In this document: positions 1-64,000 of the stretch, piece after piece
Numbering within the stretch: position 1 is the stretch's first letter
How the letters are laid out: every line of letters begins with the position of its first letter
From: Dyadobacter sandarakinus
GTDB lineage: Bacteria > Bacteroidota > Bacteroidia > Cytophagales > Spirosomataceae
Assembly (NCBI RefSeq): GCF_016894445.1
Contig: NZ_CP056775.1
Location: 2,792,001 to 2,856,000, forward strand
Direction of reading: 5' to 3'
Length of the DNA stretch: 64,000 bases
Position numbers and translations under genes: made by a program
The notes under the pieces: model-generated
The model's input: only the letters and a program-made list of their open reading frames with translations
Database searches by the model: none
Told to the model about the DNA's origin: nothing

Positions 1-1329
1 AGTAACTTCAATGGCCGAAACGCGTGGAAGGTCAGCCGCTCCCGTGAGGAAATCGATGTTTAGTATGCCGTCGGTAACCCTCACCGGGATCGTCAGCTGA
101 ACTGCACGCAGCGCTCCGCCAGCCTCGGCAAAAATGTCGTAATTCGTCAGCTTGCGGCTTCCCTCGATATCAACATTAAACTGTCTGCTACCCGCGCCGC
201 CTTTTTTTCCTGGCGCGCCAAAATACGTTTCAGCAAAGTGCAGGGTTACATTCACCAGCTCATTGACAACCGGAATGTTGTAGCTGAAAGAAGGCGAACA
301 GCGTCCTGAGCGGTAAAGCACATCATTGGTCGTATTGAGAATATCGCCCGAGGCAATGGAGCTGGTGCGGTCGATACCGGCATAATACTGATCAGCGACA
401 AACAGTTTCTGGGTCGCAGTTGTAAAAGCCGGTCCGCCGGCATTGATGCGCACCAGTGTTTGAGGTGTACAGGTTGCCGACAACCTCACTTCCTCATTAT
501 TGGAACAACCCGCAGCATTTCCTGAAATGCTGGTGTTTCCTGATGCAACCTGATCACAGACGATCCTGACAGCACAATCGGACAGAAGAGGATTATTCGT
601 AATGGTTACAGAATTGGCGCTTTTCAATTGACTCAGCTCCGAAATGCTGGTTAATGCTCCGTTGCCTGTAATTTGAAGATATGAATGCACTGATTGCAGC
701 CGAGCTAATCCTTTCAGGTTTTTGATGTTCTTGTTATTACCGACATACAAATAATAATCAACTTCTTTAAGTCTCCTGAGGCCGTTCAAATCCCTGATCA
801 TGTCGTTTTGCCCTATGGAAACGGCTTTAAATACCGTGCTCACATTGTGAAGTCCCTCCAGGCTGGTCAATGCCGGATTTGCACCGATGGACAATGAGCT
901 ATAGATCCGGGTGACGCCACTCAGTGCAGTGATACTTGTAAGCTTCTCATTGGAAACAACCCTGATACCCCGTAGCGGCCGCACAAGTTTTTCCAGGCCG
1001 GTCAGGGTAAGAAGGTTATCATTGTCTTCGATATTGAGTGAGCCGTCCAGTTGTTCCAGGGAGGACAAACCTGCTATGCTGACCAGATTCGGGTTATGAT
1101 CAATACTCAGTCTTCCGGCAATCCGGGTCACGTTGCGCAGCCCGTCCAGGTTTGTAATGTCCGTTGAAACGATGCTCACATTGCCGGTAAGCACAGAGCA
1201 ACCCGGATAGTTAGTGCTAAAATTGTCAATCTCCGCCTGCGTTTGAAATTTTGCTACGCTGCATGTCTGTGACCAGGCGCGGGATGTTAACAATGCCAAT
1301 AAAAAAACGAGAGGTAGAATCTTTTTCAT
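1..1329 (-). CDS. LRR L-domain/malectin T9SS surface protein (3' end beyond window)
   Basis: Begins MKKILPLVFLLALLTSRAWS, a clear signal peptide, with ATG at 1329; the frame is open to base 1, so the C-terminus lies outside the window. After the signal come about 250 residues of short leucine-rich repeats of the receptor L-domain type (motifs such as ITNLDGLRNVTRI and GLSSLEQLDGSLNI). A malectin-like domain follows (LVRINAGGPAF, then VTLHFAETYFGAPG). It is a very close paralogue of the complete gene at 37236-39401, so CBM96-like and T9SS sorting domains are expected beyond the edge. Malectin and L-domains bind glycans or proteins; the ligand here is unknown. An upstream box shared with six other array genes lies 52 nt before the start. 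The protein is presumably exported by the Sec system and then anchored at the surface by T9SS. Confidence 0.88.
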   Translation of the reverse strand, partial: MKKILPLVFLLALLTSRAWSQTCSVAKFQTQAEIDNFSTNYPGCSVLTGNVSIVSTDITNLDGLRNVTRIAGRLSIDHNPNLVSIAGLSSLEQLDGSLNIEDNDNLLTLTGLEKLVRPLRGIRVVSNEKLTSITALSGVTRIYSSLSIGANPALTSLEGLHNVSTVFKAVSIGQNDMIRDLNGLRRLKEVDYYLYVGNNKNIKNLKGLARLQSVHSYLQITGNGALTSISELSQLKSANSVTITNNPLLSDCAVRIVCDQVASGNTSISGNAAGCSNNEEVRLSATCTPQTLVRINAGGPAFTTATQKLFVADQYYAGIDRTSSIASGDILNTTNDVLYRSGRCSPSFSYNIPVVNELVNVTLHFAETYFGAPGKKGGAGSRQFNVDIEGSRKLTNYDIFAEAGGALRAVQLTIPVRVTDGILNIDFLTGAADLPRVSAIEVT

Positions 1330-1380
1330 AAATTTTCTAAGTAAATGTGATGGCTAGGCATATAGAGCGCCTGTTCACCA

Positions 1381-1412
1381 TTAGACGAAAGGGGGAGCCG
1401 GATACTGCCTGG
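1381..1412 (-). promoter_or_regulatory. Shared upstream box, copy 1
   Basis: Reads TTAGACGAAAGG, then ATACTGCCTGG, on the plus strand, 52 nt upstream of the gene starting at 1329. The same two blocks in the same order occur before six other genes of the family (29863, 32276, 34399, 39460, 41472, 43054). Role unknown; promoter or activator site is the simplest idea. Confidence 0.5.
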
Positions 1413-1454
1413 CAAGAAAACATTTTCAGAAATCCCTGCATTTACCATGTTACA

Positions 1455-1530
1455 GGCTACCGATCAAGTAGCCCATCCATGTTACTGCCCTATCACAATC
1501 TTTCGGGTTGTTTCCGTGGCGTTCGTAAGG
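1455..1530 (-). pseudogene. Tail remnant of a propeller/T9SS gene and its terminator
   Basis: On the minus strand, 1530-1482 encodes the last residues of a T9SS tail (TETTRKIVIGQ, then stop). It is almost base-for-base the end of the genes at 27942, 32508 and 39545. A GGCTAC/GTAGCC hairpin follows at 1455-1473, corresponding to the terminator at 32480-32500. Homology stops sharply near 1530 and nothing upstream encodes the rest of such a protein. In the two complete units, a propeller gene precedes an LRR/malectin gene in just this order. This is therefore what remains of a deleted propeller gene. I see nothing else in 1531-1693. Confidence 0.8.
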
Positions 1531-1693
1531 ATCTCTTTTGCCCTTAAAATCAAATGCTGGACGTTGCAGTTAGCATCAGAGAAATGGCTGTCCAGCTTCG
1601 TGGGCCTGCGATCGGCGGCCCGACAGACTGGAACGCGAAGGCTAAGCAGTTGAAGGTATCCTGGTTACGAGCACAACAAGCTGCTCAGTCAGG

Positions 1694-2650
1694 TCAAACA
1701 GGACGGTCTGACCTCGACGAAGATCGTCCGGGAAAGAAAGAGTTTAAATACAAATGATCCGTCGGTTGCACGAAAACAAACTTCACCAAGGCGGACTTTT
1801 CCTTGATTTTACTTCTTATTTCATGGATGGCAGCGTTTATCTCTGCACTTGTCATATCGTCACGGAAAACGACCATGACAATCATAACGATTTCATTGGG
1901 GGACAGATAATTGGAAAGAATTTCCGGGACTGAGACTACACCGTTGACCTCGTCTACCAGCGCTTTGATCTTCACTTTCGTTTCCCGGGCAACACCTTCA
2001 CCCATTAACAGACTTCTGCTTTCCCGGGCCAGGATGATGGATACAATAATCAACAGGATACCAACCAGCAGCGATGCAACCCCATCCAATACCGGCATGT
2101 TGAGCAAATGTCCCAGGTAAAGGCAAACACCCACAATCACCAGACCAATCACGGCGGCTAAATCTTCGAAAAGGACCAGAAATGTAGACGGATCTTTGCT
2201 TTTCACAATCGCTTCCCACCAGCCCAAATCGCCTTTCACATGGTTAAATTCCTTTGCAGCAATGACCAGGGACGTACCTTCGAATAAAATGGACAGTACC
2301 AATACAATATAACTCAGCTTAGGATTTCCCAGCGCCTCCGGCCGGATGATATGAATGATACCCTGGTAAACCGACAATCCCCCACCCAATCCAAAGATCA
2401 GGATCGAAACGATAAACGACCAGAAATACAGCTCTTTACCATATCCGAAAGGGTGCGTAGCATCGGGCTCTTTGTGGCTCCGGCTGATTCCCAGCAGCAA
2501 CAGCAACTGATTGACCGTGTCGACCAGGGAATGGATGCCCTCGGAAATCATCGATGCACTGTTGCTGAAACTTCCTGCCACAAATTTTGTAACAGAAATC
2601 AGAAGATTAGCGCCGAGCGCACTGTATATAGAAGTTTTAGAAGATGACAT
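1694..2650 (-). CDS. Cation diffusion facilitator, ZnT9-like
   Basis: A 318-residue inner-membrane metal exporter of the CDF family, exchanging Zn2+ or a related divalent ion for protons. About six hydrophobic helices span residues 10-210. Helix 2 has the HxxxD metal site (H40, D44, in EGIHSLVDT). The loop signature HPFGYGKE lies at 66-73, and helix 5 carries FEDLAAVIG (E162, D163). That last motif resembles the ZnT9/SLC30A9 branch rather than FieF-type CDFs, whose helix 5 has another HxxxD. A cytoplasmic dimerisation domain fills 215-300. Its last residues are serine/arginine rich (GRSSSRSDRPV). It starts at ATG 2650 with no convincing Shine-Dalgarno, and it stands alone between a duplication remnant and a divergent SDR gene. 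The metal cannot be told from sequence. Confidence 0.88.
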   Translation of the reverse strand: MSSSKTSIYSALGANLLISVTKFVAGSFSNSASMISEGIHSLVDTVNQLLLLLGISRSHKEPDATHPFGYGKELYFWSFIVSILIFGLGGGLSVYQGIIHIIRPEALGNPKLSYIVLVLSILFEGTSLVIAAKEFNHVKGDLGWWEAIVKSKDPSTFLVLFEDLAAVIGLVIVGVCLYLGHLLNMPVLDGVASLLVGILLIIVSIILARESRSLLMGEGVARETKVKIKALVDEVNGVVSVPEILSNYLSPNEIVMIVMVVFRDDMTSAEINAAIHEIRSKIKEKSALVKFVFVQPTDHLYLNSFFPGRSSSRSDRPV

Positions 2651-2964
2651 GTAGGTCTGTGAGGCTTGTAAAAAGTGATTCAGATACGCAGGATCGTAAT
2701 CCCGTTACCTGTGCTTTAACTCTCAGATAATGCCATGCCCGGATCCTTGTTTTGAAGCAGATTAACACAAAAAATTCAGGATAAAAGTTTTCAGCCGGTT
2801 TGCGGTTACGATGGTTAAATGACTTAAACCTTTGTTGGTCAGTTCTTCTGGTATGCATGTCCGGCACAGGTTCCCGTGGAAAATGGCAAGCATTGCGTGG
2901 ATTTTGTCAAGTCTCAGGCCGCCCGGATCAGGAACTTTGTGCTAACAAGAAAACAAGATCAGCA
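2651..2964. other. Divergent intergenic region
   Basis: Separates the divergently transcribed metal transporter and SDR genes, so promoters for both must lie here. The SDR frame stays open upstream to 2800, but that extension (hydrophilic, no family resemblance) is unlikely to be translated. No strong repeat or RNA structure was seen. Confidence 0.5.
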
Positions 2965-3780
2965 ATGAAAAAGACAGTGTTAGTAACAGGTGCATCCTCA
3001 GGTATCGGCCGGCAGACGGCCAGGTTGTTCCGGCAAAATGGGTGGAATGTGATAGCCAGCATGCGTAACCCTGAAAACGAGACGGAATTGAATGCATTGG
3101 AAAATGTATGGGTGAGCAGACTGGATGTTACAGACCAGGCAAGCATCGACCGGACTATTTCGGAAGGGATAGCCCGCTTCGGCACGATTGACGCGCTCGT
3201 GAATAGCGCGGGTTATGGCTTGTTCGGTGCATTCGAATCCATTGACCGCCCGCATTTTCAACAGCAATTCGATGTCAATGTTTTTGGACTGATGGAGATG
3301 GTACGGGCAGTGCTACCCGTTTTTCGTGCGCAAAAAACCGGGGTGATTATCAATATCTCGTCCTACGGCGGCCAGGTGGCTTTACCATTTGCTACCGCCT
3401 ATGCCGCCAGCAAATTTGCGGTGGAAGGATTTTCGGAGTCACTTTCCCATGAGCTTTATCCCCTGGGCATTACCGTCAAGATTGTCGAGCCGGGCAGCAT
3501 TGCCACCAATTTCCGTAATTCCATGCAGTTCGTTCCCACCCAGATCGACGACTACTCCCCTGTCGTGTCCTCATTCTTTTCGCGATCAGCAACGCCGACC
3601 GCTCACCTGCAAAAAGCCACGGAAGAGCAGGTTGCACAAACGATCTATCTTGCAGCCACAGACGGTAAGCAGCAGTTGCGGTACGTAATTGGCGACGATG
3701 CACAGTTTTACATTGACCAAAAGTACAAGCAGACAGACGAGGCTTTTGTGACTGCAATCCGCGAATATTTTGTAAACTGA
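2965..3780 (+). CDS. Short-chain dehydrogenase/reductase (SDR)
   Basis: A 271-residue classical SDR. It has the NAD(P)-binding TGASSGIG motif at 8-15, NSAG at 80-83, and the catalytic triad S132/S133, Y146 and K150 (YAASK). R34 after the second strand (SMRNP) suggests NADPH preference. The ATG at 2965 is chosen because the Rossmann motif then begins at residue 8, as in the family; the longer frame to 2800 adds 55 unrelated residues. An AraC regulator follows after 34 nt in the same direction, probably in the same operon. The same SDR-AraC pair recurs at 61706-63483, and the two SDRs share long stretches (MRNPE, ESE/ENE, VKIVEPG.IAT). Substrate unknown; AraC-linked SDRs of this kind often act on small carbonyl compounds. 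Confidence 0.9.
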   Translation: MKKTVLVTGASSGIGRQTARLFRQNGWNVIASMRNPENETELNALENVWVSRLDVTDQASIDRTISEGIARFGTIDALVNSAGYGLFGAFESIDRPHFQQQFDVNVFGLMEMVRAVLPVFRAQKTGVIINISSYGGQVALPFATAYAASKFAVEGFSESLSHELYPLGITVKIVEPGSIATNFRNSMQFVPTQIDDYSPVVSSFFSRSATPTAHLQKATEEQVAQTIYLAATDGKQQLRYVIGDDAQFYIDQKYKQTDEAFVTAIREYFVN

Positions 3781-3814
3781 GGCGATTCCAAATCACCCTC
3801 CTACCATTTCTGAC

Positions 3815-4723
3815 ATGCAAAATCAGATCATTGACATCCGCTCGATCGCCCAGTTCAATGCACTGTACGACGCACCGGCACCCCGGCATCCGCTGATTAC
3901 GGTAATTGATCTGGCGGCTTACGGGATTGGAAGCGAACAAAGGGAAGCCAGCTACCGGCTGGACCTGTACACCATGTACTTCAAGGAGACGGGCGGAAGC
4001 ATGAAATATGGCAGGGCAAACTACGATTTTACCGAAGGCTCCGTGATGTTTACAGCGCCTGGGCAGGTGATAACACCCGGTCCGGCAGGCCCAGCCGGAT
4101 CGGGCTGGGGTTTGTTTTTCCATAGCGATCTGGTCCATCCTTCGCCCCTCGGCCGGAAAATGGCTGATTATTCTTTCTTTCAATACCAGGCGAATGAGGC
4201 TTTACATGTTTCCGAAGAAGAGCGTAGAACACTGGAAGCATGCCTGGGAAATATCAGCAAGGAATATGCGCAGCACATCGACAAACATACGGCTGTATTG
4301 ATCCGCAGCAACCTGGAACTGCTGCTCAACTACTGCGCACGCTTTTACGACAGGCAGTTTTACACCAGGGAAAAGGTGAATGCGGATATTGTCCAGCAGT
4401 TCGAAGCCTTGCTGGATGATTACTTCGGGCAGGACCACCTGATCGAAACCAGCCTGCCCGGGGTGGGCTATTTTGCAGGCCGGCTGAATTTGTCCCCGAA
4501 TTACCTCACCGACCTGCTGCATCGTTTTACCGGCAAGGGTACTTTGGACCACATTCATGCCCATGTTATAGACCGGGCCAAAAACCTGCTTTGGGGTAGT
4601 GCCAAGCCGGTGAGCGAGATTGCCTACGAGCTGGGATTTACTTATCCTTCGCAATTCACGCGTTTATTTAAAAACAAAACTGGACAGTCCCCAAGCGACT
4701 TCCGCACCCGGGGCCTAGCCTGA
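3815..4723 (+). CDS. AraC-family transcriptional regulator
   Basis: A 302-residue regulator. Residues 1-190 form the sensor, with the pattern HPLITVIDL, then MKYGRANYDFTEG, then FFHSDL, which is shared with the AraC proteins at 21545 and 62572. The last 100 residues carry the two helix-turn-helix motifs of AraC, ending in EIAYELGFTYPSQFTRLFK and TGQSPSDFR. The stretch LNLSPNYLTDLLHRFTGKG is the first HTH. It lies 34 nt downstream of an SDR gene and probably controls it, since this pairing is repeated elsewhere in the window with a different SDR copy. The inducer is unknown; the cupin-like N-terminal half suggests a small-molecule ligand. Confidence 0.93.
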   Translation: MQNQIIDIRSIAQFNALYDAPAPRHPLITVIDLAAYGIGSEQREASYRLDLYTMYFKETGGSMKYGRANYDFTEGSVMFTAPGQVITPGPAGPAGSGWGLFFHSDLVHPSPLGRKMADYSFFQYQANEALHVSEEERRTLEACLGNISKEYAQHIDKHTAVLIRSNLELLLNYCARFYDRQFYTREKVNADIVQQFEALLDDYFGQDHLIETSLPGVGYFAGRLNLSPNYLTDLLHRFTGKGTLDHIHAHVIDRAKNLLWGSAKPVSEIAYELGFTYPSQFTRLFKNKTGQSPSDFRTRGLA

Positions 4724-5158
4724 AAATTAATGTCCGCAGGCTGAAAAATTGTTTGTAAATGCGTTTTGTAATAGAATCTTAAATCCATTGCTTCGATATC
4801 AGCCGGAAGCCTGTACCCTGCTCTTTAACATAATTAAAGCCGGGAATTTGAAATGAGGACCAGCAATCAGCAAGCGCTCCCGAGCGGCCATGATTAAAGC
4901 AGCCGATCTCATTCAACGCAAAGTTTATCCGGTAATGCCCCCGATGGTTAAATATAGTCTGACACCGGCCAGATAAGATTTAAATGAAGCACTCTCTGAA
5001 TTGTTTGAATGGTCAGTAAAGAAGGCTGCTTCGGAAAAAAGCGGCTGATTCAGGTGGATTTACGTAGACTGACACCTGTTTTATGAATACGAATGAAGGT
5101 ACTTTTTTAACTTAGTAACTCCGGTGCTTTTCTTTCTAATTACAATAAGCTCAGCCAA
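4724..5158. other. Intergenic region, no gene seen
   Basis: Lies between the convergent AraC gene and the small membrane-protein gene. Two short similar stretches, TAGTCTGACACCGG (about 4956-4969) and TAGACTGACACCTG (about 5066-5079), could be remnants of a repeat, but I cannot identify an element. No clear terminator hairpin or RNA gene was found. Confidence 0.4.
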
Positions 5159-5614
5159 TCAATGTACTTCCAGCTTATCATCCTTTGCGGGACTATCTTT
5201 CCGGCCAGAAAAAAAACCGATTCTCTGAAAGTAGATTGTATGTTTTTTCATTAAGTAACGAAATTTCTTTGCGGCTTTTTGCGGCTCAATTATCCCAAAT
5301 TCAAAGTCATCTTTAAGCTGTAATAATTCTATCTTATACATAGAACCCCAAGAAGCACGTCTCGCAAAGTCGAAAGTTTTATCAACAATAATTACTAATC
5401 CGGGAGTGCCACTTACAACAGCTGTCCAAAGTTTACTGCCAAAAATGTATATATCCTGAGCAACAAATATGGCCGACGAAAAGCTTGCGATTATTGATAT
5501 CCAGAGGAATGTGTGAGCCAGGCAGAAATCTATTGTCTCCCACCTTGACCGCAGGCGCAGTTCTTTTTTCAACTCATTTTTTACCTCCTGAGATTTTTCA
5601 GAGTAGTCATTCAT
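5159..5614 (-). CDS. Small two-helix membrane protein, SLATT-like layout
   Basis: A 151-residue protein from ATG 5614 (MNDYSEKSQEV); an upstream in-frame ATG at 5665 would add 17 residues. A charged N-terminal helix (KNELKKELRLRSRWE) leads into two hydrophobic segments, roughly residues 29-50 and 60-80. A long amphipathic cytoplasmic helix follows (FDFARRASWGSMYKIELLQLKDD). Two helices followed by a helical cytoplasmic tail is the layout of SLATT-type (SMODS/SLOG-associated 2TM) proteins. These are predicted pore-forming effectors of nucleotide-signalling defence systems. However, no nucleotide cyclase or SLOG partner is adjacent, so the assignment rests on topology alone. No homologue is recognised with confidence. 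Confidence 0.6.
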   Translation of the reverse strand: MNDYSEKSQEVKNELKKELRLRSRWETIDFCLAHTFLWISIIASFSSAIFVAQDIYIFGSKLWTAVVSGTPGLVIIVDKTFDFARRASWGSMYKIELLQLKDDFEFGIIEPQKAAKKFRYLMKKHTIYFQRIGFFSGRKDSPAKDDKLEVH

Positions 5615-6136
5615 TTTACATATATCTAAAGGTGGCATCAAAGTAAACTTACTGAAGGTGAGCAATTAAAGTCAAGCCGAATAATAACATTTCATCAAAG
5701 AAACAATCACGATTATGGCTCTACTACTGTGATGAGTATGAAAGTACATATTTTAAAAAGCTCCATTAAAGAATTTTAAGGAGTATGGTTGGTCAGGTGC
5801 CCGAAAACATCAACAACCCTGCTGACAACTACATGCTGGGAAGCGCACTCCAATTCCGCAATAAGAAAAATAACCAGGGTGAGTATACGTCTTGGAAAGA
5901 GCATTTGATCGTTTTAGTTTTCATTACCTGTACGCTGCGGCTGCTGTCCATGTTGCGAATGCGTGATTTGATGCCGGCCTGCCTATCTTTCAAATAGGCA
6001 TATCACATTTTTTGTTTTGGTACGATCTTATACCATTTTCACAATCATGGTCTATACCAGACAATATGTCCTCTGTTGCTTATCAAACTCCGAGTGCTGC
6101 ATCCGGGAAACTGCTTAATTTTAAATCAATGCGTCA
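5615..6136. other. Divergent intergenic region
   Basis: Holds the promoters of the small membrane-protein gene (minus) and the SDR/FAD pair (plus). A 70-codon frame at 5785-5997 has AAGGAG one base before its ATG, which is too close for ribosome binding, and its translation looks random. No RNA structure was recognised. Confidence 0.4.
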
Positions 6137-6853
6137 ATGAATTTTAATGGAAAAAATATCCTGGTTGTAGGCGGAAGCTCCGGCATCGGCTTGTCACTGG
6201 TTGAGTTCTTACACGAAAATAATGCGTCGGTGTATGTGATTTCAAGATCAAAGCCAGCCGAACTTCCCCAAGGTATCACACACTTACAGGCCGATGTGAC
6301 CGGTGATCTTGGAGCGGTCAGCGGGTTTTTACCGGATCAGCTGCATGGCTTGGTCTATTCGGTCGGCAGCATTAACCTGAAACCATTCAACCGCCTGACG
6401 CCCGACGATTTTTTAAATGACTACCGCCTCAATGTGCTGGGCGCTGCGCAAATTATTCAGCACGCGGCAAAGCCATTAAAGAATGCAGCAGGCGCTTCGA
6501 TCGTTTTGATCAGTTCGGTTGCAGCGAATACCGGGTTGCCTTACCACGCGAGTATCTCGGCAGCCAAAGGTGGCGTACAGGGATTGGCTATTTCGCTGGC
6601 TGCAGAGCTGGCTGGCCAGAAAACCCGGGTTAACGTAGTGGCTCCCTCCCTCACCGATACGCCCATGGCACAAAACCTGCTGAGCTCCCCCGAAAAGCGT
6701 GAAGCCTCTGCAAAAAGGCATCCGCTGGCCAGATATGGACAACCTGAGGATATCAGCAAGGCCATCGCATTTTTGTTGTCGGATGACAGCAGCTGGATAA
6801 CCGGGCAGATCATCGGGATTGACGGAGGTTTGGGCAAACTGAAAACAGCGTAA
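6137..6853 (+). CDS. Atypical SDR lacking the catalytic tyrosine
   Basis: A 238-residue SDR fold protein with a glycine-rich VGGSSGIG loop (11-18), ISS (125-127) and a C-terminal GQIIGIDGG motif. At the active site it reads HASISAAKGG. The lysine is present (K144), but the position four before it is isoleucine (I140) where classical SDRs have tyrosine. Y136 nearby might substitute, or the protein may have lost redox chemistry. The FAD oxidoreductase gene starts one base after its stop, so translation is probably coupled and the two proteins likely act in one pathway. The substrate is unknown. Confidence 0.88.
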   Translation: MNFNGKNILVVGGSSGIGLSLVEFLHENNASVYVISRSKPAELPQGITHLQADVTGDLGAVSGFLPDQLHGLVYSVGSINLKPFNRLTPDDFLNDYRLNVLGAAQIIQHAAKPLKNAAGASIVLISSVAANTGLPYHASISAAKGGVQGLAISLAAELAGQKTRVNVVAPSLTDTPMAQNLLSSPEKREASAKRHPLARYGQPEDISKAIAFLLSDDSSWITGQIIGIDGGLGKLKTA

Positions 6854-6854
6854 T

Positions 6855-8117
6855 ATGGATACTGAGATAAAAAAGGGCAATCCCGACGTCATCATTATCG
6901 GTGCGGGATTAGCCGGATTAACAGCTGCAAAAGTGTTGAAGGCCGCTGGAAAATCAGTCAGAATACTGGAAGCATCCGACCGGCCGGGTGGCAGGGTGAG
7001 AACCGAGGAAGTGGATGGATTTCTGCTGGACAGAGGATTCCAGGTGTTGTTAACAGCCTACCCTGAAACGCAAAGGTTTCTAAATTACGAATCACTTGAC
7101 CTGCAAAAATTTGATCCTGGTGCATTGATCTTAAATGAAACCGGCATTACAAAAATCGAAGATCCGCTCAGGAAGCCTGCTGCATTGATCAGCACACTGA
7201 CATCATCCGCAGGAACACTGTCCGATAAACTCCGGATGCTGGGATTGAAGCTGAAACTGACTGGCAAAAGCATTGATGAGATATTTGCCAGCCATGAAGC
7301 AACTACTTTGGCCTATCTGAACGAATTTGGATTCAGCCAGCGGATGATTGGCCAGTTTTTCAAACCGTTTATGAGCGGTATTTTCCTGGAAGATCAGCTG
7401 AGCACTTCGAGCCGGATGTTTGAATTTGTATTTAAAATGTTCAGCCAGGATGCTACGGCAGTTCCCGCCAAAGGCATGGGCATGATTCCGATCCAGTTAG
7501 CCAGCGGACTTGCAGCCCATGAGATTGCATTTGATCAGAAAGTAGTATCTATAGACGGGAATAAAGTCACCACAGCTTTCGGGGAAGTCTGTGAAGCAAC
7601 AAATATTCTCATCGCCACGAATGAGCTCAACATTCCGGGTCCGTTCCGGCAGGCACCCGCTTCTTTCCATTCGGTTACCAACATGTATTTTACCGCAGGC
7701 CGCACACCGTATGCGTTGCCATTGATTGCTTTAAATGCATTACCCAACAAACTGGTAAACAACATGGCTGTAATGAACCAGGTGGCGCCCCATTATTCCA
7801 AAAATGGCGATGCCTTAATTTCTTTATCGCTGATCGGAGACCATTCCGGCACAGATGCCGCTCAGTTACAATCAGAAGTGTTACGTGAACTCCATGCCTG
7901 GTTTCCGGATGCACTGCAATGGAAGCATTTGAAAACCTTTCATATCGACTACGCGCTACCCAATGATGATACCGTAATTGACGAGCCTGCCAACCATGCA
8001 AACCGGCTAAACGAGGAATGTTTTATTTGCGGGGACCATCTCCTGAACGGCTCAATCAACGCCGCCATGAAGAGCGGGAGGCTCGCGGCGGAAGCGATTA
8101 TTACAAGCCAGAAATAA
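6855..8117 (+). CDS. NAD(P)/FAD-dependent amine-oxidase-like oxidoreductase
   Basis: A 420-residue flavoprotein of the amine oxidase / phytoene desaturase-like superfamily. The N-terminus has the FAD dinucleotide-binding motif GAGLAGLTAA (16-25), an acidic strand end (RILEASDRPGGRVRT) with the GGR motif at 45-47, and a DRGFQVLLTAYPE segment typical of this subgroup. The C-terminus has the second FAD contact (CGDHLLNGSINAAMKSGRLAAEAI, interrupted here by no insert). No signal peptide is present, so it is cytoplasmic. It follows the SDR stop by one base, a strong sign of coupling. The family includes carotenoid, protoporphyrinogen and amine oxidases, and sequence alone does not settle which applies. 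Confidence 0.88.
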   Translation: MDTEIKKGNPDVIIIGAGLAGLTAAKVLKAAGKSVRILEASDRPGGRVRTEEVDGFLLDRGFQVLLTAYPETQRFLNYESLDLQKFDPGALILNETGITKIEDPLRKPAALISTLTSSAGTLSDKLRMLGLKLKLTGKSIDEIFASHEATTLAYLNEFGFSQRMIGQFFKPFMSGIFLEDQLSTSSRMFEFVFKMFSQDATAVPAKGMGMIPIQLASGLAAHEIAFDQKVVSIDGNKVTTAFGEVCEATNILIATNELNIPGPFRQAPASFHSVTNMYFTAGRTPYALPLIALNALPNKLVNNMAVMNQVAPHYSKNGDALISLSLIGDHSGTDAAQLQSEVLRELHAWFPDALQWKHLKTFHIDYALPNDDTVIDEPANHANRLNEECFICGDHLLNGSINAAMKSGRLAAEAIITSQK

Positions 8118-8197
8118 TACTTAAAATGAAAATCAAACGAGCCGATTACATCTCCTAACTTATTAACTGCGTTCATCCTCACCACTATTTGCCTAAG

Positions 8198-8648
8198 ATG
8201 TAATCTTTAAACATAAGGTGAGGAACTGAATGTCAAAGTGCTTAGTGTTAACGAAAACAGCATTTCCTTTTCCTACCCTGATGAAACAACCGTTAATACC
8301 ATTGGCAAGCCATTGGTTGCAAAGATCAAATATGAATCAGGCAGGGAGGAAATGGTCAGTGAGATGGTTACGATAGATGGTGAAGATGGATGGCAAAACG
8401 TTTTGATTACAAACAATCGTAATGACATTGTCGGGCTGAAACGATTGGGTGAAATAAAAAGCAAAGCTGGCGGATATGCGTCATTGCGCACCACACAAGG
8501 CAGTGACAGAAAAGCTACTGAAAGAATTAAGCGGGAAGCTGCAAAACGTGGCGGCCACCTTGTTTATATTCAGCAGCATGAGACTACTGGCGGATCTTAT
8601 GGAAAAAACCCGGAAAGTTTTCAGTCAGGTGTGGCCTACGGATATTAA
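8198..8648 (+). pseudogene. Decayed small secreted-protein gene (frameshifted N-terminus)
   Basis: The frame from GTG 8238 encodes a 136-residue product. It begins in mid-domain (VLSVNENSISFSYPDE) and ends in a segment typical of small Bacteroidota envelope proteins (RIKREAAKRGGHLVYI). In-frame sequence can be followed back only to a TAA at 8214. One base out of phase, 8198-8215 reads DVIFKH, which joins GEELNVKVL to give the usual DVI...xGxEL..KV opening of this protein type. A hydrophobic, signal-like stretch (LLTAFILTTICL) lies further up in yet another phase. I infer loss of two bases (or gain of one) near 8216, plus damage before it. Sequencing error is possible. Confidence 0.6.
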
Positions 8649-8721
8649 GCAATTAGGTGTAGCATGACGGAGAAATTGGTTGTGATGGTGCAATTAAGAC
8701 AATGCAAGTCTGTCCGCACCC

Positions 8722-9807
8722 CTACTGGATCGAAATACGCTGCGCCTGATAGTTCCCTACCTTGATAATATAACTGCCAGGAGCCAGGTGTGACGGGCAT
8801 TCGATGGTTCCTTCACCTGCACGCAGCACGAGCCGATTTTGTACCAGGATCGACTTTCCATGGATATCCAGAATCGCTACGCTGGTCTCCGGCAGCCCCT
8901 TGTCGGGTACGTGGATACGCAGGCTTCCTTTGACAGGATTCGGGAAAGCAACAAACTGAACTTTCGGTCCTTTTTCAACAAAGCCCACAGCCACAATCTT
9001 ACTGTAAGCATAGGATCCATCCTCATCATTCATTTTAAGCCGGAAGTACTTTTTCAACGGACCATTTGAATATAGGAACTCGTATGCGCCATGCGTGCTG
9101 CCAGCCTGCACTGAGCCCACCGTCTGGAAAGATTTTCCATCCCCACTCCCCTGCACTTCAAAATTTGAAGCCTGAAACTCGTCCACGGTATTCCAGGTCA
9201 GCAGCGTACCTGCGTCCGTGGGCTCGGCCTGGAAGGAAACCAGCGTCACGGGCAAACTGGCTGACATGACAAACTGATTCACCATCAGATCCTGGTGGTA
9301 GACCTTAAATTTCACCTGATCGATATTTACAAAGTCTGCATTAAACACAAGATTCACATCCTGCTCCGCCGGAAGATTGTTGTAGTAGACGATACCGACC
9401 TGAGCACCATTCCGGAAACCTTGCACTTCCAGATTGGTCAGCTCGTAAGGGGAAGTCGGGTAAGGCCGGTAAGCGATGGGTCGGAAATTGATTGAAACAG
9501 GACTGAATGTCGATCTGTCGACTTTTTCCAGAGTAAGTATCTTGGTGATATCAGAAGCATTACTAGCACCGCAGCCTGTTAGAACCAGGCTACCTTCCGA
9601 GTTGTAAAACCAGGCATAATCGCAAGCATCCTTGCCATACTCTTCGGCCGTGATACGAAGTTCGTTCTGGTTTTCTGTGTATACCTCGGATACAATGGCT
9701 CCACCATTCTCATTTGCTGCAAACTTGGTATTGAATTCAAATGTCTGGGCACTTACCGCCACCATTGTAATTAGCGTAATGCAGATCGTCGTAAAAATTC
9801 TTTTCAT
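8722..9807 (-). CDS. Secreted protein with T9SS type A sorting domain
   Basis: A 361-residue protein from ATG 9807 (MKRIFTTICITLITMVAVSA, signal peptide); an in-frame ATG four codons earlier is possible. Residues 25-190 form a beta-rich region of unknown fold. An FN3-like segment follows (LPVTLVSFQAEP, then LLTWNTVDE and FEVQGSGDGKSF). The C-terminus is a T9SS sorting domain (VAFPNPVKGSLRI, then LAPGSYIIKVG). It is transcribed away from the SusC gene at 10034 across a 226-bp divergent spacer. The FN3-plus-tail half is like those of the propeller proteins at 27942-41437, but the N-terminal part is unrelated to them. Function unknown; it should be exported and displayed or released at the cell surface. 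Confidence 0.85.
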   Translation of the reverse strand: MKRIFTTICITLITMVAVSAQTFEFNTKFAANENGGAIVSEVYTENQNELRITAEEYGKDACDYAWFYNSEGSLVLTGCGASNASDITKILTLEKVDRSTFSPVSINFRPIAYRPYPTSPYELTNLEVQGFRNGAQVGIVYYNNLPAEQDVNLVFNADFVNIDQVKFKVYHQDLMVNQFVMSASLPVTLVSFQAEPTDAGTLLTWNTVDEFQASNFEVQGSGDGKSFQTVGSVQAGSTHGAYEFLYSNGPLKKYFRLKMNDEDGSYAYSKIVAVGFVEKGPKVQFVAFPNPVKGSLRIHVPDKGLPETSVAILDIHGKSILVQNRLVLRAGEGTIECPSHLAPGSYIIKVGNYQAQRISIQ

Positions 9808-10033
9808 GAGTGCTGTCATTGTTGTTCAGGACAAATAAACAAGATTTTTACAGAAACAATACAAGTAATTCTATCTAGTAGCAAATTCATCAAAAAAGCC
9901 TGTATTTCATGGAATTAATGAAAATTTATGGCCCATTAAAGCTCCATTAATCGAATATTAACGAATTCTTAACCCTCTGCGGATTTCTTTGATCCCACGG
10001 TCGGCCGACCAAAACCTGATCAATCCAATCTGT

Positions 10034-13000
10034 ATGAGAAGAAAACATTTACTAAACCTGCGGACGGGGACGAGCCTGCTGCTCCTCTGGCTGCTGACCC
10101 TCACCGTCGCCTTCGCCCAGACCAATGAAGTGTCCGTCTCCGGCGAAATCCGCGACGAAAAAAATGAGATTGTACCCGGCGCAAGTGTGGTGCTGCAAGG
10201 CACTGCCAAGGGTACGACCACGGATGCCAGCGGAAAGTTTTCATTGTCCGTCCCCAAAACGGGCTCCGTCCTGATCGTCAGTTTCCTCGGCTACAAACGA
10301 CAGGAAATTGCCGTGGGCACGAAAACGATTTTCGACATCAAGCTCGAAGCCAGTACCGACGATTTGCAGGAAGTGGTCGTGGTCGGTTATGGTACCCAGC
10401 GCAAGCAGACACTCACGGGCGCGATTTCCAATATTACCACCGATGAAATCAAAACCACCACCCACACCAGCTTAGCACAAAGCTTGCAGGGAAAAGTGGC
10501 CGGCGTGCAGATCCGCCAGAACTCCGGCGAGCCCGGTTCTTTCAGCACGAATATTAATATACGTGGCTTCGGCGAGCCGCTTTATGTGGTCGACGGGATT
10601 GCGCGGGATGGAGGTTACGAGTTCCAGAAAATCAACCCCGATGATATTGAAAGTATTTCTGTACTAAAAGATGCTTCCGCAGCCATCTTCGGCATTCGTG
10701 CAGGAAACGGGGTGGTGATTGTGACTACGCGGAAGGGAAAACAGGGTAAACCGCAGTTCAGCTACAATGCCGTGTACGGCCGCCAAAGCCCGACCGACGT
10801 TCCTAATATGACCAGCGCATTGCAATGGGCCGAAATGCGGAACGATGCCGCTAAAAATCTGGGTGAAAATCCGGTGTACTCGCCCGAAGAAATCCAGAAG
10901 TTCCGCGATAATGCGCCCGGTTACGAAAGTACCGACTGGTACAAAGAAACCCTCAAACGTTCTGCAAGCCAGCAGCAGCATTTCCTGTCGGCTTCGGGCG
11001 GCTCGGGGTCGGCTACCTACTTCACCAGTTTTGGTTATCAAAAAGAAAACGGTTTGCTGAAAAGCAACGATATGGGTTATCAGAAGTACACCTTGCGCTC
11101 CAATATCGGTTTGGACCTGACTAAAAACCTGCGCGCAGACCTGATCCTTTCCGGCCTGTTTGACAAGCGCGACCAGCCAGGCGACAATTTCTTCAATATC
11201 TACAAAGGAACCCGCATTGCCCTTGCGACTGAGCGGCCTTTTGCCAACAATAACCCTAAATACCCCGCATTGCTCAGCGGCGGCTACAATCCCGTGGCCC
11301 TCGCCGATTGCGAACTGACCGGTTATAATGAAGAAGTGAACAAGTTCTTCCAGTCCACTTTCGCCCTGACTTACACAGTCCCATTTGTGCCGGGATTGAA
11401 GGTAAAAGGGCAAATCGGCTATGACAGCAACAACTATCGCAACAAATCGCTTTCAAAAGCCTATAACCTCTACACCTACGACGCCATAACCGACAAATAC
11501 ACGCCGCACGAGCAGCGCAATCCATCCCGCATTGGCAACAACTTCTCGGATAATAACCGCGTGACCCTGCAAGCGCAGCTTTTTTACAATACTGTGATTG
11601 CAAAAGCGCACAATGTCGGCGCTACGCTGGTGTACGAGCAGCAGGAGTCGCACAACCGCTGGGCGGGACTGGGCCGTGAATATGCATTTTACACAAATGA
11701 CCAGATCGACCAGGCGGGGTTGAATAACCAGACTACCAGCGGCTCGGAGTCTGAATATGCGAGCCAGTCGTTTGTAGGCCGGTTTAATTATGATTTTCGC
11801 GAGAAATACCTGCTCGAAATCGCAGCCCGCTACGATGGTTCCTACCGCTACCACCCCGACCGTCGCTGGGGCTTGTTCCCGGTAGTTTCCGGCGGCTGGC
11901 GCGTTTCTGAGGAGAATTTCATGAAGTCCATTCCACTGATTTCCACGCTGAAACTCCGCGGTTCTTATGGACTGGTGGGTGCGGATGCCGGTGCGCCGTT
12001 CCAGTATGTGCCGGGCTTCTCGCTCACGGGTGGTGGCGGTTATGAGTTTACCAATGGAAACTATACCACTGGCGCAGCTTCTCCCGCCATTGTGAATGAA
12101 AACCTGACCTGGTTTAAGTCAAATATCAAAGATGTCGGTATTGACCTTGGTCTTTGGGACAACCGCATTGACTTCACGTTCGACATTTACCAGCGTGATC
12201 GTAAAGGTTTGCTGGCGCGAAGAAATGTGTCCCTGCCCAATACCTTCGGGGGTACATTACCGGAAGAAAACCTGAACAGTGACCGCGTGCGCGGGATTGA
12301 ATTCTCGGCTTCTTACAGCGGGCAGATCCGTGATTTTAAATACGGCATTTCCGGAAACTTCAACTATGCGCGCACCATGAACCGCTACGTGGAGCGCGGT
12401 GAGTTCCTGAGCAGCATGGACCGCTGGCGCAATGGTGCGGCTAACCGCTGGAACGACGTCGTATGGGCTTACCAGCTCGAAGGTCAGTTTCAGAACACCG
12501 ACGAGGTGATTTACGCGCCTATTCAAAACGGCGACCTGGGAAATACCCGCGAGCTGCCCGGCGATTTCAAATATAAAGACGTGGATGGAAATGGCGTGAT
12601 CGACGGTAATGATGCGACCCCGCTTTTCTACGGCGGCGACCCGAAGATGTATTATGGTGTGACGCTGAATGCATCCTGGAAAAACTTCGATTTCACGGCA
12701 TTGTTCCAGGGTTCGGGCAAGTACAGCGTGCGTTTCCGTGAGGTATATGCCGAAGTGTTCGCCTTCCGCGGCAATACGCCCGAGTACTTCTATGACCGCT
12801 GGCATTTGTCGGACGATAACCAATGGATTGCAGGGACCTGGCCCGCTTCGCGCTTCAACTATAATGTAGGCGCGATGTACGCAGAGAGCGGTGCGTGGCG
12901 GAAAGATGCTTCCTACCTGCGCTTCAAAAGCGCGCAGCTGGGCTACACTGTGAAGCTCGAATGGCTGAAAAAGATCGGTATCCAGGACGTGCGTTTGTAC

Positions 13001-13141
13001 GCAAATGCGCACAATATTTTCACCTGGGCCGACAAGTTCGTCAAACCTTTTGATCCTGAAAAAGTAGAGGGATTGTTCGGTGCAGGACTCACTTACCCGG
13101 TGACGCGCAGCTACAACTTTGGTATTAACATCAAATTTTAG
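10034..13141 (+). CDS. SusC/RagA-type TonB-dependent outer-membrane transporter (locus 1)
   Basis: A 1035-residue SusC-like transporter. The signal peptide is residues 1-29 (LLLWLLTLTVAFAQ), followed by a carboxypeptidase-regulatory-like beta-sandwich (about 35-115; VSGEIRDEKNEIVPGASVVL). Next are the SusC TonB-box/plug entry (LQEVVVVGYGTQRKQ), the plug and a 22-strand-type barrel ending in NFGINIKF. ATG 10034 is preferred because it begins the signal peptide; the upstream frame to 9989 adds 15 polar residues. The partner SusD gene follows within 11 nt. Together they import an oligosaccharide released at the surface, probably by the GH99-like enzyme downstream. Unlike the SusC of locus 2, it has no STN domain, which fits regulation by something other than a FecR/sigma pair. 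Confidence 0.95.
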   Translation: MRRKHLLNLRTGTSLLLLWLLTLTVAFAQTNEVSVSGEIRDEKNEIVPGASVVLQGTAKGTTTDASGKFSLSVPKTGSVLIVSFLGYKRQEIAVGTKTIFDIKLEASTDDLQEVVVVGYGTQRKQTLTGAISNITTDEIKTTTHTSLAQSLQGKVAGVQIRQNSGEPGSFSTNINIRGFGEPLYVVDGIARDGGYEFQKINPDDIESISVLKDASAAIFGIRAGNGVVIVTTRKGKQGKPQFSYNAVYGRQSPTDVPNMTSALQWAEMRNDAAKNLGENPVYSPEEIQKFRDNAPGYESTDWYKETLKRSASQQQHFLSASGGSGSATYFTSFGYQKENGLLKSNDMGYQKYTLRSNIGLDLTKNLRADLILSGLFDKRDQPGDNFFNIYKGTRIALATERPFANNNPKYPALLSGGYNPVALADCELTGYNEEVNKFFQSTFALTYTVPFVPGLKVKGQIGYDSNNYRNKSLSKAYNLYTYDAITDKYTPHEQRNPSRIGNNFSDNNRVTLQAQLFYNTVIAKAHNVGATLVYEQQESHNRWAGLGREYAFYTNDQIDQAGLNNQTTSGSESEYASQSFVGRFNYDFREKYLLEIAARYDGSYRYHPDRRWGLFPVVSGGWRVSEENFMKSIPLISTLKLRGSYGLVGADAGAPFQYVPGFSLTGGGGYEFTNGNYTTGAASPAIVNENLTWFKSNIKDVGIDLGLWDNRIDFTFDIYQRDRKGLLARRNVSLPNTFGGTLPEENLNSDRVRGIEFSASYSGQIRDFKYGISGNFNYARTMNRYVERGEFLSSMDRWRNGAANRWNDVVWAYQLEGQFQNTDEVIYAPIQNGDLGNTRELPGDFKYKDVDGNGVIDGNDATPLFYGGDPKMYYGVTLNASWKNFDFTALFQGSGKYSVRFREVYAEVFAFRGNTPEYFYDRWHLSDDNQWIAGTWPASRFNYNVGAMYAESGAWRKDASYLRFKSAQLGYTVKLEWLKKIGIQDVRLYANAHNIFTWADKFVKPFDPEKVEGLFGAGLTYPVTRSYNFGINIKF

Positions 13142-13152
13142 TTTTGATAAAA

Positions 13153-15045
13153 ATGAGATTTTTGAAACAAATATTCATCACCACCCTGATCCTGACCGCA
13201 GCGAGCTGCAATGTGCTCGACAAGCAGCCGCTGGACAAATTGCAGGGCGAGGCGCTTTTCTCCAATCCGGAGGGCGTGAAGCTGTACATGGCGAACCTGT
13301 ACTACCAGCTGCCGATCGAGGATTTTACCTTTTTCCGCCAGGGTTTCAACTGGAATACCGGCGACCCGAACAATGGTGGCTTCGCCCCGGCCATGATCAC
13401 CGACGAGGCAGTACATACCGAGTTTGGCGACTTTATCGGGAACGATGATTTTCAATGGTGGGACCAGGGCTACAAGCTGATCCGTGACGTGAATATACTG
13501 ATTGATATTATTCCGACGCTGGATATTACGGAGGAAGAAAACAAGGCGCTCGTAGGCGAAAGTGCATTTATCCGCGCCTATGCCTATTTCGCGCTGGCCA
13601 AACGCTACGGCGGCGTGCCGCTGATTACAGCTGTGCAGAAATATGAAGGCGATGTGGAGTCGCTGAAAGTGCCCCGCAGTACCGAAAAGGAAACCTGGGA
13701 TTTTGTACTGAAAGAATGCGACACAGCAATTTCCAACCTGGCCGACTCCTGGCCGGGCGGCGAGCGCAGGGCTACAAAATGGGTGGCCTATGCATTAAAA
13801 TCGCGCGCTGCCTTACACGCAGCCTCTATTGCCAAATACGGCGACCGCTCCCCGATCTCCGGTACGGCGGTAGATCAGAAGCTGGTTGGTTTGGACAAAT
13901 CCGCCGCAGCTGAATATTACAAAGCAGCGATTGAAGCTTCGGAAGCGATCATCAATTCCAGCAAATTCGGCTTGTTTAAACCCAACCCGGCAACCCCGGC
14001 AGAAGCGGCTAACAATTACCGTCTGCTTTTCGAAGATCCGAACAATGCGCCGGAAGAAGCAATTTTCATCAAAGGTTATGCACGGCCAGGTTCCGGCACC
14101 GGACATAACTACGGCATCTGGTACCAGCCGAACCAAACCGCCAACGGGTGGCCGCACCCCGGCCGCATGAACCCGACGCTGGAATTAATGGATGTGTATG
14201 AAAGCTACGACAAACCCGGTCAAAGCGCACCTATTGTCACTTCTGCCGCTGCCAATGACCTGACCGATTACAATGGATTCAATGCAGCGAAGCAATACAA
14301 ACGCTACAACGATCCGGCGGGCATTTTTGAAGGAAAAGATGCACGGATGTGGGCGACCATGATTTTGCCCGGCACGAGCTGGAAAGGTCAGAAAATTGTG
14401 ATCCAGGCTGGTTTTGTAAAACCCGACGGCGGTACGCAGATCATGGGTGGCGATCCATTTACTTTAAATGGAAAGACTTACTATACCTACGGCGCGGCCG
14501 ACCGCACGCAATATTCGGGCTTCGATACCTGGGGCGGCAACAATACCCGCACAGGTGTGAGCTTCAAGAAGTTCCTGAACGAAGGCCAGAATATACCGCC
14601 GGGCTGGAACCAGACTACGACCGATTTTGCAGACTTCCGTTACGCCGAAATTCTGCTGAACTACGCCGAGGCGATCGTGGAAAGCGGCCAGGGTGATAAA
14701 GTAAAAGGTGCAAAGGCGCTGAACGATATCCGCCATCGTGCCGCCCACAAAACGGATGTTCCGCTCACGATTGACAATGTAATCCGCGAGCGCCGGGTGG
14801 AGCTGGCTTTTGAGAACAAGCGTTTCTGGGACCTGATCCGCAGGCGTGAATATCACACGATGTTCAACAACACGATCCGCCACGCGATCCTGCCTGTGCT
14901 CGACCTGCGTGTGACGCCTGCACAGTACATTTTTGTCCGCACGAATGTGCCCCGCAGCAACCCGTCGACCTTCGATTACAAGCAGTACTACCGGTACATT
15001 CCGGGAATCGGCGCGAATGGTCTGGTGCAGAATCCGCAGTATTAG
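13153..15045 (+). CDS. SusD/RagB-type glycan-binding lipoprotein (locus 1)
   Basis: A 630-residue surface lipoprotein from ATG 13153. The lipobox is TAASC, with the cysteine near residue 19 (NVLDKQPLDKL follows, typical of SusD). The helical TPR scaffold and the conserved ESAFIRAYAYFALAKRYGGVP segment mark the SusD-like N-terminal domain. The C-terminus has the family motif RFWDLIRRREY. A TTG three codons upstream is in frame but less likely. It forms the lid of the SusC transporter encoded 11 nt upstream. Its stop codon runs straight into a purine-rich low-complexity tract that separates it from the DUF3823 gene. Confidence 0.95.
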   Translation: MRFLKQIFITTLILTAASCNVLDKQPLDKLQGEALFSNPEGVKLYMANLYYQLPIEDFTFFRQGFNWNTGDPNNGGFAPAMITDEAVHTEFGDFIGNDDFQWWDQGYKLIRDVNILIDIIPTLDITEEENKALVGESAFIRAYAYFALAKRYGGVPLITAVQKYEGDVESLKVPRSTEKETWDFVLKECDTAISNLADSWPGGERRATKWVAYALKSRAALHAASIAKYGDRSPISGTAVDQKLVGLDKSAAAEYYKAAIEASEAIINSSKFGLFKPNPATPAEAANNYRLLFEDPNNAPEEAIFIKGYARPGSGTGHNYGIWYQPNQTANGWPHPGRMNPTLELMDVYESYDKPGQSAPIVTSAAANDLTDYNGFNAAKQYKRYNDPAGIFEGKDARMWATMILPGTSWKGQKIVIQAGFVKPDGGTQIMGGDPFTLNGKTYYTYGAADRTQYSGFDTWGGNNTRTGVSFKKFLNEGQNIPPGWNQTTTDFADFRYAEILLNYAEAIVESGQGDKVKGAKALNDIRHRAAHKTDVPLTIDNVIRERRVELAFENKRFWDLIRRREYHTMFNNTIRHAILPVLDLRVTPAQYIFVRTNVPRSNPSTFDYKQYYRYIPGIGANGLVQNPQY

Positions 15046-15218
15046 GGATGGAGGAAAGGAGGATGGAGGAAAGGAGGAAAGGAGGAATGGAGGAAAGGAG
15101 GATGGCTCTCTTTCTTGCCGCAGTCTCGCTCCTCCCTTCCTCCCTTCCTCCCTTCCTCCCTTCCTCCCTTCCTCCATCCCTCCCTTCCTCCTTCATCCCT
15201 TTCGTCCTTTCTCCCTTT
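15046..15218. repeat. Purine tract followed by pyrimidine tract (GGAGGAAA / CCTCCCTT microsatellite pair)
   Basis: 15046-15105 is almost pure A/G, made of GGAGGAAA-like units with GGATGGAGG variants. 15126-15218 is almost pure C/T, made of CCTCCCTT units. The two are largely complementary, so a very long GC-rich hairpin can form, with the 20 bases between as loop. It fills the SusD-DUF3823 spacer and leaves long frames open on both strands that are not genes. Such tracts are prone to slippage and to triplex or quadruplex structure. Confidence 0.92.
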
Positions 15219-15230
15219 AAAACAACTATT

Positions 15231-15920
15231 ATGAAAAAAATAACAACCTTCTTTTCCGTACTGCTGCTGATCATCGTGGCGGCGGCTTGCAGTATCGACA
15301 ATTATCCTGCCCCTGACGCGCAGCTTTACGGTACTTTCCTCGATGCTGAAACCAATGAACCTGTGGAACAAGATATTATCCGCGGCAGTGTGATTGAGTA
15401 CATTGAGCAGGGATACGCATCTCAAACGAAGCAGACGATGATCGTAAAAAACGATGGCACCTACCGTAACAATCTGATTTTTGCCAATACTTACTCCATT
15501 GCCCCCGTACGCGGCAACTTCGTGCCGCTTTCACCCCAGGAGGTGCAGGTGGCCGGCGAAACGCAGCTCGACTTCAAGGTGCAGCCGTACATCCGGGTAA
15601 AAGATGCGAAAATTGAAAAAGTTGGCAGCAAGATTGTGGCTACTTTCAAATTGCAGCAGACAATGATCAACAATGTGCGCAAAATTGGCTTGTACGCGCA
15701 CCCGCAGCCCTCCGTAGGCGAGCCCATGCGCGTGGCGCTGGTGGAGCAGGAAATCAATGCAACCACTGATCCAAACAAAACGTACACCCTGGAACTCGAC
15801 GCAGCCGCCAATGCAAACGTGCTGAAAACAGGCAGCCAATACTTCTTCCGCGTAGGTGCACTGATCGACGCGCCCGAGTCGAAGTTTAATTACGCAAAGG
15901 CGGTGCGGCTTGGGCTTTGA
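15231..15920 (+). CDS. DUF3823-type SusD-associated lipoprotein
   Basis: A 229-residue lipoprotein: MKKITTFFSVLLLIIVAAAC is the signal with the cysteine at the lipobox. The rest is two beta-sandwich domains (YGTFLDAETNEPVEQ, then IRVKDAKIEKVGSKIVATF) of the DUF3823 type, which in Bacteroidota is encoded next to SusC/SusD. It probably contributes surface glycan binding, like SusE/F. The start at 15231 is chosen because it begins the signal peptide; the frame runs 61 codons further upstream only because the pyrimidine tract lacks stops. It is followed, after a large inverted repeat, by the GH99-like gene in the same direction. Confidence 0.85.
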   Translation: MKKITTFFSVLLLIIVAAACSIDNYPAPDAQLYGTFLDAETNEPVEQDIIRGSVIEYIEQGYASQTKQTMIVKNDGTYRNNLIFANTYSIAPVRGNFVPLSPQEVQVAGETQLDFKVQPYIRVKDAKIEKVGSKIVATFKLQQTMINNVRKIGLYAHPQPSVGEPMRVALVEQEINATTDPNKTYTLELDAAANANVLKTGSQYFFRVGALIDAPESKFNYAKAVRLGL

Positions 15921-16001
15921 CGGGCGGATCGACCGGTGCTCTGCACCTTCACAATTTTCACCCTGAGCGGCCCGGGCATTTAATGGCCTAACCAAAATGC
16001 C

Positions 16002-16158
16002 TTGTCACCCTGAGCGGAGTCGAAGGGCTGATGCGGCAGATATAATGTTCAATGAGGCAACATAGCTACTAGTTTTTAAAAAGTAAACTAATAAACGCCT
16101 TGACCCTATGAGCGCTTTGGCTGCCGCATCAGCCCTTCGACTCCGCTCAGGGTGACAA
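16002..16158. repeat. 157-bp element with perfect 38-bp inverted repeats
   Basis: Arm 1 (16002-16039) begins TTGTCACCCTGAGCGGAGTC. Arm 2 (16121-16158) is its exact reverse complement, ending GACTCCGCTCAGGGTGACAA. An 81-bp AT-rich centre separates them. A partial third copy of the core (TCACCCTGAGCGG) sits at 15958-15970. The CCCTGAGCGGAGTCGAAGGG core is, as far as I recall, a common dispersed repeat in bacterial genomes. Size and terminal symmetry suggest a MITE or REP-type pair. There is no T-run after arm 2 on the plus strand, so it is not a simple terminator for the upstream operon. Confidence 0.9.
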
Positions 16159-16191
16159 AAAAAAGTATTAATCCAAACATTATAATTGAAA

Positions 16192-17487
16192 ATGCGACTA
16201 TTCCTACTTCCTTTAATTCTCTTAACATTTTGTTGTGGGGGCACTGAGCCTGCTGCTGAACCAGGCCCCACGCCCGTCGACGAAGTTAAATACGATGAAA
16301 CAGGCGTACTTTTCAAATCCTACAAAGGCCTCGTTATGGCGGGGTACCAGGGCTGGTTCACCGCAGAGGGTGATGGGGCTGACCGGGGGTGGCACCATTA
16401 TCAGAAGAGCGGCAGGTTTGAGCCGGGATTTGCTTCGGTGGATTTCTGGCCGGATGTGACGGAGTATGCCAAAACCTACAATACTGCATTCAAGTACGCG
16501 AATGGCGAGGTGGCAAAGGTTTACAGCCCCTATGATGAAGAAAGTGTCGACCTGCATTTCAAATGGATGAAGGAGCATGATATTGACGGGGTGTATATGC
16601 AGCGGTTTGTTGGCGAAGTGAAAAGCGAGAAAGGCAAAAACCATTTTAATAAAGTGCTGGCAAATGCATTGAAGGCCTCCAAAAAATACGGACGTGCGCT
16701 TTCTATCATGTATGACCTGAGCGGGTCTTCGTCGGCGGATATGGATTTCCTGGCAAAGGATTGGGAAGAGCTGCAACAGCAATTTGCACTTTTTGACAAC
16801 ATAAAAAACCCCACCTACCTGCGCCACAACGGTCGCCCGCTCCTCGCTATATGGGGTGTGGGCTTCAATGACGGACGAAATTACACCGTAGCCGACATTC
16901 AGAAGCTGATGGAAAAGGTAAAAGGCCCGACCAAAAAAGCCTCGGTGCTGCTGGGGGTGCCCTATTACTGGCGGACGCTGGAAAAAGATACCGAGAACAC
17001 GCCGCTGCTGCATCAGCTGATTAAGTCGGCGGATATCATCATGCCGTGGGCGGTGGGCAGGTACAATGCAGGCAGCTACACTTCGGTTGCCGGGCCTACT
17101 TTGCCCGGGGATATTGCCTGGTGCAAAACAAACAATATTGACTATGCGCCGCTCGTGTTTCCCGGTTTCAGCTGGGGAAACCTGAAAAATGACAAGTCAC
17201 TGTATAATCAAATTCCCCGGGCGAAAGGTGACTTTTTGTGGCAGCAGATCGCTGGTGCAAAAGGATCAGGCGCGCAGTCGCTGTACGTAGCAATGTTTGA
17301 TGAAGTAGACGAGGGTACTGCGATCTTTAAAACCAAAAAAGAAGGCGAAACGCCCCTGAATGCCGAAGGAAAGTTTGTGGGCATTGAAGCCGACCTCCCT
17401 GCCGACCATTATTTATGGCTCACCGGGCAAGGCGCAAAATGGTTTCACGGGGCGGCGGGATACAGCGCGCAAAAGCCTGTCCGCTAG
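16192..17487 (+). CDS. GH71/99-like glycoside hydrolase lipoprotein
   Basis: A 431-residue lipoprotein (MRLFLLPLILLTFCCGG, cysteine near 14) with a TIM-barrel of the GH99-like type. Visible signatures are KGLVMAGYQGWFTAEGD near the first strand, a mid-barrel DIDGVYMQRF, and FDEVDEGTAI at 369-378. E371 and E374 match the paired glutamates (NEWxEG) of GH99 endo-alpha-1,2-mannosidases and mannanases. ATG 16192 is preferred over a TTG two codons earlier. It is the only enzyme in locus 1 and the natural source of the oligosaccharide imported by its SusC/SusD. An alpha-mannan-like or related alpha-glycan is likely but unproven. Its stop TAG overlaps the stop of the convergent regulator within a CTAG. 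Confidence 0.82.
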   Translation: MRLFLLPLILLTFCCGGTEPAAEPGPTPVDEVKYDETGVLFKSYKGLVMAGYQGWFTAEGDGADRGWHHYQKSGRFEPGFASVDFWPDVTEYAKTYNTAFKYANGEVAKVYSPYDEESVDLHFKWMKEHDIDGVYMQRFVGEVKSEKGKNHFNKVLANALKASKKYGRALSIMYDLSGSSSADMDFLAKDWEELQQQFALFDNIKNPTYLRHNGRPLLAIWGVGFNDGRNYTVADIQKLMEKVKGPTKKASVLLGVPYYWRTLEKDTENTPLLHQLIKSADIIMPWAVGRYNAGSYTSVAGPTLPGDIAWCKTNNIDYAPLVFPGFSWGNLKNDKSLYNQIPRAKGDFLWQQIAGAKGSGAQSLYVAMFDEVDEGTAIFKTKKEGETPLNAEGKFVGIEADLPADHYLWLTGQGAKWFHGAAGYSAQKPVR

Positions 17488-20042
17488 GAATGCATCACCT
17501 CGGGCATATCCTTCCTGAACTCTTCCGCATAAATGCGGCTGTACTCTCTGGCAAAATTCTCGTAGGTAGATTTGGCCAGGGAGTGCTTGCCCAAATGCGC
17601 GAGTGCCTTGCATTTCAGCGTCATGGCCTCTTCATTCACCGGATCAAAATAGAAGATGTAATTGGCGAGCCTGACCAGGAATTCGGGATCATCGGCTACC
17701 TTCACCGAACCGGCGTAGCGCAGGTAAGTATCAACAATTTCATTCGAAACTTCCGATTTGAAGGGATCCAGCCACTCGTAATTCTGGTTGGACAAAAAGC
17801 TGCCGCGCTTGGTAATGTCGGCCAGCTGCGCAATGTTTTCTTTCGTCAGCTCCTTGCCGGAAACAAGGTCGAGGTAATGCGCATAATCCACGTGAATATG
17901 CTTTTCGTCAATATCAATGCGCCAGTAGCCAGTCTCTTTCGAGACCTGGCAGTGGTGAAGTTTGTCCAGAATGCTTTTTAGCTTAGCAATATTCACAGAC
18001 CGGTTATTGCGCGCACTTTCGGGATTTTTATCAAACCAAAGCAGCTCTTTCAATTTCTCCGAACTGATACCGGGCCGCCGCAGCGAATGCAGCAACAAAA
18101 CAAGAAAAAGCTCTTTTAACAGCGGCGTGAACGATTTGGTGATCTCATTCCCCTGTTCGTCGAAAATCTGAAAATTCCCGAAAAGCGTAATGCTGTTAGT
18201 AGCCGGAAAATGCCGGGGAGCTGTATCGGGGACCGCAATAAGCTCAGCCGCCAGCTCGCTTTCAGGCTCAGCCAGAACCACCGGATCCGGCTGCGCCACA
18301 TTACGGTCTGTCCTGCGCATCATGCCCCAGACGCGCCACGCGGCAATTGCGCCCAGCATGATCAATATTGCGACCAGAATCAATGTTAACATCACCCGGG
18401 TGTGCATTCCCGGATCCTGGGTCCGCACTTCGGTATCAAGTGGCGGAGCGTAGAGGGAGTGGATTGCCACATTCGTTTGTCCGTGCTCGTTAGTAAACTG
18501 CGTGACGGCCACAAAGCGATTGGAATGCGCGTCGAAAAACAGGTCGGCGAAGGATTTGGTATCCACAAACTGGTACTGAATCGGTGAGCCCACGCGCCTG
18601 ATCTCCGGCTTCACCAGCGAACCCCTGATGAGCTGAAGTTGGGTGGCAAACTTGTCTTTTGGAAAAATCAAGGCATAAAACGTGCTGTCTTTTTCATTGA
18701 CTACCATTGAATTAGCAAATACAAAATCTTCGCCCGGCACTTTCAACTCGTAAATGCGCTTGAAAGTATTGTCTTTCACATTGTAAAAAAGCAGATCGTA
18801 CAGATTGCGCGGATTCAGGACCTGCCTGCCCGTCGTACTTCCGTAGCCGCCGATCACATAAGCACCACCGGTCGCCACGCCGAGCGAGGCCAGGTAGCGG
18901 GGCGTAAAAAGCGTATCGCGCCGCGACAAATCCATCCAGGCGCCGCTGCGCAGGTCGTATTTCTGGATATTGCCTTTGTATTCCAGATGCCCGTAGCCAC
19001 CGAGGATGTAAATTGATGAATCTGCGGGCGAGAAAAACTTATTGGCATGCAGAAAATGCGTTTTCAGTGCGGGCTGGGTTACATTCTGGTTCCAGGCGCC
19101 GGAAGTAAGGTCCAGCTCGGAGACAGATTTTTCATTGATAAACAGATTGTAAATCCGGCCGGAGGATTTTTCAAACAAAACCTGATTATCCATGAAAAGT
19201 GACTGCCGGGCATAAGCTTTCACCGACAACTGCCCGGTGGCAATGCGGTAGCTGTAAAGCGAATCCTGCCCTACCACATATACAGAACCGGTTGCAGGAT
19301 CGCCCGTAACCCGCGCCGGGCCGGTGATCGTGAAGTTTTGCAGCGGCTGCCAGCTGTGATGCATTTTTTTGATCCAGACCGGGTTACTTGTTTGTGCATT
19401 TGCGTGCCGGATCGTTTCGGCAGCTTCTGCACCTGCCATTTCATCGAGCGGCCACTGGTATTTTACTTTTCCGTCCTGGCTGATCTGTACGTCACGCACT
19501 TTCATCGGCGGCACGTCAGTTGTATGGAAATTCTTGTACTGGGCTGCGCCGAAGAGGATTTTATAGCAGGTTTTGTCACTTACCTGGTACGGGTGTGTAA
19601 AGGTTTTGTTACCCGCATGCAGCACAATCTGCTGTTTCTTCTGGTCAAAAAACAACCTCAGGCGGTTCCATTCGTAAAGCTGCGCGCCGGTAATGTCAAA
19701 TGCAATGCTCGAAAAACGATCACCGGTCACCACTTTAAAACGCTGGGAAGCGGTGTCCGAGTTGTCGTAAAGAATATCCACATTCCGGTTATTGTCCCCG
19801 ATCAGGCGGAGAATGTAGCCGAAATAGTTTTTCTGGTCGGGTAAAAAGGCGAGGTCGAAGGCGATTTCGAAGTTGTTGCCGGGGCATAAAGTAGTACCCG
19901 GACTCAGATCCAGCGCGGTACGCTTGTCCTGCACCACCTCAAAACTCCGGAACCCCAGCCCATAGGATTGCGCCCAGACGCGCGTGCACCCGGACAGAGA
20001 GGATATCAGCAGAAAAATGAACAGTAATAAACGTGACAGCAT
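17484..20042 (-). CDS. Membrane-spanning Kelch/LamG sensor with winged-helix DNA-binding domain
   Basis: An 852-residue single-chain regulator. Residues 1-25 are the signal peptide. 26-205 form a concanavalin/LamG-like sandwich (NNFEIAFDLAF, KYQWPLDE). About 240-530 is a Kelch-like propeller (IYILGGYGHLEYKGNIQKYD, AYVIGGYG). 550-572 is a transmembrane helix (LTLILVAILIMLGAIAAW). 617-715 is a winged helix of the OmpR/SARP type (ITLFGNFQIFDEQG, then RNNRSVNIAKLKSILDKL), and 720-852 is a helical BTAD/TPR-like end. The periplasmic half probably senses a glycan directly and the cytoplasmic half binds DNA, bypassing any phosphorelay. It converges on, and overlaps by 3 bases, the GH99-like gene, so it most likely controls locus 1. 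It is distinct from the usual hybrid two-component systems and from SusR. Confidence 0.8.
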   Translation of the reverse strand: MLSRLLLFIFLLISSLSGCTRVWAQSYGLGFRSFEVVQDKRTALDLSPGTTLCPGNNFEIAFDLAFLPDQKNYFGYILRLIGDNNRNVDILYDNSDTASQRFKVVTGDRFSSIAFDITGAQLYEWNRLRLFFDQKKQQIVLHAGNKTFTHPYQVSDKTCYKILFGAAQYKNFHTTDVPPMKVRDVQISQDGKVKYQWPLDEMAGAEAAETIRHANAQTSNPVWIKKMHHSWQPLQNFTITGPARVTGDPATGSVYVVGQDSLYSYRIATGQLSVKAYARQSLFMDNQVLFEKSSGRIYNLFINEKSVSELDLTSGAWNQNVTQPALKTHFLHANKFFSPADSSIYILGGYGHLEYKGNIQKYDLRSGAWMDLSRRDTLFTPRYLASLGVATGGAYVIGGYGSTTGRQVLNPRNLYDLLFYNVKDNTFKRIYELKVPGEDFVFANSMVVNEKDSTFYALIFPKDKFATQLQLIRGSLVKPEIRRVGSPIQYQFVDTKSFADLFFDAHSNRFVAVTQFTNEHGQTNVAIHSLYAPPLDTEVRTQDPGMHTRVMLTLILVAILIMLGAIAAWRVWGMMRRTDRNVAQPDPVVLAEPESELAAELIAVPDTAPRHFPATNSITLFGNFQIFDEQGNEITKSFTPLLKELFLVLLLHSLRRPGISSEKLKELLWFDKNPESARNNRSVNIAKLKSILDKLHHCQVSKETGYWRIDIDEKHIHVDYAHYLDLVSGKELTKENIAQLADITKRGSFLSNQNYEWLDPFKSEVSNEIVDTYLRYAGSVKVADDPEFLVRLANYIFYFDPVNEEAMTLKCKALAHLGKHSLAKSTYENFAREYSRIYAEEFRKDMPEVMHS

Positions 20043-20470
20043 GTTGATGAAAATTCTGGCAACGGATCGAGGTAATATTAAGCTTCTATAAACACCGATT
20101 TACTTAATCCTGATTTGCGTAAACCCGTCTGCGGGTGAATCGGAATGTGATGTTCCGGATTTACAATTCTATTAAAATTAAATGATTTTATGTTGATAAA
20201 ACAACCTTACTACACTATCCTGGTAGAAATGGCGGGACAATGCGGAAGTCGCACCACTTGAACTGATGAAAAATGAGCAGGCGAAGCGATCGGCTGGGAT
20301 CGCAGGTTTTAAAAATGAGCAATTATGCGCTCCGGGAAAAATGTACAAGCCGTCTTGACTTTTGTCCATTCTTTCCGGCGGTTTCATGCACCACCTTTGT
20401 CATGTCGAAACTAAATGACAATCTGCTTACGGTTAGCAGGTTAACCCGAAAACTCAAACTTACTGCTCAC
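20043..20470. other. Divergent regulatory region
   Basis: Separates the membrane-spanning regulator (minus) from the secreted hydrolase (plus). A short ACCCG-TCTG-CGGGT hairpin lies near 20128-20141. The hydrolase frame runs open up to 20273, but that stretch looks random (cysteine-rich, no signal), so I treat it as non-coding. Confidence 0.45.
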
Positions 20471-21376
20471 ATGAAAACGCTTACCCTGACCATCGCTCTT
20501 GTATTTACATTGATTCAGAGCCAAATCACTTTTGCACAAACACGCAAGCCCGCATCCCTGGGAAGAGAAGAGTACATTGAAGTTGAAAAAAATGTAAAAC
20601 TGCACGTGATCGACCTGGGCGAAGGTCAGCCTGTGGTACTCATTCACGGGTGGCCGCTGAACAACGAGATGTATGAATATCAGTACCAGTATCTGGTGGA
20701 GAAAGGGTTCCGGGTGATCGGCATTTCCCTCCGTGGTTTCGGAAAATCGGACAGACCTTATGGAAAATATGACTTTGATACCTTCTCCGACGACATTAAA
20801 GTGGTGTTGGAAAAACTGAAGATCGAAAATGCCACGCTCGGCGGATTTTCAATGGGAAGTGCAGTGGTATTGCATTATGTAACCAAATACAACAGTGCGC
20901 ATATCAGCAAGCTGGCCGTATTCGGCGCCACCGGCCCGTCGTGGAAACAACGTGGAGGTTATCCGTACGGAATCACCGACCAGGGTGCAGCCGATCTGAT
21001 CAAGCAGACTAAAACAAACCGTGAGCAGCTGGTGGCAGGTTTTGGAAAAGCATTTGCCGGACAGGAAGGCGGACTTTCCGAAGAAACGATGAAATGGTTG
21101 GAAAGCATCAATCTGAATGCTTCACCTTATGCTACCATACAGGCAATCAGTGCATTGAGAGATCTGGACCTTCGTCCTGTTTTGTCAAACATCAAAATTC
21201 CGGTCGCGATATTCCATGGTGTGAATGATAAACTGTGTGATTTCGCTGGCGCAGAGCAGCTGCAAAAAGCCATTCAAGGTTCGCACATCATCAAATTTGA
21301 AAAAGGAGGCCACGGGTTTTTCGTGGAAGAAATGGACAAATTCAACACCGAACTCGAAAAATTCGCAAGAAACTGA
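20471..21376 (+). CDS. Secreted alpha/beta hydrolase (chloroperoxidase/esterase type)
   Basis: A 301-residue protein from ATG 20471. Residues 1-23 form a signal peptide (LTIALVFTLIQSQITFAQ), which is why this start is preferred to an earlier in-frame ATG at 20273. The alpha/beta-hydrolase fold shows the oxyanion motif HGWP at 59-62, the nucleophile elbow GGFSMGS with S127, an acid residue in GVNDKL, and the catalytic histidine in GGHGFF. The layout resembles cofactor-free haloperoxidases and aryl esterases. The predicted location is periplasmic. A strong bidirectional terminator follows. An AraC gene lies convergent to it, but there is no sign they share a pathway. Confidence 0.88.
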   Translation: MKTLTLTIALVFTLIQSQITFAQTRKPASLGREEYIEVEKNVKLHVIDLGEGQPVVLIHGWPLNNEMYEYQYQYLVEKGFRVIGISLRGFGKSDRPYGKYDFDTFSDDIKVVLEKLKIENATLGGFSMGSAVVLHYVTKYNSAHISKLAVFGATGPSWKQRGGYPYGITDQGAADLIKQTKTNREQLVAGFGKAFAGQEGGLSEETMKWLESINLNASPYATIQAISALRDLDLRPVLSNIKIPVAIFHGVNDKLCDFAGAEQLQKAIQGSHIIKFEKGGHGFFVEEMDKFNTELEKFARN

Positions 21377-21383
21377 TTAACCA

Positions 21384-21422
21384 AATGTACCTGCAAAGCT
21401 GTCCATGCATTGCAGGTACATT
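21384..21422. terminator. Bidirectional rho-independent terminator
   Basis: Perfect 13-bp stem, AATGTACCTGCAA (21384-21396) with TTGCAGGTACATT (21410-21422), followed by TTATTATTT on the plus strand. It lies between the convergent hydrolase and AraC genes and can serve both. Confidence 0.9.
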
Positions 21423-21544
21423 TTATTATTTACAAAACTTAAAAAGACCAGGCATTAATCAGCGTATTTAGCCGTGCGTACAGTCTGACTTCGTTTGAAT
21501 AGGGCTTACATATCCGGTCATTTTCAAAGACGAAACACATACTA

Positions 21545-22441
21545 TTAATTAAAGCTCGACCGGTATTTCATTGGCGACATTTTGGTTTTGTTCTTGAAAA
21601 GTTTGTGAAAAGATTGAGGGTACTCAAAACCCATCTGGTAAGCGATCTCACTAATCTGCAAATCAGTAGTAGTCAACAACTGCTTTGCCTTTTCAATTAC
21701 TTTCGCCTGAATATGTTGCTGGGCGGTCTGACCCGAAGTAATACGGAGCATATCGCTTAGGTAGTCAGCGGACAAATTTAATTCTTCGGCAATTTGCCGG
21801 ACAGTCGGCAATCCTTTTTGCAGGTTCAGGTATTGGTCAAGTACATTTTCCAGGCGGATCAGTATCTCATCGTTGGCAACTTTGCGGGTGATGAACTGAC
21901 GCGCATAAAACCGGCTGCTGTATTGGAGCAGGAGCTCAATCTGAGCAATCATTACGTCCTGGCTGAAATTATCAATACCGCCCTGATATTCACTTTCTAT
22001 GCTGGAAAATATGCCTTCAATTTTCGCTTCTTCCTGCTCAGACAAATGCAATGCTTCGTGTAGTTCGTACGAGAAAAAGTGAAAGTTCCTGATCCTGGCA
22101 GCGAGTGGCGTATTTGCGATAAAATCCGGATGAAACATGAAGGTAGTGCCGCCCGGCGGTTTGGTGCCGGTGCTTAGCTTTAACAGGAGCTGATTGGGGG
22201 AAATAAAAGCCATCATCCCTTCATCAAAGTCATAATGCCGGTGACCGTATTTCAACTTGCCATCGTAATCCTTCTTTATGGAAATGCAGTAAAAATTTAA
22301 GGTAAAATGCTGCAATTCGGTCAAAACGTTGAAATCGGCATCTTCGTGGCGGAAAATGCTGATCAGGGGATGTTTGGGCTTAGGCAACCCGAGCAGTCTG
22401 TGCTGCTCGGATATGGAGTTGATCAGGTATGGCTTGTTCAC
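21545..22441 (-). CDS. AraC-family transcriptional regulator
   Basis: A 298-residue paralogue of the AraC proteins at 3815 and 62572, with the same sensor pattern (HPLISIFRHED, LKYGHRHYDFDEG, FMFHPDF, FHFFSYELHEALHLSE). The C-terminal double HTH begins LNLSADYLSDMLRITSG and ends EIAYQMGFEYPQSFHKLFK. It lies 9 nt downstream of the zinc alcohol dehydrogenase reading frame, in the same direction. This is a third case in the window of this regulator type next to an oxidoreductase. It probably controls that dehydrogenase operon; the inducer is unknown. Confidence 0.93.
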   Translation of the reverse strand: MNKPYLINSISEQHRLLGLPKPKHPLISIFRHEDADFNVLTELQHFTLNFYCISIKKDYDGKLKYGHRHYDFDEGMMAFISPNQLLLKLSTGTKPPGGTTFMFHPDFIANTPLAARIRNFHFFSYELHEALHLSEQEEAKIEGIFSSIESEYQGGIDNFSQDVMIAQIELLLQYSSRFYARQFITRKVANDEILIRLENVLDQYLNLQKGLPTVRQIAEELNLSADYLSDMLRITSGQTAQQHIQAKVIEKAKQLLTTTDLQISEIAYQMGFEYPQSFHKLFKNKTKMSPMKYRSSFN

Positions 22442-22450
22442 TTACTAAAA

Positions 22451-23490
22451 TTACAAGGTTTGCATATCAATGACAAAGCGGTACCGGACATCGCCCTTTT
22501 GCATCCGGTCGAATGCATGATGAATGTCTTTGATGTCAATCAGTTCAATATCAGAGACAATCCCGTGTTCCGCACAAAAATCCAGCATCTCCTGTGTTTC
22601 CGGCAGGCCACCCGCGCCAGACCCGGCAATCACCTTATTACCAGTTCCAATGAAAAGGAGCTCACCTCCCAGGGCTTGGCCGGCATCCCTACATTTACAT
22701 AAATCCCATTGGTTTTGAGGATGGAAAGATACGGATTGACATCACTGTTTCCGGAAACGGTATCCAGCACAAAATCGAAGGTTTTAAAAGCTGCTTTCAT
22801 CTGCTCTTCATCCCTGGAAATAATAAAATGGGATGCTCCGAGCTGTTTTGCAGCTTCCTGCTTGCCCGGAGAAGTGCTCAGCACGGTTACTTCCGCGCCC
22901 AATGCATTCCCAAACTTCACGGCCATATGCCCCAGTCCGCCCAGACCGACGACAGCCAGCTTATGGCCCTTGCCAACATGCCATCTTTTTAGCGGCGAGT
23001 AGGTCGTGATGCCTGCACAAAGCAGTGGCGCCACACCTGCCAGGTCCAGCTTTTCCGAAATGTGATGCACAAAGTCCTCATTGACAACGATGGTGTTGGA
23101 ATACCCGCCGTATGCAGGCAAATTGTCGTGATCCAGGTTGTTGTAGGTTTGAACTGCGGCCACCGAGCAAAATTGCTCCTGACCATTTTTACAATCCGGG
23201 CATTCGCGGCATGAATCCACCATTACACCCACCCCACCCAGATCGCCGATGGCGAACTTTCCGGCATGGGCTCCCACTGCGCTGATGCGGCCCACGATCT
23301 CATGGCCGGGAACCATCGGGAAGATACCGGGAAACCATTCGTTGCGGGTCAGGTGTATGTCGGTATGACAAACCCCGCAGTACAGGATTTCGATCTGTAC
23401 ATCATGCGCGCCGATGTCGCGCCTTTCAAATTGCCAGGGCGCAAGTGGGCTTTCTGCCGTTTGCGCCGCATATCCTTTTGCTGCTATCAT
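22451..23490 (-). pseudogene. Zinc-dependent NAD(P) alcohol dehydrogenase, single frameshift
   Basis: Cinnamyl-alcohol/YahK-type medium-chain dehydrogenase. The first frame (23490-22630) has the catalytic zinc ligands in CGVCHTD and PGHE, the structural-zinc cysteines in CRECPDCKNGQEQFC, and the Rossmann motif GLGGLG. It ends in a spurious tail after VSSFSL (ELVIR, stop). The remainder, NKVIAGSGAGGLPETQEM to VIDMQTL, continues in another phase and ends at 22451. The span is 1040 nt, one short of 347 codons, so one base was lost near 22648-22655. Without the last 60 residues the enzyme would lack part of its catalytic domain. Real mutation or sequence error cannot be told apart here. Confidence 0.85.
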
Positions 23491-23953
23491 AATAAAAGTT
23501 TATAGCACAAACTTAGGAAGCATCTCAAACCGGCGATTATCCAAATCCGGGAGAAAAGTATCCGGTTTTACTAAGGGTTTCATCCGGGAACAGCAGCCAT
23601 ACTTCAGTAGATTCTGACAATGCATGTTTAAAGACTTTTTCGACCCATTACTCCTGATATAAAGATCATAATCTATAAATACCTGACCCGCTCCATTCCA
23701 ATCATTACCATTTTATAATAACGGCTACTTCATAATTCAAGGTACTCAAATACGTATACCTCTATTAATAGAATCGGCAATTGATTATCCTTTTCAATCA
23801 TGGTAAATCATGTAACTCCGATATAATTCATATTCCATAAAATAAATAGATTCCATTTTCCAACCAAGTCATCGTGCATTAGTCATTACTTTGATGAATT
23901 GATAATTCAATGATCAGATAACAGTTTACCATTTTTAAACAAAACTAATAGCT
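23491..23953. other. AT-rich divergent intergenic region
   Basis: Upstream of both the dehydrogenase (minus) and the plus-strand propeller/malectin gene. It is strongly AT-rich from about 23640 with several TAATTCA-like words. The shared box of the minus-strand array genes was not found here. No RNA or ORF was supported. Confidence 0.45.
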
Positions 23954-26563
23954 ATGAAAACACTTGTGCCTTATTTAATTCTCTTCATGTTTTCCGCCGC
24001 CATTTCCGGAAAACTTCTTGCTCAGCCAGCAATCCAGTGGGACCGGACAATCGGTGGTAGCGGTAATGATTTTTTGTATGCCGCGGTCCGGACTCCGGAT
24101 GGAGGTTACCTTCTTGGTGGTAGTTCCGATTCAAATATCAGTGGGGAAAAATCCGAAAATTCAAATGGCTCTAAGATCTGGCTTGTTAAGACCAATTCCA
24201 CCGGCATAAAAGAGTGGGATAAAACAATTGGCATTGGAGATACAGGTATAGGGTTACGAAAGTTGTTACTCACCAGCGATGGCGGCTATCTGCTGGGAGG
24301 CGTAATAACAGACGATGATGTAAATGTGGTTATCAAAATTGATAAAAACGGGGTGAGACAGTGGCTCAGGCGTTACGCTCGCGGGAAGACTACAGATTTC
24401 GAAGCAATGGAAAAGGCCCCTGACGGCGGCTACATACTGGGGTTTACTTCCCTGCTGGATGAATCACAAAGCCAGGGACCTATCAAGGGATATGACTACT
24501 GGATCGTAAAAATAGACGTCAATGGCAGAACACAGTGGGAGAAGGTATACGGCGGTGCAGGCTCAGACCAACTGGAATCTCTTCAGGCAACGTCAGATAA
24601 GGGATACATTGTTGCGGGTGCCTCTAATTCGGGCAAGGGTGGCGATAAGTCAGACCCGGCAAAAGGCTATGGAGATTTCTGGATTTTAAAGCTTGATCCG
24701 TCTGGTAACAAGCAATGGGATAAAACCATAGGTGGACCGGGAGGAGATGGGCATGCACAAATAAGCCAGACTCCTGACGGGGGCTATATAGTGGGCGGGA
24801 TCACAAGTGGTACTGCTGGCGGGGATAAATCTGAAAACTCCAATGGTGCTGACTACTGGGCTGTAAAGCTGTCTGCAACCGGACAAGTGCAATGGGACCA
24901 GGACCTTTCGGGCAAAGATTACACGGAAGGAGCTGACGGCGAATCGTTCTCGGTGATTATTCAAACTGCTGATGGAGGGTATCTGATCGGTGGGACGTCC
25001 GATTCGGCAGCTGGTATCGATAAATCGGAGGAAGGAAAGGATTTTGAATCCATTGATTTATGGGTCGTCAAACTTGCTGCTGACGGCACGAAGGAATGGG
25101 ACAAAACGGTAGGAAGCGGTGATTGGAATCATTTGCAGTCCATCGTACAGGCACCCGACGGCGGTTATTTATTAGCAACCTCATCGGAAAATGGCATTCA
25201 TGGAGACAAAACGCAGGATTCAAGAGGGGGGTCAGACTTCTGGATTATCAAACTCGCTCCCGAAAATGTTCCGTCCCCTCAGACTTTGGTCCGTATCAAT
25301 GCCGGCGGACCCGATTTCACTACTGCTACTAAAAAGCTTTTTATCGCGGATCAATATTATTCTGACGCATTCAATGTTACCAGCTCCATTCCATCCGGCG
25401 ACATTCTTAATACGACCAATGATGTGCTTTACCGCACCGCCCGCAATTCACCATATTGTTTTTACGAGATTCCGGTCAAAAATATCCAGGTAAATGTCAC
25501 CCTGCATTTTGCTGAAACATATTACGGGACACCCGGCAAAGGAGGCGGTGCAGGCAGCAGGCGGTTTAATGTCGATATAGAGGGAAAGCGCGTACTGACC
25601 AACTACGACATCTTTGCCGCAGCGGGCGGAGCCATGCGTGCTGTTCAGATTACGATCCCTGTGACGGTTGCGGATGGCATACTGGACATTAACTTTGGAA
25701 CCGGAGCGGCCGGCCAGCCCAGCATTTGTGCGATTGAGGTCGTTTCCACAAATTATACTTTGGGTCCTCTTGCTGATGCTTATGTGCGGGATGGAAATTT
25801 CAGTACGACCAACTTCAATGGTTCAAGTCTGGATATCAAAAGCACATCGGGTGATCCTTCGGCCAACCGGAGTTCCTACCTGAAATTCAAAGTACCGCAG
25901 GCACTGACGATTGCTGCTGCCAAACTGCGGATTTACGGCCATAATCATGAAGACACGAAGAGTATTTCCGTACATGCATACGGGGTTAACAACGATAGCT
26001 GGACAGAAGGCAGCATTGTCAAAAACAATGCACCCGCCGCATCGACGGCTTCATTGGGCTATGCATCCGTAAACAATGTATACAAGTACTATGAAATTGA
26101 TGTGACCAGCTACGTCAAAGCACAGCAACAATCCGGCGACGAGATCGTAAGCCTGCTGCTGCGCGACCCCAGCAATCGCAATACCAGAATGGTCTTCAAT
26201 AGTAAAGAGGCAATTTCCAAACCTCCGCAATTGATCATCCAGAACGTTGCCAATAGTACTGCAAGGCTAAGTCAGGAAGAAGCGACATTTGAGCAGCAGG
26301 AGAAAGAGCTGTCGGTAGTGTTTCCAAATCCGGCAACCGACGAATTTACGGTCTTAATTTCCAGGCAGCATGCCGGAAACATCTCCTTTCAGCTTGTTAA
26401 CAACGCAGGAGAAAGTAATCCCATCCAGGCAGCTGAGCGTGTCAGGCCGGGAGAGAAAGTACGGTTTGATGTTGATAAAATTCCGGTTAACGCAGGTATT
26501 TACTTATTAAAAGTTGACTCGGAAGGTTTTTCAGAGGTAGTGAAACTGCTTATTGCGAAGTAA
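23954..26563 (+). CDS. Propeller-malectin-CBM96 T9SS surface protein
   Basis: An 869-residue modular protein. The signal peptide ends at LLAQ (residue 23). Residues 24-435 hold about seven propeller repeats of the SBBP kind, each with a core WDKTIGG...PDGGYLLGG...DYWIVKL. A malectin-like domain (about 440-595) begins TLVRINAGGPDFTTATKK and includes VTLHFAETYYGTPG. A CBM96-like beta-sandwich (about 600-765) reads LADAYVRDGNFSTTNF, KLRIYGHNH and YYEIDVTSYV. The T9SS sorting tail contains VVFPNPATDEFTV and GIYLLKVDSEGF. It has the same layout as the gene at 34548 but lies on the opposite strand and lacks the shared upstream box. It is likely a surface adhesin or glycan-binding protein; no enzymatic residues were seen. 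Confidence 0.9.
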   Translation: MKTLVPYLILFMFSAAISGKLLAQPAIQWDRTIGGSGNDFLYAAVRTPDGGYLLGGSSDSNISGEKSENSNGSKIWLVKTNSTGIKEWDKTIGIGDTGIGLRKLLLTSDGGYLLGGVITDDDVNVVIKIDKNGVRQWLRRYARGKTTDFEAMEKAPDGGYILGFTSLLDESQSQGPIKGYDYWIVKIDVNGRTQWEKVYGGAGSDQLESLQATSDKGYIVAGASNSGKGGDKSDPAKGYGDFWILKLDPSGNKQWDKTIGGPGGDGHAQISQTPDGGYIVGGITSGTAGGDKSENSNGADYWAVKLSATGQVQWDQDLSGKDYTEGADGESFSVIIQTADGGYLIGGTSDSAAGIDKSEEGKDFESIDLWVVKLAADGTKEWDKTVGSGDWNHLQSIVQAPDGGYLLATSSENGIHGDKTQDSRGGSDFWIIKLAPENVPSPQTLVRINAGGPDFTTATKKLFIADQYYSDAFNVTSSIPSGDILNTTNDVLYRTARNSPYCFYEIPVKNIQVNVTLHFAETYYGTPGKGGGAGSRRFNVDIEGKRVLTNYDIFAAAGGAMRAVQITIPVTVADGILDINFGTGAAGQPSICAIEVVSTNYTLGPLADAYVRDGNFSTTNFNGSSLDIKSTSGDPSANRSSYLKFKVPQALTIAAAKLRIYGHNHEDTKSISVHAYGVNNDSWTEGSIVKNNAPAASTASLGYASVNNVYKYYEIDVTSYVKAQQQSGDEIVSLLLRDPSNRNTRMVFNSKEAISKPPQLIIQNVANSTARLSQEEATFEQQEKELSVVFPNPATDEFTVLISRQHAGNISFQLVNNAGESNPIQAAERVRPGEKVRFDVDKIPVNAGIYLLKVDSEGFSEVVKLLIAK

Positions 26564-26579
26564 GAAATTCGAAAATCTG

Positions 26580-26618
26580 CTGAGCGGGAAGATCACTTTT
26601 TGTAATCTTCCCGCTCAG
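26580..26618. terminator. Bidirectional terminator
   Basis: Perfect 14-bp stem, CTGAGCGGGAAGAT with ATCTTCCCGCTCAG, and loop CACTTTTTGTA. TTATTTAA follows on the plus strand and TTTTCGAA on the minus. It separates convergent genes. Confidence 0.9.
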
Positions 26619-26669
26619 TTATTTAATGGTCTCCGTGGATCACCGGTTATCCCATTTACCTGTGAGGTT

Positions 26670-27836
<1,167 letters not shown>

Positions 27837-27941
27837 CTAAAATCAAATTGGGCACTGGTTTCCGGTTAAAAGAAGTCAGATGACAAACCTACTTGATACA
27901 CGAAACTTCGGATTTCATTGTCGTGATCGCCCCAATTCCTG

Positions 27942-29828
27942 TTACTGCCCTACCACGACCTTTCGGGTTGTTTCTCTACCGTCCGTGAGGGTTACTTTGA
28001 TAAAGTATAAGCCAGGCTTGAATGATTTGGCATTAATATCCTGAGAAGGCTTATTCCCTGAGTTATAAAGTGTTTTCCCCTGGTTGTTAACCACTTGTAC
28101 ACCCTTTACTTTCGACCAGTCGGCAGTTTGCAAATGAATAGTTTCTGTGACAGGATTGGGGTATACTGACACAGAAATGCTTTGATCAAACCTCAAATGC
28201 TGGATCTTGCTGTAAGCAAAAGCTCCATCCGCATCTACCATTTTCAGCCGGTAAAAGTTTTCTGAACCAGATACAGGGGTTGTGTGTGTATAGTTGTAGA
28301 AGCTCATTTTCGTACTCTCCCCTTGTGCGTTAATGCTTGTAAGCTGGTTCCAGTCTTTACCATCCAGGCTATGCTGCACTTCGAAGTGGTCACTGTTGGT
28401 TTCGGAGGTTGTTTCCCAGGTAAGGAGTGCAGTTGTGTTTTCTTTGGCTGACGAGAAGTTTTTGAGGGTGACGGGAAGCGGCGGTTCTTCGGCTGCCAGC
28501 TTGACGATCCATAAATCATTTGCGCCTTTTGCGTTTTCTGTTTTCTCGAACCCGGCATCAGAGACGGACAATCCCAATAAGGCGAAACCTTTGTCAGAGG
28601 TATTAACAATGGACAGGGCACGCTCGTAGCCCGGTCCACCAATCGTTTTGTCCCAAACAAATGCACCGGCGGAATTCAGTTTGACAAGCCAGAAATCAGG
28701 AACTAAATTATGGCTGTCTTCGGATTTTTCACCACTTGCAAATGATGCTGAATACCCAAGCAGTAAATATCCACCGTCTACTGCCTGCGCCAGCTTCACG
28801 AACGTATTGCTAAACTTATCACCGTCCACAAAATCGGTCGCAATCACATTGTCCCATTCAACTGCGCGGTCGGCATCCAATTTCACGATCCAGTAGTCAT
28901 TAATTGATGGTTCAGATTGGTCTCCGCTTGCCCTACCTATCGAAGTACCACCCAGGATAAAACCACCATCGGGTGTTTGTTGAATGTCACTGATATCTGC
29001 CCAGCCTTCAATTTCATCTGCACTATGAATAGTGCCGCCAATGCGTCGATCCCACTCCTTCACTCCCAATCCGGAAACTTTGACGAGATAGTAGCCGCTT
29101 GATTGTTCCTCGTAACCTTGCTCACCACCGAAAACCGCTCCTCCGTCCGCTGTAAGTGTCATGCAGCGCATTCGGTCCGGGCCCGATGTGCCCAGTGTCC
29201 TTTCCCATTCCAGCGTGCCAGCTGCATTGATTTTTACCACCCAGAAATCATTATAAAAATCGTCCAGTCTGGGCTCACTTTTTTCGCCGCTGATGCCTGA
29301 TGTGGACACACCTGCAAGCACATACCCTCCATCAGGCGTTTGCCTTAGATCAACCATCCCGTCTCCATTATCTCCACCAAATGTTTTATCCCAAATCTTA
29401 TTTCCGCTAGCATCCAGCTTTACCACCCAGAAATCGGAGCCGCCCCTACTTCGCTCAGATTTGTCACTCCCCGCAGGCCCACCTGAGCTGCCGCCCACGA
29501 TGTAGCCCCCATCTGACGTTTGACGAATTGCAGCTGCGGTTTCTGAGCCTGGGCTGCCAATGGTCTTGTCCCATTGCTTTGTACCATCCGCCGCAAGTTT
29601 AACAATCCAGAAATCTGAACTTCCCTTGCTGGGTTCAGATTTATCCCCTCCTATCCCTCCGCCTGATGTACCAACCAGAATAAAGCCGCCATCACTGGTT
29701 TGTTCCATGGAACCGGGGGCATCGTTTTGTAAGCTGCCGATCGTCTTGTCCCATTGAATGGCTGGCTGGGCAAGAAGGCTGGTGATAGCCAGGAAGAAAA
29801 TAATAGCGTTGAGTAAAATGTATTTCAT
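27942..29828 (-). CDS. Propeller T9SS surface protein
   Basis: A 628-residue protein from ATG 29828 (MKYILLNAIIFFLAITSLLA, signal). An in-frame ATG eight codons earlier is possible, but the later start puts the shared upstream box exactly 35 nt away, as in its two paralogues. About seven propeller repeats occupy residues 22-450 (WDKTIGS, TSDGGFILVGTS, DFWIVKLAADG). An FN3-like domain (LPVTLKNFSSAKEN, SDHFEVQHSLDGKDW) and a T9SS tail (SVYPNPVTETIHLQ, ending TTRKVVVGQ) follow. The last third is nearly identical in DNA to that of the gene at 32508. It has no malectin or CBM domain. Function unknown; the repeats are a structural scaffold. Confidence 0.9.
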   Translation of the reverse strand: MKYILLNAIIFFLAITSLLAQPAIQWDKTIGSLQNDAPGSMEQTSDGGFILVGTSGGGIGGDKSEPSKGSSDFWIVKLAADGTKQWDKTIGSPGSETAAAIRQTSDGGYIVGGSSGGPAGSDKSERSRGGSDFWVVKLDASGNKIWDKTFGGDNGDGMVDLRQTPDGGYVLAGVSTSGISGEKSEPRLDDFYNDFWVVKINAAGTLEWERTLGTSGPDRMRCMTLTADGGAVFGGEQGYEEQSSGYYLVKVSGLGVKEWDRRIGGTIHSADEIEGWADISDIQQTPDGGFILGGTSIGRASGDQSEPSINDYWIVKLDADRAVEWDNVIATDFVDGDKFSNTFVKLAQAVDGGYLLLGYSASFASGEKSEDSHNLVPDFWLVKLNSAGAFVWDKTIGGPGYERALSIVNTSDKGFALLGLSVSDAGFEKTENAKGANDLWIVKLAAEEPPLPVTLKNFSSAKENTTALLTWETTSETNSDHFEVQHSLDGKDWNQLTSINAQGESTKMSFYNYTHTTPVSGSENFYRLKMVDADGAFAYSKIQHLRFDQSISVSVYPNPVTETIHLQTADWSKVKGVQVVNNQGKTLYNSGNKPSQDINAKSFKPGLYFIKVTLTDGRETTRKVVVGQ

Positions 29829-29862
29829 ATCATTTAGTTTAACATGTTTCATTTAAATCCTG

Positions 29863-29890
29863 TTAGACAAAGGCTTAGGATAGATACTGC
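29863..29890 (-). promoter_or_regulatory. Shared upstream box, copy 2
   Basis: TTAGACAAAGG, then GATACTGC, on the plus strand, 35 nt upstream of the ATG at 29828. See copy 1 at 1381. Confidence 0.5.
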
Positions 29891-29943
29891 ATTGAATAGT
29901 AAATTCTTTGAAAAATTGCTGAATCAACTCAGGCTTGTAATAG

Positions 29944-29979
29944 AAGAAGCTGCCCATCTTACGTGACAGGCGGCTTCTT
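29944..29979 (-). terminator. Terminator of the LRR/malectin gene at 30012
   Basis: AAGAAGC-GCC pairs with GGC-GCTTCTT across about 17 nt, 33 nt past the stop. Near-identical hairpins follow the genes at 34548 and 41622. Confidence 0.7.
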
Positions 29980-30011
29980 TGAGTTGATATATGATTTACT
30001 AACCTAAGCTT

Positions 30012-32222
30012 TTACTCTGCTATGAGAATTCTGATCACTTCGGTAAATGCATCCGATTTTACTTTCAATGAATAAATGCCGGTGTTGAATGATTCTCCGG
30101 CGATGTTAATTTTTGTGTTTTCACCCGGTTTGGCATTTTGAGGTGCCGGAATGAAATGGCTTTTCCCGGCTGTATTGATCATTTCAAATGTAATTGGCCC
30201 GGTATGTTCAGGCGAAACTGAAACAGTGAATTGATCTTGAATTGGATTTGGATAGACGGTTGACTGCTGCCTTTTTTGGGCTTCTGGAAATACTTCTTCC
30301 TGCCCGATGCGCGCGGTCATATTGGTCGGCTGAACAATCTTTGTAGTCTGATAGATCAGCTGCGGCGGATAAAAACCGCCTTCCTTGCTGCTAAAAGTTA
30401 CTGCTGTACTTTGATTAGCAGGATTATCTAACATCAGGCTGACAGTCTGATCACCGGATTGGCGCTGCGCATTTACATAGCTCGTCACATCAATTTCATA
30501 ATATTTTAAAACATCATTGACTCCCACAGACCCAAGTGATGCAGTGGATGCGGCAGGTGCGTTGGTCCCGGTAATCGCTTTCTCAGTCCAGGAATCGTTA
30601 TTGACGCCATATGCATGAATTTCAGTATTCTGAGTATTATCGGGATTATTGTCGTAGACATCGTCATTATGCCCGTAAACGCGCAGTTTAGCAGAAGTTA
30701 TCGCCGCCTTTCCGGCAGGTAGCTGGAATTTAAAATAAGAACGCCAGGTGAGATTAGCGTAATCTCCACCACTGGGTACCTGCCTGATATAAAGATGGTC
30801 GGAATTCGCATAGTTGTTAGATTTATAAAGCCCTCCATTCACCATGCCGTCTTCGATTGGGATCAACGTTGGAGTTGCAGTCACTTCAATGGCCGAAATG
30901 CGTGGGAGGTCAGCCGCTCCCGTGAGGAAATCGATGTTTAGCATGCCGTCGGTGACACTCACCGGGATCGTCAGTTGAACTGCGCGCAGTGCCCCGCCAG
31001 CCTCGGCGAAGATGTCGTAATTGGTCAGTTTACGGCCGCCTTCTATGTTGACATTAAACTGCCTGCTGCCTGGCCCGCCCTTTTCACCCTTGGTGCCCGG
31101 AACCCCGAAATAAGTTTCAGCAAAGTGTAACGTTACGTTGACCAACTCATTGACGACTGGAATGTTGTAGCTAAATGACGAAGCGCTGCGGGCAGAGCGA
31201 TATATTACGTCGTTGGTTGTGTTCAGGATGTCACCCGATGCGATGGAGCTGGTACGATCAATACCGGCATAATACTGATCAGCGACAAACAGTTTTTGGG
31301 TCGCAGTCGTAAAAGCCTGTCCGCCGGCATTGATGCGAACCAGCGTTTGAGGGGTGCAGACTTGCGATGTCCTGACCTCCTCAGTACTTGCACATCCGGC
31401 AGCATTTCCGGAAATCGTAGCATTTGCAAATGGAATACTGGAGCAAACGATTTTGATCGCACAATCGGAAAGGAGCGGGTTATTGGTAATACGTATGGGT
31501 ACTCGACTTTCCATTTGCCCAATTTCTGAGATGCTGGTCAATGCTTTATTGCCGGTAATTTCAATATACCCACTAGATTGGGAAGTCAAGGTTTCAAGCC
31601 GCTCCAGTCCTTTCAGATTTTTAAGGCTGTTATTATTGCCAATGTGCATGGTCTCACCTATTTGCCTAAGTCTTCGAAGACCGTTCAGATTTAGGAGATT
31701 GTCATTTTTTCTTAAATCCAGACCACCTATGAAGCTTATATTTTGCAGCCCTTGTAAAGTGGTGAGAGCCGGATTTGAAGCAATAGTCAAACCACCAAAA
31801 ATTCTGTTAAGGCCACTTAACGATGAAATGCTTGTAAGTTTCTTATTATTGAAAACGTCGATATTTTTTGTTGATGTCAGATGATCAAGCCCCTCTAATG
31901 TGAGCAGATTGTCATTATTATTTATGCTCAATCTAATATCTACTATCGTCAAAGAGGACAAACCGGCTATATTGGTCAGATTCGGATTTTGAGTAATCTT
32001 CAACGATCGGGTAACACGTGTCACGTTACGCAATCCATCCAGATTCGTGATGGTAGGTGATGAAATTTCCAGATCACTATTGATAACTGTGCAACCTGGA
32101 TAGGCAGTACTAAAATTGTCAACATCAGCCTGCGTTCTTAAAACGGGAACACTGCACGTCTGCGACCAGGCCGGGACAGTTGCAAATGCCAATAAAAAAA
32201 CCAGAGGTAAAAACATTTTCAT
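30012..32222 (-). CDS. LRR L-domain-malectin-CBM96 T9SS surface protein
   Basis: A 736-residue protein from ATG 32222 (MKMFLPLVFLLAFATVPAWS, signal); 35 further in-frame upstream codons look random. Residues 21-285 are L-domain leucine-rich repeats (ITNLDGLRNVTRV, LLTLEGLDHLTS). The malectin-like domain (about 300-455) starts TLVRINAGGQAF. A CBM96-like domain is at about 460-640 and a T9SS tail is at the end (TVYPNPIQDQFTVSVS, GIYSLKVKS). Paralogue of 1-1329 and 37236-39401, but more diverged in the LRR part than those two are from each other. A propeller gene lies directly upstream. The combination suggests recognition of a glycan or protein partner outside the cell. Confidence 0.9.
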   Translation of the reverse strand: MKMFLPLVFLLAFATVPAWSQTCSVPVLRTQADVDNFSTAYPGCTVINSDLEISSPTITNLDGLRNVTRVTRSLKITQNPNLTNIAGLSSLTIVDIRLSINNNDNLLTLEGLDHLTSTKNIDVFNNKKLTSISSLSGLNRIFGGLTIASNPALTTLQGLQNISFIGGLDLRKNDNLLNLNGLRRLRQIGETMHIGNNNSLKNLKGLERLETLTSQSSGYIEITGNKALTSISEIGQMESRVPIRITNNPLLSDCAIKIVCSSIPFANATISGNAAGCASTEEVRTSQVCTPQTLVRINAGGQAFTTATQKLFVADQYYAGIDRTSSIASGDILNTTNDVIYRSARSASSFSYNIPVVNELVNVTLHFAETYFGVPGTKGEKGGPGSRQFNVNIEGGRKLTNYDIFAEAGGALRAVQLTIPVSVTDGMLNIDFLTGAADLPRISAIEVTATPTLIPIEDGMVNGGLYKSNNYANSDHLYIRQVPSGGDYANLTWRSYFKFQLPAGKAAITSAKLRVYGHNDDVYDNNPDNTQNTEIHAYGVNNDSWTEKAITGTNAPAASTASLGSVGVNDVLKYYEIDVTSYVNAQRQSGDQTVSLMLDNPANQSTAVTFSSKEGGFYPPQLIYQTTKIVQPTNMTARIGQEEVFPEAQKRQQSTVYPNPIQDQFTVSVSPEHTGPITFEMINTAGKSHFIPAPQNAKPGENTKINIAGESFNTGIYSLKVKSDAFTEVIRILIAE

Positions 32223-32275
32223 AAAGTGGGCTAAGTAAATGTGAATGGCTGGGGATATAGAGCGTCTGTTCACCA

Positions 32276-32307
32276 TTAGACAAAAGGCAGAGCCGGATAC
32301 TGCCTGG
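32276..32307 (-). promoter_or_regulatory. Shared upstream box, copy 3
   Basis: TTAGACAAAAGGCAGAG, then GGATACTGCCTGG, 54 nt upstream of ATG 32222. See copy 1. Confidence 0.5.
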
Positions 32308-32479
32308 CTGGAAAATACTTTCAGCAATTCCTGAATTTGCCAGTTTGCAGCAGAGACTGGATCATTCGGCTTACGCCGCCAAGTAGCCTCATCGTCATTC
32401 GTTTACGATTCAGACAACAGGAAAGATGATGAGGCTCAAAGAGGTACTGAGCTGTATGAAAATCAGGTTTATAGCGAAA

Positions 32480-32500
32480 GGGCTACCAATTAAGTAGCCC
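32480..32500 (-). terminator. Terminator of the propeller gene at 32508
   Basis: GGGCTAC/GTAGCCC hairpin 8 nt after the stop, followed on the minus strand by TTTCGCTAT. It is homologous to the stronger one at 43264-43293. Confidence 0.7.
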
Positions 32501-32507
32501 CTCGATG

Positions 32508-34364
32508 TTACTGCCCTACCGCAATCTTTCGGGTTGTTTCCGTGCCGTCGGCAAGGGTTAATTTGATAAAGTATAAGCCAGGCGTAAGTGACCTGGCATT
32601 AATATCCTGAGATGGCTTATTTCCCGAGCTGTAAAGTGTTTTTCCCTGGTTGTTAACCACTTGTACACCCTTTACTTTTGACCAGTCGGCAGTTTGCAAA
32701 TGAATAGTTTTTGTGACAGGATTGGGGTATACTGATACAGAAATGCTTTGATCAAACTTTAAGTGCTCCACTTTTGAATAGGTAAAAGTGCCGTCTGTGT
32801 CGACCATTTTCAGGCGGTAGTAGTTGTCTCCTGCAACAGGGTTAGTGTGTGAATAGTGGTAAGTAGTCGATTTCGTACTTTCCCCTGCTGCATTGATTAA
32901 GGCTAATAAAGCCCAGGCCTTGCCGTCTGTGCTGTGCTGTACTTTGAAGTGGTCACTGTTGGTTTCTGAATCGGTTTGCCAGGCAAGATTCGCAATATCC
33001 AATTCTTTTCGCACCATAAAGTTTGCTAACCTGATAGGTAGTGGCGCTTCAGGAGCCAATTTGACGATCCAGTAGTCTTCACTACCACGAGATGGTTCTG
33101 TTTTATCTGCGCCAATTGGCGAATTTGAGTACCCGCCCAGCATAAAGCCGCCATCCCGGGTCGGAACTATGTCTTTTGCTATATCTACTGAGTAGTTTAC
33201 TCTAATACCGCCGATTACTTTATCCCAAAGGACGGTTCCATCATTCGAAAGTTTAACTAGCCAATAATTTAATAAACCTGAATTCACTGCTTTTTTATCA
33301 AGATCGACACCGGACCGGGTGCCGCCGAAAAGGAGATACCCGCCATCATTTGTCATTTGCATGCCTGCCAAATTTTCCCGATCGTTAGCTTGAATTGTAT
33401 TTTCCCATTCAATTACCCCATTGCTATTCACTTTTACCACCCAGAAATCTTCATTAAAGCTGTCTTCTGATTTGTCCAAACCTTTACCATCCCGGGAATG
33501 ACCGCCCACAAGAAAGCCTCCATCTTGTGTAGCTAAAACAGACCGCAGTTCGCTGTTGGTAAAGGTATCATTACTTGCCCCCCCTCTTATCCTCTTAGTC
33601 CAAAGCGTAGTGCCATCGTCAGATACCCTAATTAAATAATAAGAGCCAAATATGCCTTCATTGCCACTGGTATCGGCGCCAAGAAGGTAACCTCCACCCG
33701 GAGCGAGCGTAATGGATGTCAAGAGCATGGTGTTAAAATTAACCTTGTAGTCTCTGCTCCATTCCAACTCGCCGGTTGCACTTAACTTCACAAACCAGCC
33801 ATGGTTAGATACAGATTCATTGAAAAAAATCTCGGAGGAAGTTCCCGCGATTGCCAGCCCCCCATCGGGAGCAACCTCCATATCTTCCATGAAGTCATTA
33901 TTTCCCGTACCAATCGTTTTTTGCCAATTAATCTTTCCGTCCGCGGCCAGGTTTAAAATCCAGAGATCACTATATCCGCTGTTACTGGGATCGGTTTTGT
34001 CTCCGCTGATCCCGGAGTTCGAATACCCGGCAACAAAATAACTCCCGTCGTTTGCCTGACGGATCGTGCTAAAAGTTTCATCCCCGGTTCCGCCCAGTGT
34101 CCTGTCCCATTGCTTAGTCCCGTCGGCGGCTAGTTTGACGATCCAATAGTCCCCATTTCCTCGTGCCGAATCGGATTTTTCACCCGAAACACCACTATAA
34201 GAAGTTCCTCCAACAATATATCCCCCATCAAGGGTCTGCTGGACCGAGTTCAAGCGATCTACACTATTGCCGCCAATAGTTTTGTCCCACTGAATAGCCG
34301 GCTGGGCAAGCAGGCTGGTGATAGCTAGGAAGAAAAGGGTAACGTTGAGTAAAATGCATTTCAT
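32508..34364 (-). CDS. Propeller T9SS surface protein
   Basis: A 618-residue protein from ATG 34364 (MKCILLNVTLFFLAITSLLA), chosen because the shared box then lies 35 nt upstream as in its paralogues; the frame extends 14 codons further. About seven propeller repeats (WDKTIGGNSVD, LDGGYIVGGTS, DYWIVKLAADG) are followed by an FN3-like domain (LPIRLANFMVRKE, SDHFKVQHSTDGKAW). A T9SS tail ends in TTRKIAVGQ. The DNA of its last roughly 100 codons is nearly the same as in the gene at 27942, while the propeller parts differ more, pointing to gene conversion of the sorting region. It is the upstream member of a propeller plus LRR/malectin pair. Confidence 0.9.
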   Translation of the reverse strand: MKCILLNVTLFFLAITSLLAQPAIQWDKTIGGNSVDRLNSVQQTLDGGYIVGGTSYSGVSGEKSDSARGNGDYWIVKLAADGTKQWDRTLGGTGDETFSTIRQANDGSYFVAGYSNSGISGDKTDPSNSGYSDLWILNLAADGKINWQKTIGTGNNDFMEDMEVAPDGGLAIAGTSSEIFFNESVSNHGWFVKLSATGELEWSRDYKVNFNTMLLTSITLAPGGGYLLGADTSGNEGIFGSYYLIRVSDDGTTLWTKRIRGGASNDTFTNSELRSVLATQDGGFLVGGHSRDGKGLDKSEDSFNEDFWVVKVNSNGVIEWENTIQANDRENLAGMQMTNDGGYLLFGGTRSGVDLDKKAVNSGLLNYWLVKLSNDGTVLWDKVIGGIRVNYSVDIAKDIVPTRDGGFMLGGYSNSPIGADKTEPSRGSEDYWIVKLAPEAPLPIRLANFMVRKELDIANLAWQTDSETNSDHFKVQHSTDGKAWALLALINAAGESTKSTTYHYSHTNPVAGDNYYRLKMVDTDGTFTYSKVEHLKFDQSISVSVYPNPVTKTIHLQTADWSKVKGVQVVNNQGKTLYSSGNKPSQDINARSLTPGLYFIKLTLADGTETTRKIAVGQ

Positions 34365-34398
34365 ATCTCTTAGATTAAGATGTTTCATTTGATTCCTG

Positions 34399-34426
34399 TT
34401 AGACAAAGGCTTGGGGCAAATACTGC
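34399..34426 (-). promoter_or_regulatory. Shared upstream box, copy 4
   Basis: TTAGACAAAGG, then ATACTGC, 35 nt upstream of ATG 34364. If the longer start at 34406 were used, the box would overlap the coding sequence. Confidence 0.5.
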
Positions 34427-34479
34427 TATAAAGGGGAATTTTTTAGAAAAATCATTGATTTGACTTAGGTCTGTACAAG

Positions 34480-34515
34480 AAGAAGCCACCCATCTTACCT
34501 GACAGGCGGCTTCTT
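34480..34515 (-). terminator. Terminator of the gene at 34548
   Basis: AAGAAGCC (34480-34487) pairs with GGCTTCTT (34508-34515), with a T-rich TTCTTCTTG exit on the minus strand. Confidence 0.75.
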
Positions 34516-34547
34516 TATGTTCAAAGTTGTTTTACTTACCTAAGCTG

Positions 34548-37166
34548 TCACTCGGCTACGAGCACCTTGACAACCTCCGTAAATGCATCTGATTTTACTT
34601 TCAACAAATAAATGCCTGTATGGAATGATTCTCCGGAAATGTTAAGTTCTGTGTTTTCACCCGGTTTGATGTTCTGAGGTGCCGGGACAGAGCGGCTTTT
34701 ACCAGCTGCATTGATCATTTCGAACGAAATCGGCCCGGCATGTTCCGGTGAAAGCGATACCGTAAAATGGTCTTTGACCGGATTGGGGAAAACAATTGAA
34801 GGTTGCTTATCCTTAGACTCCACCAAAACTTCCTCCTCTCCCAAACGTGCACTACTATTTGTAGTCTGGATCACCAGCTGCGGAAAGTTGGAACCTGCTT
34901 CTTTGCTGTTGAAAATTAGCCGGGTATTCTGGTTACTGGGATCGTTTAAAAGCAGGCTGACCAATGTTTCACCCGATTGCTGCTGGGCTTTTACAAAGCT
35001 GGTCACATCAATTTCGTAATATTGGTAAACATCATTTACGGCTACAAATCCCAATGAGGCAGTCGATGCTGCCGGCGCATTTTGTTTGGTTATGCCTGTT
35101 TCGGTCCAGCTGTCGTCGTTAACGCCATAAGCATGCAGGAGAATACCTTTGTTGTTTTCATGGTTATGGCCGTAGACGCGCAGTTTGGCCGAAATGACAG
35201 GGGTTTGTGCAGGCAGTTGAAATTTAAGGTAGGAAGCCCGTCTTTTTGAGATGTCGCCGGATGAATATTTAACCTCGAAAGTTGAGCTTGTTCCAAAGTT
35301 GGTGTTGAGAAACTGTGCGGCCTGTATATAAGTATCGGCAACCGGTGCCAGGTTCAGCCCCGTTGAAATTACTTCGATGGCAGAAACCCTAGGCTGGTCA
35401 GCCGCTCCGGTCAGGAAATCAATGTTCAAAATGCCATCAGTCACCATGACCGGAAAAGTAACCTGGTTGGCGCGAAGTGCCCCGCCTGCCTGGGCGAAGA
35501 TGTCATAGTTGGTCAGAATGCGGCTGCCTTCCATGTTGACGTGGAACCGGCGGCTGCTTGTCCCACCCTTTTCGCCCTTCGTGCCAGGTACTCCGAAGTA
35601 CGTTTCAGCAAAGTGCAGGGTGACATTCACCTGTCCATTTTGTACCGGAATGTTGTAGCTGAATGAAGGCGCGCTGCGCGCCGAGCGGTAGAGCACGTCA
35701 TTGGTCGTACCCAGGATATCGCCTGATGCAATGGAGCTGGTGCGGTCTGTGCCTGCGTAGTACTTGTCTGCAATGAAGAGTTTTTTGGTCGCGGTAGTGA
35801 AGTCCGGCCCGCCGGCGTTGATGCGGAGGGTGGTTTGAGGGAGCGGCAGGTTTTCGGGGGCAAGTTTGACAATCCAGTAATCGGCGCCGCCGCGCGAGGG
35901 TTCGGTCTTGTCACCGGAAACAGGGGAGGCTGAATTGGCCACAAACACAAATCCTCCGTCCCGGGTAGCTGTCGATGCATTGGGCGTGTCATAGAAACTG
36001 CCGCCCAGTGTTTTGTCCCACATGATCTGGCCAGCATTCGAAAGCTTGACAAGCCACGTACTTAGTACGCCCCGGTTTGGTTCCGTTTTATCCAACCCGC
36101 CTGTGTTGCTTGATTCCGAATCCCCGACCACGACAAATCCGTCGGCTAATTCCAGTACATCGATGAGGTTTTCAGGACGGTCTGCCTGGATCGTTTTTTC
36201 CCACTCGATCTTCTGCCCCGAACGATCCAGTTTAACTACCCAATAGTCGGTACTTAGGCTCCTTTCCGATTTTTCAGAAAAAGCAAGGGCCTTAGAGGTT
36301 CCCCCTACAATGTAGCCACCGTCCCTTGTTTGCGAAACGGACCTGACAACGCTTGCCTGGCCGTCTTCCAAAACGCCGAGAACTCTTTTCCACTGGACAA
36401 TGCCCTGCGCATCCGTTTTTACAATGTGATACACATCCGGATGATCCTCGAAGTAAGTTGTTTCCAGCCCAAGGACAAAACCACCATCAGAAGTAAGGCT
36501 CACGCATTGAACGCTCACCGCATCGCGGGGCTGCAAACCGTCGTACCTTTTAACCCATTGCACTTTTGCATCCGCAGATAGTCGCATCAGAAAAGCCTGA
36601 TTCAAATTGTCATATCCCCCGATATCCTGTGCTCCTACCGCCAGGATAAATCCGCCGTCAGGCAGCATTTTCATATCCCTGACGCCTGCATTGTAGTAGT
36701 TTTCTACGCCAAGTTGTTTCTGCCACAAGATGTTGCCGGTGGCATTGAGTTTAACAACCCAAAGTTCACCGGTCTCTGACGTTTCAGCTTTATCACCGCC
36801 GCCTCCCGGATAGGAAGCTCCTGCCAGAAAGTATCCGCCATCGGGAGTCTGAGCAACTTTCCCGAGATCGTCACCATAAATGCCGCCCAGCGTTTTATCC
36901 CACTCTTTCTCACCGGCTGCATTTAATTTAACAATCCAGGCATCCACGCGTCCTCTCAGTGAATCAGACTTATCAAATCCTGCGGGGCTTGCCGAGCGTC
37001 CGCTCAGGAGGTATCCCCCGTCGGCGGTTTGAATTACACTCCTTACATACTCTTCGTCAGACCCGCCCAATGTCCGCTGCCACTGAATAGCGGGCTGGGC
37101 AAAAAGGCTTGCAGACAGCGACAGACAAAGCATTAAAAATTGTAAGCGAAGAAAAAATTGTCGCAT
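34548..37166 (-). CDS. Propeller-malectin-CBM96 T9SS surface protein
   Basis: An 872-residue protein with signal peptide MRQFFLRLQFLMLCLSLSAS. Its layout is that of the gene at 23954: propeller repeats (about 27-440; WQRTLGGSDEEYV, DYWIVKLDRSG), a malectin-like domain (TLRINAGGPDF, FAETYFGVPGTKGEKGG), a CBM96-like domain (VADTYIQAAQFLNTNFG, LRVYGHNHE) and a T9SS tail (VFPNPVKDHFTVSLS). It starts 69 nt after the stop of the LRR/malectin gene at 37236 with no box or terminator between, so the two are probably co-transcribed. Its signal region is almost the same as that of the gene at 41622, which looks like this gene with the propeller removed. Confidence 0.92.
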   Translation of the reverse strand: MRQFFLRLQFLMLCLSLSASLFAQPAIQWQRTLGGSDEEYVRSVIQTADGGYLLSGRSASPAGFDKSDSLRGRVDAWIVKLNAAGEKEWDKTLGGIYGDDLGKVAQTPDGGYFLAGASYPGGGGDKAETSETGELWVVKLNATGNILWQKQLGVENYYNAGVRDMKMLPDGGFILAVGAQDIGGYDNLNQAFLMRLSADAKVQWVKRYDGLQPRDAVSVQCVSLTSDGGFVLGLETTYFEDHPDVYHIVKTDAQGIVQWKRVLGVLEDGQASVVRSVSQTRDGGYIVGGTSKALAFSEKSERSLSTDYWVVKLDRSGQKIEWEKTIQADRPENLIDVLELADGFVVVGDSESSNTGGLDKTEPNRGVLSTWLVKLSNAGQIMWDKTLGGSFYDTPNASTATRDGGFVFVANSASPVSGDKTEPSRGGADYWIVKLAPENLPLPQTTLRINAGGPDFTTATKKLFIADKYYAGTDRTSSIASGDILGTTNDVLYRSARSAPSFSYNIPVQNGQVNVTLHFAETYFGVPGTKGEKGGTSSRRFHVNMEGSRILTNYDIFAQAGGALRANQVTFPVMVTDGILNIDFLTGAADQPRVSAIEVISTGLNLAPVADTYIQAAQFLNTNFGTSSTFEVKYSSGDISKRRASYLKFQLPAQTPVISAKLRVYGHNHENNKGILLHAYGVNDDSWTETGITKQNAPAASTASLGFVAVNDVYQYYEIDVTSFVKAQQQSGETLVSLLLNDPSNQNTRLIFNSKEAGSNFPQLVIQTTNSSARLGEEEVLVESKDKQPSIVFPNPVKDHFTVSLSPEHAGPISFEMINAAGKSRSVPAPQNIKPGENTELNISGESFHTGIYLLKVKSDAFTEVVKVLVAE

Positions 37167-37235
37167 AGGTAAGAAATTTATTAAGTTTTGAAGTTCAAAA
37201 TCAATCGTTTCCTTTACATTTCACTCCTGGAAATG

Positions 37236-39401
37236 CTATTCCGTCACAAGCACTTTCACTACCTCTGTCAATGCATCAGACTTTACTTTCAACAAATAAA
37301 TACCCGCGCTGAGAGCTTTTCCGCCCAGATTAACTTCTGCTTTTTCACCAGGTTTCACATTGTGGTTTACCGAGATAAAATAACTTTTACCAGCTGCATT
37401 TACCATTTCAAATGTAATGGGCCCGGCATGTTCAGGCGAAAGGGAAATCGTAAACTGATCTTTGACAGGATTAGGGTAAACAGTTGAAAATTGTTTTTCC
37501 TGAGCTTCGGTCACAACTTCTTCCTGTCCTACGCGTGCAGTACCATTTTGAGTCTGGACAATGGGTGTAGTCTGATAGATGAGCTGGGGCGGGTTGCTGC
37601 CCGCTTCCTTGCTGTTGATGATCACCCGGGTACCCGTTTTGTTTGGATCGTCTAACACAAAACTTACCAGTACGTCACCGGATTGCCGCTGTGCATTGAC
37701 ATAACTGGTCACATCTATCTCACGGTATTGAGGAGCATTATCGACGGTCATTGATCCAAGTGACGAAGTTGACGCGGCAGGTGCATTGTTTCCGGTAATG
37801 GCCTGCTCCGTCCAGCTATCGTCATTGACGCCATAAGCATGAATGTCAACGACACTTTTACTGACCCCGTTATACGTATAAAGGCGTAGTTTGGCTGAGG
37901 TAATTTCAGCCTTTTTGGCAGGGAGCTGGAATTTCAAATAGGCTAAGTCGTTGCCGTTATTGTTGGATCCTGCATTGAGCAAATGAACAACACTTAAATA
38001 GTACCTTTGGCTGAAATTCTCACTTTTACGCGCACCCGTATTCACCATAGCATCAGCCACGGGTACCAAAGGAGCAGGAGTAACTTCGATGGCCGACACT
38101 CTTGGAAGGTCAGCCGCTCCCGTGAGAAAATCGATGTTTAGCATGCCGTCGGTGACCGTTACCGGAATTGTTAGCTGAACTGCACGCAGTGCTCCGCCCG
38201 CCTGGGCAAAAATGTCATAATTGGTCAGCTTGCGGCTTCCTTCTATGTCAACATTAAACTGCCTGCTGCCTGCACCGCCTTTTTTGCCCGGCGCGCCAAA
38301 ATAGGTCTCTGCGAAGTGAAGGGTCACATTCACCACCTCATTGATCACCGGAATGTTATAGCTGAAGGAAGGCGAGCAGCGTCCGGAGCGGTAAAGCACA
38401 TCATTGGTCGTATAGAGAATATCTCCCGATGCTATGGAACTCGTCCGGTCGATACCGGCATAATACTGATCAGCGACAAACAGCTTCTGGGTCGCAGTCG
38501 TAAAAGCCGGTCCGCCGGCATTGATGCGCACCAGCGTTTGAGGATTACAGATCGCATACAACCTGACTTCGTCATTGGTAGCACAACCCGGCGCATTTCC
38601 TGATACTCTGATATTGCCCGATTTAACCTTATCACAAACGATCCTGACAGCACAATCGGACAAGAGCGGGTTGTTGGTAATAACAGTAGAATTGGCATTT
38701 TTCAATTGAGCCAGCTCCGAAATGCCGGTTAATGTGCTATTGCCTGAAATTTCAAGATTTGAATTCACTGATTCAAGCCGCGCTAATCCTTTCAGGTTTT
38801 TGATGTTCTTGTTATTACCGACCCACAAATAATCAACTTCTTTAAGTCTCCTGAGGCCGTTCAAATCCCTGATCATGTCGTTTTGCGTTATGGAAACGGC
38901 TTTAAATACCTTGCTGACATTGTGAAGTCCCTCCAGGCTGGTCAATGCCGGATTTGCTCCGACGGACAAACTCTTCATGATTCGGGTGACGCCACTCAGT
39001 GCAGTGATATTTGTAAGCTTCTCATTGGAAACAACGCTGATATCCTGTAGCGGCCGCACAAGTTTTTCCAAGCCGGCAAGGGTAAGCAGGTTATCATTGT
39101 CTTCGATATTAAGTGAGCCGTCCAGTTGCTCCAGGGAAGACAAACCTGCAATGCTGACCAGATCTGGATTATGCTCAATCCTCAGATTTCCGGTGATCCG
39201 TGTCACATTGCGCAGTCCGTCCAGGTTTGTAATATTTGTTGAAATGATACCCACACCGCCAAGGACAGTACAACCCGGATAGTTAGTGCTAAAATTGTCA
39301 ACTTCCGCCTGCGTTTTAAACACAGGAACACTACATGTCTGCGACCAGCCCGGGATTGTTGAAAGGACCAGCAGTAATACAATTTGTAAAATCTTGTTCA
39401 T
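37236..39401 (-). CDS. LRR L-domain-malectin-CBM96 T9SS surface protein
   Basis: A 721-residue protein with signal peptide 1-20 (MNKILQIVLLLVLSTIPGWS). Residues 22-285 are L-domain leucine-rich repeats, nearly the same as those of the partial gene at 1-1329 (LLTLAGLEKLVRPLQ, FKAVSITQNDMIRDLNGL). A malectin-like domain follows (about 288-440; FAETYFGAPGKKGGAGSRQF), then a CBM96-like domain (VADAMVNTGARKSENF, YREIDVTSYV) and a T9SS tail (TVYPNPVKDQFTISLS). It is preceded by a propeller gene (39545) and its own shared box, and followed closely by the propeller/malectin gene at 34548. Function unknown; probable surface recognition protein. Confidence 0.92.
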   Translation of the reverse strand: MNKILQIVLLLVLSTIPGWSQTCSVPVFKTQAEVDNFSTNYPGCTVLGGVGIISTNITNLDGLRNVTRITGNLRIEHNPDLVSIAGLSSLEQLDGSLNIEDNDNLLTLAGLEKLVRPLQDISVVSNEKLTNITALSGVTRIMKSLSVGANPALTSLEGLHNVSKVFKAVSITQNDMIRDLNGLRRLKEVDYLWVGNNKNIKNLKGLARLESVNSNLEISGNSTLTGISELAQLKNANSTVITNNPLLSDCAVRIVCDKVKSGNIRVSGNAPGCATNDEVRLYAICNPQTLVRINAGGPAFTTATQKLFVADQYYAGIDRTSSIASGDILYTTNDVLYRSGRCSPSFSYNIPVINEVVNVTLHFAETYFGAPGKKGGAGSRQFNVDIEGSRKLTNYDIFAQAGGALRAVQLTIPVTVTDGMLNIDFLTGAADLPRVSAIEVTPAPLVPVADAMVNTGARKSENFSQRYYLSVVHLLNAGSNNNGNDLAYLKFQLPAKKAEITSAKLRLYTYNGVSKSVVDIHAYGVNDDSWTEQAITGNNAPAASTSSLGSMTVDNAPQYREIDVTSYVNAQRQSGDVLVSFVLDDPNKTGTRVIINSKEAGSNPPQLIYQTTPIVQTQNGTARVGQEEVVTEAQEKQFSTVYPNPVKDQFTISLSPEHAGPITFEMVNAAGKSYFISVNHNVKPGEKAEVNLGGKALSAGIYLLKVKSDALTEVVKVLVTE

Positions 39402-39459
39402 AAAATGATCTAAGTAAATGTGAACGACTAAGGATATAGACCAGGCGTCTTTTTACCTG

Positions 39460-39491
39460 TTAGACAAAAGATAGAGCCCAATACTGCCTGG
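39460..39491 (-). promoter_or_regulatory. Shared upstream box, copy 5
   Basis: TTAGACAAAAGATAGAG, then ATACTGCCTGG, 59 nt upstream of ATG 39401. See copy 1. Confidence 0.5.
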
Positions 39492-39544
39492 TGAGAAAAT
39501 ACTTTCAGAGATCCCTGCATTTACCATTATGCGGCAGAGGCGAA

Positions 39545-41437
39545 TTACTGCCCTACCACAATCTTTCGGGTTGTTTCCGAGCCGTCCGTAAGGGTTACTT
39601 TGATAAAATATAAGCCGGGTGCCAATGACCTGGCACTGATATCGTAAGAAGGTCTGCTTCCTGAGCTGTAAAGTGCTTTTCCCTGGTTGTTCAGGACTTG
39701 CAGGCCTTTTACTTTTGACCAGTCGGCTGCCTCTACATGAATGTACTCCGCTACCGGGTTGGGATAAACGTTGACGTCAAACTCAAATTGAAAGCTCACC
39801 TGCTCCGCTTTTGAGTAAGTGAAACTTCCATCTGTATCCACCATTTTCAGGCGATAGTAGTTGTTGCCATTTGCCGGATTGACATGGGTAAAATGGTAAT
39901 TGTGCAGCACTTCACTTTCACCCAATGCATTCACGCTGGCAATGTGGTTCCAGGTTTTTGCATTTACACTATGCTCAATTTCAAAGTGGTCGCTTTGGGT
40001 TTCGGAGGAAGTTTGCCAGGAAAGACTTGTGCTGCTCAATTCCTTTCGGGCAGTGAAACTTGCGAGCCTGACAGGCAGCGGAGGTTCCGGCGCAAGTTTG
40101 ACTATCCATAAATCAGACAAACCTTTCTTATTGTCCGTTTTTTCAAAGCCGGCATCTGAATTTGAATTGCCCGCCAGCAATAATCCACCGTCTGCTGTGC
40201 TGATAATAGCTCTTGCATTATCGTACCCGCCCCCGCCGAGGACCTTATCCCATACCTGCGTACCTGATGCATTTAGCTTTACTAGCCAATAGTCCCACGT
40301 TCCATTACGTGAATTTTCTGATTTATCTCCCAACCCCGGCTCACTCGAATAACCAAGTACCGCGTACCCGCCATCTGAAGTTTGGGCCAGATCTGCAAAA
40401 TAATTGGGCCCCCTCGCATCGTCATAAAATAGCGTATTTAATAAATTAGTCCAGGCAACAGTCAAATCTGCATTAAGTTTTACAATCCAGTAATCAGAAT
40501 GAGAGTCTTCGGCCTGGTCTCCACCTGCACGTTGATTAGATGTCCCGCCAAGTATAAAACCTCCATCCGGTGTTTGTTCAATGTCATGAATTTCGGCGCT
40601 ACCAGTTCCCTGAACGACCTTTTCCCAAACCTTGGTGCCACTCGCAGCAACTTTCATCAGCCTGTAACCACTGTCTTCATATTCAATCCACGACTCATCG
40701 CCACCAGCAAAAATAAATCCTCCATCAGAAGTTAGCGTCATACACCGCATCCTATCTGGATCGGGGGTGCCAAGCGTCTTATCCCAAACGATATTGCCGG
40801 TAGGCGATAGCTTCACGATCCAATAATCACAGTTTCGCCAGTGATCTTCAACTTCTAACGCCGGCTCCGTCTTGTCTCCTCCGATACCTCCGTTCGTCCA
40901 TCCCCCCAAAATATATCCGCCATCGGAAGTTTGTTGAACATCAACCAGATAGTCACTGTCAGTGCTTCCTATTGTTTTGTCCCAAGCCTTGTTGCCGTCT
41001 TGATCCAGCTTGACTACCCAATAATCAGACAATCCGCGGCTACTTTCTGACTTCTCGCCGCCTATCGACGAACCTGATGTCCCACCAATTATAAAGCCCC
41101 CATCGGTCGTCTGATGTATTGAAGGGTCATAATCTGCATCCGGACCGCCGATCGTCTTATCCCACTGTTTGGTACCATTGGCGGACACCTTAACAATCCA
41201 GAAATCCCTTTCCCCACGGCTGTTTTCAGTTTTATCACCGGCAATACCAGCGTTAGACACCTGAGCGAAAATATATCCTCCATCACTGGTTTGCACAACT
41301 ATCGTATTCTTTGTGATAGCGAATGTGGTTGTATTAGACGGAGAGCCGATGGTCTTATCCCACTGAATGGCGGGCTGAGCTAGAAGGATTGTGATAGACA
41401 GGAAGAAAAGGGTAACGTTGAGTAAAATGTATTTCAT
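39545..41437 (-). CDS. Propeller T9SS surface protein
   Basis: A 630-residue protein from ATG 41437 (MKYILLNVTLFFLSITILLA); the alternative ATG 41461 adds 8 codons, but the 35-nt spacing to the shared box favours the shorter form. Propeller repeats fill residues 22-450 (WDKTIGS, TSDGGYILGGWTNGG, DYWVVKLDQDG). An FN3-like domain (LPVRLASFTARKEL, SDHFEIEHSVNAKTW) and a T9SS tail (NVYPNPVAEYIHVE, ending TTRKIVVGQ) follow. It is the upstream member of the second propeller plus LRR/malectin pair, 143 nt before the LRR gene. The short spacing and tail sequence most resemble the remnant at 1482-1530. Confidence 0.9.
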   Translation of the reverse strand: MKYILLNVTLFFLSITILLAQPAIQWDKTIGSPSNTTTFAITKNTIVVQTSDGGYIFAQVSNAGIAGDKTENSRGERDFWIVKVSANGTKQWDKTIGGPDADYDPSIHQTTDGGFIIGGTSGSSIGGEKSESSRGLSDYWVVKLDQDGNKAWDKTIGSTDSDYLVDVQQTSDGGYILGGWTNGGIGGDKTEPALEVEDHWRNCDYWIVKLSPTGNIVWDKTLGTPDPDRMRCMTLTSDGGFIFAGGDESWIEYEDSGYRLMKVAASGTKVWEKVVQGTGSAEIHDIEQTPDGGFILGGTSNQRAGGDQAEDSHSDYWIVKLNADLTVAWTNLLNTLFYDDARGPNYFADLAQTSDGGYAVLGYSSEPGLGDKSENSRNGTWDYWLVKLNASGTQVWDKVLGGGGYDNARAIISTADGGLLLAGNSNSDAGFEKTDNKKGLSDLWIVKLAPEPPLPVRLASFTARKELSSTSLSWQTSSETQSDHFEIEHSVNAKTWNHIASVNALGESEVLHNYHFTHVNPANGNNYYRLKMVDTDGSFTYSKAEQVSFQFEFDVNVYPNPVAEYIHVEAADWSKVKGLQVLNNQGKALYSSGSRPSYDISARSLAPGLYFIKVTLTDGSETTRKIVVGQ

Positions 41438-41471
41438 ATCTCCTGGTTTAAGATGTTTCATTTAAATCCTG

Positions 41472-41499
41472 TTAGACAAAGGCTCAGGATAGATACTGC
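41472..41499 (-). promoter_or_regulatory. Shared upstream box, copy 6
   Basis: TTAGACAAAGG, then GATACTGC, 35 nt upstream of ATG 41437. See copy 1. Confidence 0.5.
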
Positions 41500-41551
41500 T
41501 ATAAAGGGGATTTTTTAGAAAAATCGTTGAATCGACTTAGGTCTGTACAAG

Positions 41552-41588
41552 AAGAAGCCACCTCATCCTACTCCACAGGCGGCTTCTT
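41552..41588 (-). terminator. Terminator of the gene at 41622
   Basis: AAGAAGCC (41552-41559) pairs with GGCTTCTT (41581-41588), with TTCTTCTTG on the minus-strand exit side. Confidence 0.75.
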
Positions 41589-41621
41589 TGAAATATAAGT
41601 GTGTTTTACTTACCTAAGCTG

Positions 41622-43010
41622 TCACTCTGATATAAGCGTCTTAACTACCTCAGTGAACGTATCCGACTTTATTTTCAGGAGATAAATGCCGGTGTTAAAT
41701 GATTGTCCGGCGATGTTAAATTCTGCACTTTCACCAGGCTTGGCATTTTGAGGTGCCGAGATCGTGCGGCTTTTACCAGCTGCGTTGATCATTTCGAACG
41801 AAATCGGCCCGGCATGTTCCGCAGACAGCGCTACTGTAAACTGACCTTTAATGGGATTGGGGAAAACAGTTGAAGGCTGCTTCTCCTGCGCTTCCGAAAC
41901 GATCTCTTCCTGGCCAAGTCTCGCGTTACCATAGACAGTCTGGATAACGAGCTGCGGTGGATTTGATCCTGCTTCTTTGCTGTTGAAGATAAACCTGGCA
42001 TTCCGGTCATTGGGATCACTGATACGGAAGCTTACCTCAGTGCTACCAAGCTGCCGGCTTTCACTCACAAAGCGTGTCACATTGAATTCATAGTATTGGT
42101 AACCATCATTGACAGTCGTGATACCATGGGCGCGAGGCGATAGTTCCGGAGCGTTGTTTAGGGTTATGCCGGTTTCGGTCCAGCTATTATCATTGACCTC
42201 GTATACAAAAACGTCAATCTTTCTTGCATCCTGATGGTTATGCCCGTAAAGGCGCAGCTTGGCAGAAACGATGGGTGTTTCCGGCGAAGGCATTGGAAAC
42301 TTGATGTAGGAGTCGCGACTTATTTCAGGATCGTTGGAGAGGGTCTTGACATCCAGATTTGGGCTTGTTCCAAAATTGGCATCACTGTAAATACCGCCCC
42401 GCACAAATGCATCTGCAATCGGTGAAAATGTCAAATTTTGAGTCCGCACTTCAATGGCGCAAACCTTGGGCTGATCGGCTGCTCCGGTCAGAAAATCAAT
42501 ATTCAGAACATTGTCCGTAACTGTTGCCGGAAAAGAGATCTTGTTGGCGCGCATCGCTCCGCCCGCCTTTGCAAAGATGTCATAGTTGGTCAGCTGACGC
42601 TTGCCTTCTACATTGACGTGGAACCTTCGGCTGCCCACGCCACCCTTTTCGCCCTTCGTACCGGGAACCCCGAAATACGTTTCTGCAAAATGCAGCGTGA
42701 CGGTTACCTCACCATTAACCACCGGAATATTATAGCTGAATGCAGGCGAGCTACGCGCTGTCCAGTAAAGTGCATCGCTGGTCGTGCCCACGATGATGGC
42801 TCCTGGATTGTAGGTGGTGCGGTTAATGCCGGCGTAGTACATGTCGCTGATATAATGCTGTTTGGTGCCCGTAGTGAAGTTATCGCCGCCGGCATTGATG
42901 CGAAGGGTGGTTTGTGAGAATGATGGGGTTTCGTCAGACTGGGCACACAGCGTTGCAGACAAGCCGAGGCAAATCATCAGAAATTGTAAGCGAAGTAAAA
43001 ATTGTCTCAT
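41622..43010 (-). CDS. Malectin-CBM96 T9SS protein lacking the propeller
   Basis: A 462-residue protein. Its signal peptide (MRQFLLRLQFLMICLGLSAT) is nearly that of the 872-residue gene at 34548, but about 12 residues after the cleavage site it goes directly into the malectin-like domain (TLRINAGGDNFTTGTKQ). A CBM96-like domain (IADAFVRGGIYSDANFG, LRLYGHNHQ) and a T9SS tail (VFPNPIKGQFTVALS) follow. The missing stretch corresponds to the whole propeller, about 410 residues. It is thus a natural deletion form of the family. It could be a soluble or shorter-reach version of the same binding head. It has its own shared box and the duplicated intergenic block upstream. Confidence 0.92.
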   Translation of the reverse strand: MRQFLLRLQFLMICLGLSATLCAQSDETPSFSQTTLRINAGGDNFTTGTKQHYISDMYYAGINRTTYNPGAIIVGTTSDALYWTARSSPAFSYNIPVVNGEVTVTLHFAETYFGVPGTKGEKGGVGSRRFHVNVEGKRQLTNYDIFAKAGGAMRANKISFPATVTDNVLNIDFLTGAADQPKVCAIEVRTQNLTFSPIADAFVRGGIYSDANFGTSPNLDVKTLSNDPEISRDSYIKFPMPSPETPIVSAKLRLYGHNHQDARKIDVFVYEVNDNSWTETGITLNNAPELSPRAHGITTVNDGYQYYEFNVTRFVSESRQLGSTEVSFRISDPNDRNARFIFNSKEAGSNPPQLVIQTVYGNARLGQEEIVSEAQEKQPSTVFPNPIKGQFTVALSAEHAGPISFEMINAAGKSRTISAPQNAKPGESAEFNIAGQSFNTGIYLLKIKSDTFTEVVKTLISE

Positions 43011-43053
43011 AGGTAGATAGTTGTTAAGTATTCGAAATCGGTTTCATAAACGA

Positions 43054-43085
43054 TTAGACGAAAGGCAGAGCCGGATACTGCCTGG
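43054..43085 (-). promoter_or_regulatory. Shared upstream box, copy 7
   Basis: TTAGACGAAAGGCAGAG, then GGATACTGCCTGG, 44 nt upstream of ATG 43010. See copy 1. Confidence 0.5.
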
Positions 43086-43263
43086 CTAGAAAATACTTTT
43101 GGCAATTCCTGAATTTACCCATTTGTAGCAGAGGCGGGATCATTCGGCCTAATGCTGCCAAGTAGCCTCATCGACATTCGTTTAGGACACAGCTAAAATG
43201 GAGACGAAATGAGGTTCAAAGAGGTACTGAGGCATATTACAATCCGGTTTATAGTAAAGGACA

Positions 43264-43293
43264 ATAAAAAAGGGCTACCGATTAAGTAGCCCT
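43264..43293 (-). terminator. Rho-independent terminator
   Basis: AGGGCTAC (43271-43278) pairs with GTAGCCCT (43286-43293); the minus-strand exit is TTTTTTATTG. It terminates the gene at 43302. Confidence 0.9.
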
Positions 43294-43301
43294 CCTGTTG
43301 T

Positions 43302-44738
43302 TTAATGTTCAATAGCAATCTTTCGCGTCGTCTCGGTCCCGTCTGCATGGGTGAGCCTGACGAAGTAAAAGCCCGTTTTCAAAGCTTTGGCACTGATATG
43401 CTGCGGAGGATTACTGCCGGAGCTGTACAGCACCTGACCCTGGCTGTTAAACAGTTTTACGCCGGATACCTTCGACCATTCCGGGGCTTTCAGGTAAATC
43501 GTTTCCACGACCGGATTGGGATAGGCTACCACATCAAAGGCATCTTGTGTACTCACACTTTCAATTCCGGAGTACGCAAAGGAGCCATCACTGTCAACCA
43601 GCTTCAGGCGGTAGTACAGCTCGGTTGCCAGGGATGACATTGCCTTTATATCTGTAAAGTTGAAATCCATACTTCCATCATATGCAACCTGCCCCACTTT
43701 CTCGAATGCTTTCGCGTTCAAAGCCCGCTCAATCTCAAAATGACTGAACGCTTTCGCGTCGGCAATTCGCCATTTCAGCGCAACGGCACCTTCTGTCTGG
43801 CGCGCTGTAAAGGCAATCAATCTGACAGGCAGGGGTGAGGAATTGGCAGTACTTCCCAGGGTAAACGGACTCCATGTGCTTATGCTATTACTGACAACAA
43901 ATCCTGTATTGGTTGTGCCCGACGTTCCATTTGCACCTTCATTTAACCAGTTGCCACCAGACAGGTGCGCTACTGCCAGGTCGGCCGTATTGGCAATACC
44001 GGTATTATTGTCTTCGTCCCAATAGATGGTGACAGTACCCGTAGCGTTTCCCACTGGTGAGAGTGACCAGTACTCAAGCATATTGCGCGCAACTAGTGGT
44101 GTTGAACTGCTTCCTTTAGTGGTAAACGGTCCATCACCTGCATTCCCCGCTACGTACCGGGCTACCAGGCCATCGCTGTTAGCAGTTAAATTTACACCGA
44201 CTGGCTGGTAAATAGCACCATTCCCGCTCGGATAGGTAAATGGTCCGTTACCTTCCCTGCTGATGAAGCCATTGATGTGACTCAGGTTAGAAGGCGAAAC
44301 GGACGGGTTGACGGACGCGCCTGATTCAAATATGAAAGCATTGATTGAGTCAGGAATCGTTAGCACACCTGCGGTGAATGTCATCTGACCGCTAATGCGC
44401 AAGGGTGTGTTCAGCGTGAAACCGGCGGGATTGTTAACGGTCACATTGGTAGCAAAGATGGGACTTCCCCCGATGATCGCCGGCGTATTACCCTCTAAAA
44501 GCAGCTCTCCGGCATCGGCCTGCGTCATGGGTACATCATTGATTACGTTCCCGTTGGTGGCAAGAATACCGCCATTTTCGAGGTTGCTACCCTCCCGATT
44601 GATAAAATCACCATTGACCTGTACGTAAGTATCTTTCGAGACGTATAGTATAGCACCGTTATTGTACAAAGCAGGCAGCTGAGCAGAAGCAATACCGCTT
44701 AATGCAGTGAAAATTGCTGTTGATAATGTCTTTTTCAT
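43302..44738 (-). CDS. T9SS surface protein of unknown function
   Basis: A 478-residue protein from ATG 44738 (MKKTLSTAIFTALSGIASA, signal). An upstream in-frame ATG at 44783 would overlap the preceding gene. Residues 20-330 are beta-rich and asparagine/threonine/glycine rich (YVSKDTYVQVNGDFINREGS, FISREGNGPFTYPSGNG). That is a type of N-terminal region seen in many Bacteroidota surface proteins that start with a right-handed beta-solenoid-like part. An FN3-like domain (LPVRLIAFTARQTEG, FEIERALNAKAFEK) and a T9SS tail (VAYPNPVVETIYLK, ending TTRKIAIEH) follow. It lies 13 nt downstream of the glycine-rich gene at 44752 and is surely co-transcribed with it. It shares only its C-terminal third with the propeller genes. 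Confidence 0.87.
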   Translation of the reverse strand: MKKTLSTAIFTALSGIASAQLPALYNNGAILYVSKDTYVQVNGDFINREGSNLENGGILATNGNVINDVPMTQADAGELLLEGNTPAIIGGSPIFATNVTVNNPAGFTLNTPLRISGQMTFTAGVLTIPDSINAFIFESGASVNPSVSPSNLSHINGFISREGNGPFTYPSGNGAIYQPVGVNLTANSDGLVARYVAGNAGDGPFTTKGSSSTPLVARNMLEYWSLSPVGNATGTVTIYWDEDNNTGIANTADLAVAHLSGGNWLNEGANGTSGTTNTGFVVSNSISTWSPFTLGSTANSSPLPVRLIAFTARQTEGAVALKWRIADAKAFSHFEIERALNAKAFEKVGQVAYDGSMDFNFTDIKAMSSLATELYYRLKLVDSDGSFAYSGIESVSTQDAFDVVAYPNPVVETIYLKAPEWSKVSGVKLFNSQGQVLYSSGSNPPQHISAKALKTGFYFVRLTHADGTETTRKIAIEH

Positions 44739-44751
44739 CCTCTTGCAGAAA

Positions 44752-45960
44752 TTAGTATAGGTTTTCAGGATTCGGCGTAGCAAAAACCCTGAAAATTCCC
44801 GGTGAACCAGCTGCCGGAGGATTATTTATATTTTTCGATTGGCTGACATTGACGACACCGCCTGCACCGCCATTGCCTCCGCTGCCGCCGCCAGCACCAC
44901 CATTGGAAGATCCCGTTCCGGCCATTGCTAAGTTATTACCAGTTGCTCCACCACTTACCTGTACATTTCCCGCCGATACCGTCGATCCTAGTAAAAGGAC
45001 AATTCCGCCGCCACCACCGCCACCGCCAGGCCGCGGACCATTTCCTAATGTTGCGTCAGAACCAGAACCGCCTGTAGCGCTGATTGTTCCTGCATTGTTG
45101 ACGCCAGACTTTGATAATAGTACCACAATTCCACCACCACCGCCACCATTACCATTCGAACTTGTTGCAGTCCCTGCATTAGTAACGCCATTTCCACCAT
45201 TGGCCGCGATTACTCCACTTGCATTGATGTTGATCTGGCCATTTGCATAAATTGCAAACGAGCCTCCTCCTTCACCTCCGTAATTCAAACTTCCTACACC
45301 TCCGTTAGCGCCGGTACCGCCACCAAAAACAGGAATATTAATCAAACTGGTTACCGAAGTTGTGAGAACACCATAGGAAATCGTTTCTCCGCTACCTGCT
45401 ACTGTTCGGGCGATACCTCCAATCCATCCCGCGCTGACCACCCCTACAATCGTCTCGGCACCTTCAATATTAATCGTGCCATTGATATTAACATTTCCAT
45501 TGCACCGCAGCTTTGTACCGCTCGGAATTTTGAATGTAGCGTTTGAAGCGACTGTAATTTCCGAAAACTGGAAGTTTAAACTCGTGGGGGGTGATGTCGT
45601 CCAATCCACATCTGAGGTAATATTCAATGCACCCGCAGAACCATCCCCGTAAATACTCGAAGATCCGGTGCCCGTGCCTCCTCCTCCACTTTTACTTAAT
45701 GCCTCCCAGGTAGTACCATTGAAATAATAAAATCCGGCATCGCCATCATTTTGGTAGATCATTAATCCGGCAGCAGGAGAAGGTATGGCATCCCGCTGAC
45801 CTTTACTCATCCGCGGAATCAAAACACCCTTATCCGTACTGCTGATATCGAGTGCAGCCGAAGGGTCCGGATTTTGGGTGTTGATACCTACATTCTTTTG
45901 AGCGTGAGCCATGTTTGCCGAGGCTACTGCCAACAAGAGGAACAAGAAAAGCTTTTTCAT
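44752..45960 (-). CDS. Secreted glycine-rich repeat protein
   Basis: A 402-residue protein with signal peptide 1-20 (MKKLFLFLLLAVASANMAHA). Next is KNVGINTQNPDPSAALDI, an opening shared by many Bacteroidota surface proteins and some phage tail-fibre-like proteins. A short YYFNGTTWEAL segment follows. Residues 90-390 are rich in Gly, Ala, Ser and Asn with long glycine runs (about 240-380). Repeats such as INASGVIAANGGNG and NAGTISATGGSG suggest a beta-helix or fibrous fold. No T9SS tail is visible; it ends FRVFATPNPENLY. It is the first gene of a two-gene operon with a T9SS protein 13 nt downstream, which may act as its anchor. I do not recognise a function. Confidence 0.82.
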   Translation of the reverse strand: MKKLFLFLLLAVASANMAHAQKNVGINTQNPDPSAALDISSTDKGVLIPRMSKGQRDAIPSPAAGLMIYQNDGDAGFYYFNGTTWEALSKSGGGGTGTGSSSIYGDGSAGALNITSDVDWTTSPPTSLNFQFSEITVASNATFKIPSGTKLRCNGNVNINGTINIEGAETIVGVVSAGWIGGIARTVAGSGETISYGVLTTSVTSLINIPVFGGGTGANGGVGSLNYGGEGGGSFAIYANGQININASGVIAANGGNGVTNAGTATSSNGNGGGGGGIVVLLSKSGVNNAGTISATGGSGSDATLGNGPRPGGGGGGGGIVLLLGSTVSAGNVQVSGGATGNNLAMAGTGSSNGGAGGGSGGNGGAGGVVNVSQSKNINNPPAAGSPGIFRVFATPNPENLY

Positions 45961-46669
45961 TGATAGGACTATTTTGGTTGTTACAAATTCTAATCACATG
46001 TAATATCAAAATAATGCCACATACAGCAAGCCTGAACATAAAATTATTTCTTTATTTCTTTAAATGTTATTTGAGTTGGTCCTTAATAAATGGAACGAAC
46101 CGTCACAGTGCATTGGAAGTCCACTTTCTATATCCCGACATTTTACACGCTTAATAAGGGCTAAGCCAGATCAAGGCAGGGCATTACCGGACGTGTATAT
46201 ACGCCGTGATGTCGCATGACAGGCTAACGTTTTCCGAGCAACACTGCCTATCCAGATCCTGGGCCTTTTGAGATCCATACCATTTGCGAGAATAAAAGCT
46301 AAATTGCGGTCGTGGGTATCATCACGAATACTCTTTAAACAAAAAAGAAAGCCAAAGAACAAAGTCTCTGGCTATGAGCGTGTGTTTGCAATCTTTGGCC
46401 TAAGTTGTATTGAGGTAGTCGAAGTAAATCTATGTATGGTATTTATGCCTTAGGCGAGAATTTCGAACGTAAGCATACAGCTATTCTCAAACTATCATTC
46501 GAATTCATACCCCTTTTCCTTAGCCTGCCTTAATGCATCCTGTGTCCGGCACAGGTATAAGTTATTCAAAGGCTGCTCTTCGCTAGATAAATTGCAGCTC
46601 TCCGCGCCGGCATTTCTGCATTACAGGTTTATATGTTTTTAACGCTGAATACCCTCATGAAATACGAAA
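45961..46669. other. Intergenic region of about 0.7 kb
   Basis: Contains the promoter of the glycine-rich gene. A 63-codon frame at 46171-46362 (minus) shows no signal, motif or ribosome site and is not supported. The composition is ordinary, and I see no repeat or RNA fold worth naming. Confidence 0.4.
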
Positions 46670-46694
46670 GCCATCCAAAGTAAACTTGGATGGC
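46670..46694 (-). terminator. Terminator of the large surface-protein gene
   Basis: GCCATCCAA (46670-46678) pairs with TTGGATGGC (46686-46694), then TTTCGTATTT on the minus strand, about 25 nt past the stop at 46720. Confidence 0.8.
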
Positions 46695-46719
46695 CTTGTC
46701 AAAAATGTGCAATGCTGTG

Positions 46720-49700
46720 CTACTGAGTGACGAGTACTTTGAGAACTTCTGTTGCGGTAGCTGAGCCTACTTTCAAAAGATAGATCCCTTTGCTTAGCGG
46801 CAACCCTGAAATGTCCACTTCTACCTTGCCCTCATTCACACGGGGCGCCGCAAGCTCGTAAGCCGTACCCAGTCCATTGATCAGCTGTAACCGCACTGCA
46901 CCCTGGTGCTTGTCTGACAGGGTGAGTACCAACTGTTTTTTAACCGGATTGGGGTATATGATCGATTTTTTGTTTTCCTGTTTCAGGGTAGTTGCAGGAT
47001 TTGTCCTTTCCATATTCATACGGTTGGGAGTCGTGTATGCACCGTTCGTCAGAATAACGAGCTGGGGCGCATTGCCGGAAGGATTTTCCTTACTGTGAAA
47101 ATACAGCTTGCGATTTCGAAGTGTTGGATTTTTAAGCATCAGGCTTACAAAACCGTCATCTCCAACCTGCGCGCGGACATAGTTTGTCACATCAATTTCG
47201 TAGTACTTATTTTCAGCGTTGACATTCGTGTAACCCTCAGGAATTAAGCCTGCCATAGGTGCATTTTGCCAGTTAATGCCCGACTCGGTCCACTCGTCGT
47301 TATCAATCCCGTAGGCAGATACATTTACGTTCGTATTATTTTCAACGTTATAACCATACACACGCAGCTTTGCCGAAATGATCAGTTTGGGCTCGTACAA
47401 TCCGGTGACAGAAAATTGCAGATAGGTATTGCGGTTTCCATTTCCGTTGGCTGACTTTACTTCAAGTAACTCGGAAGCCCCAAAGTTCTGAGCGGCCAGC
47501 TCACTGTCGCGCACATGCACATCGGCCAGCGGCGATAATACGATCGTGCTGATATATTCCGACGCGGGCACTACTTCAATGGCAGCCACAGAAGGCAGGT
47601 TGGCACCCGCATTCAGAAAATCAATGTTCAGTAAGCCGTCGGATACCACCACCTGGGTATATTCCTCCTGTACCGCACGCATTGGCCCGCCTGCATAGGC
47701 TGAAATATTGTATTCCGAAGCACGGTTGAGACCTTCGATATCAATGTTGAAAAGACGCTGGCGGGGTGAAGCCTTGGGCCCTCCCGGCGCACCAAAGTAG
47801 ATCTCTGCAAAGTGCAGTACGACCACGTATTCCCCATTTTTAACCGGAATATTGTAGCTGAACGAAGTTGCGCTCCGCTCAGAGCGGTAGAGTGCATCAT
47901 CCTCTGTTTTCAGAATATCGCCGGCAGGGATGGTATGAATGCGATCAATGCCGCTGAAATATCGGTCTGCACTGAACAATTTCCCGCCCACAGTAGTAAA
48001 TGCGGCACCACCTGCATTGATGCGCACCGTCGTACCGGTATTGACCGGCTTCACGGTAAGTTCCACCATAAGTATGGCGTTCCGGTACCCTGGGGCTGAT
48101 GCAGTGACTTTGGCAGTGTAACTTCCAGGCGACAGGCCAGCCGCATTAATCCCGAACGTAAGCTGACCCAGCGCAGCCGCAGGAAGTGTAAGCCAGTTAC
48201 TATTGGCCGATTTGGTAAAGGTTACGGCAGTAGAATCCGCACTGGCCGCGAGCATGACTGTCTTAGACGCCTTACTGGTACCATTTTCGAGTCTGAAATT
48301 CAGAGTACCACTTGAAAAAATAAGGTATTTGTTGTTTGACTCCGGCGCCAGCTTCGTGATCCACATATCAAAGCCGCCCCTGGAACCTTCTGTTTTGTCC
48401 TTTCCGGCTGGTGAAGTGGAGTATCCGCCCAAGGCATAGCCGTCATCTTTGGTCTGGATCACGCTGGCGAGATAATCGTAAGAAGTACCTCCCACTGACT
48501 TGTCCCACTGCTTGGTGCCGTCAGGATAAAGTTTGATCACCCAATAGTCATCAAGTCCTTTCGAGTCCTCCGATTTGGCACTACCCGCATCCCCTGAGGA
48601 ATACCCCCCTACCAGATACCCTCCATCTTTGGTTTGTATTACACTCGCCAGGATGTCAATACTGGTCGAGAAATCGGTAGCCAGACCGCTGAATGCCTTG
48701 TTCCAGACGACCTCTGCATTTGTATTCAATTTTGCAACAATGTAATCATTGTGTGGTCGCTGGGCACTCGCACCCAGGATATACCCGCCATCGCTGGTCA
48801 TGTGGGCTTCCTGTAAGAGGTCATTTCCGTTTGTTGAAATTAATTTTTCCCAAAGACGTGTACCCGTCGGGCTGAATTTGGCCAGGTACCATTGCAGGTT
48901 TGTTTCCTGACCAATCACATTGCCGGAAACAAGGCATCCGCCATCTTCGGTTACATCCATGGAAAGCATGGCATCCTGGTAGGTTGTACCAAAAGTCCGG
49001 TCCCAGACCTTATTGCCGGTTTCAGAAATCTTCACAAGCCAATTATCACGCGGGAATGTAGTTTCCAGCGCAGGCTGCGACTTTTCACCGCCGACACCAG
49101 ATTCAGAAAACCCGGCCAGGAGGTATCCATTATCGGGCGTCTGCCTGACCGATGTAAGATAGTCACTGCCTGTTCCGCCAATGGTTTTATCCCACTGTTT
49201 GATCCCGGTCGCTGATATTTTCACAATCCAGTAATCACCTCGTCCGCCTGCGGTAAGCCTGCGGTCGTTGCTGCTTTTATCACCGCCCGCATTGGAGTCG
49301 GACCTTCCCCCCAGAATGTAGCCGCCGTCCCTCGTCTGGTGAACAGCTATAAGCTCATCGAAGCCACTGCCCCCAAAGGTTTTGTCCCACTCTTTCGTAC
49401 CATTTGCCGACACCTTTACTACCCAGAAGTCAGCACTGCCCTTACTGGCCTGTGTCTTGTCACCACTGATATCCGACTCGGTCGTTCCACCCAGGATGTA
49501 GCCGCCGTCGGTGGTCTGCTCCATTTGACGAAGCACGTCCCTGTTATTACCGCCAAAGGTTTTGTTCCACATTAAGGCAGGCTGCGCACTCAGGTTAGCC
49601 GCAATAAAAAGGAAGATCATCAGCCAGGGTCCCGCAAACTTCGAATTCAGGCGGGTTTTAAAATCAGATCCCCCATTTGAAGATCCAGTTGTTAAAACAA

Positions 49701-49755
49701 GCCGGCGGAAAATTCTTTTTGCCCGGCAAAAGAAAGTAGGTAGCATTGATTCCAT
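46720..49755 (-). CDS. Large propeller-Ig-malectin-CBM96 T9SS surface protein
   Basis: A 1011-residue protein from ATG 49755 (MESMLPTFFCRAKRIFRR). The frame continues 51 codons upstream without family resemblance. The hydrophobic signal helix lies unusually far in, about residues 43-58 (PWLMIFLFIAANLSA). About nine propeller repeats follow (WNKTFGGNNRDVL, TTDGGYILGGTT). Then come a BACON/Ig-like domain (SNWLTLPAAALGQLTFGI, SPGSYTAKVTAS), a malectin-like domain (VRINAGGAAFTTVGGK, HFAEIYFGAPG), a CBM96-like domain (LADVHVRDSELAAQNFG) and a T9SS tail (IIYPNPVKKQLVL). It is the largest member of the array and the only one with the Ig insert. It is divergent from the sigma factor gene of locus 2. 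Confidence 0.88.
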   Translation of the reverse strand: MESMLPTFFCRAKRIFRRLVLTTGSSNGGSDFKTRLNSKFAGPWLMIFLFIAANLSAQPALMWNKTFGGNNRDVLRQMEQTTDGGYILGGTTESDISGDKTQASKGSADFWVVKVSANGTKEWDKTFGGSGFDELIAVHQTRDGGYILGGRSDSNAGGDKSSNDRRLTAGGRGDYWIVKISATGIKQWDKTIGGTGSDYLTSVRQTPDNGYLLAGFSESGVGGEKSQPALETTFPRDNWLVKISETGNKVWDRTFGTTYQDAMLSMDVTEDGGCLVSGNVIGQETNLQWYLAKFSPTGTRLWEKLISTNGNDLLQEAHMTSDGGYILGASAQRPHNDYIVAKLNTNAEVVWNKAFSGLATDFSTSIDILASVIQTKDGGYLVGGYSSGDAGSAKSEDSKGLDDYWVIKLYPDGTKQWDKSVGGTSYDYLASVIQTKDDGYALGGYSTSPAGKDKTEGSRGGFDMWITKLAPESNNKYLIFSSGTLNFRLENGTSKASKTVMLAASADSTAVTFTKSANSNWLTLPAAALGQLTFGINAAGLSPGSYTAKVTASAPGYRNAILMVELTVKPVNTGTTVRINAGGAAFTTVGGKLFSADRYFSGIDRIHTIPAGDILKTEDDALYRSERSATSFSYNIPVKNGEYVVVLHFAEIYFGAPGGPKASPRQRLFNIDIEGLNRASEYNISAYAGGPMRAVQEEYTQVVVSDGLLNIDFLNAGANLPSVAAIEVVPASEYISTIVLSPLADVHVRDSELAAQNFGASELLEVKSANGNGNRNTYLQFSVTGLYEPKLIISAKLRVYGYNVENNTNVNVSAYGIDNDEWTESGINWQNAPMAGLIPEGYTNVNAENKYYEIDVTNYVRAQVGDDGFVSLMLKNPTLRNRKLYFHSKENPSGNAPQLVILTNGAYTTPNRMNMERTNPATTLKQENKKSIIYPNPVKKQLVLTLSDKHQGAVRLQLINGLGTAYELAAPRVNEGKVEVDISGLPLSKGIYLLKVGSATATEVLKVLVTQ

Positions 49756-50145
49756 AAAAAGTTGAGCGTTGATTGAAGTGGATAATAAGTCAGCGGTAAT
49801 CGGTAAAGTGCAGAAGTGCTGCGTGTGCGCTATAAAAGCAATAGAAACGAAGCCGTGTATACGTTTGCTGATAGCCGTGAAATGCCTGCCGAAAAGTAAA
49901 TGCCTCACTTACTTCAAAAGGCTGACCGGCAGCGCATTATACATATATGAACAGGATTACATTCACGAAGCTGGGGAGGATATGTAGCTGTTGCAAACGT
50001 CCGGATCGCAGCTCCCCTCTCACACGTCCTCTATACATCAAAAACGGGTTAATGGTCAACAGATTCCACCAGCATGTTGTGGAATTATATTTTCTGATTT
50101 CACGAAAGATTAAAATAAAATACTGTTATTTTGAAACCCTGCATC
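49756..50145. other. Divergent regulatory region of locus 2 and the array
   Basis: About 390 bp between the large surface-protein gene (minus) and the ECF sigma gene (plus). Just before the sigma gene lies an A/T-rich stretch ending TTATTTTG, near the Bacteroidota -7 form TAnnTTTG but one base off. No other structure was seen. Confidence 0.45.
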
Positions 50146-50769
50146 ATGCCTGAATTTGTGCCTGAAAAGAATTCTGATATCGACAACTCGATTTTAATGC
50201 TTTCATCAAGGGCAGATGAAGCCGCTTTTACAACCCTTTTTGATCGTTACAAGCATAAGCTTTATGGCTATCTGCTCAGCCTCACCGGCTCAGAAATGCT
50301 TGCGGAGGATATTGTGCAGGATGTTTTTATCAAAATTTGGACAGACCGGGAGAGCTTGGCCGATGTCAGAAACTTTGATAGTTACCTGTTCCGGATGTCG
50401 AAGAACCATGCGATCAACCACTTTCGCAGGATGTCGCAGGAGGCACTGATTATTTCCGAAGTTTTCAAGGCAGACCCTTCACAAAATCTGACCGACGACT
50501 CCATTGCATTGCAGGAAACCGAGCGCCTGCTGGCAGCGGCTATCGAGAAATTGCCCGCACAGCAAAGAGCGGTTTACGAGCTGAGCCGCCATCAGGGGCA
50601 CAGCCATGAAGAAATCGCGGATCTGTTGAAAATTTCTGTTCATACGGTGCGCAACCACATGGTGCAGGCGATGGCTACGATCCGCACCCAGCTGAGAAGC
50701 CAGGCTGACGTGTACCTGCTGGCCGCCCTGGCCATTTCCCTCACCAAGTGTCCCTGTTTTTCAGCCTGA
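50146..50769 (+). CDS. ECF RNA polymerase sigma factor
   Basis: A 207-residue ECF sigma factor of the Bacteroidota FecI-like type. Region 2 spans about residues 25-90 (FTTLFDRYKHKLYGYLLSL, EDIVQDVFIKIWTDRESL). Region 4 is at about 135-190 (LPAQQRAVYELSRHQGHSHE, EIADLLKISVHTVRNHM). The ATG at 50146 is preferred to a TTG five codons earlier. It is followed after 233 nt by its FecR anti-sigma factor and then by SusC with an STN domain, the complete set for trans-envelope signalling. Sugar arrival at SusC relieves FecR inhibition, and the sigma factor then transcribes the locus. The last residues (KCPCFSA) are hydrophobic with two cysteines. Confidence 0.95.
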   Translation: MPEFVPEKNSDIDNSILMLSSRADEAAFTTLFDRYKHKLYGYLLSLTGSEMLAEDIVQDVFIKIWTDRESLADVRNFDSYLFRMSKNHAINHFRRMSQEALIISEVFKADPSQNLTDDSIALQETERLLAAAIEKLPAQQRAVYELSRHQGHSHEEIADLLKISVHTVRNHMVQAMATIRTQLRSQADVYLLAALAISLTKCPCFSA

Positions 50770-51002
50770 GGTATACTTTTTTCTAGGTTGGAAGTAATTT
50801 TTGATCTGCATAAATGCCCTTTGCAGCCTCCGGGCCCAGGTTTTGAAATTAATTCATCTTTTTTCGTATCTCCACTAGTTCCTGCGCGCTTCCCATTTGT
50901 CTTTTATTTGGTAGTTGATCATTCAGGCTTTATAATCCTTTGCCATTTACCAGCAAAAGCATCAGACACACAAGTTATTTTTCGAGAACGAAAGGATTAT
51001 CT

Positions 51003-52193
51003 ATGCATACGGACCGAATACAATACCTAACCAGCAAATTATTTGCGGGTACATGCAGCCCGGAGGAAAAGCTGGAACTGGCCGAATGGGTCCGGCAGCA
51101 TCCCGATCATGAGCTGGGCGGGGTGCTGGAAAACGAGTGGAGCGAATTTAAGTCGGACATCAGAATGCCGGAGCATATGTCCGGACGTATCCTGGGCAAC
51201 ATCTTTGATCAGGACAACAAGGATACGATCGTGGAAGAACCGGCAGAAGACCGTTCGGTGCGGCACTTGTGGCTCAGGATGGCAGCCGCCGCCGTGCTGA
51301 TCCTGTCACTGGGGATTTACTGGTGGTCGGGAAAAGACCAGCGCCCGATTGCCCGGTTGCAGGCTCCGGTATTAAAGGAAGCTGACCTTCCTCCCGGCGG
51401 CAATAAGGCAACACTAACGCTCGGCGACGGTTCAAGCATTGTCCTCGACGGGGCCGAAAACGGCAGTCTGGCCAGCCAGGGAGGCACCAATGTCATCAAA
51501 TCCAGAAAAGGAGAGCTGGTTTACAGCGCTTCCGGGGAAGGCAGGATGGCCGCGGTCTTCAATACCGTCGCTACTCCAAAAGGCGGTCAATATCATATTG
51601 TACTACCTGACGGATCCAAAGCCTGGCTCAATGCGGTATCCTCCCTCCGGTTTCCCACTGCTTTCACAGGTAAAGAAAGAAAGGTGGAAATTACCGGGGA
51701 AGTTTATTTCGAGGTAGCGCATAATGCAAAAATGCCCTTTGTCGTCGCTACTTCCCAGGCGCAGGTGACTGTTTTGGGGACGCATTTTAACGTGATGGCC
51801 TACCCGGATGAAAATGTATTGAAGACTACGCTGCTGGAAGGCTCGGTAAGGGTAAGCAATCATGCAGGCAAGTCGGCCATGCTGATCCCCGGGCAACAGG
51901 CCCGGATCAAAACCGTGTCCGGCCAGATCGGGATTGCGGATGACATTGATATTGAAAAGGAAATGGCCTGGAAAAACGGGTACTTCCAGTTTCAGGATGA
52001 CAACCTTGAACAGGTCATGCGGCAGATATCCCGCTGGTACGATGTGGAGGTTGTTTATGAAGGTACACCGGGAAAGGAAACGTTTACAGGCCGGCTACCC
52101 AGAAATGCAAACGTGTCAAAAGTCTTTAAAATATTATCGCTCAGCGGTGTGAAATGCCGCATTGAAGGAAAGTCCATTATCGTAAACCCATAA
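51003..52193 (+). CDS. FecR-family anti-sigma factor
   Basis: A 396-residue single-pass membrane protein from ATG 51003. Residues 1-88 are the cytoplasmic sigma-binding part (YLTSKLFAGTCSPEEKLEL). The transmembrane helix is at about 91-107 (MAAAAVLILSLGIYWWSG). A periplasmic FecR domain follows (VATPKGGQYHIVLPDGSKAW, RKVEITGEVYFEVAHN). The C-terminal DUF4974-type secretin-like lobe carries FQFQDDNLEQVMRQISRWYD. That lobe contacts the STN domain of the SusC encoded next. It is separated from the SusC gene by 154 nt containing a hairpin. The upstream extension of the frame to 50940 is rejected because family members begin with a short helix like HTDRIQYL. Confidence 0.94.
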   Translation: MHTDRIQYLTSKLFAGTCSPEEKLELAEWVRQHPDHELGGVLENEWSEFKSDIRMPEHMSGRILGNIFDQDNKDTIVEEPAEDRSVRHLWLRMAAAAVLILSLGIYWWSGKDQRPIARLQAPVLKEADLPPGGNKATLTLGDGSSIVLDGAENGSLASQGGTNVIKSRKGELVYSASGEGRMAAVFNTVATPKGGQYHIVLPDGSKAWLNAVSSLRFPTAFTGKERKVEITGEVYFEVAHNAKMPFVVATSQAQVTVLGTHFNVMAYPDENVLKTTLLEGSVRVSNHAGKSAMLIPGQQARIKTVSGQIGIADDIDIEKEMAWKNGYFQFQDDNLEQVMRQISRWYDVEVVYEGTPGKETFTGRLPRNANVSKVFKILSLSGVKCRIEGKSIIVNP

Positions 52194-52260
52194 AACCATT
52201 CGAGCGCCTATGAGAAGATAAAGACCAGCCATCCAAGTGCAGGTGCTGTCTTCATAAAAA

Positions 52261-52286
52261 AGCGGGAACGTTGGCGCGCTCCCGCT
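52261..52286. other. Hairpin between FecR and SusC genes
   Basis: AGCGGGA (52261-52267) pairs with TCCCGCT (52280-52286). The T-run lies on the minus-strand side only, so as a terminator it would act against antisense transcription. For the operon it could be a stabilising stem-loop that lets SusC be expressed at a different level. Confidence 0.5.
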
Positions 52287-52347
52287 CAAATGAGCCGGCA
52301 TTAACTACAATTTCTCCGAAAGTATTTAATCAACTCAAAACAAAAGT

Positions 52348-55300
52348 ATGAATCACGACCATTTTATCCAAAAGGGGTCCTGGCTGTCGTATATAGGTGA
52401 CAGTTACCGCAAGCCTCTTGCCACCAAAACTTTTTTGGTAATGAAACTGATCTTTATTTTCTCCCTCGTTTTTTGTCTGCAGGCAAGCGCTTTCAGCTCG
52501 GCACAGAAGATTACACTGGTTGCCCAGAATGCACCCCTGCCGAAGGTGCTGAAAGAAATCGAGCGTCAGAGTGGCTATTCGTTCTGGTACAAAACCCAGC
52601 TGCTGACCAATACGAACAAGGTTTCCGTGGCCATCAAAGACGCCAACCTGGAAGATGCGCTGGCCAAGGTGCTCAGGAATCAGCCGGTGGACTATTCCAT
52701 TGTGGATGAAACGGTGGTATTGCAGGCAAAAAAGGAGCCTAAGATCCTGGCGCCTGCCAAAGAACTTCTGGAACTTATCAAAGGCCAGGTACTGGGAGCC
52801 GACGGAAAACCACTGGTAGGCGTGACCGTTATTGTGAAAGCGACCAAAATGGGGACAACCACCGACCTGGATGGCAATTTCTCTGTGAATGCTGCGGATA
52901 CGGATGTGCTGGTGTTTTCCTACATCGGTTTTGATACAAAGGAAGTAGCTGTAGGCAAACAAAGCACCATCTCCGTGAGCCTCGCAGAAAGCAATACAAC
53001 CCTGAACGAAGTGGCGGTCGTAGGTTACGGTCAGCAGTCGCGCAAAAACCTGACGAGTGCCGTGAGCACGGTCAAAAGAGAAGAGCTGAATAATGGTGCT
53101 ATCACCGACGTCGGACAGTTGTTGCAGGGAAAAGTACCGGGACTCAATATCACCGCCAGCGGCGACCCGAACAGGCCGGCAGCAGTGGTGATGCGTGGTG
53201 CGTCGACCATCAACAGTGCGCAGGGACCATTTTACGTGATCGACGGTGTGCCCGGTGCTGATATTGCGACCATCGCGCCCGATGATATTGCTTCCATCGA
53301 CGTGCTGAAAGATGCGGCAGCAACCGCTATTTATGGTAACCGCGCTGCCAATGGGGTGATCATGGTCACTACCAAAAAAGGAAAGGCAGGCACGATGCAG
53401 ATTTCGTACAATGGTTATGTGGGGATCGAGAAAATTTCGAACAAACTCGACATGATGACAGGTGACCAGCTGAGGGCGTTTCTGGAAAAAAACGGTGTTG
53501 GATTTACGCCGGCGGACGACAAAGGTGCCAATACAGACTGGCAGTCATCGATCCAGAAGAAGACAGCGATTTCTACCAACCACAATCTTTCTTTCAATGG
53601 TGGTACCGAGCACACGACTTACGCGGCGAGCTTGAACTATGTTAAAAAAGACGGTATCCTGCTGAACAGTGACCTGACCCGCGTCATTGGCCGCCTCTCG
53701 ATCGAGCAGCGTGCATTGAAGGATAAACTGAAATTCGGCTTCTCGGTGACCAACTCGCATAGCGATGCGAATGACATTCCTTACCGCAACACGGTGTTGC
53801 TGCAATCGGCTTCTTACCTCCCTGTTTCCCCGATCAGAAATGCAGACGGTTCTTATTTTGAAAACTTTCAGAATACGAACTACTACAATCCGGTAGCGAT
53901 GATCAACAACAGTGAGATGAATACGAAGTCAAACAATCTCATCGGAAGTTTTAAAACGCAGGTGGAGCTGCCTTTCGGGCTGACTTACAATCTGGATATT
54001 TCCTACCTGAACACCAGCACTTTGCAGGGCACGTACTACAACAAATATTTTACGAACAATTATAACAACATGTACGACAACCCCGATCCGGGCTTGGGAT
54101 TTCATGCGGTACAATCGTTCGGCAAAAACGGCCAGGCCAACAGAAGTTCGTACCAGAATACGAGCAAAATCCTGGAAACCTACCTGACCTGGAACAAGGA
54201 ATTCGGAGATCATTCCATTAATGCGGTAGTGGGTTACTCATGGCAGAACAACCGCGTGGGTCAGGGTTTTCAGGTGACGACCAGCAATTTCCCGGTTGAT
54301 AACGTTACCTACAACAACCTCGCACTGAGCAATCCTTACGGTACGGCCGGCTACCAGATCGGCTTTGGGCCCGATGGTGTTTACCAGGAAGTACAGCTGA
54401 TCTCGGATTTTGCCAGATTTAATTATAACTACAAAAGCAAATATTTGCTGCAAGGCTCGGTGAGAAGGGACGGCAGCTCGGTATTTGGCGCCAATAACCA
54501 GTGGGGCTACTTTCCGTCCGTGGGTGCCGCGTGGCGGATCAGCCAGGAAGGTTTCATGGAAAACCAGCATATATTCAGCGACCTGAAACTGAGAGCAAGT
54601 TATGGGGTTACTGGTAATGCGAGTGGATTCAATGCCTACACGGCCCAATTCATCTCCGGTGCTTTGGGTACCTACTATTACAATGGGGCACTCACAGGCG
54701 CTTATGGTCCTACCAAATCCGAAAACCCAGATTTGAAATGGGAGAAAACGGCCACGACCAATATCGGTCTCGACTTTGCTGTGCTGGGTAACCGTATCAA
54801 CGGCTCGCTGGAAGTATATGATTAAAAACACCACGGGCATGATCTATTCCTACACCGTGAACCCGATCCTGGTACCGTCCGGCAGCATTGTAGCCAATGG
54901 CGGAAGCGTGAACAACAAGGGTATTGAATTCAATGTAAATGCGAAAATCGTTGACCGAACCAATCTGAGCTGGACGAGCGGAATCAACCTGGCGCACAAC
55001 AAAAACGAGATCACCAGCCTCACCAACCCATTATTTGCGGGCGGCGACTCAGTATTGCTCTCGCGTCCGGAGGGCGGCGGGCAATCCGGAAGGTCGCTTC
55101 AGATTCTGAAAGCGGGCAGGCCACTGGGACAATACTTCTCATTCAAATATGCCGGAAAAAATGAAGCGGGTGTATCCCAGTTTTATGCCGCGGACGGCAG
55201 TCTGACGACCACGCCGGTAGTAGGAAAAGACTATTACTACCTGGGCAGCGCACAGCCCAAGCTGATGCTGGGCTGGACCAACAGCCTGCGGTACAAAAAC

Positions 55301-55705
55301 TTTGATCTGAATGTCTTCATCAGAGGGGTATTCGGAAACAAGGTTTTCAATGCAACCCGGGCCGATCTGTTCAGACCTAGTACTGCGCAGTATTCCAATA
55401 TCCTGGTGGATGCGGCTGACGAGCCGGCCAGCGATTTCAATGCTTACGTTTACTCGTCGCGTTTCCTCGAAAGCGGAAGTTTCGTACGGTTTGACAATGC
55501 TACGCTGGGCTATAATTTCAGGAAGCTGGGTCCATTTGTCAAAAACCTGAGGGTTTATACTTCCGTCAATAATTTGTTTGTCATCACCAAATACAAGGGT
55601 GTTGACCCGGAAGTGAATCAGGGCGGGATTGCGCCGGGGGTTGATTATAACAACTTCTATCCGAAGACGCGCACGTTCCTGTTTGGCCTGAATATCTCCA
55701 TCTAA
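52348..55705 (+). pseudogene. SusC-type TonB-dependent transporter with STN domain, single frameshift (locus 2)
   Basis: Full span is 3358 nt, one more than 1119 codons. The first frame (52348-54825) has a signal region, an STN secretin-like domain (about 50-130; ITLVAQNAPLPKVLKEIERQ), a carboxypeptidase-like sandwich (IKGQVLGADGKPLVGVTVIV), a TonB-box/plug entry (LNEVAVVGYGQQSRKNL) and most of the barrel. It stops at GSLEVYD-TAA. The rest of the barrel continues in the next frame from KNTTGMIYSY to FLFGLNISI (55705). Removing one T at 54822 or 54823 (GATTAAAAAC) restores EVYDKNTTG. The break falls beside an A-run, so sequence error is plausible. Everything else in the operon looks intact. 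Confidence 0.9.
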
Positions 55706-55720
55706 CATCGAAGCAGCATC

Positions 55721-57337
55721 ATGAAGATTTCATATATAAAACTACTTTTCTCAACACTGGCGGCAGCGACCCTGTTCTCCTGCCACGACCTGGATGTGCC
55801 GGTTACGACCGCACTGACGACCGACGTTTTCCCGAGCACGGATGAACAATTCATTTCCGCAGCCGGGCCTGTTTATGTAGCATTAAGAGGCAATTTCGGA
55901 GCGGAAGCATTTCAGATTGCGTCATACAGCACCGATGAGGGCATTATGCCGGCCCGGGGCGGAAACTGGTACGACGGTGGACAAAACCAGACATTGCACC
56001 TGCACACCTGGACGGTAGACAACGGCTATGTAAATGGTCACTGGACCTGGCTATCGACCATTATAGGCGTGGCCAACCAGTCTATCTCCATTCTGGAAGG
56101 AAAAATGCCGGAAGGTGCAGCGAAACAGACGATGCTTTCGGAGATCAGAACGGTGCGTGCATTCGCCTATTTTATGATGATGGATGCCTTCGGAAATGTG
56201 CCGATTTATACAGAATACGGTGATTTTGCACCTAAAACCAACACGCCGAGGACAGAGGTTTTCAATTTTATCGAAAAGGAAATCCTGGAAGCAATGCCAA
56301 ACCTGAACGAAGTATCGGGCGTGTCACAGTATGGAAGGCCCAACAAATGGGCGGCTTACGCGCTGCTTGCGAAAATGTACCTCAATGCGGAATATTACAC
56401 CGGGACGAAGCGCTACGACGACTGCATTGCGGCCTGCGATAAAATCACCGCCTCCGGATTGTACAGCCTCGAACCGAAAAGCAGCTACCTGAACATGTTT
56501 TATCCGACGAACGGACCGCAGATGAAGGAATTCATTTTTGCGATTCCTTACGACCCGGCGCAGACGAACACATTCCCGTTCCGGAGCGTGAACAACCGCT
56601 CGCGGTACGATATTCCGAGAAGCGAGACGAAGAAGTTCAGCCTGCCGTTTACGCCCGCCGGTTCGGCTTCCACATTGCCGGAATACTATGCAAATTTCAA
56701 TGATCCAAACGATGTCAGGAATGGTCAGTGGCTCAAAGGACCGCAATTCATGAACGACGGCGTGACGCCCGTGACCGTCACCACAACCAACATTGGTTAC
56801 GACCAGTTTTATACCGGCAGCAACCCGTCGGCGCCTTACACTTACCAGGTGAACATTACGCCGGAAGTGGTTTTGCGCCAGAGTGTATCCGCATTCGACG
56901 CCGGAAATGACGAGATCGCGTGGCACATGGGCTATCGCAATATGAAGTTTTACCCGGATGCCAGTTCCCTGAACAGAAACCAGAACAACGACATCCCGGT
57001 TTTCAGGTATTCGGATGTTGTGCTGATGAAAGCTGAGGCCATCCTTAGAGGCGGCACGCCGACATTGGGGAGCACTGCACTTTCGCTGGTCAATGACCTA
57101 AGAGCACAGCGCACCACGTCGCCTGCATTGACCAGCGTGAATCTGGACTTCATCTATGCCGAAAGAGCACGCGAGTTTGCGTGGGAAGGTTGGAGAAGAA
57201 ACGATATGATCCGTTTTGGAAAATTCGAGGGCAAATGGGGTTACAAAACCGATTCGGATGTGAACAAACGCATTTTCCCGATCCCAAGAGTAGCCTTGCA
57301 GTTGAATCCGGCACTGGTACAAAACCCCGGTTATTGA
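55721..57337 (+). CDS. SusD/RagB-type glycan-binding lipoprotein (locus 2)
   Basis: A 538-residue surface lipoprotein. The signal MKISYIKLLFSTLAAATLFSC carries the lipobox cysteine at 21, followed by HDLDVPVTTALTTDVFPS. The SusD helical core appears as EIRTVRAFAYFMMMDAFGNVP and the C-terminal motif as YAERAREFAWEGWRRNDMI. It lies 15 nt after the SusC frame and forms the lid over that transporter. The binding-site residues differ from the SusD of locus 1, consistent with another ligand; an alpha-GlcN/GlcNAc-containing glycan is inferred from the downstream enzymes. A terminator-like hairpin lies 15 nt after the stop. Confidence 0.95.
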   Translation: MKISYIKLLFSTLAAATLFSCHDLDVPVTTALTTDVFPSTDEQFISAAGPVYVALRGNFGAEAFQIASYSTDEGIMPARGGNWYDGGQNQTLHLHTWTVDNGYVNGHWTWLSTIIGVANQSISILEGKMPEGAAKQTMLSEIRTVRAFAYFMMMDAFGNVPIYTEYGDFAPKTNTPRTEVFNFIEKEILEAMPNLNEVSGVSQYGRPNKWAAYALLAKMYLNAEYYTGTKRYDDCIAACDKITASGLYSLEPKSSYLNMFYPTNGPQMKEFIFAIPYDPAQTNTFPFRSVNNRSRYDIPRSETKKFSLPFTPAGSASTLPEYYANFNDPNDVRNGQWLKGPQFMNDGVTPVTVTTTNIGYDQFYTGSNPSAPYTYQVNITPEVVLRQSVSAFDAGNDEIAWHMGYRNMKFYPDASSLNRNQNNDIPVFRYSDVVLMKAEAILRGGTPTLGSTALSLVNDLRAQRTTSPALTSVNLDFIYAERAREFAWEGWRRNDMIRFGKFEGKWGYKTDSDVNKRIFPIPRVALQLNPALVQNPGY

Positions 57338-57352
57338 TTTCGTAAAATCCTG

Positions 57353-57382
57353 GCACCCGCGCATTTCGTGCGGGTGCTTTTT
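57353..57382 (+). terminator. Intra-operon terminator/attenuator after SusD
   Basis: GCACCCGC (57353-57360) pairs with GCGGGTGC (57370-57377), followed directly by TTTTT. It sits 18 nt before the GH89 start. It should reduce read-through from SusC/SusD into the enzyme genes. Confidence 0.85.
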
Positions 57383-57399
57383 CATCATCTTTTTTCAAA

Positions 57400-59646
57400 A
57401 TGAACGACATCCGAACAGGTTGTTTTTCTCTTCGTATTTTGAAGAGGGTCAACCCCTTGTGCCTGATCATTTGCTTCTTTTTTACAGGGATAAATGTTAA
57501 AGCGCAAACCATCGCGACCTCCGGCAAAGCCCTGATTGCACGGGTAGTCCCATCCCATGCCTCTCATTTCGAGGTGGAGCAGCTGACTTCCAAATCCGGC
57601 AAAGACGAATTTGAAATTGAAAGTAAAGGCAGCAAAATCGTGCTGCGCGGATCGAGCGGCGTGGCGGTGGCTTCTGCGCTTTATTATTATCTGACAAACT
57701 ATGCGCACTGCCAGATCACCTGGAATGGGACCAACTTATCGCTTCCGGCAAAACTGCCTGCCCTACCCTCGAAAATCACCAAATCGACGGTTTACAATTA
57801 TCGTTACAATCTGAACTACTGCACGTTTAATTACACCATGAGCTGGTGGGACTGGGAGCGCTGGCAAAAAGAAATTGACTGGATGGCCATGCACGGGATC
57901 AATATGCCGCTGGCGATCACCGGCGAGGAATACACCTGGCTGGAAGTGTATAAAGACATGGGTTTCAGTGAAAATGACCTGAAAGATTTTTTCAGCGGCC
58001 CGGCTTATTTCGGCTGGTTCTGGATGGGAAATCTGGACGGCTGGGGTGGCCCGCTACCGCTGAGCTGGATGGAAAGCCACAAGACTTTGCAGCAGCAAAT
58101 TGTGAAAAGAGAGCGTGAGCTGGGCATGAAACCCGTTTTGCCGGCTTTTACGGGGCACGTTCCGGCTGCATTCAAGAAGAAATTTCCCAATGCACAGTTG
58201 AAGGCGACTAACTGGACCAATGGATTTGGAAATACTTACATTCTCGATTCACAGGACCCGCTTTTTGCAGAAATCGGCAAGAAATTCCTGGACAAGCAGA
58301 CCCAGCTTTACGGCACCGACCATTTATATTCGGCCGATACATTTAACGAAAACGAACCACCCACCGACGATCCCGAATATTTATCAAAACTGAGCGAAAG
58401 GATCTACGACGGCATGCGCCAGGCGGACCCGAATGCAGTTTGGGTGATGCAGGGCTGGTTGTTTTACAGCGACCGGAAATTCTGGAAAGCCCCGCAGATT
58501 GAAGCACTTTTGAAAGCAGTACCCGACGATAAAATGATCCTGCTCGACCTGGCAGCCGAAATCGAGCCGGTCTGGAAGCGGACAGGTGCATTTTACGGTA
58601 AACCGTGGATCTGGAACATGCTGAACAATTTTGGGGGTAATGTCAATCTGTTCGGCAGAATGGAAGGTGTCGCGGCAGGACCTGCCCAGGCCTGGAACGA
58701 TCCCGGTAAAAAACGATTGGAAGGCATCGGCCTGACGATGGAAGCCATCGAGCAAAACCCGGTCATTTATGAATTGATGATGGACCACACCTGGCGGACT
58801 ACTCCTATCGACCTCGATCAATGGTTGAAAAAATACGCAAGAAACAGGTATGGGAAAAACGATTCGGATCTTAACCTGGCCTGGCAGATTTTAAGAAAAA
58901 CGGTTTACAATGGAAAGGAAATCCGCGACGGTGCAGAGTCAATTGTGACGGGCAGGCCAACCCTGGATTCTTCCACGATCTGGACCAGAACGAAATTGAA
59001 TTATGCGCCGGAAAAACTTTTGCCGGCTTGGGATCTGCTAGTCAAGGCTGCAAATAAGGGTGTAAAAACAGACGGATTTAGCTACGATCTGGTGGATGTT
59101 TCCAGACAGATTCTGGCCAATTATGCATTGGTTGTTCAGAAAAAATGGGTAACTGCATTCAGAAAGGGAGACCAAATTGGTTTCAAAAAGCACAGCCGCG
59201 AGTTTATTGACTTGATCGACGATATGGATGCGCTGCTGGCAACCAGAAAAGATTTCATGCTCGGACCCTGGATCGCAGATGCCAGAAAATGGGGCACGAA
59301 TGCGCAGGAAAAGGCACTTTACGAACAAAATGCCCGCGACCTGATCACGCTGTGGGGTGATGCCGACAGTCCGCTGCACGAATATTCCAACCGGCAATGG
59401 AGCGGCCTGCTCAATGATTTTTACAGGGTACGCTGGGAAAAATTCTTCGCCATGCTCGACGGCAGCCTGGCAAATCACACGAAGGCGGATTTCAAAACCT
59501 TTGAAAAAAGCATTGCACAATGGGAGTGGCAGTGGGTCAATGAGCAAAAAGCTTTCCCTACGAAACCGGCAGGCAACAGCATTGAGGCGGCCCTGAAACT
59601 ACATCGGAAATATGCTCAGCAAATCAGCCATGACTACAAAAACTAA
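57400..59646 (+). CDS. GH89 alpha-N-acetylglucosaminidase
   Basis: A 748-residue exo-enzyme homologous to human NAGLU. It releases terminal alpha-linked GlcNAc. Residues 1-36 include a signal peptide (CLIICFFFTGINVKAQ). The N-terminal domain spans about 37-125, and the (beta/alpha)8 barrel starts at YNYRYNLNYCTFNYTMSWWD. The two catalytic glutamates are visible: E317 in DTFNENEPP, which aligns with human E316 in DTFNEMQPP, and E387 in LDLAAEIEPVW, which aligns with E446. The helical C-terminal domain ends at the stop. Its last 17 nt overlap the next gene, an HGSNAT-like acetyltransferase. It is predicted to be periplasmic and acts on oligosaccharides imported by SusC/SusD. Confidence 0.95.
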   Translation: MNDIRTGCFSLRILKRVNPLCLIICFFFTGINVKAQTIATSGKALIARVVPSHASHFEVEQLTSKSGKDEFEIESKGSKIVLRGSSGVAVASALYYYLTNYAHCQITWNGTNLSLPAKLPALPSKITKSTVYNYRYNLNYCTFNYTMSWWDWERWQKEIDWMAMHGINMPLAITGEEYTWLEVYKDMGFSENDLKDFFSGPAYFGWFWMGNLDGWGGPLPLSWMESHKTLQQQIVKRERELGMKPVLPAFTGHVPAAFKKKFPNAQLKATNWTNGFGNTYILDSQDPLFAEIGKKFLDKQTQLYGTDHLYSADTFNENEPPTDDPEYLSKLSERIYDGMRQADPNAVWVMQGWLFYSDRKFWKAPQIEALLKAVPDDKMILLDLAAEIEPVWKRTGAFYGKPWIWNMLNNFGGNVNLFGRMEGVAAGPAQAWNDPGKKRLEGIGLTMEAIEQNPVIYELMMDHTWRTTPIDLDQWLKKYARNRYGKNDSDLNLAWQILRKTVYNGKEIRDGAESIVTGRPTLDSSTIWTRTKLNYAPEKLLPAWDLLVKAANKGVKTDGFSYDLVDVSRQILANYALVVQKKWVTAFRKGDQIGFKKHSREFIDLIDDMDALLATRKDFMLGPWIADARKWGTNAQEKALYEQNARDLITLWGDADSPLHEYSNRQWSGLLNDFYRVRWEKFFAMLDGSLANHTKADFKTFEKSIAQWEWQWVNEQKAFPTKPAGNSIEAALKLHRKYAQQISHDYKN

Positions 59647-60805
59647 CCGCTCCTCCCCTGCGGACATGCAGGTGAATACGTCGCAACGGCTTGTGTCACT
59701 GGATGCGCTGCGTGGCTTTGACATGTTCTGGATTATCGGCGGTGAGCACCTGATCCATGCGCTGGCTGAACTGACGGGCTGGCCGGTAATGATATGGCTC
59801 TCCGCCCAGATGCACCATACCGTCTGGAATGGCTGCACTTTTTATGACATGATTTTCCCCCTGTTTCTATTTATTTCGGGTGTGTCCCTCCCCTACTCGC
59901 TGGGCAAAAAAATGGGGCTGTCGGGTGTGGATTATGCCTATCAGTTACCGGCGACGGTCAAGCGTCAGATACTTAAAGCCAATCTGAGGAGGATGCTGAT
60001 CCTGGTTTTCCTTGGCATGGTGGTCAATGGTTTGTTCAAATTCAATGGGTACGAAAACACCCGGTTCGCCAGCGTGCTGGGCAGGATCGGGATCGCGTGG
60101 TTTTTTGCCGGCCTGATCCACCTGCATTTCAGTTTGCGCAAGCAGCTTGTGTGGTTCTTTGTGATCCTGACCGGCTACTGGCTGGCGATGTCTTTTATTC
60201 CGGTGCCCGGATTCGGGGCCGGGGATATGTCAATGGAGGGTTCCCTGGAATCTTACATTGACAGACTGCTGCTGCCAGGCAGGCTGCATAGCAAGGTCCA
60301 CGATCCGGAGGGCATCCTTTCTACGATTCCGGCGGTGGCCACGGGACTTCTGGGCATTTTTACAGGTGTGTTTGTGCGATCAAAGACCTTTGACCCATTA
60401 AAGAGTGTCTATTTTATGCTGATGGCTGCACTGGCACTCATGGTGGCAGGGCTTCTGTGGGATGGCATTTTCCCGATCAACAAGCGCCTCTGGACCAGCT
60501 CGTTTGTGTTGTTTGTCGGCGGGTGGAGCCTGGCTTTTTTTGCCGTTTTTTACCTCATCATCGACGTGGCAGGCTGGAAAAGATGGACATTCCCTTTCAT
60601 CCTGATCGGAACAAACTCGATCCTCATCTACCTGGCTGTGGAAGGTATGATAGGATTTGACCATACGGCTCAGTTCTTTTTAGGCGGGCTGATTCGGCTG
60701 GTCCCGGATCGTTTTGAAGAACTGCTTAAAATAGTGTCGGTTATTCTGGTCGAGCTGCTGGGCCTTTATTTTCTTTATAAAAACAAGATTTTTTTGAAAG
60801 TGTAG
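59630..60805 (+). CDS. HGSNAT-like membrane acetyltransferase (DUF5009 type)
   Basis: A 391-residue integral membrane protein with about ten hydrophobic helices. It opens with the family signature RLVSLDALRGFDMFWII. The loop motif HTVWNGCTFYDMIFPLFLF at about 63-81 matches the active-site region of human heparan-alpha-glucosaminide N-acetyltransferase (HxxWNGxTxxDxxFPxF, catalytic His269). The equivalent residue here is H63. HGSNAT moves acetyl from cytosolic acetyl-CoA across the membrane onto terminal glucosamine. The ATG at 59630 overlaps GH89 by 17 nt; ATG 59612 would add six residues. Overlap implies translational coupling, and in animals HGSNAT makes the substrate of NAGLU, so the pair probably acts consecutively here too. 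Confidence 0.88.
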   Translation: MTTKTNRSSPADMQVNTSQRLVSLDALRGFDMFWIIGGEHLIHALAELTGWPVMIWLSAQMHHTVWNGCTFYDMIFPLFLFISGVSLPYSLGKKMGLSGVDYAYQLPATVKRQILKANLRRMLILVFLGMVVNGLFKFNGYENTRFASVLGRIGIAWFFAGLIHLHFSLRKQLVWFFVILTGYWLAMSFIPVPGFGAGDMSMEGSLESYIDRLLLPGRLHSKVHDPEGILSTIPAVATGLLGIFTGVFVRSKTFDPLKSVYFMLMAALALMVAGLLWDGIFPINKRLWTSSFVLFVGGWSLAFFAVFYLIIDVAGWKRWTFPFILIGTNSILIYLAVEGMIGFDHTAQFFLGGLIRLVPDRFEELLKIVSVILVELLGLYFLYKNKIFLKV

Positions 60806-61705
60806 GAGGTGATGGGTTTGTTGATACTAATTAATGGTTTTGATGAAAATGGTGGTTTTTCTGTACGCTCAACACCATAGGATTCTTTTCCTAATTGGTT
60901 CAGAAATAGCCCTTATTCGGGTTAAATAATTAGTGTGCTGTGTGGCTTGAAGTAGTTTGTATTCCCATTGGAAGTCTTCAATTTTGTTTTAAGCATCGTC
61001 TGATGATAAGAACCAATTTACGAAAAGGCGCTCATCCGGGCTTTCCATTAAATGTTTTAATGTAGGGATTATCAGTGAGATTCGCAGGTCTTGAAAAGTC
61101 GAGTATTACACTGTTTGGATATGCCCATAAATCCATATTCTTCGAAATGAATAACTACTATTGCTACATTGAATTTTCTTCGGGCGACATCCTACAATCA
61201 GGTAGATCCTAGCTAGTTCAACCGCAACGTCGTCAACTCAGCTAAGCGTTTTTCTCCCCAACTGACGCAATTCTCGAAGCTAAGCAACACCCATTTCACC
61301 ATCTTTTTCTTCCAGTTGGAAAAGGTGGCCTAGAAACCTTCCAATTGACGTCATATCCTTTATACCTGTGCCGGTCTTCCAATTATTTAAGCGCAAAAGC
61401 AAAGGCACTCAAAAAGCAAGTTGACATCAAAAAGCGCCGACTTTTCAATCATATCAAACGGAATATCCGAATGACAAGGTGCCAGACCATAGATCATTTT
61501 TAGCTGATCCACCAGCTCCTCGCAGCCCTCACATTTTACGTGATACTAAGACTCGGCTTGGGATTACGTCATCGACAAGCTAAAATTTGATGCATGACGG
61601 CGCGACCAGAAATCGGTAAAAAGTATACAACAACCCTGAATTCGTATTCATACCAGCCCCGTTTTCACCCCGACCTTTGATGCATTATTTTAACAATCAG
61701 AGATC
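60806..61705. other. Degenerate intergenic region of 0.9 kb
   Basis: No intact gene. 61405-61606 is a decayed copy of the 95-aa gene at 63563 (listed separately). The rest, 60806-61400, is AT-rich with frequent stops in all frames and may be older debris. No terminator hairpin was recognised after the acetyltransferase. Confidence 0.6.
61405..61606 (-). pseudogene. Decayed copy of the 95-aa gene
   Basis: Reads, on the minus strand, YHVKCEGCEELVDQLKM and CHSDIPFDMIEKSALFDVNLL. This aligns with YLVECQGCKELAHSLKM and YHSDVPFDTAEKSALFDVNLL of the intact gene at 63563-63850. The codon for the tryptophan before this block (EFW) is TAG here, and the frame is lost at both ends. DNA similarity extends to about 61606 (ATTTGATGC-TGACG). 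The riboswitch found upstream of the intact gene is not recognisable here. Confidence 0.85.
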
Positions 61706-62464
61706 ATGAAAACCATTTTAATTACAGGGGCAAGCAGCGGCATCGGGAAAGAAACCGCCAAATTATTTCACGCAAAAGGCTGGAACGTCATCGCTACCAT
61801 GCGGAATCCGGAATCCGAAACTGAATTAGGGGAATTGGAAAATATATTGGTTACCAAACTCGATGTGCTCGATCCTTCCTCCATTAATCATGCAGTAGAA
61901 GAAGGCATTGCCAGGTTCGGGCAGATTGATGTTTTATTAAATAATGCCGGTTATGGCGCTTATGGTGTGCTGGAATCTTTTACGAGGGAGCAGATCATTC
62001 GCCAGTTTGATACAAATGTGATCGGCCTGCTGGATGTGACCCGGGCTTTGCTGCCACATTTCCGCAGCAACAAAAGCGGGCTCATTATCAATATTTCGTC
62101 GATCGGTGGCAAGATGAGCTTTCCGCTCGGGACCTTATATCACGGGACGAAATTCGCGGTCGAAGGCATTTCCGAATCGCTGAACTATGAGGTGCAGGAG
62201 TTTGGCGGAAAGGTTAAAATTGTAGAACCGGGTGCAATTGCTACCGATTTTACGGGCCGCTCGCTGGATTTCAGCAATGATGAAAGCATGACGGAATACC
62301 AGCCGATCATCGGTAAACTGCTGGCAGCCACGGAAGCGATGTTCGGAGACGCCTCCCCGGCGAGTGTCGTGGCCGGTGTGATTTATGAAGCCGCCACCGA
62401 CGGCACAGATCAATTGCGGTACGCGGCGGGCGAAGATGCCAAAGCCATTATTGCGCAGCGCTAG
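61706..62464 (+). CDS. Short-chain dehydrogenase/reductase (SDR)
   Basis: A 252-residue classical SDR with TGASSGIG at 7-14, NNAG at 79-82, S131/S132 and the YxxxK pair Y145/K149 (YHGTK). R33 (TMRNPE) suggests NADPH use. It is a paralogue of the SDR at 2965 (shared GWNVIA.MRNPE, LDV, RFG.ID, VKIVEPG.IATDF). The two differ in the substrate loop and in the C-terminus, which here ends at AIIAQR. An AraC regulator follows after 107 nt with a hairpin between. This repeats the SDR-AraC layout of the other end of the window. Start ATG 61706, with no competing upstream start. Confidence 0.93.
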   Translation: MKTILITGASSGIGKETAKLFHAKGWNVIATMRNPESETELGELENILVTKLDVLDPSSINHAVEEGIARFGQIDVLLNNAGYGAYGVLESFTREQIIRQFDTNVIGLLDVTRALLPHFRSNKSGLIINISSIGGKMSFPLGTLYHGTKFAVEGISESLNYEVQEFGGKVKIVEPGAIATDFTGRSLDFSNDESMTEYQPIIGKLLAATEAMFGDASPASVVAGVIYEAATDGTDQLRYAAGEDAKAIIAQR

Positions 62465-62533
62465 CAGGCCGACGACGCCACTTTTAACGGGATCATTAAG
62501 TCACAATTCGGTTTATAATTTAGCAATCATTTA

Positions 62534-62566
62534 CACCTCATTGCCCACGCAATGAGGTTATCTTTG
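62534..62566 (+). promoter_or_regulatory. Hairpin plus TATCTTTG before the AraC gene
   Basis: ACCTCATTG (62534-62542) pairs with CAATGAGGT (62550-62558), followed by TATCTTTGTTTTT and the ATG at 62572. TATCTTTG fits the Bacteroidota -7 consensus TAnnTTTG, but no -33 element is at the right distance. With its T-rich tail it could equally be a terminator of the SDR gene, or an operator for the regulator. Confidence 0.45.
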
Positions 62567-62571
62567 TTTTT

Positions 62572-63483
62572 ATGAGCACAAATATTCACCTGCATACCGT
62601 TGATGAATTGCTGAAATTTTTCAGGCTTGACCAGCCTGTGCACCACCCGCTCGTGGCGATCATCGATTTCAGCCAGGTTTGTGAGGCGGACATCGGGCAT
62701 ACCAAAATTTCGACGGACTTCTACACGCTGATTTACAAGACTTACAACCGGAATCACGTCAAATACGGGCGGAAGCTGGTCGATTTTACAAATGGAAGTC
62801 TGATCTGCCTGGCGCCCAACCAGGTGCTGGAAATGGATGACGAAATCGAGGGATCAGCCCAGCCATTGGGTTGGGGCCTGGGCTTTCATCCCGATTTGAT
62901 CCGGGGCACGTCGCTGGGCGATAAAATGAAGAGTTACAGCTTTTTCTCCTACGAAGTTTCGGAAGCACTGCATTTGTCGGAAAAGGAAAAACGGATTCTG
63001 ACACACTGCGTCCAGAAGATCGAAGTCGAACTGCACGAAAACATTGATATACACAGCCAGTCGATCCTCGTATCGGGCATTGAAATGCTGCTAAACTATT
63101 GCTCCCGGTTTTACGGCAGACAGTTTATTACCAGAAAAACCTCCAATAATGCGGTAATTGTCCAGGTGGAAAAGCTGTTAAACGAATATTTCAGCCTGGG
63201 CGATCTCAGCGAACGTGGCCTGCCAACCGTCAGATATCTTGCAGAACGGGTAAATCTATCGCCCAATTACCTGAGCGACCTCCTGAAAAAAGAAACCGGC
63301 AAAAACGCCCAGGACCATATCCACTTTCACCTGATCGAAGAAGCCAAAAACATTCTTTTAAGCAGCAGCCGCTCAGTCGGCGAAATCGCCTATGGCCTGG
63401 GCTTTGAATATCCTCAGTATTTCAATAAGCTTTTTAAGCAGAAGACCGGGAAGACGCCGGTGGCGTTTAGGAATATGAATTAG
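62572..63483 (+). CDS. AraC-family transcriptional regulator
   Basis: A 303-residue paralogue of the regulators at 3815 and 21545. The sensor half has HPLVAIIDFSQV, VKYGRKLVDFTNG, GFHPDLIRG and FFSYEVSEALHLSEKE. The double HTH covers LSPNYLSDLLKKETGKN and EIAYGLGFEYPQYFNKLFK. It lies downstream of an SDR in the same orientation, as in the pair at 2965-4723. Its likely target is that SDR and itself. The ligand is unknown. Confidence 0.94.
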   Translation: MSTNIHLHTVDELLKFFRLDQPVHHPLVAIIDFSQVCEADIGHTKISTDFYTLIYKTYNRNHVKYGRKLVDFTNGSLICLAPNQVLEMDDEIEGSAQPLGWGLGFHPDLIRGTSLGDKMKSYSFFSYEVSEALHLSEKEKRILTHCVQKIEVELHENIDIHSQSILVSGIEMLLNYCSRFYGRQFITRKTSNNAVIVQVEKLLNEYFSLGDLSERGLPTVRYLAERVNLSPNYLSDLLKKETGKNAQDHIHFHLIEEAKNILLSSSRSVGEIAYGLGFEYPQYFNKLFKQKTGKTPVAFRNMN

Positions 63484-63562
63484 CGGCCTCTTACCGGCAC
63501 TGCGTTTCGTTGTGGATCAGCATAAAAACAAAAAAGGACTGTCGCCAACAGTCCCTCAGTTC

Positions 63563-63850
63563 CTACATTTTCGCTCCCATCTTCTGGAATCCCTCCACGA
63601 GCAAGTTCACATCAAAAAGCGCCGACTTCTCAGCCGTATCAAACGGAACATCCGAATGATAAAGCGCCAGATCATGCACCATTTTAAGCGAATGCGCGAG
63701 CTCCTTGCAGCCCTGACATTCTACGAGATACCAAAACTCGGCCTGTGAATCTGTCAGCGGAGTGCTAGCATTTGATGCGTGACGTGGATCATTCATTGGG
63801 TTGACTGGGTTTGAATCCGAACCAACACCTGAACCATCTAGAGTTTGCAT
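63563..63850 (-). CDS. Small conserved-looking protein of unknown function
   Basis: A 95-residue cytoplasmic protein. The first 35 residues are polar and low in structure (SGVGSDSNPVNPMNDP). The rest is compact and helical, with a CQGC motif (EFWYLVECQGCKELAHSL), a HDLALYHSDVPFD segment and an end GFQKMGAKM. There is no signal or membrane helix. That the folded core, rather than the N-terminus, survives in the pseudogene copy at 61405 supports it as a real gene. An apparent cobalamin riboswitch lies just upstream on the same strand, so expression may depend on B12. I do not recognise the family. The two cysteines could bind metal, but nothing else supports this. Confidence 0.7.
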   Translation of the reverse strand: MQTLDGSGVGSDSNPVNPMNDPRHASNASTPLTDSQAEFWYLVECQGCKELAHSLKMVHDLALYHSDVPFDTAEKSALFDVNLLVEGFQKMGAKM

Positions 63851-63904
63851 TTGGCAATGGTTTTTAAAAAAGTGAATGAAAAGGAGAGGTCACCGCAAAC
63901 TCTA
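63839..63904 (-). promoter_or_regulatory. Possible start-codon-masking helix
   Basis: TAGAGTTTGC (63839-63848) and GCAAACTCTA (63895-63904) are perfect 10-bp inverted repeats. In the minus-strand mRNA the first covers the G of the AUG at 63850 and the next nine bases of coding sequence. The second lies in the leader just after the riboswitch core. Pairing would hide the translation start. Confidence 0.6.
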
Positions 63905-64000
63905 ACGAAGAATACTTCGGCCAGGTCTCGGGACTTGCACCCGTATGCCTCTCCAAGGCCATTTAGGCCTGGCTTTCCTTAAATTAATCATACGTATTCT
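63881..64000 (-). promoter_or_regulatory. Cobalamin riboswitch, 3' half (5' half beyond window)
   Basis: On the minus strand, 63936-63919 reads AAGTCCCGAGACCTGGCC, a good match to the B12 box (AAGYCxGgAGACCTGCC). Upstream, 63973-63947 gives GCCAG, a GGCC-TAAAT-GGCC hairpin, then GGAGAGGC, corresponding to the GCCACTG...GGGAAGGC core. Downstream are a GAAG/CTTC hairpin and CCTCTCC (63889-63883), which can pair with the GGAGAGG of the core. The 5' half of the aptamer lies past base 64000. The region first suggested a tRNA because of GGTGCAAGTCC, but no cloverleaf can be drawn. Confidence 0.7.

Follow-up and report, generated by a model that had tools for sequence, protein, structure and literature searches.

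A GH89–NagX gene pair in Bacteroidota looks like the lysosomal HGSNAT–NAGLU pair, and its neighbours suggest sugar-inositol head groups as targets

Acetylation with acetyl-CoA across the membrane has already been proposed for NagX and free glucosamine (PMC9007349), so the idea of trans-membrane acetylation is not new. In human HGSNAT, according to PMC11199644, D307 is the aspartate of the catalytic dyad, N286 lies at the acetyl carbonyl, and R372 and E499 bind GlcN. Among GH89 enzymes, a bacterial member cleaves GlcNAc(a1-4)GlcA, as described in PMC8225759. Plant GIPCs have the structure GlcNAc(a1-4)GlcA(a1-2)Ins-P-Cer, and a free-amine GlcN form (PSL2) and Man, Gal and Ara series also occur (PMC8099651). 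In the open-licence literature, preprints aside, no tie between NagX and GH89 was found in print among the titles listed, nor any pairing of GH89 with HGSNAT, myo-inositol oxygenase (MIOX) with SusD, or GIPC with a glycoside hydrolase; the open-licence literature likewise yielded no GIPC or inositol-oxygenase utilisation locus in Bacteroides or B. thetaiotaomicron. Here, we describe by computation the genes, homology, residues, fold, linkage and neighbours of two adjacent bacterial genes that seem to mirror the two-step HGSNAT–NAGLU trick of animal lysosomes. The genes accompanying the pair in relatives suggest that its target is a sugar-inositol head group of the kind found on plant membrane lipids.

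The analysed stretch of Dyadobacter sandarakinus DNA (64,000 nucleotides, hereafter the window) contains a small polysaccharide-utilisation operon composed of sigma/FecR, SusC, SusD, GH89 and NagX genes (Table 1). As in described SusCD loci, the sigma/FecR, SusC, SusD and glycosidase genes lie in one run, with SusC and SusD adjacent; the locus differs in having a predicted transmembrane acetyltransferase as a dedicated part, and many sister loci add MIOX and a few PI-PLC. The window SusC is split over two frames, and an intact SusC of 1118 aa is present in three Dyadobacter relatives (L022–L024). The locus contains no glycosidase other than GH89, and the absence of heparinase and sulfatase reported in the initial annotation holds for the 20 window proteins scanned between 23.9 and 63.5 kb. 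The 17-nt overlap of GH89 and NagX also stands if NagX starts at ATG 59630; a start at the most upstream ATG, 59612, would extend it to 35 nt. The two genes may be translationally coupled.

Table 1. Features of the locus, in window coordinates
Feature	Coordinates	Strand	Evidence
ECF sigma factor (RNA polymerase sigma-70 factor, Bacteroidetes type)	50131..50769	+	TIGR02985 above cut-off; Sigma70_r2/r4_2; TTG start mechanical
FecR-like anti-sigma factor	50940..52193	+	PF04773, PF16344
SusC-like TonB-dependent transporter, first part, frame stops early	52348..54825	+	TIGR04056 positions 3-681 of 981
SusC-like transporter, rest, other frame, start mechanical	54776..55705	+	TIGR04056 positions 680-980
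SusD-like surface glycan-binding protein	55721..57337	+	PF07980, PF14322
GH89 alpha-N-acetylglucosaminidase, N-terminal segment signal-like (by eye)	57400..59646	+	NAGLU_N/NAGLU/NAGLU_C above cut-off; human NAGLU 4xwh E 6e-166
Codon of E317, GH89 acid/base Glu	58348..58350	+	Human NAGLU and CpGH89 alignment; 116/116
Codon of E448, GH89 nucleophile Glu	58741..58743	+	Human NAGLU and CpGH89 alignment; 116/116
NagX/HGSNAT-type transmembrane N-acetyltransferase (predicted)	59630..60805	+	NF046061 below cut-off; human HGSNAT chains; AF2 model; VIA-align Z 37.8
Codon of E39, equivalent to human HGSNAT N286 (acetyl carbonyl)	59744..59746	+	Position 11 after DxxR Arg
Codon of H63, catalytic His, equivalent to human H297	59816..59818	+	HGSNAT alignment; His in 102/102 NagX-type rows
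Codon of D73, dyad Asp, equivalent to human D307	59846..59848	+	HGSNAT alignment; Asp in 102/102 NagX-type rows

The GH89 gene is complete (748 aa), and all three NAGLU domains score above their Pfam cut-offs, in agreement with its original assignment. E448, in the motif GLTMEA, aligns with E446 of human NAGLU and E601 of CpGH89, and both E317 and E448 are Glu in all 116 aligned GH89 rows (equivalent residues in human NAGLU, HGSNAT and CpGH89 were numbered by hand counting along the alignments). The initial annotation had named E317 and E387 as the catalytic pair. Its gene pair, overlap, H63 and E317 are all retained; E387 is discarded, because the nucleophile aligns with E448 and position 387 is Glu in 99 rows and Asp in 17. 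The enzyme thus shares all domains and both catalytic Glu residues with human NAGLU, CpGH89 and Bt3590/Bt0438, but differs from them in having a predicted N-acetyltransferase as its operon partner. A loop containing W528 aligns with W685 of CpGH89, which is tied in that enzyme to GlcNAc(a1-4)Gal; this position is Trp in 96 of the 116 rows, and the feature is missing in three g98 rows. Human NAGLU likewise has a Trp at this place, followed by a shorter loop.

Almost the full length of the membrane protein (391 aa) matches the NCBIfam family NagX (NF046061, 'transmembrane glucosamine N-acetyltransferase'), with an E-value of 3e-110. Its score of 368.7 bits lies below the curated equivalog cut-off of 480; a search of 194 genomes of the order yielded no protein that reached this cut-off. 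No Pfam family matched at E 0.001, so the protein matches neither DUF5009 nor HGSNAT_cat. Human HGSNAT in the PDB is matched with an E-value of 2.9e-17, bearing out the HGSNAT-like designation: H63 of HTVWNG aligns with H297, and D73 with D307. H63, D73, R121, R145 and E227 are kept in all 72 GH89-linked NagX rows, the active-site His included, with R145 and E227 corresponding to human R372 and E499. The AF2 model (pLDDT 89.7) superimposes on human HGSNAT (8vli_B) with a VIA-align Z of 37.8 and an rmsd of 3.1 over 345 residues, and on GWT1 with a Z of 20.9. It has the 10-TM acyltransferase fold of the HGSNAT/TmAT superfamily, together with the motifs listed in PMC12423673, namely DxxR (D25/R28), FxxxxG (F79/G84) and the bent-helix Tyr (Y334).

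Glu (E39) occupies the position of human N286, an assignment that relies on an equal distance to the DxxR Arg and on the offset of 247 with which the structural alignment begins. Clade A of the linked proteins has Glu here, whereas all 17 clade B rows retain the human-type Asn; among the 55 linked rows outside clade B, 53 have Glu and one has Asp, with Asn in the lone L177. Glu is also found in 13 of 30 unlinked NagX-type rows. Compared with human HGSNAT (663 aa), which shares the fold, the H297–D307 dyad, the R372 and E499 equivalents and a place beside NAGLU, the window protein lacks the luminal N-terminal domain, the structural match beginning at human residue 263–267; it presumably resides in the inner membrane and would act on a different glycan. 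It resembles NagX in the catalytic His and the proposed chemistry but belongs to a separate clade fixed beside GH89, and its proposed acceptor is a glycan end instead of free GlcN.

NagX was found in 61 of 80 related GH89 loci, the best 80 of 559 confirmed relatives and hence a set that leans to close kin of the window GH89. In 55 of these 80 it is directly adjacent on the same strand, 36 times downstream and 19 times upstream, and the gap is at most 25 nt in 35 of the 36 and 13 of the 19, respectively. The remaining 19 of the 80 show no NagX, some of them on short contigs; a weak NagX-like match (49 bits) two genes from GH89 in L169 was left out of the count. By a rough estimate from the three to five NagX-type genes of the window genome among about 5,000 assumed genes, chance would give about 0.1 adjacent pair per 80 loci. 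The adjacency is far above chance. In a phylum sample of 395 evenly drawn genomes, 16 of the 26 with GH89 have NagX in the same locus: the window itself, seven within two genes and eight some 20–30 kb away. In a NagX tree, from which the duplicate rows L138, L142 and L003 had been removed, the GH89-linked proteins form two main clades separated by unlinked proteins, and they are distinct from the other NagX copies of the window genome. The linked/unlinked label changes three times, against a shuffled mean of 26. This is most simply read as two separate pairings with GH89, and the three changes may also represent one gain and two losses. Long branches (L016, L177, L170 and others) make the deep joins of the tree unsure.

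In many other Bacteroidota, the pair lies in larger loci. Across 85 loci, the neighbour clusters comprise GH92 (35), GH28 (34), MIOX (30), metallophosphatases (17 and 7), SSF (14), GH43 (13), GH115 (7), GH51 (6) and PI-PLC-C1 (5), each named from one representative of a single-linkage cluster that may mix subfamilies. Since alpha-mannosidase, arabinofuranosidase, galactosidase, alpha-glucuronidase, PI-PLC, phosphatase and MIOX types thus accompany the pair in Bacteroidota, inositol-linked glycans are its most likely target. All eight g98 genomes with GH89 have one locus containing SusCD, GH92, phosphatase, an HTCS-cluster gene, MIOX, GH2, NagX and SSF. MIOX or PI-PLC adjoins GH89 in 41 of 72 cases with NagX in the locus (neither is near the other 31) versus 1 of 32 without. 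For this count, 12 of the 116 GH89 rows were left out because of short contigs or, for L163/L164, as duplicates, and the eight g98 loci were set by hand as having both NagX and an inositol gene; five of these show the GH89-to-NagX stretch in full or to within 0.3 kb, and in G214, G505 and G524 all but 5–7 kb of it was covered. When descent is considered, about 4 of 12 pairs point the same way as this tie and no pair points the opposite way (median p 0.125, underpowered), and the NagX–GH92 tie is weaker (about 2.8 same and 0.9 opposite of 12). Among the best 80 of 559 relatives, associations with NagX, each considered on its own, were not significant for GH115 (6/53 with versus 0/17 without, p 0.32), PI-PLC (4/53 versus 0/17, p 0.57), GH43 (p 0.27) and GH51 (p 1). 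Across the 395 genomes, 14 of the 26 that carry GH89 also have MIOX, against 14 of the 369 lacking GH89 (Fisher p 1.2e-11, with no correction for descent); eight of the former 14 are of one genus, and in three MIOX lies away from GH89.

The window genome gave no MIOX match in a search that exceeded the cut-off in 29 of 194 genomes of the order, and no PI-PLC-C1 match in one that succeeded in the control genome Caulobacter; its locus accordingly contains neither gene. With no other glycosidase in the locus either, the substrate is transferred from the relatives, and we infer that this minimal locus shares theirs. A conserved protein of the relatives (cluster 26; model pLDDT 66.7) has PL17 alginate lyases and other uronate lyases/epimerases as its best VIA-align rows (Z about 19, 8–10% identity), a hint only that it may be uronate-lyase-like.

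We put at roughly 0.6 the probability that inositol-linked glycans are the substrates from which the pair cuts alpha-GlcN(Ac), with plant GIPC head groups as the leading candidates and GPI or fungal GlcN-inositol ceramides next. In the mechanism we propose, a glycan fragment would reach the periplasm via SusCD, where NagX would first add an acetyl group to the sugar end and GH89 would then cut off the alpha-GlcNAc, with E317 as acid/base and E448 as nucleophile; ends already acetylated would go directly to GH89. The initial annotation had suggested another alpha-GlcN glycan, for example a bacterial surface polymer. The direction holds, but MIOX, PI-PLC and GH115 in the sister loci agree better with an inositol-linked eukaryotic glycan, so that its interpretation is supported in part.

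The GlcN of GPI is non-acetylated, and the same two-step chemistry might serve the GPI-anchor glycan (Man-GlcN-alpha1-6-inositol) or fungal GlcN-alpha1-2-inositol ceramide, not plant GIPC. GH92, PI-PLC and MIOX type genes would fit such a target, and fungal GlcN-alpha-inositol cores exist according to PMC4174763. The GH115-type genes of seven loci and the GH51, GH43 and GH2 types nevertheless fit the GlcA, Ara and Gal of GIPC better, as does, weakly, the low-confidence uronate-lyase-like model, which leaves these targets somewhat unlikely. A case for an animal-like target, heparan sulfate or heparosan, can point to the shared lysosomal pair and to the action of bacterial GH89 on heparosan oligosaccharides reported in PMC8225759. 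MIOX and PI-PLC would have no role there, however, and no sulfatase or heparinase occurs among the scanned neighbour-cluster representatives; heparan sulfate was discarded on the latter ground, and the reading as a whole is highly improbable.

Another view, after what Price et al. propose for NagX elsewhere, is that NagX acetylates free periplasmic glucosamine for uptake by the GlcNAc route, with GH89 merely sharing the operon and both feeding GlcNAc catabolism. The closest curated family is indeed NagX, which fitness data link to the use of free GlcN for growth (PMC9007349), and the Glu at the N286 position of clade A recurs in unlinked proteins. Yet the window locus has no enzyme to release free GlcN, the subfamily is fixed beside GH89 apart from the genome's other copies, and the HGSNAT-type clade with Asn is GH89-linked too, all of which makes this view rather unlikely. 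A role of the membrane protein in sugar transport, as proposed for TfMurT, which is distantly related according to PMC9007349, is very improbable given the retained His–Asp dyad, acetyl-CoA-site residues and HGSNAT fold.

More specifically, and at somewhat below even odds, the inositol-glycan reading may extend to widespread undescribed loci in soil and Bacteroides-like Bacteroidota that strip plant GIPC heads sugar by sugar. There, the HGSNAT–NAGLU pair, assembled at least twice, would handle the free-amine GlcN, PI-PLC and phosphatase would free the inositol, and MIOX would burn it. If true, these loci would supply candidate genes with which microbes degrade the GIPC head groups of plants, both in soil and in Bacteroides-like genomes, and the bacterial proteins would be small, expressible models of HGSNAT. 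The step known from Sanfilippo syndrome, acetylate and then cut, would then be the way in which bacteria in general deal with non-acetylated alpha-glucosamine.

The genome containing the window consists of one contig of 6.07 Mb. In the locus under study, the forward strand carries in succession the genes of an ECF sigma factor and FecR, a SusC whose frame is broken in two, SusD, a GH89 enzyme and a membrane protein. Among the matches listed, the closest named GH89 loci belong to Dyadobacter. The catalytic pair of the GH89 enzyme comprises E317 and E448, each of which is Glu in all 116 aligned relatives. The initial annotation had correctly placed E317 in this pair but named E387 as its partner; position 387 is Glu in 99 relatives and Asp in 17. 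Since the N-terminus resembles a signal peptide, as judged by eye, the enzyme is probably periplasmic. The SusC break represents either a true pseudogene or an assembly error.

Features of the window and of related loci (positions are those of the window unless a locus handle is given)
Feature	Position	Strand	Remarks
Secreted protein series	23954-49908	mostly -	paralogous family of large proteins with T9SS sorting tails; malectin and CBM96 domains in six
SusC	52348-55705	+	frame break near 54.8 kb; uninterrupted 1118-aa versions in Dyadobacter relatives L022-L024
GH89	57400-59646	+	all three NAGLU domains; alignable to human NAGLU and CpGH89
Membrane protein, NagX/HGSNAT type	59630-60805	+	NCBIfam NagX and human HGSNAT matches
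NagX paralogue, same genome	L015:9236-10378		adjoins GH109-like and glucosamine-isomerase-like genes
NagX paralogue, same genome	L014:8971-10086		preceded by two membrane genes of proton-antiporter type and by a gene with a beta-lactamase fold; clusters with same-genus copies in the tree
NagB/PIG-L fusion, genus g98	L197:2849-4774		immediately follows GH89; glucosamine-6-phosphate isomerase domain fused to PIG-L deacetylase domain
Cluster 26, conserved 600-aa protein of some inositol-type loci	L197:15339-17132, L078:2078-3871, L205:15675-17354		similar to uronate lyases, PL17 among them, in a model of low confidence (Z ~19)

In the window's order, 194 genomes were compared: GH89 matches occur in 6 (5 above the cut-off) and NagX-type genes in 92. 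The two genes are adjacent in four of the five above-cut-off genomes, in reversed order in two of these. Among named genomes (the best 80 of 559 confirmed relatives), 61 of the 80 GH89 loci contain a NagX-type gene, and in 55 it is immediately adjacent on the same strand, downstream in 36 and upstream in 19. Of the 36 downstream pairs, 35 have a gap of at most 22 nt, counting overlaps; exact overlaps are uncertain because starts were assigned mechanically. GH89 is present in 26 of 395 Bacteroidota genomes that were sampled evenly. The 29 stretches analysed from them cover 31 GH89 genes besides that of the window, and NagX lies within two genes in 7. In eight more genomes, all from genus g98, about 20–30 kb separate NagX from GH89, apparently within a single locus. 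The pairing thus totals 16 of 26 genomes, window included.

The NCBIfam NagX match spans residues 19-391 of the membrane protein, with a score under the model cut-off, and a sequence search matched human HGSNAT in the PDB. The structure predicted from 29 aligned rows (mean pLDDT 89.7) has 345 residues that superimpose on human HGSNAT (Z 37.8, rmsd 3.1, 28% identity); the next structural match is GWT1 (Z 20.9). In human HGSNAT, catalysis or binding is reported for H297, D307, R345, R372, E499 and Y611 (PMC11199644). Counted along the sequence alignment, these correspond to H63, D73, R121, R145, E227 and Y334, which are conserved in all 72 GH89-linked proteins except for a single gap at 334. The E227 position is Leu in six unlinked rows, namely the window genome's own copy at C1:5267792 (L015) and five related rows. 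This is the site of the GlcN-binding Glu (human E499); the clade of L015 may take another acceptor.

In a tree of 102 NagX-type proteins, the linked ones form two main clades separated by unlinked ones, together with a lone long branch (L177). The linked label requires 3 changes, versus about 26 in shuffles. Clade A (55 rows, NagX type) includes the window protein and one row, L133, with no GH89 within its 4.1 kb of available sequence; clade B comprises 17 rows of the HGSNAT type. The position of human Asn286, 11 residues past the Arg of the DxxR motif, is Asn in 17/17 clade B rows, while the 55 linked rows outside this clade have Glu (53), Asp (1) or Asn (1, L177). The simplest reading is that the GH89–NagX pairing was gained twice; losses or long-branch errors may also explain the pattern.

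Neighbour genes of 85 loci were clustered, and each cluster was named from one representative via Pfam. Recurring clusters include GH92 (35 loci), GH28 (34), LacI (31), MIOX (30), metallophosphatases (17 and 7), an SSF symporter (14), GH43 (13), GH115 and GH29 (7 each), GH51 (6), and GH97, GH95 and PI-PLC-C1 (5 each), as well as FecR/sigma. Typical runs are as follows: some Pedobacter loci (L042, L060) read (LacI) MIOX, SusC, SusD, phosphatase, NagX, GH89, GH28, GH92, GH51, and some Flavobacterium loci (L078, L081) read GH92, cluster 26, DUF4861, GH28, GH92, GH43, GH89, NagX, PI-PLC, GH115, phosphatase. The cluster 26 protein has no Pfam or NCBIfam match. In the sample, GH89 occurs in eight g98 genomes. 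Each of them also shows SusCD, at least one or two copies of GH92, a phosphatase, an HTCS-cluster gene and GH28, and a series of MIOX, GH2, NagX and SSF genes lies close to GH89; no MIOX over the cut-off was found in the other sampled g98 genomes. The NagB/PIG-L fusion-cluster gene follows GH89 in three g98 genomes (G214, G524, G386), and PI-PLC was seen in one (G386).

Among 70 long loci, we compared 53 with NagX within three genes and 17 without. MIOX (25/53 versus 2/17, p 0.01), GH92 (29/53 versus 2/17, p 0.002), GH28 (29/53 versus 1/17, p 0.0005), phosphatase (14/53 versus 0/17, p 0.016) and SSF (13/53 versus 0/17, p 0.03) are enriched beside NagX; these p values are corrected neither for shared descent nor for multiple testing. 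SusC, SusD, FecR, LacI, GH43 and GH51 show no significant difference in these loci, nor do GH115 and PI-PLC, whose counts are small. Across the 395 genomes, MIOX over the cut-off occurs in 14/26 with GH89 versus 14/369 others (p 1.2e-11, likewise uncorrected for shared descent and multiple testing); 8 of the 14 GH89 and MIOX genomes belong to one genus, and in 3 (G226, G544, G369) MIOX is found at another place in the genome. With descent considered, the tie between NagX and inositol genes is one-sided in direction in an underpowered test.

GH92, GH51, GH43, GH2, GH97, GH115, PI-PLC and MIOX are each taken to have the function usual for the family, and GPI anchors carry GlcN on inositol. According to PMC8099651, the plant GIPC head is GlcNAc(a1-4)GlcA(a1-2)Ins-P-Cer, a free-amine GlcN form also exists, and the more extended series also contain Man, Gal, Gal, Ara and Ara. 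On these family functions, the recurring neighbour enzyme types fit these sugars nearly one-to-one; GH28 has no clear place in the head-group scheme. Fungal GIPC also bears GlcN on inositol, as described in PMC4174763, so the fungal and GPI structures remain candidate substrates. In heparan sulfate, acetylation of the terminal glucosamine is required before glycosidases act, as stated in PMC11199644, and a bacterial GH89 cleaves GlcNAc(a1-4)GlcA, as stated in PMC8225759. This precedent does not settle the sub-site specificity of the window enzyme, because its loop with W528 lies where CpGH89 has a Trp linked to GlcNAc(a1-4)Gal. Since a search of the window genome gave no MIOX or PI-PLC-C1 match and its SusC is broken in the assembly, the substrate of this strain would be inherited by analogy from the family picture of its relatives.

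From fitness data on five bacteria, NagX was proposed to acetylate free glucosamine with cytosolic acetyl-CoA (PMC9007349). The TmAT superfamily paper groups DUF5009 with HGSNAT and states that no DUF5009 function is experimentally confirmed (PMC12423673). Among the matches listed in the open-licence literature, no paper was found on the GH89–NagX pairing or on an inositol-glycan locus like those of the relatives. An inositol-glycan substrate of the GH89–NagX pair would be a testable and possibly important proposition.
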